Part shown: positions 1 to 25,087 of the stretch, one piece after another
Numbering within the stretch: position 1 is the first letter of the stretch
Layout of the letters: the number at the start of each line of letters is the position of its first letter
Origin: a virus
DNA: 25,087 nt
Direction: 5' to 3' (one strand)
IMG/VR virus record: IMGVR_UViG_3300022074_000350
Location: 1-25,087 of that record
Made by a program: the position numbers and the translations under genes
The notes under the pieces: generated by a model
What the model was told of the DNA's origin: nothing
What the model saw: the letters and a program-made list of their open reading frames with translations, nothing else
Database searches by the model: none

Positions 1-201
1 GACACAGGTGGTGCTGCACCGAGAGGTGAATCGACTCAACCAGTCGGGTCTCAGGCAAGGATGTATTTACTCTGTAGTAATGCCCATTCTTTGTTGGTAC
101 ACAGGAATCCAACCTCCCCCTTTTTTTCGACCTAAGATGCAACTCTATGAGTCGGGCAGATGGTCTTTAATACAACAAAACAAATATCAAAATTTATCCG
201 C
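1..201. other. Leader upstream of gp32; possible 3' end of a preceding gene
   Basis: No gene could be assigned here. Frame 1 is open from the window edge to a TAA at 133-135, and a second frame is open to 220, overlapping the gp32 start. Neither translation resembles a family I recognise, so an upstream gene may end here but the sequence does not decide it. A C5T7 tract lies at about 116-127 with no matching hairpin arm, so I do not call a terminator. The last 30 bases before gp32 are A-rich and look unstructured. That resembles the T4 gene 32 translational operator region in composition only. No clear promoter or Shine-Dalgarno was found. Confidence 0.3.
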
Positions 202-1119
202 ATGTCATTCGCAAATTTAAAAAAGAAATCCAGATCTGGTTCTCTTACAGAGAAGTTAATTAGACAGGTCGAAAAGATCAACGACAAAGGTAACAGTAAC
301 GTAGATGAGCGTATCTGGAAGCCAGTCGTAGACAAATCTGGTAATGGTTATGCAATCATTCGTTTTCTTCCAGAACCCGAAGGTTGTGATCTTCCTTGGT
401 CAAGAGTCTATACTCATGCATTTCAAGGAACTGGTGGTTGGTACATAGAGAACTCTCTTACCACACTTGGACAAAAAGATCCAGTATCCGAACATAATTC
501 AGAACTATGGAATTCTGGTTCAGATGCAAATAAAGAAATTGCTCGTAAGCAAAAAAGAAGATTATCATATTACAGCAACATCTATGTTGTAAGTGATCCT
601 ACAAATCCTGAGAACGAAGGTAAAGTATTCTTATACAAATATGGTAAGAAGATCTTTGACAAGATTATGGAAGCAATGAAGCCTGAGTTTGCAGATGAAA
701 CTCCAATCAATCCATTTGATTTCTGGGCAGGTGCTAACTTCAAGTTAAAGATTCGTAGAGTCGAAGGTTATCAGAACTATGACAAGTCAGAGTTCGGTAG
801 TGCAGAAGCACTCTTTGATGATGATGCAAAGTTAGAGACAATTTATAATTCTCTCTATAACCTTAATGAGTTCACAGATGCAAACAACTTCAAGTCATAC
901 GAGAAGTTGAAGGAGCGTTTAGATTCTGTACTTGGACTTAAGAAGCCAGTCAGAGCACCTATTCCTGATGCTGAACTAGAGACTGAAGATGAAGGTCGTG
1001 GATACTTTGCTGAACAAGCAGCAGCATCCGAACCAGTAAAAGAAGTCGTAGCAGCAGAAACCTCATCAGATGAAGATGATGAATCTCTGAGTTACTTTTC
1101 TAAGTTAGTTAATTCTTAA
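202..1119 (+). CDS. gp32: Single-stranded DNA-binding protein gp32
   Basis: This is the T4-type single-stranded DNA-binding protein of replication, recombination and repair, 305 aa (T4 is about 301). The start at 202 is chosen because the product then begins MSFANLKKKS, with a basic LAST-like segment (residues 7-11) for cooperative binding. An in-frame ATG at 160 would add 14 unrelated residues. The core matches T4 gp32 at GWYIEN (79-84), the YxxNIYVVxDP segment near 124, and a PENEGKVF-x-Y-x-GKKIFDKI stretch. The C-terminus is acidic (SSDEDDESLSYFSKL), the usual docking tail for replication partners. The odd point is zinc: T4 uses one His and three Cys, but here H72 is kept while the only cysteine in the protein is C62, so the classical site is gone. 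The gene ends just before a strong terminator and converges with gp53. T4 gp32 represses its own translation; whether this one does cannot be seen. Confidence 0.96.
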   Translation: MSFANLKKKSRSGSLTEKLIRQVEKINDKGNSNVDERIWKPVVDKSGNGYAIIRFLPEPEGCDLPWSRVYTHAFQGTGGWYIENSLTTLGQKDPVSEHNSELWNSGSDANKEIARKQKRRLSYYSNIYVVSDPTNPENEGKVFLYKYGKKIFDKIMEAMKPEFADETPINPFDFWAGANFKLKIRRVEGYQNYDKSEFGSAEALFDDDAKLETIYNSLYNLNEFTDANNFKSYEKLKERLDSVLGLKKPVRAPIPDAELETEDEGRGYFAEQAAASEPVKEVVAAETSSDEDDESLSYFSKLVNS

Positions 1120-1126
1120 AACACTC

Positions 1127-1151
1127 AACCCACCGCAAGGTGGGTTTTTTT
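1127..1151 (+). terminator. Rho-independent terminator of gp32
   Basis: A perfect 8-bp stem, AACCCACC (1127-1134) with GGTGGGTT (1139-1146), closes a GCAA tetraloop and runs into seven T residues (1145-1151). It lies 8 bases after the gp32 stop. On the minus strand the same hairpin follows the gp53 stop directly and is followed by a weaker TTGAGTGTTTT, so it may serve both converging operons. Confidence 0.93.
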
Positions 1152-1809
1152 ATACCCCTGATATTCTTGGATTATATGTTCCCTTCAATCTCTTTGAAAT
1201 ATAATCTGATGAGTCATCATAATTCATTATTTCTCTATGCTCACTTATGAAGGCAGATAGAATTGTTGGTTTTAATGCTTTTATTCTTCTTTTCTCATTA
1301 TTGATTTTTGCTTCATATTGATAATTTGTAATTGCTGATACAGGATTTACAGTTACAATTGAATTGGAATAATTTTTATATTTAAAACTAAAGTTTGCAT
1401 CAACTTCTAAGCCTGCAGGTATTACAACTCGGTTGTATTCATCTACTATTTTTCTTGTTTCGTAATGATGAACACCAGCCACATTTTCTTCTGATCCATA
1501 CTTGTCTATCATATATTCTTGTAAATCATTATGACTTAGTGGCCATTGGTTTCTTATATTTGTAATATTATTCGATATTAATACTACCCAATCTAATTCT
1601 GAATTATCATATAAATCTTGAGCAACCATGTCTGGTCTCATTCCTTCTTTGATATCATAATAATTAAAAGCAGTGATTGCCTGATCAACATCAGTTCTTA
1701 GTTTTGCTCTTTTAAATATATTTTTAACTACAATTCTACTTTCAACTTTATTTCTGGAAGGAAGTAAAGAAGGATATAGTATATTTGGTAGTTCTTCGAA
1801 ATATGCCAT
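1150..1809 (-). CDS. gp53: Baseplate wedge subunit gp53
   Basis: This 219-aa protein is the T4 gp53-type wedge subunit, which joins wedges during baseplate assembly (T4 is 196 aa). The supporting features are the N-terminal YFxxLPNILYPS opening, the central LDWVVLISNNITNIRNQWPLS stretch near residues 72-92, and the following YGSEENVAGVHHYET segment, typical of the LysM-like part of gp53. It is last in the leftward operon. Its ATG overlaps the gp48 stop by one base (TAATG), which implies translational coupling. Its stop abuts the shared gp32 terminator hairpin. Confidence 0.9.
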   Translation of the reverse strand: MAYFEELPNILYPSLLPSRNKVESRIVVKNIFKRAKLRTDVDQAITAFNYYDIKEGMRPDMVAQDLYDNSELDWVVLISNNITNIRNQWPLSHNDLQEYMIDKYGSEENVAGVHHYETRKIVDEYNRVVIPAGLEVDANFSFKYKNYSNSIVTVNPVSAITNYQYEAKINNEKRRIKALKPTILSAFISEHREIMNYDDSSDYISKRLKGTYNPRISGV

Positions 1810-3515
1810 TAGTAACCTACTGCGTCTGTGGGAACTGGAAGTAAATCAGTTCTCTGAGGATCAAAGTTAAAGTAATTATTATCATAATCAGTATCAAATA
1901 TTGGTTCAAGTTCATTAAATCTAAGTGTCAATGTGATTGCAACAGGTTGACCTTTTTCATATGCATTCCACATTCCTTCTGGTGTGTAGTTAACTGCAGC
2001 ACCAGTGCAAGCACAAGTTTTAATTCTTAATACAGAATCGTTTCGATCTAAAATTTGATAATCTTTTGACTTTGCTGTTTTAAAATGTATATCAAAAACA
2101 TTTGGTGTTCCTAAGAAATAAGATGCACCACCACCTCCAGTGCTATTATCAGATTTTTTAGGTGCCATACCTTGTTTAAAGAAACGAAGTATGTTGTTGA
2201 CTCTGGTTGCTTCTTCTCGACTACGAGGACTCATCTTCCAACTGAAACTAAACTCTCTTAATGTAGGTGAATTGAAAAGTAAAGCAAGATTATTATTTGG
2301 AATTACACCTGCTCCCCTTGCAAGAATTGATTCAGGTGACACTTGAAACCCTAACATGTTAAGTAAAGTAGATCCAAGAACTGTTTTACCTAAAAGATTT
2401 ATATTTTTATTATCCATTGCACCACTAATGCCACCAACTCGTGGATCGTTTATTGCAGCACCAAGATCTTTACCTGTATCTCCAATAAAATTTCCAGCTC
2501 CAGAAAGTCCTTTAGAAAGAACACCTGGTATACCATCTTCAAAGTTTTTTGGATTTGCAAGAAAATTCATGAGACCCTCTAAAGCTGAGTTAGATGTTCC
2601 CATTACTGCTGAAGTTGCAGCAGCAGTTAGTGCATTGAGTTGATCAGGCCCCCAAGAAACATTGTTTGAATCTGCTAAACTATTTGGCATTGGTAGTTTG
2701 ACTAAACCAATTGCTTTCTCTTTTGGTGTGCCTGGTCGAACTCCTACTCCAGCTGTCATTAAGGCATTATCAAATCCTACCCGTCTAGATGTTTTATATT
2801 GATCAGGGCCCTTTTTAACTCCGAATGTACCACTTGCTTTTGGAAAAAAGTATCCGTCTGTTGGTGATTTGTATGAAAACTGATTTATTTGTATGTAATC
2901 TTGTGTGTTACCATAGTCAGCATCAACAGGATATTTTAAGTTTCTCAAACTTAGTTGTTGTAATATCTTATCTACTTTACCAAACTCAGGAAAATTAAAT
3001 GATGCCTCTGGTTTACCCTCTGGAGTACCATCCTCTACCTTACCACCAAGATTTAATAGTGGATTTGGTTTTGCATTTGGATTTGATGCTTTTCTTTTTT
3101 TATAATCAGCAATCAATGCTGACTTAAGTTCATTCTCTACTTGAGTTAAGTAAGCATTTTTTTCTTCTTGAGAAGAACCTGCCATTTGTTTTGTATAAAA
3201 ACCTGTACCAAGATTTGTAAATTCACCTTTTTCAAAATCATACAAAGGAGGGAACGTAGTTGCACTACTTTCATTAGCACCGTCGAAAGTAAGTGCTGCA
3301 TCACCATTATTATTAGTGAACAACGAAGATTGCTGATCTCCAAATGCGTTATCATTATCTTGAAGTTGTGAATAAGGTGTAAGGTTAACCTCTTGATATG
3401 TGCTATTATATTCCTCTACAAATTCAGTATTAGCAGTATCTGTACCTGCAATTGCTTGTCCAGTATGTGCATCGTATGTAATTTCACCTACTTTATATGT
3501 GCCTAAATGTGCCAT
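1809..3515 (-). CDS. gp48: Baseplate tail-tube cap protein gp48
   Basis: This 568-aa protein is the gp48-type cap between the baseplate hub and the first tail-tube ring. The C-terminal third carries the tube-like fold signature: NNLALLFNSPTLREFSFSW (around residue 408 on), a run about converting nodes and frames (REEATRVNNILRFFKQGM), a FDIHF strand, and the closing VNYTPEGMWNAY then ITLTLRFNELEPI pattern shared by gp48, gp54 and gp19 tube folds. It is about 200 residues longer than T4 gp48 (364 aa). The extra part is an Asn/Gln/Asp-rich N-terminal region of no recognised fold. The ATG directly follows the stop of the upstream 158-aa gene, and the stop overlaps the gp53 start. gp54 in the same window is the partner at this junction. 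Confidence 0.87.
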   Translation of the reverse strand: MAHLGTYKVGEITYDAHTGQAIAGTDTANTEFVEEYNSTYQEVNLTPYSQLQDNDNAFGDQQSSLFTNNNGDAALTFDGANESSATTFPPLYDFEKGEFTNLGTGFYTKQMAGSSQEEKNAYLTQVENELKSALIADYKKRKASNPNAKPNPLLNLGGKVEDGTPEGKPEASFNFPEFGKVDKILQQLSLRNLKYPVDADYGNTQDYIQINQFSYKSPTDGYFFPKASGTFGVKKGPDQYKTSRRVGFDNALMTAGVGVRPGTPKEKAIGLVKLPMPNSLADSNNVSWGPDQLNALTAAATSAVMGTSNSALEGLMNFLANPKNFEDGIPGVLSKGLSGAGNFIGDTGKDLGAAINDPRVGGISGAMDNKNINLLGKTVLGSTLLNMLGFQVSPESILARGAGVIPNNNLALLFNSPTLREFSFSWKMSPRSREEATRVNNILRFFKQGMAPKKSDNSTGGGGASYFLGTPNVFDIHFKTAKSKDYQILDRNDSVLRIKTCACTGAAVNYTPEGMWNAYEKGQPVAITLTLRFNELEPIFDTDYDNNYFNFDPQRTDLLPVPTDAVGY

Positions 3516-3992
3516 TTAAATTGAACCCCAAGCCTTTTGTGGCGATACCTTCTGTCCGTATTTATCAGAGAAATTCTCAGTTACTAATTGTGCAACACTT
3601 GCATACTCTTCAGGATCAGGTGGAATGATAAAAACATCTCCCATATTACTATAAAAATACCTGTGTAATGTCTTCTTTGGTAAGATTAGACTTGTTTTAT
3701 TTACAAGACCCTTTGCAATTCCGTCACGATACTCTGGATTTAGGTAGTGTAAGTTACCACCAAGCATCTTGTCTTGTTGAAATTCCATTACATAAACAAG
3801 TGGTCTACGATCAAAGAAAGGATATTTTTCTGGAAACTGAGCAGAGTATGAGAAGAAACAAAGTTCTCCAATCTCTGGAAAGCGAGTCTCTGCCACCTGA
3901 GATAATTCTGAATACAATTCATTTGCATACCAATCTGGACTTAGATTGGCAGAACCTTGTGCTCTTTCTCTTATTGTTTCTCCGATGGTCAT
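3516..3992 (-). CDS. Conserved protein between gp4 and gp48, function unassigned
   Basis: This is a 158-aa protein with no secure family assignment. Residues 53-90 hold a motif-like segment, FPEKYPFFDRRPLVYVME followed by LGGNLHYLNPEYRDGI, that looks like a compact beta domain. I believe similar NLHYL segments occur in other marine T4-like phages, but this is from memory. The start overlaps the gp4 stop by four bases (ATGA) and the stop abuts the gp48 ATG, so it is tightly coupled to a head-completion and a tail-junction gene. The position suggests a virion-completion or neck/tail-junction role. A distant relative of the DNA end protector gp2, which neighbours gp4 in T4, is possible but not shown. 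Confidence 0.75.
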   Translation of the reverse strand: MTIGETIRERAQGSANLSPDWYANELYSELSQVAETRFPEIGELCFFSYSAQFPEKYPFFDRRPLVYVMEFQQDKMLGGNLHYLNPEYRDGIAKGLVNKTSLILPKKTLHRYFYSNMGDVFIIPPDPEEYASVAQLVTENFSDKYGQKVSPQKAWGSI

Positions 3993-4429
3993 TTGATACC
4001 TAGATTATCTTCAGTCATAATTTTAAATTCAATGTTTCGATCAGCACAGAACTCTCGTGCTGCTTTCCACTTTGCCTGATTGACTGCGTATGTTTGTACT
4101 GAGTGAGCCCATGACTTTGTTCTTTTCTTTGGATTCACATTTGGCATCTTAGTTTCTTTCTTTGGTTTCACTTCAACAACCATAGTTCTTTTCTTTCCTT
4201 GCTTGTCAACATATTTTAGAAAAAAGTCTGGGAAATAACGATGAACACGATTGTCTACTGGAGAACGATAAGGAATCCAAAATTCTTCTGACTGCCATTC
4301 ACTTACTGTCTCATTCAAATCGCAGTAATTCATAAATTTTCTTTCCCACAAAGACCTATAAATAATATTTCGGGGATCTCCTTTATACTTTTTCGGGTAT
4401 CTTGGGTAATATTTTCCTTTATATGACAT
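3989..4429 (-). CDS. gp4: Head completion protein gp4
   Basis: This 146-aa protein matches T4 gp4 (gp50/65), needed to finish DNA-filled heads before tails attach. It opens with a basic YPRYPKKYKGDPRNIIYRSLWER segment typical of the family. An E29 ... D68 (RYFPDFF) ... E86-x-K88 (VEVKPK) arrangement fits the TnsA-like nuclease fold seen in this family, so a nuclease-type active site may be intact. It is the first gene of the leftward operon. A CTAAATAG motif 29 bases upstream is a candidate late promoter. No Shine-Dalgarno is seen. A rightward late promoter for gp54 lies inside this gene. Confidence 0.9.
   Translation of the reverse strand: MSYKGKYYPRYPKKYKGDPRNIIYRSLWERKFMNYCDLNETVSEWQSEEFWIPYRSPVDNRVHRYFPDFFLKYVDKQGKKRTMVVEVKPKKETKMPNVNPKKRTKSWAHSVQTYAVNQAKWKAAREFCADRNIEFKIMTEDNLGIK
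4357..4364 (+). promoter_or_regulatory. T4-type late promoter for the gp54 operon, inside gp4
   Basis: A perfect TATAAATA, the T4 late-promoter -10 consensus read by the gp55-type sigma factor, lies on the + strand 101 bases before the gp54 ATG. It sits within the oppositely transcribed gp4 reading frame. No -35 element is expected for this class. That it is active is an inference from the match and its position. Confidence 0.6.
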
Positions 4430-4457
4430 ACATATATTATCAGGATCAATTTAAAAA

Positions 4458-4465
4458 CTATTTAG
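4458..4465 (-). promoter_or_regulatory. Candidate late promoter for the gp4-gp48-gp53 operon
   Basis: CTAAATAG on the minus strand, a one-base-shifted variant of the late-promoter core, ends 29 bases before the gp4 ATG and touches the gp54 start codon. It is the only late-like motif in the 36-base divergent gap. The match is imperfect. Confidence 0.4.
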
Positions 4466-5698
4466 ATGGCAATAAGATCAGAAGATTTATATCTCAGCAT
4501 ACCAAATGCGAGTCCATTATTTTCAAAACTTGCGATATCAAGTCAGTTCAAGGTATCGTTAGATCTTGTACGTAGAAGTCAAGTTGGAGATAATGTAGGA
4601 TTGCTTGAGTACTTAACTAATTGTGGATTATTTAATGAAGGAAGTTCATCAAGTCAAACATATGATTTCCTTTGTTCATCAGCATCGTTACCTGGTTCTA
4701 ACTTTAACATCTCAGAAGAGATGGGAAGTCGTCAGGGAATGACAGAAAGATTTGCATCAAGAAGAATATATAACGAATTTGATTTAACTTTTTATATTGA
4801 TAGTGATTACAATGCATTACGTATGCTTGAGGAGTGGATGAATTTTATCAATCCAGTTTATAATGAGTCAAATGGTAGATATGATGGAGCAGAGGGAAGT
4901 CAATTAAATTCATATCGAGAGAGAAATACATATTCAAGATTTAGATATCCAGATGATTATCGAAGAAAGATATCTATCACTAAATTTGAAAAAGATTTTT
5001 TACAGAATCCAAATGATAGAAATAATACATTTAAGAATATGCCACTGTTGACTTATCATTTTATTGATACGTTTCCCGTTAATATTAATGCTGTTCCAAT
5101 GTCTTATGATGGAAGCACATTCTTACAAGTCACTGCTGTATTCACTTACTTAAGACACACAGTTGAAAAACACGGTAATGCACAACAATCAGTTAGAGAG
5201 GCACTTTTAAATAGACAATTGACTCAAGTAAATCCTCTCAGACCAAGAGCAATTGGAAGAGAGATAGCACCTAGCACTAACAGTCCTATACCAACAGCAC
5301 CAGTTGGATATGTAAGTGGTAAACCATACTACGGGCCATATCATGAACACATGGGTGTGAAAATGGTAGGAGAAGAACATGTAAGTACACCACATGCTAT
5401 AATATACGATACATTAGCAGAGAGTTTACCAGGTAGTATTGTTTCTGGCCCAACAGTGACAGAAACTAATCCAGCAACTGAAGAAGAAACTGAAGCTGGA
5501 GAAGGAACATCTACAACAACAACTACGACTGAAACTAGTCAAGGAGAAACCACCACAACAGAAACTACAACCACTACAACAACCACTGATTCCTCTGGAT
5601 CAACGAGTTCAAGCACCAGTTCCTCATCATCTTCAAGTTCTTCTTCTTCCTCTGGGTCAAGTTCCTCTGGTGGTGGATACAGTGGTTATTATTACTAA
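4466..5698 (+). CDS. gp54: Baseplate tail-tube initiator gp54 with C-terminal extension
   Basis: Residues 1-235 match the gp54/gp19 tube-like fold that nucleates the tail tube on the baseplate: a FKVSLDL strand, LLCSSASLPGS region, FDLTFYIDSDYNALRMLEEWMNFI helix segment, and the FPVNINAVPMSYDGSTFLQVTAVFTY closing strand pair. T4 gp54 is 320 aa; this is 410. The extra C-terminus has two parts. Residues 279-321 form a module (PVGYVSG, GPYHEH, GVKMVG, IIYDTLAESL) that recurs in the 844-aa hub protein at 11219. Residues 322-410 are a Thr- then Ser-rich tail ending GGGYSGYYY. The fold body should sit at the tube base; the extension may protrude. No Shine-Dalgarno lies at normal spacing. Confidence 0.9.
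   Translation: MAIRSEDLYLSIPNASPLFSKLAISSQFKVSLDLVRRSQVGDNVGLLEYLTNCGLFNEGSSSSQTYDFLCSSASLPGSNFNISEEMGSRQGMTERFASRRIYNEFDLTFYIDSDYNALRMLEEWMNFINPVYNESNGRYDGAEGSQLNSYRERNTYSRFRYPDDYRRKISITKFEKDFLQNPNDRNNTFKNMPLLTYHFIDTFPVNINAVPMSYDGSTFLQVTAVFTYLRHTVEKHGNAQQSVREALLNRQLTQVNPLRPRAIGREIAPSTNSPIPTAPVGYVSGKPYYGPYHEHMGVKMVGEEHVSTPHAIIYDTLAESLPGSIVSGPTVTETNPATEEETEAGEGTSTTTTTTETSQGETTTTETTTTTTTTDSSGSTSSSTSSSSSSSSSSSSGSSSSGGGYSGYYY
5300..5428 (+). repeat. Shared 43-residue C-terminal module, copy 1 (in gp54)
   Basis: This encodes gp54 residues 279-321. Copy 2 is at 13418-13546. Both are exactly 43 codons and share PVG-(Y/F)-V, G-x2-Y-x-GPYH, GVKM-x-G-x2-H and IIYDT-x2-ESL. The resemblance is at protein level; the DNA has diverged. 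Histidines in the GPYHEH and later positions could bind metal, but in copy 2 only the first is kept. Confidence 0.85.
5505..5695 (+). repeat. Thr/Ser-rich low-complexity tail of gp54
   Basis: The region encodes a Thr/Glu-rich stretch, then a run of 12 or more serines, then Gly/Tyr. The serine run uses mixed codons (TCA, TCT, TCC, AGT), so it is kept as an amino-acid run and is not a simple DNA microsatellite. It resembles mucin-like or flexible-linker segments. Confidence 0.8.
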
Positions 5699-5731
5699 AA
5701 CCCTGCTATATACAATACTGAATAAATTATC

Positions 5732-6457
5732 ATGCCTTTACCACAGATATCGACTCCGACTTATGAACTGACTATACCATCTTCTAAGAAGAAAATAAAG
5801 TATAGACCTTTTCTTGTAAGAGAGGAGAAAATTTTAATTCTTGCATTAGAGAGTGAGAATGAAAAACAAATTGCAGAAGCAATTAAATCAACTTTAAAAT
5901 CTTGTATAATTACAAGAGGTGTAAAAATAGAAGCCCTATCAACATTCGACATTGAATATGTTTTCTTGAATATACGTGGAAAATCTGTTGGTGAATCTGT
6001 AGATTTGATTGTAACTTGTCCTGATGATATGAAAACTAAGGTGGAAACTAAAATTTATATTGATGAAATAAAAATTGTTAATGATGAAAATCACAATTGT
6101 GACATTAAATTAGATAGTAACTTGACCTTAAGAATGAGATATCCATCTCTGAATGAGTTTATCAAAAATAATTTTAATTTTAATAGTGAGGGTAAGGAAT
6201 CAATAGAACAATCTTTTGATCTAATTGCTTCTTGTATTGATGTTGTTTATAGTGAGGATGAATCTTGGGCAGCTTCTGATTGCACTAAGAAGGAATTGGT
6301 TGATTGGTTGGGTTCTTTAGATTCTAAACAATTTAAAGAAGTTGAATCGTTCTTTCAAACAATGCCTAAGTTATCTCATACTTTTAAAGTGACCAACCCA
6401 GAAACAAAGGTTGAAAGTGAAGTGACGTTGGAGGGTTTATCGAGTTTTTTCGAATAG
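5732..6457 (+). CDS. gp26: Baseplate hub / tail assembly chaperone-like protein gp26
   Basis: This 241-aa protein is of the marine gp26 type, annotated in T4-like phages as a baseplate hub subunit. Residues 8-45 hold the signature TYELTIPSSKKKIKYRPF, then VREEKILILALES. The EYVFLNIRGKSVGESV segment near residue 75 follows, a pattern also found in tail assembly chaperones of other long-tailed phages. Its end is unusual: the codons AGT TTT TTC GAA TAG contain the T_TTT_TTC slippery heptamer, and a -1 slip there would replace the last residue and fuse the product to the next gene, giving about 301 aa. That suggests the protein works as the G-like partner of a G/GT chaperone pair that recruits the tape measure, an inference from layout. 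No Shine-Dalgarno is seen at its own start; a GAATAAAT stretch lies just upstream (5720-5727). Confidence 0.85.
   Translation: MPLPQISTPTYELTIPSSKKKIKYRPFLVREEKILILALESENEKQIAEAIKSTLKSCIITRGVKIEALSTFDIEYVFLNIRGKSVGESVDLIVTCPDDMKTKVETKIYIDEIKIVNDENHNCDIKLDSNLTLRMRYPSLNEFIKNNFNFNSEGKESIEQSFDLIASCIDVVYSEDESWAASDCTKKELVDWLGSLDSKQFKEVESFFQTMPKLSHTFKVTNPETKVESEVTLEGLSSFFE
6430..6451 (+). promoter_or_regulatory. Probable programmed -1 ribosomal frameshift signal
   Basis: The gp26 frame reads AGT TTT TTC GAA TAG, so the heptamer T_TTT_TTC (6445-6451) is in the correct register for tandem -1 slippage. GGAGGG (6430-6435) lies 9 bases upstream, the spacing at which an internal Shine-Dalgarno stimulates -1 frameshifting in bacterial genes such as dnaX. 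It is 24 bases from the next ATG at 6460, too far to act as that start's ribosome site. After slippage the frame reads CGA ATA GTC ATG and enters the 58-aa gene with no stop. The predicted fusion is 301 aa (5732-6636). No strong hairpin is evident downstream. The role is inferred; no expression data exist here. Confidence 0.7.
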
Positions 6458-6459
6458 TC

Positions 6460-6636
6460 ATGGCTCATATGAATCTTGAGTCATATTATAAACTTAACTT
6501 CGCCCTAATGCAACACCATAAATATTCTTTGACTGAAATTGAAAATATGATGCCTTGGGAAAGGGAAATCTACACTGGATTATTATCTCAATATGTAGAA
6601 GAAGAAAATCTAAAAGCAAAACAAGCAAGTATGTAG
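6460..6636 (+). CDS. 58-aa tail assembly protein; likely T-like half of a frameshifted chaperone
   Basis: This short gene starts with ATG at 6460 (a second ATG at 6469) and ends with TAG at 6634-6636. The product contains LNFALMQHHKYSLTEIENM and MPWEREIYTGLLSQYVEEEN, a helical, strongly conserved-looking pattern with a Trp-Glu-Arg centre. It resembles the small T domains fused to tail chaperones by frameshifting, and the C-terminal part of marine phage proteins between gp26 and the hub genes. It may be made alone, as an extension of gp26 by -1 frameshifting, or both. Its own start lacks a well-spaced Shine-Dalgarno, which favours the fusion. A relation to the hub assembly protein gp51 is possible from position but not shown. 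Confidence 0.75.
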   Translation: MAHMNLESYYKLNFALMQHHKYSLTEIENMMPWEREIYTGLLSQYVEEENLKAKQASM

Positions 6637-6639
6637 GAA

Positions 6640-8097
6640 ATGAAATCCACTATTTCTCCAACAAGTGTTGTCAATCCTTTAAGCAGAGGATTGTTTACTG
6701 CTGCGAAAAATAGTGTATCAAGAGTTAAAGATACTACAGAAAAGATATCAAAGGTAAGTGATAAGAATCAAAAATTCGCAATGAATTTTGTAGAATTTTT
6801 TGGAAGTAAAAAGAATGCAAAAATATTAAAGAAAAGTTTAGAGTCAATTAAAAAGTCTTTAGTTTCTACATTAGAGATTGCAAAGGCATTGAAGAGTTCT
6901 CTTAATGATATGACCAAAATGAAAAAAGGTCGTGGTGGTTTATTTTCAGGAGGAGGATTATTTAGTGGTGGATTGGGTGGATTAGTTGGTGGTGGATTAA
7001 CAGCATTATTCGGAAAGGCCGCTTTAATCACACTCGGAGTTCTTGCGGTAGGTGGACTAGGTGCATTACTTTATTTTAATAGGGATGCTATCTTTAATTT
7101 TTTTGAAACTAATATTGGTAGGTTTAAAAATTTTATTAAACCATTAGTAGATAATGCACTTAAAGATATTTTTCGTCCACAGGTGTTAAAAAATGAAGAT
7201 AAAATTGCAAGGGATGAGGTTGATAAAGAATATCAAAAATTATTAAAAGAAAGAGAAGATGGTTTAATTACAGGAAGTGATGATCAATTATTCAATGCAG
7301 CTACTGCAACTGTCATAAAGGCATTAGAAAAAGATAAAGAAGGAGCAAAAGGTAGTCCAAGAGCACAAGAAAGACTGCAGAGACAAATTAATACGTTGAA
7401 AGGTATAGACAATCTTGGAATATTTGATGAAAAAACTAACATGATTATGGCATTCTCTGCGATGCTTGGAAGAGCTGCTACAACATCCACTCTTTTTGAA
7501 AATAGTCCTGCTAATTATGCAGGAAAATCAAATAATGAAAAATTAAGTTTGATAAGAAAAGAAATTTCTGATAATAATAACAATTTAGTTTCTGTAAGAT
7601 CTAAAATGTCTGATCTATTTGAAAAAGGTAGACCTAATGCAGATGAAAAAGCTTTCGCTGTTGATTTGTTAAGTTATATTGATGCTCTTAGGAGTGAGGA
7701 TAAGGAATTAATAGAGGGATTCACACCACCAAGTTCCAACATTGGTAACATCACAGATTTAAATAAAACAGTTAAACAGTTTCAAGGTTCAAAATTATTA
7801 CAAGGTGGAGGAAAAGACCCACTTTTTGATGCTAGTACTTTAGAAGCTGATAAAACAACATATGAAGATTTATTGCCACCACCTCCACCACCAAAAAATG
7901 ATGATGATCTTCGAAAAATTAATGAAAATAGTTCATTTAATCAAGATAATACTGCAAGTAATGTTAATAAAAATGGTAATCTTATAGGTTCTAATACTCC
8001 ATCTGGTAATGGTTCTGGACTTTTTGCATTCATTCCAACAAAACCAGTAGATGGATATAATTTTTCTAGTATCACTTATGGAATTGTAGGAGCGTAG
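6640..8097 (+). CDS. Tail tape-measure / hub-like structural protein
   Basis: This is a 485-aa protein of no securely recognised family. It has a Lys-rich helical N-terminal part (about residues 20-95), then a Gly-rich hydrophobic stretch at 97-147 (repeated GGLFSGG and GGLxGG units followed by ALITLGVLAVGGLGALL) that could be a membrane-active helix. A long charged helical middle follows, then six prolines at 413-418 and an Asn-rich C-terminus. Gly/Ala hydrophobic helices within helical proteins are typical of tape measures, and the gene follows the chaperone pair as tape measures usually do. In T4 the tape measure is gp29 (590 aa). The start is the first in-frame ATG after a stop. The only Shine-Dalgarno-like AGGA is unusually close (about 2 bases). 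Confidence 0.7.
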   Translation: MKSTISPTSVVNPLSRGLFTAAKNSVSRVKDTTEKISKVSDKNQKFAMNFVEFFGSKKNAKILKKSLESIKKSLVSTLEIAKALKSSLNDMTKMKKGRGGLFSGGGLFSGGLGGLVGGGLTALFGKAALITLGVLAVGGLGALLYFNRDAIFNFFETNIGRFKNFIKPLVDNALKDIFRPQVLKNEDKIARDEVDKEYQKLLKEREDGLITGSDDQLFNAATATVIKALEKDKEGAKGSPRAQERLQRQINTLKGIDNLGIFDEKTNMIMAFSAMLGRAATTSTLFENSPANYAGKSNNEKLSLIRKEISDNNNNLVSVRSKMSDLFEKGRPNADEKAFAVDLLSYIDALRSEDKELIEGFTPPSSNIGNITDLNKTVKQFQGSKLLQGGGKDPLFDASTLEADKTTYEDLLPPPPPPKNDDDLRKINENSSFNQDNTASNVNKNGNLIGSNTPSGNGSGLFAFIPTKPVDGYNFSSITYGIVGA

Positions 8098-8105
8098 GAT
8101 AGAAT

Positions 8106-9614
8106 ATGTTACTTAATAATTCACCACTTAAAAATACATCAGAAAAATTAAAGTCTCCACAGACCTCAATAAAAACTTTAAAAATTGAACGGAAGAAGGA
8201 CTTTAAATCATTTTTAAAATACATTGAAAAAGAATCAAAAGCATTAGAGGATATAAAACTACCATCTTTAAACGATGCAAAAAATAAAAAATCATCTTTA
8301 CTTGGATCTGCATTAGGATTGGGTGCTCTTGGACTACTTGCATTTTTTGCTGGTGGTGAAGGCGATGGTGATCCAAATGATCAACCAAATAAATTTGATT
8401 ACTTTGATCCAGAAGCATTCAAAAGAACTCTTAGTAATCAAACTCGGATTGCAAGTTTATCATATACTGGAATGAAAGCCGCTAATTTTTTCGATGATGG
8501 TCAAGGTAATAAAAAGAAACTTTTAAAACCTAAAAAAGGTGGTGATGATTTACAAAATACTAAATTTGGACAATTTGCAAATCAGAACATGCTTTTTGGT
8601 GAAGATTATAGTCCATTCAATAACAAACAACTTAAGAAAAGTTCTATTGTGACTGATCTATTAGCAGAGGTTGATGAGGATATGGGTGTGACTGAGGAAT
8701 ATAAAAAGAAGAAAAGAATCGAAAAATTAAAAAAGAAAATAGGAGTTGGAGTTGAAGAAGTAGGAGGAAGAAAACAAAAATCAAAAGTTGTTACTATAGA
8801 TGATTTTATTAAGGCTGATGATCCTTTTAATGTAGACCCTAAAAAAAATAAAGGATTTAAAAATCCAAAAGTAGCGTTAAATGAAATTAAAAAAGAGTAT
8901 AGTAAATTTAAAAAACCTAATTTTTTTAGTGGTACTTCTGCTAATGCTAATGCTAATAAAACACTCACTATTGATGATCCAGCATTTGACCTTAATAATT
9001 TAATTGATTCTGATGAAATAAACAGTAACTTAGGTAATAAAGCAAAAGGACAAGTTGCAACAGAAAATGTAAATGATGCAATAGATAAAAAAGGTTTTTA
9101 CAAAAAACCTCAAAAGAATAGATTTCAAAAGTTTTTTGATACTGGTATACCAGAGAAATTTGCAAAAGGAGCCCTCACTTTATTAAACTTTGGAGGCAAA
9201 ATTTTACAAGTAGAACCACTCATTAAACCACTTTTATCTCCAGATGCTTTTGAAGAGGGAACTATGACTTCTGTGATGGATGTTTTTGGAAATATGCCAG
9301 GTGATCCTAATTTTGATGTAGATTCGAAGGGTATATATTCTGATTACATTGATGTCACTGACCCAAGAGCAATTGAAGAAATGAAACAGATAAAAATTAA
9401 CTACCTCACAAAAAAAATGATAACTGGTGATATTCAAGCACCAAACTTTACAGGAGGATTAAATTATGATGATCTTTCTATACCACCAGTCAATTTTCAA
9501 CCTCCTGTTGAAGGAAACAGTGATAAAGTAGTTCCTTTTATACTTCCAGAAGGAGATGATATCATATCATCTCATCTTGATTCGTTGATACTATTGGAGT
9601 TGGAGAGGTACTAA
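8106..9614 (+). CDS. Second tape-measure / hub-like structural protein
   Basis: This 502-aa protein is Lys- and Asn-rich and not securely assigned. It has a charged N-terminus, a short hydrophobic Gly/Ala/Leu segment at about residues 63-85 (LLGSALGLGALGLLAFFAGG), and a very basic run near 200 (EEYKKKKRIEKLKKKIG). The C-terminal half is acidic and Pro-rich. The architecture (basic helix, Gly-rich hydrophobic helix, long soluble part) mirrors the preceding 485-aa protein, so the two may be an old duplication or a split tape measure/hub. AGGA at 7 bases spacing supports the start. Its TAA overlaps the gp27-like ATG by one base, implying coupling. Confidence 0.68.
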   Translation: MLLNNSPLKNTSEKLKSPQTSIKTLKIERKKDFKSFLKYIEKESKALEDIKLPSLNDAKNKKSSLLGSALGLGALGLLAFFAGGEGDGDPNDQPNKFDYFDPEAFKRTLSNQTRIASLSYTGMKAANFFDDGQGNKKKLLKPKKGGDDLQNTKFGQFANQNMLFGEDYSPFNNKQLKKSSIVTDLLAEVDEDMGVTEEYKKKKRIEKLKKKIGVGVEEVGGRKQKSKVVTIDDFIKADDPFNVDPKKNKGFKNPKVALNEIKKEYSKFKKPNFFSGTSANANANKTLTIDDPAFDLNNLIDSDEINSNLGNKAKGQVATENVNDAIDKKGFYKKPQKNRFQKFFDTGIPEKFAKGALTLLNFGGKILQVEPLIKPLLSPDAFEEGTMTSVMDVFGNMPGDPNFDVDSKGIYSDYIDVTDPRAIEEMKQIKINYLTKKMITGDIQAPNFTGGLNYDDLSIPPVNFQPPVEGNSDKVVPFILPEGDDIISSHLDSLILLELERY

Positions 9615-10960
9615 TGTCTTTAGGAGTAGAAGGTTTAATTTATCAGTATCTGCAGATACAAAGCAAGAACGGAAGAAAACTTGATCTAAGTAATTCAGTT
9701 ATTGAAACGAATTACTATGAGGATATTTTGCAACCTCATTTAATTGTTACATTAAAGATTGCTTCTTCCTATAATATTGTAAGTGAACTGCCAATTCGCA
9801 GTGGTGAATTAGTTGCATTGAAGTATTCAACTCCATCTGGAACCTTTCAACTTGGTGAATTGGATGGAAGTGGAGATATAGTTGAAGAGACAGGTGAGAT
9901 GCTAGTATATAAAACCAGTGGTCTTGATACAGAAAGACAGTCAGCCTTCTTTACCTTACACTTGATATCTCCAGAGTATTTTGTAGATAGAAAAGAAAGG
10001 TGTGTAGGAAAATTTAAACAAAATACTATTGATAAGCACGTTGAACATATACTTAAAAATGTAATTAAGACAAAGAAAAAATGTAATATTGATCCTGTCG
10101 TAAATCCATATTCCTTTATGGGGAACAACAGAAAACCATTCTATACTATTCAATGGCTAGGCCCAAAATCTATTTCTTCAACAAGATCTGGATCTGAAGG
10201 TGAAGAAGGAACTTTAAATGGAAAAGCATATGGTGTTGCAGGATATCTATGTTTTGAAAATAAAGATGGATTTAATTACAGAAGTTTAGAGAATTTAGTT
10301 TCTGAAACAAAAAAATCAGAAGGTATCGCAGACAAAAAAGATGTAGACCACGGAACTTACTCTTGGTCTGGATTGGGTGGAGTTGAACAAAACAAACCTG
10401 AGAATGATGTAAAAATATTAAATTATTTCATGAAGAAAAATATAGATCTAAGACAGGCATTGACTCTTGGAGTGTATGCCAATCAAACAACCTTTATGAA
10501 TCTACAGAATAGGGAAATAACTTTCTATAAGTATAGTCTGAAGGAAGAGTTAACTGAAAAACTAGGAGGAGAATCTGAAATTGATGTCCCAGTAGAGGGA
10601 ACTACAAGATTTTTATTAAAGACCTCTGATCATGGATTCATGGGGATTGGTAAAAATGGTTTAGAAGAGACTGGAAAAGATCGAACAGACGATGCTAAAT
10701 CATATGCAAGATATAATTTATTATTCACACAAGCACTATTCATTCAAGTTCCTTGCAATACAAAATTAAAAGTAGGTGATATAATAAAGTGTGACTTCCC
10801 TCGTTTGAGAGAGGGAAGAGCTGATGAAGTTGATCAATCATCGAGTGGTAAATATCTCATAAAAGAGTTATGTCATCACTTTATGATTGGTAAGAATATA
10901 ACTTCAATGAAATTGATTCGAGATTCTTACGGATTTTCAGAACCAAAAGTAGCAACATAA
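9614..10960 (+). CDS. gp27: Baseplate hub protein, gp27-like
   Basis: This 448-aa protein matches the gp27/VgrG-type hub ring that links the tail tube to the spike (T4 gp27 is 391 aa). The N-terminal barrel begins with an IETNYYEDILQPHLIVTLKI strand set, followed by ELPIRSGELVALKYSTPSG and the FTLHLISPEYF segment. The C-terminal barrel has the hub-type LKVGDIIKCDFP, an Asp-rich loop and SGKYLIKELCHHF, like the Leu-x-x-Gly-Asp ... Ser-Gly-x-Tyr-x-Val pattern of such hubs. It sits directly before the gp5-like OB-fold gene, its expected partner. Identification rests on pattern and position, not close identity to T4. Confidence 0.75.
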   Translation: MSLGVEGLIYQYLQIQSKNGRKLDLSNSVIETNYYEDILQPHLIVTLKIASSYNIVSELPIRSGELVALKYSTPSGTFQLGELDGSGDIVEETGEMLVYKTSGLDTERQSAFFTLHLISPEYFVDRKERCVGKFKQNTIDKHVEHILKNVIKTKKKCNIDPVVNPYSFMGNNRKPFYTIQWLGPKSISSTRSGSEGEEGTLNGKAYGVAGYLCFENKDGFNYRSLENLVSETKKSEGIADKKDVDHGTYSWSGLGGVEQNKPENDVKILNYFMKKNIDLRQALTLGVYANQTTFMNLQNREITFYKYSLKEELTEKLGGESEIDVPVEGTTRFLLKTSDHGFMGIGKNGLEETGKDRTDDAKSYARYNLLFTQALFIQVPCNTKLKVGDIIKCDFPRLREGRADEVDQSSSGKYLIKELCHHFMIGKNITSMKLIRDSYGFSEPKVAT

Positions 10961-10963
10961 ATA
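10956..10963 (+). promoter_or_regulatory. Late promoter before the 75-aa gene and spike genes
   Basis: CATAAATA, a one-base variant of the late consensus, overlaps the gp27-like stop codon and lies 28 bases before the next ATG (10992). It would give a separate late transcript for the spike genes. A short inverted repeat TGTAC-ATA-GTACA follows at 10969-10981, just before the ribosome binding site. Confidence 0.5.
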
Positions 10964-10991
10964 CTAATGTACATAGTACAAGGAGGAACAA

Positions 10992-11219
10992 ATGAAAAGC
11001 ATAGAAGACCATATTGCAAAGGATAAAGAAATCCTTGCTAATCCAAGCACCTCTGAAGCAATGAAGAGACATACAGTAGAAGAGTTACATGAACTCGAAG
11101 AGTATGTTGATCATCATCATGACGAAATTGAAGCAGGTGATCATCACGATCCGAATGCATTAGAATTATTCTGTGATATGCATCCTGATGAACCAGAGTG
11201 TTTAGTATATGACGACTAA
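10992..11219 (+). CDS. Small acidic, His-rich conserved protein
   Basis: This 75-aa protein of unknown function has the best ribosome site in the window, AGGAGG at 10981-10986 with 5-base spacing. The N-terminal half is helical (DHIAKDKEILANPSTSEAMK, then VEELHELEEY). The C-terminal half holds clustered His/Asp (DHHHDE, GDHHDP), then ALELFCDMHP and the ending PECLVYDD with two cysteines, so metal binding is conceivable. Its TAA overlaps the next ATG by one base. I believe similar small proteins accompany hub genes in other T4-like cyanophages, from memory. A chaperone or assembly role for the 844-aa protein is inferred from coupling only. Confidence 0.8.
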   Translation: MKSIEDHIAKDKEILANPSTSEAMKRHTVEELHELEEYVDHHHDEIEAGDHHDPNALELFCDMHPDEPECLVYDD

Positions 11220-13753
11220 TGAGCTTAGATAATCTTTACATAAAACCTGGTATCAGTGGATTTAATGGGCATGTAACTTTCACAGCGAAAGTTATGCCTG
11301 AAAAAGAATGGAAACCACAAAATGATTTTCTGTCATTAACTGGTTTGCAGAATTTTAGAATAAAGATACGTATAATAGGTTTGGATTCACCAAACAAAGA
11401 AATTCAGCCCGATAATGAAACTCGTTGGGCGATAGTTTCTAGTCCTGCACATCTTGGAGGTGGAGCAAAGGGACTAGGAGAAACTTTGGTGCTTTCAGGT
11501 GGTGAGACTGTTTGTGGTTATTTTCTAGACGGTGAAGACGGACAACAAGCAGTGGTTACAAATCTGTTGAATTGTAGTTTTAAGGATGTTGAAAATCATC
11601 TTAATAGTTCAAATGCATTTGCAAGTACATTTGAAAGCGATGGGTTGGGCCAACATTTGTATAATTATGAACAATTTAGTCAAGACTTTCCCACAGCCAA
11701 TTATTGGCAAGGTGGTGATCAGTCAAATGCAGGAATTGGATTTGCTGATGCAACTAATATAAAAATCGGTAGTTTTTCTATTTGTGGAACTGATACAGTT
11801 AGTAAAACTAAAGATAAAATTAGTGAATTTATAAAGACGATGAGGACTGCCCAAAAGTTAGGAGGAAAGGTTCTTGATCCAGTCACAAATGAAATTATTA
11901 ACATGCAAGATGACATTGCAGTTCTTAAGGGTCAAGTTTCAGGAATATTGAAGGGAACAGTAAATGTAATCAGAAAGAAAATTATAAAAAAAATCAATGA
12001 TGAGTTAAAGAAAAAGGCAAAAAAGAAAAAAACAACAGCAGAGGGAATAGGTACAGCACAAGATAATAAAGATAAAGTATCTGATAATGTAGTTGCAAGT
12101 TTAATTGGTTGTCTTTTTAAGGGTGTTCTTGGATCTATTGGCTCATTCTTAACTAACATGTTTAATAATCTTTTGAATAATGTTCTGAATGGAGCATTAT
12201 GTGCCATTGAACAATTCATATCTGGTATCTTTGCTAAAGTATTTGATTCAATCGAAAAGGGATTGGCATCAATTATGAGTGGATTGAGTGGATTAACAGG
12301 GGCCCTTTCTTCAGTCACTGGTCTTTTTGGAAAAGCTGCTAGTTTTGCAGGTAACATTTTAGAATTTCTTGATAAGTGTCTTCCAGAGGATGAAAAATGT
12401 ATCAATTTAGATTCTAAAGTGTGGAGCTCTTCAACTAATAGTTCAAAGAAAGTAAAGAAGGATAATTGGGAAGATCAAGTTAAAAATATAAATGTATTCA
12501 AAGGTATAAGTAAAGGACTTACAAATCTCCAGAATGATATAGTTAAGGGTAGTCAGGATGTACAAAATTTAGATTATAATGGTGTTCCTTTGGAAACAAC
12601 GGTGAGATCTACAAGTATCTTAACTGGTGGATCTTCTAATGCTTTAGTAGACAAAGGATTGGGATCAATTGAAAGTGCAATATCTCAGTCTTCATTATTT
12701 GGATTGGGTAATAATAGATTTGATGCTTGCAATCAGAAAGTAAATAATCCTACTTCACAAGAGGATATCACACCTACAAGACCAGGATACATTTATCCAA
12801 CATGCATACCACCCATTGCAGAAGTATCTGGATCTGGATCTGGTGCAGAACTTCTTGTTATTGTCGGTAATGATAGAAGAATATTCTCAATCGAAGTTAT
12901 AAATGGTGGATCTGGATATGATCAACATGCAGGTATATCAATAACTGACAATACTGGAAACGGAACTGGTGCATATGCAAGAGCAGTCGTAACTGATGGA
13001 GTTATTACTCAAGTTGTTTTGATGAGTACTGGTTATGGTTACTGTTTGAATACAACAGATGATGAATCAGTTGGAATTGGAACTAATGTTGTTGGGGTGA
13101 TAGATGACATATTTGTTGATAGACCAGGATATAATTATGATCCAGAGGACACCGTTGTTGTTGGTGATGATAATTTCCCAATTATTACAACTCCTGATGG
13201 TTCGATAGGAGAGGTTACTGTTCCATCAAATTATGATAACGAATTTTCATCAACTCCCACCATAACAATGAATACTAAAACTGGAGTCGGTGTAAAATTG
13301 ATACCTATTATGAAGTTTACACCTCAATTCAAAACAGATGCTAACGCAGATAAGAGAAAGGCAGCACCACTCATTGGAATTGATAATGTGGTTGATTGTA
13401 TTGGTGATAACAGAGATCCTGTTGGTTTTGTCAATGGTGCTGAATATTCTGGGCCTTATCATGTAATGTCGAGTGGTGTAAAAATGACAGGAGCAATACA
13501 TGGTGTGTCAGATTCAATAATTTATGATACAATAGAAGAGAGTCTAAGTAATCCTGTAGTATCATCTTCTTCTTATGAAACTCCTACTGGAACAGTAGCA
13601 GAGACTCCTACTGAAACAACAACTGTGGATACAACCCCAACAATTGTGACAAACCCTACGACTCCGACTATGGATACAACCACCACAACAGATACATCTA
13701 CATCAACTGGAACGGATTCAAGTTCCTCTAGTGGTGGATATGGAGGATACTAA
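11219..13753 (+). CDS. gp5-like OB-fold hub protein, 844 aa, no lysozyme domain
   Basis: Residues about 45-118 form a gp5/VgrG-type OB fold: FRIKIRIIGLDSP, WAIVSSP, then a Gly-rich loop and VCGYFLDGEDGQQAVV, close to T4 gp5 around its V-x-G-x-FLD site. The T4 gp5 lysozyme domain is not seen. Instead residues 190-290 are helical and very basic, 293-394 are a long hydrophobic/amphipathic region (SLIGCLFKGVLGSIGSFLTN, FISGIFAKVFDSI and so on) that could be membrane active, and 535-700 are beta repeats with INGGSGYD and GYGY units. Residues 734-776 repeat the module of gp54 and 777-844 are a Thr/Ser tail ending GGYGGY. It is coupled by TAATG overlaps to both neighbours. It probably caps the hub and carries the spike. 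The OB assignment is good; the rest is inference. Confidence 0.75.
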   Translation: MSLDNLYIKPGISGFNGHVTFTAKVMPEKEWKPQNDFLSLTGLQNFRIKIRIIGLDSPNKEIQPDNETRWAIVSSPAHLGGGAKGLGETLVLSGGETVCGYFLDGEDGQQAVVTNLLNCSFKDVENHLNSSNAFASTFESDGLGQHLYNYEQFSQDFPTANYWQGGDQSNAGIGFADATNIKIGSFSICGTDTVSKTKDKISEFIKTMRTAQKLGGKVLDPVTNEIINMQDDIAVLKGQVSGILKGTVNVIRKKIIKKINDELKKKAKKKKTTAEGIGTAQDNKDKVSDNVVASLIGCLFKGVLGSIGSFLTNMFNNLLNNVLNGALCAIEQFISGIFAKVFDSIEKGLASIMSGLSGLTGALSSVTGLFGKAASFAGNILEFLDKCLPEDEKCINLDSKVWSSSTNSSKKVKKDNWEDQVKNINVFKGISKGLTNLQNDIVKGSQDVQNLDYNGVPLETTVRSTSILTGGSSNALVDKGLGSIESAISQSSLFGLGNNRFDACNQKVNNPTSQEDITPTRPGYIYPTCIPPIAEVSGSGSGAELLVIVGNDRRIFSIEVINGGSGYDQHAGISITDNTGNGTGAYARAVVTDGVITQVVLMSTGYGYCLNTTDDESVGIGTNVVGVIDDIFVDRPGYNYDPEDTVVVGDDNFPIITTPDGSIGEVTVPSNYDNEFSSTPTITMNTKTGVGVKLIPIMKFTPQFKTDANADKRKAAPLIGIDNVVDCIGDNRDPVGFVNGAEYSGPYHVMSSGVKMTGAIHGVSDSIIYDTIEESLSNPVVSSSSYETPTGTVAETPTETTTVDTTPTIVTNPTTPTMDTTTTTDTSTSTGTDSSSSSGGYGGY
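13418..13546 (+). repeat. Shared 43-residue C-terminal module, copy 2 (in the OB-fold hub protein)
   Basis: This encodes residues 734-776: PVGFVNG, YSGPYH, GVKMTG, IIYDTIEESL. It is the counterpart of copy 1 at 5300-5428, with the same length and the same spot before a Thr/Ser-rich tail. The second His of GPYHEH is absent here. Confidence 0.85.
13600..13740 (+). repeat. Thr/Ser-rich low-complexity tail of the OB-fold hub protein
   Basis: It encodes a Thr/Pro-rich run followed by a serine run and the terminal GGYGGY. As in gp54 the codons are mixed (ACA, ACT, ACC, ACG for Thr), which argues for selection on the protein. Confidence 0.8.
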
Positions 13754-14484
13754 TGACTAATAGTGATTTTGGAATAGATAGAGGATCCAATCCAAATCCT
13801 TTAGAGAAAAAAGAAATTGGAACAGATTTACCGAAACCAATAGCAGATTATGGTGAAGAAGAATTAATTGAGTGGTTAAAGGATAAAGCACCTCAAATTT
13901 TTCCAGATTTTTATCGTAGAGGTTTTCCTACTTTTGAAATCACTGGTGGAGCAAAAGTTCCATACCATGATAAATCTGAATATCAAATGGCTACTGAATC
14001 CAAACAAGGAATTTTGTTTACGAATACTGGTAACTGTAAAGTTTTAGGTAACGCATCTCTTGAACTTATTTCAAATGGTAAAAAAAATGCTAATGAATCA
14101 TTTGATGGTAATGCTGATGCTGGAATTGTAATATATGCAAAGAAGGGTGTGATTCATATCGAAGCTGTGGCTGGAGACATTACAATAAGAACTGCACACT
14201 CAGATCATGATATTAATATTGAGTCTGCTCGTAATATAAACATGGTGGCAAAAGAAAACTTTAATATTGATGTTGGTAGTAATTATAAGTGTACCACTGT
14301 GGGAAATCATCGCACCATTACAGAGGAAAAAACTTTAATCCATACTGGAGAAGAATTATCTCTTCATTGTGATACTGATAATATTCAAACAAGTTCTGGA
14401 TTTGATGAGGAATTGGCAGGAAAAGATTTAAGAGAAAATATTATTAATGATCATGAAGACATTGATAAAATTACTGAGGGTTAA
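13753..14484 (+). CDS. Baseplate central spike / needle protein (gp5 C-terminal-like)
   Basis: This 243-aa protein looks like the beta-helical needle that in T4 forms the C-terminal part of gp5. Residues about 128-210 are short alternating strands with Gly/Asn turns: GVIHIEAVAGDITIRT, DINIESARNINMVAKENFNIDVG, then TTVGNHRTITEE, matching the V-x-G-x and D-I-x-I repeats of trimeric spike helices. The N-terminal 60 residues (EEELIEWLKDKAPQIFPDFY) look like a helical anchor that would bind the hub protein. The ATG overlaps the 844-aa gene's TAA, so the two are made together. No gp5 lysozyme motif is present here either. A gp5.4-type PAAR tip is not visible. Confidence 0.78.
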   Translation: MTNSDFGIDRGSNPNPLEKKEIGTDLPKPIADYGEEELIEWLKDKAPQIFPDFYRRGFPTFEITGGAKVPYHDKSEYQMATESKQGILFTNTGNCKVLGNASLELISNGKKNANESFDGNADAGIVIYAKKGVIHIEAVAGDITIRTAHSDHDINIESARNINMVAKENFNIDVGSNYKCTTVGNHRTITEEKTLIHTGEELSLHCDTDNIQTSSGFDEELAGKDLRENIINDHEDIDKITEG

Positions 14485-14486
14485 TA

Positions 14487-15317
14487 ATGTCATTAAGAAA
14501 TATTGAACTACAAACTGTTGCTCTTCATGTTGGAAGTCCCAATTATGCATTAGTTAATACTGGTACAAATATTCCTCTACCAAAAGCAGGTGTTCTAACT
14601 AATCCTGGTATATCAATCTTCGGAGATGCAGTTAATGGTGAGAAAGCAACAGTTACAATTTATCCACCACACGCAGATTCAAATCAACCAAGCATTCTTT
14701 CATTATTCGTTGATGGTAATACGAGACTGAGGGGTGATAGTCAAAGTGATTATGGACTTGAGGTAAGTGGTGGAAAATCAGTTAATAGCGTGTACATACA
14801 CGGTGATTTATATGTGTCTGGATCAACAGATAGTGGTAACAAAGGAAGACTTGCTTCTAGATTTGCAACTGCTGATGCAAAACCAAAACCTTTTGATTTA
14901 GAACATCCTACAAAAGGAAAAGGACATCGACTTCGCTATGCTTGTATTGAAGGCCCAGAGGTGGGAGTTTATTATCGTGGTAGATTGACAGGATCAAACA
15001 GGATCGAATTGCCTTACTATTGGAAAGATTTAGTTCATGCAGAGAGTATTACAGTCTCAATACAACCGATTGGATCTACTCAAAAAATAATTGTGATGGA
15101 ATATAGTAATGAAAAAGTAGTTCTATCTGGAAACACCGATTGCTTTTTCCATGTTTTTGGAGAAAGAAAAGATATCAACCCATTGATAACTGAGTATGAA
15201 GGTGATAGTTGGAAAGATTATCCAGATCCAAACTTTAACCCTGATAAAGTTGATGAAGACGAAAGAACTTATAATGATCCTAAATTTGCTGGCCCACCTA
15301 ATACGATTACGAATTGA
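14487..15317 (+). CDS. Tail-fibre-like structural protein with conserved C-terminal domain
   Basis: This 276-aa virion protein has a beta-rich N-terminal half with Gly/Asn turns (VDGNTRLRG, LEVSGGKSVNSVYIHGDLYVSG), typical of trimeric fibre shafts. The C-terminal half (about residues 133-245) carries a strongly patterned domain: FDLEHPTKGKGHRLRYACIE, GPEVGVYYRGRL, LPYYWKDLV, then CFFHVFGERKD and TEYEG. I recall this domain from fibre and baseplate proteins of marine myoviruses; it has no catalytic signature that I can see. It follows the spike gene by two bases and may form a peripheral baseplate or short fibre element. The last 30 residues are Asp/Pro-rich. Confidence 0.78.
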   Translation: MSLRNIELQTVALHVGSPNYALVNTGTNIPLPKAGVLTNPGISIFGDAVNGEKATVTIYPPHADSNQPSILSLFVDGNTRLRGDSQSDYGLEVSGGKSVNSVYIHGDLYVSGSTDSGNKGRLASRFATADAKPKPFDLEHPTKGKGHRLRYACIEGPEVGVYYRGRLTGSNRIELPYYWKDLVHAESITVSIQPIGSTQKIIVMEYSNEKVVLSGNTDCFFHVFGERKDINPLITEYEGDSWKDYPDPNFNPDKVDEDERTYNDPKFAGPPNTITN

Positions 15318-15325
15318 AAAAACTT

Positions 15326-15922
15326 ATGTATATCGAGGATAATTTTATTTCACCAAGTCAGTGTTTGAAAATTATCAATTACACTAATGAATCTCTCGGA
15401 ATTATGACTGCTGTGGGTCATAGTGAGGATACTATTCCAACATTTGAACCTCAAGAGGACTATTATGATTTTGCTGAACATCATGCAAGACAAGATGAAA
15501 TATTAGATGATGCTAATTATCAAGGTCATGCTGACTTTTTAAATACGAAGGAAGAAACTTCAGAGTTTTACACTAAAGTTGTTGATAAAGTCACTCGTGT
15601 TTGCAAATCATTTGATGATAGATCAAACCCCGATTATGTGGGTGTCATAAGATGGACACCAGGAACTTTTATGAAACCACACTATGATAGTTCTGCAAAA
15701 GAGGGTATCTATGACTTATTTGCTGCACTTCTTTATTTAAATGATGACTTTGAAGGTGGTTATACTGGATTTAAAGACTTTGAAGTAAAACCTAAAACTG
15801 GTAAATTATTAATTTTTTCTAATTCTCAATACAAACATCATGTGACTAGGGTAGTCGGAAGAGATCGCTATGCTCTTTCTTTCTGGTATAATAGTTCTAC
15901 AGATAATCATCAATCTGTTTGA
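15326..15922 (+). CDS. 2-oxoglutarate/Fe(II)-dependent oxygenase (prolyl hydroxylase-like)
   Basis: The product (198 aa from this ATG) has the non-haem iron facial triad: H119-x-D121 (FMKPHYDSS), a distal His (H172, in YKHHVTRV) and the 2-oxoglutarate arginine R181 (RYALSFWY). The FAALLYLNDDFEGGYTGF segment matches the P4H-like double-stranded beta-helix. Such enzymes hydroxylate protein or small-molecule substrates using O2 and 2-oxoglutarate; the substrate is unknown. The gene lies among virion genes, so a structural protein is a possible target (inference). The start is uncertain: a TTG at 15314 overlaps the previous stop (TTGA) and would add four residues, but every other gene here uses ATG. 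The 3' end overlaps the converging 64-aa gene by 26 bases. Confidence 0.88.
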   Translation: MYIEDNFISPSQCLKIINYTNESLGIMTAVGHSEDTIPTFEPQEDYYDFAEHHARQDEILDDANYQGHADFLNTKEETSEFYTKVVDKVTRVCKSFDDRSNPDYVGVIRWTPGTFMKPHYDSSAKEGIYDLFAALLYLNDDFEGGYTGFKDFEVKPKTGKLLIFSNSQYKHHVTRVVGRDRYALSFWYNSSTDNHQSV

Positions 15923-16091
15923 ATATTGGTTCCCAATCAATTTTACGACGAAGAACCACTGCTATATCATCTATCTCTTGATCAGTTAACTCTTTACCTT
16001 GAGAAGATGCTCTTGTTTGAACCATCTCATTCAGGTTAATTCTTAGAATATTACAATCATAGATCGCATATTGATTTAAAGGAGATGCCAT
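15897..16091 (-). CDS. Small conserved protein, function unknown
   Basis: This 64-aa protein is short but looks real: it begins MASPLNQYAIYDCNILRINL, has a Gln/Glu-rich helical middle (KELTDQEIDDIAVVL) and ends KIDWEPIFKQIDDYL. A late promoter on the minus strand lies 22 bases upstream of its ATG, matching that of the divergent gene. It converges on and overlaps the oxygenase by 26 bases. I recall similar small proteins in T4-like cyanophages. No function is suggested. Confidence 0.68.
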   Translation of the reverse strand: MASPLNQYAIYDCNILRINLNEMVQTRASSQGKELTDQEIDDIAVVLRRKIDWEPIFKQIDDYL

Positions 16092-16104
16092 AAAAAAAAT
16101 AATG

Positions 16105-16145
16105 TTTATTCAATATTTATTTCTCATAATTTTATTGAATAAATA
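16105..16145. promoter_or_regulatory. Mirror-symmetric divergent late promoters
   Basis: An 11-bp perfect inverted repeat, TTTATTCAATA (16105-16115) with TATTGAATAAA (16133-16143), sits midway between the two small divergent genes. It gives AATAAATA on both strands: plus at 16138-16145 and minus at 16121-16114. Each motif edge lies 22 bases before its ATG (16168 and 16091). The arrangement fits one shared bidirectional late-promoter region. The intergenic gap of 76 bases is over 80% A/T. Confidence 0.65.
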
Positions 16146-16167
16146 AATTATACTCATCAGCATAGTT

Positions 16168-16365
16168 ATGCATATCGAAAGACACCAACTAAGAGAGTTA
16201 CAGTATTTGCAAGAAGACATTGCAGAATATTTTACTGATGAGAATATGATAAGTGGCGAAACATATTGGACTTGCGTTGAGGCAGTTGCAATTGCAAAGC
16301 TTGCTGAGTTGCGTGGTGAAATAGTCTACGAAGATGAAGAAGAATCACCTCAAAACCAAAATTGA
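16168..16365 (+). CDS. Small conserved protein, function unknown
   Basis: This 65-aa protein has a helical N-terminus (HIERHQLRELQYLQEDIAEY), a central SGETYWTCVEAVAIAKLAEL helix and an acidic tail (EDEEESPQ). The regular amphipathic pattern and the late promoter 22 bases upstream support it as a real gene. I believe similar short proteins occur at this spot in related phages. It may bind a protein partner; nothing shows what. Confidence 0.68.
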   Translation: MHIERHQLRELQYLQEDIAEYFTDENMISGETYWTCVEAVAIAKLAELRGEIVYEDEEESPQNQN

Positions 16366-16407
16366 CTTTTAATTCCAAAAAAGTCGCAAAAAAAATCCCG
16401 CCAAAAA

Positions 16408-16453
16408 TCTGACTCAAAACCTTTTTGATCTATAATGTGATAAATAAGTCAGA
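16408..16453 (+). promoter_or_regulatory. Promoter region of the giant structural gene
   Basis: Two promoter types lie together. A sigma-70-like one has CTGACT (16409-16414), 16 bases, then a perfect TATAAT (16431-16436). A late one is GATAAATA (16439-16446), 32 bases before the ATG at 16479. An inverted repeat TCTGACT (16408-16414) / AGTCAGA (16447-16453) flanks both. It could mark a regulator site, or be chance. Confidence 0.55.
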
Positions 16454-16478
16454 AGAAAAAATTTAGTGTGCTAATACG

Positions 16479-19400
16479 ATGCCCCTTTCAAGGTTAGAAA
16501 ATTTTCTAGTTAATACCAACGGTAATATCCTTTATGTAAATCCATCTGATTTAGACGCTACAGATAGTTTTGATAATAGGGGAAATTCCTTAACAAGACC
16601 TTTTGTTTCCATACAAAGAGCACTAATCGAAGCAGCCAGATTTTCATACCAGTCAGGATTTAATAACGATAGATTTGATAGAACAACAATATTACTGTAC
16701 CCTGGTGAGCATATAGTAGACAATAGGCCAGGTTTATACATTAAACAAAACGGTGCTTCTGCAGAATTATTAGATGTTTCTGGAAATGTTACCAGTGAAA
16801 GTATACTTTTAAATAACTCTTCAATATTTGATTTAAATAATTCGAATAATGTTCTTCGTAGATTCAATTCAGTTCATGGAGGATTAATTGTTCCAAAAGG
16901 TACATCAATTGTAGGTTTAGATTTAAGAAAAACTAAGATAAGACCTCTATATGTCCCAAATCCTGATGTTTTAGATAGTGTAATACCAAGATCAGCAATA
17001 TTTCGTGTAACTGGTGGTTGCTATTTCTGGCAATTTAGTTTATTTGATGCAAATCAGTCAATATATTATAGTTATAACTTTAGTGAAAAAAGAAATCCAA
17101 GAATATCACACCATAAATTAACCTGTTTTGAGTATGCTGACGGTTTAAATGAAGAGTCTTTGACATCATTAACTGATTTACAGATGTACTACTTCAAGTT
17201 GATGAATGCTTATGGAAGTGATACTGGAAATAGAAATATACCAGATTTTCCTGCAAGTCAAGACTTTGAACCAAATACTCCAGAATCTAAGATTGTTGGT
17301 GATTTATCATCAGATGACAAGTCAGTTGAAAAGTTAACTTCATCTGGATTAAGTGCAACTGTGGTCACTAAAGCAGCACACGGTCTAACTGTAGATGATC
17401 AAGTTTTAATTACTGGCGTAGGAAACACATTTTATGATGGAACTTATAGTGTAAGTGGAATTACAAGTGAAAGACAATTTATATACACAATGAATGGTGA
17501 TCCAGCTCAAGATGTTATCACTGTAGATACAAATAATCCACCAAAAGTCGAAATTGAATCAGATTCTGTTACTGGTGCTTCTCCATATATCTTTAACTGC
17601 TCACTCAGATCTGTATTTGGTATGTGTGGTTTGCATGCCGATGGATCAAAGGCAACTGGATTCAAATCTATGGTTGTTGCTCAGTTTACTGGTATTGGAC
17701 TACAAAAAGATGATAAGGCATTTGTAATATACAAACCATCTACTGGAAATTACATTGATTCTGTCAATGCGGGTTCTGAATCAGCAACAAGATTCAAAAC
17801 ACCTTTATATACCAATCAAAATGCAGTTTATAGAAAGAGATATGAGAACTTTCATATCAAATGTTCAAATGATTCATTTATTCAAGCAGTTTCTGTTTTT
17901 GCGATTGGATATGCAAATCATTTCCTATCTGAATCAGGTGGTGAGCAATCAATTACCAACTCAAACTCAAACTTTGGTTCAAAAGCATTAGTATCAAAAG
18001 GATTTAGAAAAGATCCATTTGCTCGTGACGACACTGGATATGTTACACATATTGTTCCACCAAAAGATTTACAAAAAGAGTCAATAAACGTTATTTGGAG
18101 ATCTTTAGATCCAGAGTTGACACTTTCTAATGTTGGAACTGGACAAACTTCTAGACTTTACATATTGGGTGAAAAGGACGTAACTAATCCACCAACTAAC
18201 GTTGCTAATGGATTTAAAATTGGTGCAAAGAAAGATGACCTCCTATATTTGAATGTAAATGTGGGTGGTGCAAATGTAACTTATTCCTCACCAATCCTAA
18301 TGCCAGTTGCATCTGGTGATGGCCCTTCATTTGAGAAGAGATTTACAGTTGAGAGAACAGTTGCTGGAAATACAATTACAACTGGTACTGGTGCAGAAAT
18401 AACTTTGACTGCCAATCATAATTTCTTAACAGGTGAATCAGTTGTGGTTCTTGCTGATGATGGTAGAACTCCAGACGGAATTAAAATTAGTAAAAAGTAT
18501 TTTATAATTCTTGGAAGTGCGGATAATAAAATTAAATTGGCAAATACGCTTAATGATGCCTTTAGGGGAGATGCAATTGCAATTGACAACAAATTAGGTG
18601 GTGTTTTATCCGTTATAAGTAGAGTCACAGATAAAGTTCCAGGTGATGTAGGACATCCAGTTCAATTTGACACTGGCAACAAGAATTGGTATATTCTTGG
18701 ATCAATAACAAGAACAAATAATAAAATATATGACGGTTTTGTTGGATTTTCTACAGATATTGCAGCAAATAATTCTGCGACATACGTTCAAAGGATATCA
18801 GAAAGTCGTGCTTTAGATGATCGTATCTATCGTTTACGTTATGTAATTCCAAAAGAGTTTACATCCACAATCGCAAAGAAACCAGAGAAAAATTATACTC
18901 TACAAGAATCTAGAACAGTTAATGAAGAGAGGGTTCTTAGTAGTTCAAATGTAATTACAAATCGTAACCCGAAAATAATTTCAGGTATATCAAGCACTGG
19001 TAGCACTACCACCATAACCTCAGAATTACCACATAAATTGAGTGTTAATGATGTAGTTCGTGTTAAAAATGTAACAAGTTCAACAAACACTGGAGCACTT
19101 GACAACACTGGATATAATGGCACTTTTACAGTTACTGAAACACCATCAGCAAAAACCTTCACATATTCAAATGCAAATCTTGGGGGAACTTTTACAAACA
19201 ACTTAAGTACTTTACGTGCGAGTGATGAAACAAGACCAGATTTACCAGCATTTGAGAGAAAAGAGTATGATACAACATATACTATACAAGAAGTTGAAAC
19301 TATTCAAGATTATATCTCTGGTGCACAGGATGGTGTTTACTACTTAACTTGTTTGATTGGAAATATTTCACCAACCACATCTGAATTTTCTGATGTTAGG

Positions 19401-22400
19401 TATAAGCAAAACTTCCTTAACTTATATCCAACAGTAGATAAGGATAATCATAATAATGATCCAATTCAGGCAGTTTCTGCTGCTTCAAATGAACTTCTTG
19501 GACAAGTCAACATAAACGATCCAATCAATAGTATAACAAAAGAGACAGTAATCAACTATCTTCGAGATAATCGTGTTGGTTTTGCTATTACTGATGGATC
19601 TAGTTCGAGTGCAGGTTTTACAACTGTTACAACAGACATTGAGCATAATTTAAATCGAATCACCACTCTGTCTCTAAGTGCAGCTGGAACTGGTTACGGT
19701 AATGATACAACTCTATTTGATGTTCCTTTAGTTGGAACTGGAATTACAGGTGATGGTGCAACTGCAAAAATTATGACTGGTGGAAGTGGTCAAATTACAA
19801 GTGTTGAGTTAAATCATGGTGGAAGTGGTTATGGTATTGGTATGACCATGAGTGTATCTGGAAGTGGAGTAAATGGTGTTGTTCAGGTAACAGGAATTGA
19901 TGATGCGGTTGGTAAGGCAATACAAGTAATTGGTGTTGGATCAGTAGATGATAGAAATAATAGTGATTATAATGGTCTGTTTAAAGTTCTTAAAGTTCCC
20001 AGTACTAAATCTGTTAGTTACTATAATATTCCTGAAGGACAAACTACACCAGTTAGTGCAGGAATTTATACTGGGCCTGTTGGAACAACAAATGGAATAT
20101 TTACTTTACTTGATAAGGCAGTCAAAGTTACAAATATAGCTGGTGTTGCAAGCACAACTCTTGCAGGAATTGTCACAGTTACAACTGAAACCAGTCATGG
20201 ATTATCAGTTGGAAACAAAATTAAATTTGTAGATTTTGCAGGAACAGCAACAGCAAATTATAATGAGTATGACTTTATCGTTAAAGAAAAAGTAGGTCTT
20301 ACAACATTTACAATGGATACTGGTTCTAGAGTTGGAACTCCTGTAGCACTTGCACAATGTGGTAATTTACTTAAGTATTCTTTAAATTCATATGGTCAGG
20401 ATAATTCTCTTGCAACCGAAAAAATATCTGGAGGTTTATCGCCAATACTAGTTGGATTTACAACTACAATGTCCGCAGGTATTGGTACTGCTCCCAATAC
20501 TGAAACTACTTTGGGCATAACAAGCACTGTCGGTGTTAGCACTGGTGATTTCTTACAGGTAGATAATGAAATCATGAGAGTTATTGAAAAGCAAAATGCT
20601 ACAGACCTAACAGTTATTCGAGGTATATTAGGAACACAATCTGTAGCACATGATAATGCATCATTAGTTAGAAAGATAAATCCAATTCCATCAGAATTAC
20701 ATAGATTCTCTACGATTCGTGCTTCTGGTCATACATTCGAATATATTGGATATGGGCCAGGTAACTATTCAACTGCACTCCCACAATTAATTGAAAGAAC
20801 ACTTGATGAGGAAGAAGAATTACTTGCAATATCAAAAGAAGAAAAAGGTGGAGTTGTATTCTTCTCTGGTATGAATGATCGTGGTGATTTCTTCAGTGGA
20901 GATAGAGCACAATCAACTGAATTAATATTAGGTGAAGCGGGAGATTCAAACTCTATAACTTTCGATGATGTATTCATTCGAAACACACTTCGTGTTGGTG
21001 GTGGAGCAAACCAGAATTTGCCATCAGAATTTAATGGCCCTGTTAATTTCTCCAACAAGATAACATCCACAGATTCAACTGATGGTATTGAAGCAATTAA
21101 ATTACTAATCAAAGGTAACGCATTAAATAATCCATTCTTCCAAGTTGGTGATGATGCAAGTCCATCATTGATAGTCAATAAAGAAAGTCAGAATGTTGGT
21201 ATTAATACTGTCAATCCTAATACTAACATTGAATTGGATGTAAATGGTACAATTCGTGCACAAGTATATGAAAACTTTAAATTATCTGATTTACCTGATG
21301 CAACTGAAGAAACAACATACGCAAGAAACCGTATTATCAAAGTTAAAGATGATGGTAGTGGTTATGAAATGATAGATCCACATGAACTATCTGCATATGA
21401 ATTAAGAAGTCTTGGAGTTAGTAATGATGGAACAATTTATGTTGGTGTTGGATCAATCGTAAGTAGTAAATTACAAATATCTGGAATTTCAACTTCGAAG
21501 TTCTTTGTTGGTGAAAGAGTTAAAATGTTTGGTGTGACAGAATCAACTGATAGTGTAATAGCTCCTGCACCAATCATAGATGCAGATGTAAAACTTACAA
21601 AAGTTGGAATTGAGTCTGGTATGACTTACTTCTATTGGCAAGCACAATACCATATGCAAAATGGTAAAGTTGGTGTTTCTTCACAAATAGATTTAGCTGG
21701 TTCATACGCAGGATCTGGTGCGAGAGTTGGAGTTGCCAATACTACTATCGATAATTTTAATGATACAAACCACAACTCTCTATCTCTTAAGAGAACTGAT
21801 ACAAATCATGGTATTTTGATTTATCGTCAAAACGTAGATTCACAGACTTCAACACCAGTCGCAAATGTTAACGATGCAAAATTAATTGCTACTCTTGGAC
21901 AAAAGGAATTAGAAAATAATACAGTTGGTATTTCTTGGAAAGATTATGGAGTATATGAACAAACTGCTTGGAGTGCAAAGGGAACAGACAATGAATTCTT
22001 AGGATCTGATAATGATACTACATCAACAAATCAAATACACTTCCCAGTGATAGCAAGAGAGACCGTTGGTGGAAGAGGATGGGATATAGATCAAATAACT
22101 GAAGTTGGTTCTAATTATATTACTGTGAGTGGCAATTACCTATTGAATGGAACAGTGGGATTTGGAACGACATCAGGTGTTAAGGTAGTTCATGATAATA
22201 CAAAAGCATTATCAGATGCGATAACAGGTATCGGTGTTGCTGGTGGAAATTATCTAGACTTACCAAGTGGAACTTACCTAACAAATAAATTAATAATTCC
22301 TACTTCATTTACATTAAGAGGTAATGGTAAAAATAGTATTGTTAAGCAGCAATATTATGCAACAGATGCTACAGATCAAGGTGTAAGTGGTGGAACTGCC

Positions 22401-23624
22401 TTACCTTTTGATGGTAATTTAATTGGTATAGGAGTAACAAATGCAACTGATGTGACAGTTGCCGATATAACTTTTGATGGAAATAGTTCAAATAATCTTT
22501 TATTCACATTAGAAAGTGAAAATAACCTACTCACATTTGCAGGTGGAACCTCTATGCTCTTTAAAGACATGGAGATTCGAAATAGTGGAGGTGGTGGATT
22601 ATACGCAAGAGATTCAAGACGTATCTCTATAGAAAATAGTACAATTGTTGATGGTGGTCAAACTGACAGATATAATGAATTTAGACCATTGGATGTTCAA
22701 AGTTCAGAAACTGTTAGAATTAACGATACATTATTTGAAAATTATCCTGGTGCTCTTGATGTTTCTGTAACAACAGTTGTGGCAACTGGTGGAAATATAA
22801 TTCGAAATTGTGGTAGTGGTATTGATGCTTACGCAACTGGTAAGATTACCACACAAAATAATGTTATTCTTGGCCCATCTGATGAGTTTATTGCTTCACC
22901 AGACATTTATGATACAGACTTTGACTCTATCAATATAACTATTAAGTCTGGTGAAACATTCAATGGCCCTGAACTACTTTATATTGAGAATGGTGAAGGA
23001 TTTGATCTCAGTAGTAGCAATGTTTCAATCACTGCTGGAATCGGAACAATGGTTGGACTTTATAGCACAACTCGCACTGCATCTCTTGGAACTAAATTCT
23101 TTGTCTTCCCTGATCCACTTACACAGGATAGTGATGGTGTTTCTGGAAGAGATAATGGTTACATTCAACTCTATGCTAACCCAACAAAAACTTCAGAATT
23201 AGGAGGTTATGTTGGTTCAAGCACTGCACTTGGTTATGAGATTATTGGAACTGAGTTCCAAACACATCCAGTTGGATTTACAACATTCATTGGCATTCAA
23301 ACTGGTTACTGGGCAAATGGAGGAAACTTTGCAGGAATCGCCACTGTTGGTACAGCAGCGACTCAATATATTATTAGGTTAGATACTCCTAGTCAAATTT
23401 CTGGAATCACAACTGGAGATGTTGTTAAGTTAGTTAAACATACAACTGGCCCAAATATCTCGAATACAGAAATGACAGTTCAAGAACGACTTGGTTCTGA
23501 TCGTGTCATATTGAACTTCTCGTCAATAACTGCAACATCACATGGATCTACAGTTGTGGATGGCGACTATATATCTATAAGGAGAATATTCACTATCGCT
23601 AAAGGAAGAGTCGGAGTTACTTAA
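16479..23624 (+). CDS. Giant mosaic fibre / baseplate protein, 2381 aa
   Basis: This is one uninterrupted frame. The N-terminal ~270 residues (LENFLVNTNGNILYVNPSDL, SLTRPFVSIQRALIEAARFS, DNRPGLYI) are a conserved attachment region of large marine-phage structural proteins. Small beta domains with an H-(G/N/K)-L ... Y-(D/N)-G ... FTY pattern recur at about residues 288-338, 630-692, 834-898, 1045-1184 (split by a GSGY insert) and 1224-1283. A GDFLQVDNEIMRV ... RGILGTQ unit is at 1333-1403. A fibre-shaft part with VGINTVNPNTNIELDVNG lies near 1590. A right-handed beta-helix, pectate-lyase-like, spans about 1868-2142, with receptor or glycan binding possible. It is probably a peripheral baseplate or tail-fibre protein; no T4 gene is assigned. 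It resembles large VrlC-type proteins of cyanophages (from memory). Confidence 0.82.
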   Translation: MPLSRLENFLVNTNGNILYVNPSDLDATDSFDNRGNSLTRPFVSIQRALIEAARFSYQSGFNNDRFDRTTILLYPGEHIVDNRPGLYIKQNGASAELLDVSGNVTSESILLNNSSIFDLNNSNNVLRRFNSVHGGLIVPKGTSIVGLDLRKTKIRPLYVPNPDVLDSVIPRSAIFRVTGGCYFWQFSLFDANQSIYYSYNFSEKRNPRISHHKLTCFEYADGLNEESLTSLTDLQMYYFKLMNAYGSDTGNRNIPDFPASQDFEPNTPESKIVGDLSSDDKSVEKLTSSGLSATVVTKAAHGLTVDDQVLITGVGNTFYDGTYSVSGITSERQFIYTMNGDPAQDVITVDTNNPPKVEIESDSVTGASPYIFNCSLRSVFGMCGLHADGSKATGFKSMVVAQFTGIGLQKDDKAFVIYKPSTGNYIDSVNAGSESATRFKTPLYTNQNAVYRKRYENFHIKCSNDSFIQAVSVFAIGYANHFLSESGGEQSITNSNSNFGSKALVSKGFRKDPFARDDTGYVTHIVPPKDLQKESINVIWRSLDPELTLSNVGTGQTSRLYILGEKDVTNPPTNVANGFKIGAKKDDLLYLNVNVGGANVTYSSPILMPVASGDGPSFEKRFTVERTVAGNTITTGTGAEITLTANHNFLTGESVVVLADDGRTPDGIKISKKYFIILGSADNKIKLANTLNDAFRGDAIAIDNKLGGVLSVISRVTDKVPGDVGHPVQFDTGNKNWYILGSITRTNNKIYDGFVGFSTDIAANNSATYVQRISESRALDDRIYRLRYVIPKEFTSTIAKKPEKNYTLQESRTVNEERVLSSSNVITNRNPKIISGISSTGSTTTITSELPHKLSVNDVVRVKNVTSSTNTGALDNTGYNGTFTVTETPSAKTFTYSNANLGGTFTNNLSTLRASDETRPDLPAFERKEYDTTYTIQEVETIQDYISGAQDGVYYLTCLIGNISPTTSEFSDVRYKQNFLNLYPTVDKDNHNNDPIQAVSAASNELLGQVNINDPINSITKETVINYLRDNRVGFAITDGSSSSAGFTTVTTDIEHNLNRITTLSLSAAGTGYGNDTTLFDVPLVGTGITGDGATAKIMTGGSGQITSVELNHGGSGYGIGMTMSVSGSGVNGVVQVTGIDDAVGKAIQVIGVGSVDDRNNSDYNGLFKVLKVPSTKSVSYYNIPEGQTTPVSAGIYTGPVGTTNGIFTLLDKAVKVTNIAGVASTTLAGIVTVTTETSHGLSVGNKIKFVDFAGTATANYNEYDFIVKEKVGLTTFTMDTGSRVGTPVALAQCGNLLKYSLNSYGQDNSLATEKISGGLSPILVGFTTTMSAGIGTAPNTETTLGITSTVGVSTGDFLQVDNEIMRVIEKQNATDLTVIRGILGTQSVAHDNASLVRKINPIPSELHRFSTIRASGHTFEYIGYGPGNYSTALPQLIERTLDEEEELLAISKEEKGGVVFFSGMNDRGDFFSGDRAQSTELILGEAGDSNSITFDDVFIRNTLRVGGGANQNLPSEFNGPVNFSNKITSTDSTDGIEAIKLLIKGNALNNPFFQVGDDASPSLIVNKESQNVGINTVNPNTNIELDVNGTIRAQVYENFKLSDLPDATEETTYARNRIIKVKDDGSGYEMIDPHELSAYELRSLGVSNDGTIYVGVGSIVSSKLQISGISTSKFFVGERVKMFGVTESTDSVIAPAPIIDADVKLTKVGIESGMTYFYWQAQYHMQNGKVGVSSQIDLAGSYAGSGARVGVANTTIDNFNDTNHNSLSLKRTDTNHGILIYRQNVDSQTSTPVANVNDAKLIATLGQKELENNTVGISWKDYGVYEQTAWSAKGTDNEFLGSDNDTTSTNQIHFPVIARETVGGRGWDIDQITEVGSNYITVSGNYLLNGTVGFGTTSGVKVVHDNTKALSDAITGIGVAGGNYLDLPSGTYLTNKLIIPTSFTLRGNGKNSIVKQQYYATDATDQGVSGGTALPFDGNLIGIGVTNATDVTVADITFDGNSSNNLLFTLESENNLLTFAGGTSMLFKDMEIRNSGGGGLYARDSRRISIENSTIVDGGQTDRYNEFRPLDVQSSETVRINDTLFENYPGALDVSVTTVVATGGNIIRNCGSGIDAYATGKITTQNNVILGPSDEFIASPDIYDTDFDSINITIKSGETFNGPELLYIENGEGFDLSSSNVSITAGIGTMVGLYSTTRTASLGTKFFVFPDPLTQDSDGVSGRDNGYIQLYANPTKTSELGGYVGSSTALGYEIIGTEFQTHPVGFTTFIGIQTGYWANGGNFAGIATVGTAATQYIIRLDTPSQISGITTGDVVKLVKHTTGPNISNTEMTVQERLGSDRVILNFSSITATSHGSTVVDGDYISIRRIFTIAKGRVGVT

Positions 23625-23626
23625 AA

Positions 23627-25087
23627 ATGCCTGATAACACTAATGTTAATAATAATGCCTCTGTGGTCGTTGTCGGAAGGACTGCTCCAGTCCCTCCTGG
23701 TCAACAAAAATCTGAAAAATCTGTTCCCGTTGTTATTGCAAGTGATCAGTCAACAATACCTGTTGCAGAACAAAATAAAGTTGCATCTGAAGTTGCACTT
23801 TCTCTTTTAGGAATCCCAAGATCAGAAGTTGCACTTGGTATATTTGCAGACGTTAATACTTATGACGTAAACCCAACAGAATGGGCAGCAGACCCAGAAA
23901 TTTTCACCTCTGTAGGTTCTACATCTGGATATTATAGTAATGTATCATCAGATATGGGTCATGGTTTAACTCATATCCCAGAAGAAGCTGGTGCATTACT
24001 TGAAGCACCTGTAGATAAAACTGCTGTTCTCACATCAAAAAGATTTTTTAGATACCAACCAGGTCGTGTTTCTGCTGCTACATTTGGTGTAAAAACCAGT
24101 GTGATGAATCCATCAACTACTGATACCAGTGCAGCAGTCACCAATCAGGACATTGGAATTAGCGTATTTAACCCACCAGTTCGTAAGTATGGAATATTTG
24201 ATAACTTCGATGGATATTATTGGGAAACAAGAAATAATGGACAAGGAGATAATTTTTGTGTAGTCAGAAGAACTCAATCACTTCTATTCACTAACCCAGT
24301 TGAGTTTTCAACAAGTGGTCAAACAGTAGATTTTGGTGTAACTAATCCTGGAAATCCTTTAGATCCAAGAGGAAATGAAAGTGCGGATGATAAGGCAGGT
24401 ACACAAATATCTTTCCTTCCAGCTGGTAATAATTATCCAGCAGGACATGATTCAACTCCAGCTGGATATAAAAACGTAGGTCTTGGAAGTATGGTTATCT
24501 ACCGTGATAACCTCCTGATGACTCATGCTTCAATGTATGATCCATCATTGCTTCAAGATCCAATGCAAATTGGAATTACATCATCTCAAAATGGTGCTCT
24601 TAGTTTTTCAAGCAGTGCTGGTATTGGAATAAGTATTTCAAATGCAGTTTATGATATTAATAATGGTCTTATGACAGTTACATGCCATGATGACCATAAT
24701 TATTCTGTTGGTAAGTATGTTCATTTAAGTGGAATCGGAATGACTTGTCAGTACAGTCTCATCGATCCTACCAATGGAAATGTTACAACTAGTATTCAAT
24801 CAGGTGGAATCAAATATTATCCAAATAGAACTTTTGGATATAACATTTTACAAGTAGGAACCTCAACATCATTTGTTGTTAACGTTGGTGTTTCAACTGT
24901 TCCAACTTTCTACCATTCTGGTGGAGTTGTCCTTGGTCTAAGCACAAGTCAATATGTTTCCTATAGTTCTGGTGAAAATAGTGCGATTGGTGGACTTGTA
25001 GATGGAAGAATTTATAAAGTAAACAATATTCAGTATACTTATGCAACTGGAATTACGAGTGTATCTTTAAAAGAAATAAGTTTCCCT
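23627..25087 (+). CDS. Virion structural protein, cut by the window end
   Basis: The ATG at 23627 lies two bases after the giant gene's stop, and the frame stays open for 487 codons to the edge, so the 3' end is missing. The N-terminus (VVVVGRTAPVPPGQQKSEKS, then VVIASDQSTIPVAEQNK) holds the VIASDQS-x-IPV motif common in phage tail and fibre proteins. It continues with LSLLGIPRSEVALGIFADVN, RFFRYQPGRVSAATFGVKTS and FDNFDGYYWETRN. Later parts are beta-rich with short Ser/Gly turns. It is probably the next baseplate or fibre component after the 2381-aa protein. I do not assign a gp number. Confidence 0.8.
   Translation, partial: MPDNTNVNNNASVVVVGRTAPVPPGQQKSEKSVPVVIASDQSTIPVAEQNKVASEVALSLLGIPRSEVALGIFADVNTYDVNPTEWAADPEIFTSVGSTSGYYSNVSSDMGHGLTHIPEEAGALLEAPVDKTAVLTSKRFFRYQPGRVSAATFGVKTSVMNPSTTDTSAAVTNQDIGISVFNPPVRKYGIFDNFDGYYWETRNNGQGDNFCVVRRTQSLLFTNPVEFSTSGQTVDFGVTNPGNPLDPRGNESADDKAGTQISFLPAGNNYPAGHDSTPAGYKNVGLGSMVIYRDNLLMTHASMYDPSLLQDPMQIGITSSQNGALSFSSSAGIGISISNAVYDINNGLMTVTCHDDHNYSVGKYVHLSGIGMTCQYSLIDPTNGNVTTSIQSGGIKYYPNRTFGYNILQVGTSTSFVVNVGVSTVPTFYHSGGVVLGLSTSQYVSYSSGENSAIGGLVDGRIYKVNNIQYTYATGITSVSLKEISFP

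Follow-up and report, generated by a model that had tools for sequence, protein, structure and literature searches.

A conserved slippery heptamer at the end of gene 26 in T4-like cyanophages probably yields a gp51-like second form of a tail assembly chaperone by -1 frameshifting

The window analyzed here is a virus record of 25,087 bases whose gene order, compared with that of P-SSM2, is that of a T4-like cyanophage. At the 3' end of its gp26 gene lies a slippery heptamer from which a -1 frameshift would extend the 241-aa protein into a predicted fusion of 301 aa. Judging from the sequences, we consider it very likely that gp26 and this longer form are a pair of tail assembly chaperones of the lambda G/GT kind. 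An earlier, sequence-only reading of the window had proposed such a pair from gp26 and the 58-aa gene behind it; the proposal is supported by T4 gp51, with which the fusion is colinear, and, weakly, by the top match of the gp26 model among known structures. Computational comparison of relatives brings out a conserved signal and frame, a stem-loop and the gp51 colinearity, and from these we infer that ribosomes slip here, how efficiently they do so and what each form binds.

Recoding signal at the end of gp26

The gp26 gene matches Pfam PF12322 (T4_baseplate, E 9e-72) and phrog_150 (baseplate hub, E 1e-77), so that a full-length profile match places it significantly within the T4 gp26/gp51 family. 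Its 3' end reads GAG GGT TTA TCG AGT TTT TTC GAA TAG in the zero frame, which gives the protein the C-terminus ...SSFFE and puts the TAG stop at 6455-6457. The locus comprises the following features.

5732-6457, + strand: gp26, 241 aa, predicted to be the shorter chaperone (TAC-N, equivalent to lambda gpG); PF12322, phrog_150, AlphaFold2 model
6430-6435, + strand: GGAGGG, putative SD-like stimulator, separated from the heptamer by 9 nt; anti-SD match, GAG choice
6445-6451, + strand: slippery heptamer T_TTT_TTC in the gp26 zero frame; 254/257 loci, codon-choice statistics
6451-6636, + strand: -1 frame extension, putative C-terminal 'T' domain, containing the 58-aa ORF (6460-6636); phrog_634, phrog_150, gp51 annotation
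6460-6484, + strand: putative stimulatory stem-loop of 8 bp, 6460-6467 ATGGCTCA with 6477-6484 TGAGTCAT; MFE z, compensatory changes

The register of T_TTT_TTC at 6445-6451, close to the gp26 stop, suits simultaneous -1 slippage exactly as the sequence-only reading had it, and its other observations on the letters also hold: GGAGGG lies 9 bases 5' of the heptamer, the -1 frame beyond the slip site (TTT TTT CGA ATA GTC ATG...) runs stop-free through 6636 and into the 58-aa gene, and the ATG of that gene, at 6460, lacks a Shine-Dalgarno sequence at any distance up to 20 nt. Taken from the window alone, the heptamer could be there by chance. Among the 7575 codons of the window's genes there are 45 in-frame heptamers of the X_XXY_YYZ type, so that about one is expected by chance in the last ten codons of 17 genes, and it is the comparison with relatives that decides. 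A second heptamer, G_GGT_TTA, occurs six codons before the gp26 stop; it was rejected as a slip site, being absent as a conserved feature in close relatives.

Conservation and codon choice

The heptamer is present in all 81 close relatives (loci with 63-100% gp26 identity), and the 58-aa homologue is in the -1 frame wherever it could be placed among them. Across 257 loci with a complete gp26, from cyanophages and other T4-superfamily phages, an in-frame T_TTT_TT[C/T/A] was found in 254 (T_TTT_TTC in 220, T_TTT_TTT in 33 and T_TTT_TTA in one), and in each of these that is long enough the -1 ORF is intact. When the 257 loci are grouped at 70% protein identity, 44 of the 46 clusters carry the heptamer. 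Heptamer-bearing phages include pf16, KVP40-like phi-pp2, AsFcp2, ZPAH1, Moby, IG49 and nACB2, and the hosts of such phages include cyanobacteria, Pseudomonas, Aeromonas, Vibrio, Stenotrophomonas, Rhizobium/Agrobacterium and Acinetobacter. The expectation that heptamer, frame and distance would be kept in related phages was thus borne out, and the locus has the conserved zero-frame slippery heptamer that characterizes programmed -1 frameshifting.

Synonymous codon choice argues that the conserved signal is in the nucleotides and not in the protein alone. In the 44 heptamer-bearing clusters, on which the cluster-level tests were computed (the two exception clusters lie outside), T is without exception the last base of the codon that precedes the two Phe codons (25.7 expected, P 1e-12). 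Of these two, the first is always TTT (26.7 expected, P 6e-12), and TTC stands second in 34 clusters (17.3 expected, P 2e-8). At other Phe-Phe pairs of gp26 genes, T_TTT_TTC appears in 3 of 311 cases.

Flanking stimulators

GGAGGG is the best anti-SD match among the 8-mers of gp26. The Glu codon that forms GAGGG is GAG at 83 of 112 unique sites, compared with 28% elsewhere (P 6e-24), and in 16 of 26 clusters where 8.1 would be expected (P 7e-4). This preference is seen mainly in the window's clade, with weaker purine-rich matches in other lineages. The suggestion that the upstream element would be conserved therefore stands for that clade, in the choice of GAG over GAA, and weakens in other lineages.

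On the other side of the heptamer, an 8-nt spacer leads to the 8-bp stem, which closes a 9-nt loop; this structure was missed in the first sequence-only reading. Against synonymous shuffles that preserve the -1 frame protein, the MFE z of the window is -3.4 (p 0.013). The stem-loop reaches p<0.05 in 24 of 44 lineages, with a mean z of -1.8, and is absent or not significant in 20. In 32 distinct sequences with a shared register, 92% of cells are paired, as against 19-42% with slid partners. Three stem pairs show compensatory changes on both sides in a one-register subset, and alignment folding agrees. Hairpins of different sequence or register occur in a similar place elsewhere, such as ATGATGCAC/GTGCATCAT in ME01 and GCCTCT/AGAGGC in marine contigs, and some other lineages have no hairpin at all. 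RNAalifold returned no structure on the mixed clade, probably because the stem register varies among lineages. An SD-like element upstream and a structure downstream, both at functional spacing, are thus found in the window's clade and are weak or missing in some lineages.

The fusion as a gp51 counterpart

The 58-aa part matches phrog_634, 'baseplate hub assembly catalyst' (E 3e-27), its homologue is annotated as gp51 in P-SSM2 and cyanophages, and the -1 extension also matches columns 240-278 of phrog_150. The phrog_634 family in turn matches residues 147-246 of T4 gp51 (E 1e-23). When a profile of the whole fusion was compared with the gp51 family, represented by full-length gp51 of T4, 44RR, QL01 and EC-F2, columns 12-288 of 303 aligned to columns 6-251 of 255 (probability 99.4%, E 1.3e-21). 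This alignment runs through the junction, where the fusion-side segment is ...SSFFRIVMAHMNLESYYKLN...; T4 gp26 aligns to columns 11-238 only, and its end is the slip site. These alignments indicate that the unshifted product is the counterpart of T4 gene 26 and the shifted product that of T4 gene 51.

About 1330 phage records contain a full-length gp51, from phages of Escherichia, Klebsiella, Acinetobacter, Aeromonas and other hosts. The gp51 of cyanophages and marine vibriophages has been described as lacking its first ~200 residues (Sullivan et al. 2010, PMC3037559), and a frameshift would explain this: the cyanophage protein looks truncated because the gp51 equivalent is the frameshift product. 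The 'baseplate hub assembly catalyst' gene annotated in hundreds of genomes is then most likely no gene of its own, and other genomes overlook it.

Alternative explanations

Termination at TAG followed by reinitiation at ATG 6460 could produce the 58-aa ORF as a separate protein, with no frameshift. The ATG lies 2 nt past the gp26 stop in the window and in most close relatives, and database records annotate a gp51 gene of its own. Among the 254 heptamer loci, however, 113 have no ATG in the 12 codons past the slip site and 96 have no ATG, GTG or TTG there, yet the frame is still kept; 20 of the 44 clusters are entirely startless, and the annotations of S-CAM1 and ACG-2014h show no gene at the position of the -1 ORF. 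Since the frame is retained in startless loci, it is most unlikely that independent translation is how the 58-aa part is generally made. Nor would a separate protein account for the codon choice at the heptamer; ATG 6460 is without an SD, and its conservation is explained in part by its place in the stem arm. We regard this explanation as quite unlikely, and reinitiation may be an addition to the frameshift where an ATG exists. Before or across this start, the -1 frame of the window type encodes the tryptic peptides IVMAHMNLESYYK and VESEVTLEGLSSFFR; the S-SM1 counterpart, before or across the annotated gp51 start, is IALMHSDLK.

The other two explanations turn on the T run and on the residues it encodes. 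Since the slip site is a homopolymer run, RNA polymerase might slip on it and add a base, the -1 frame then being read from altered transcripts. Yet 221 of the 254 loci have T6 and the other 33 have T7, never a longer run, which is short for efficient transcriptional slippage; the last base of the heptamer is C in preference to background, and the SD-like element and the hairpin are spaced as a ribosome would require, which suits translation; the chance that transcription is responsible appears very small. Alternatively, TTTTTTC might be kept solely for the terminal Phe-Phe of the protein, which is invariant across the gp26 alignment, the -1 ORF being incidental. Such a requirement fits neither the non-random synonymous choice at all three codons nor the content of the -1 ORF, which encodes a conserved domain present in fused form in T4 gp51. 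It is strongly disfavoured, and we give it next to no weight.

Proposed mechanism and chaperone function

With frameshifting as the preferred explanation, ribosomes translating gp26 would reach AGT_TTT_TTC, and most would continue to the TAG and release the 241-aa short form. A fraction would be slowed as GGAGGG pairs with 16S rRNA behind them and the hairpin stands ahead, and these would slip one base back, both tRNA-Phe re-pairing as TTT TTT. The shifted ribosomes would then read CGA ATA GTC ATG... and produce the 301-aa protein, which is gp26 with a helical C-terminal domain. As tail assembly chaperones like lambda gpG and gpGT, the two forms would coat the tape measure with their common part, and the extra C-terminal domain may engage tail tube or hub subunits.

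A short form and a C-terminally extended form, as expected of tail chaperones, are both predicted, the extension being supplied by the -1 frame here and naturally fused in T4 gp51. The AlphaFold2 model of gp26 (pLDDT 86.6) was compared with 350,542 PDB chains, and the HK97 tail assembly chaperone 2ob9 came out at ranks 1 and 3, although these are weak matches, not significant by E-value (prob 0.54, E 0.27-1.3, query TM about 0.2). For T4, both gp26 and gp51 have been classed as chaperones of hub assembly; assembly requires gp51, which the finished particle does not contain (PMC3004832).

Tape measure candidates and neighbouring genes

Two genes downstream of the chaperone locus come into question as the tape measure.

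6640-8097, + strand: 485-aa helical protein, tape measure candidate; one hydrophobic segment near residue 128
8106-9614, + strand: 502-aa protein, another candidate for the tape measure or for a hub protein; weak profile match of its P-SSM2 counterpart by position

The 485-aa gene, which directly follows the chaperone locus, had been named as the tape measure, an assignment that neither profile nor fold matches back. Profile searches gave no family match for it or for the 502-aa gene, and an iterated HMM of the 485-aa gene against the RHph tape measure, T4 gp29 and KVP40, pf16 and S-SM1 proteins reached a best E of 0.13. The AlphaFold2 model of the protein is poor (pLDDT 53), and a fold search with it returned no match. 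Its position and its helical character with a single hydrophobic segment fit a tape measure weakly, and the 502-aa gene is an equally good candidate; the P-SSM2 protein at the position of the latter has a weak tape-measure profile match (E 0.002). In RHph_I1_18, a chaperone gene lies upstream of the tape measure gene with one ORF between them.

The position of the 485-aa gene evolves fast, the proteins encoded there in relatives being mostly about 400-700 aa long with a conserved N-terminus, and in many relatives the first gene past the chaperone overlaps the -1 ORF by a few bases. Elsewhere in the window, a CP12-like gene (PF02672, E 4e-12), a photosynthesis-related type of host gene, sits within the baseplate gene run at 10992-11219. 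By eye, the proteins encoded at 4466-5698 (tail-tube-like) and 11219-13753 (hub/lysozyme-like) have in common a C-terminal motif, Y.GPYH...GVKM.G..H....IIYDT..ESL, followed in both by a Ser/Thr-rich tail.

Exceptions and evolution

The heptamer is missing, but the -1 ORF retained, in Ackermannviridae (Kuttervirus and Taipeivirus: SFP10, KN2-1 and loci L266-L280) and in Vibrio phage D492, whose gp26 genes end in GAR ATT TTC ATT TAA or CTT TTC AAG TAA. At these junctions the standard rules would allow nothing but the slip of a single tRNA on T_TTC, and some Kuttervirus loci have a -1 stop so close upstream that any shift is confined to the last codons. A locus search starting from the Vibrio D492 gp26 found no relatives. 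The gp26 3' ends of the Ackermannviridae (L092, L095 and L266-L280) are almost invariant, reading ATTTTCATTTAATTTTTGAAATTG, with an intact -1 ORF and no canonical heptamer.

T4 appears to have replaced the frameshift by a duplicated, pre-fused gene. We offer, as a tentative reading on which we would not insist, that frameshifting was the ancestral chaperone route of the T4 superfamily, that the T4 branch turned to duplication with gene 51 fused in place, and that the Ackermannviridae turned to a non-canonical slip at ATT_TTC_ATT_TAA. In Pseudotevenvirus EC-F2 (L263:2237-2794), the gene immediately behind the long gp51-like one encodes 185 aa and is possibly a short paralogue, in which case the copies are in tandem and not divergent as in T4.

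Comparison with known systems

T4 gp26 is homologous to the zero-frame protein and T4 gp51 to the whole fusion, but T4 encodes them in two separate genes on opposite strands, without a frameshift. Recoding in cyanophages and duplication in T4 would form a natural pair of solutions to the making of two chaperone forms.

The G-T frameshift has been reviewed as widely conserved 'except T4' (Atkins et al. 2016, PMC5009743), an exception that cyanophages and many T4 relatives would now leave. The remark in the sequence-only reading that T4-like phages are usually thought to lack it is out of date, and the core idea is already known: T4-like chaperone genes were identified by Vladimirov, Gautam and Davidson (Virology 2022, 566:9-15), according to two papers that cite them. 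One, on PRFect (PMC10885494), refers to them for some T4-like phages that have a short gene and, apart from it, a fused long one; the other, on phage Adele (PMC12846349), credits them with polyT slippery sites in T4-like TAC-N genes. Much of the principle had therefore been published before. In the literature searched we found no account of how widely the signal occurs among cyanophages and in marine contigs, nor of the hairpin, the lineages without a start codon or the exceptions among Ackermannviridae, and Vladimirov et al. may cover them.

Like lambda gpG/gpGT, the locus would combine a short form with a low-level -1 extension in a tail cluster near the tape-measure gene (PMC5009743). The signal here is T_TTT_TTC with an SD-like element and a hairpin, gp26 is larger, and the two systems are likened by their design. 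The lambda G/GT heptamer is G_GGA_AAG. In the Vandenendeviridae and Andersonviridae, the tail assembly chaperone is likewise extended by a -1 frameshift, at GTTTTT, and the extension misannotated as a gene of its own (PMC12846349). Those are other phage families, and the likeness is one of mechanism and annotation. The dnaX -1 frameshift resembles the present signal in that an SD-like sequence precedes the slip site by about 10 nt and a hairpin follows it, but dnaX is a cellular gene that shifts at A_AAA_AAG, and its product is shortened, not lengthened.
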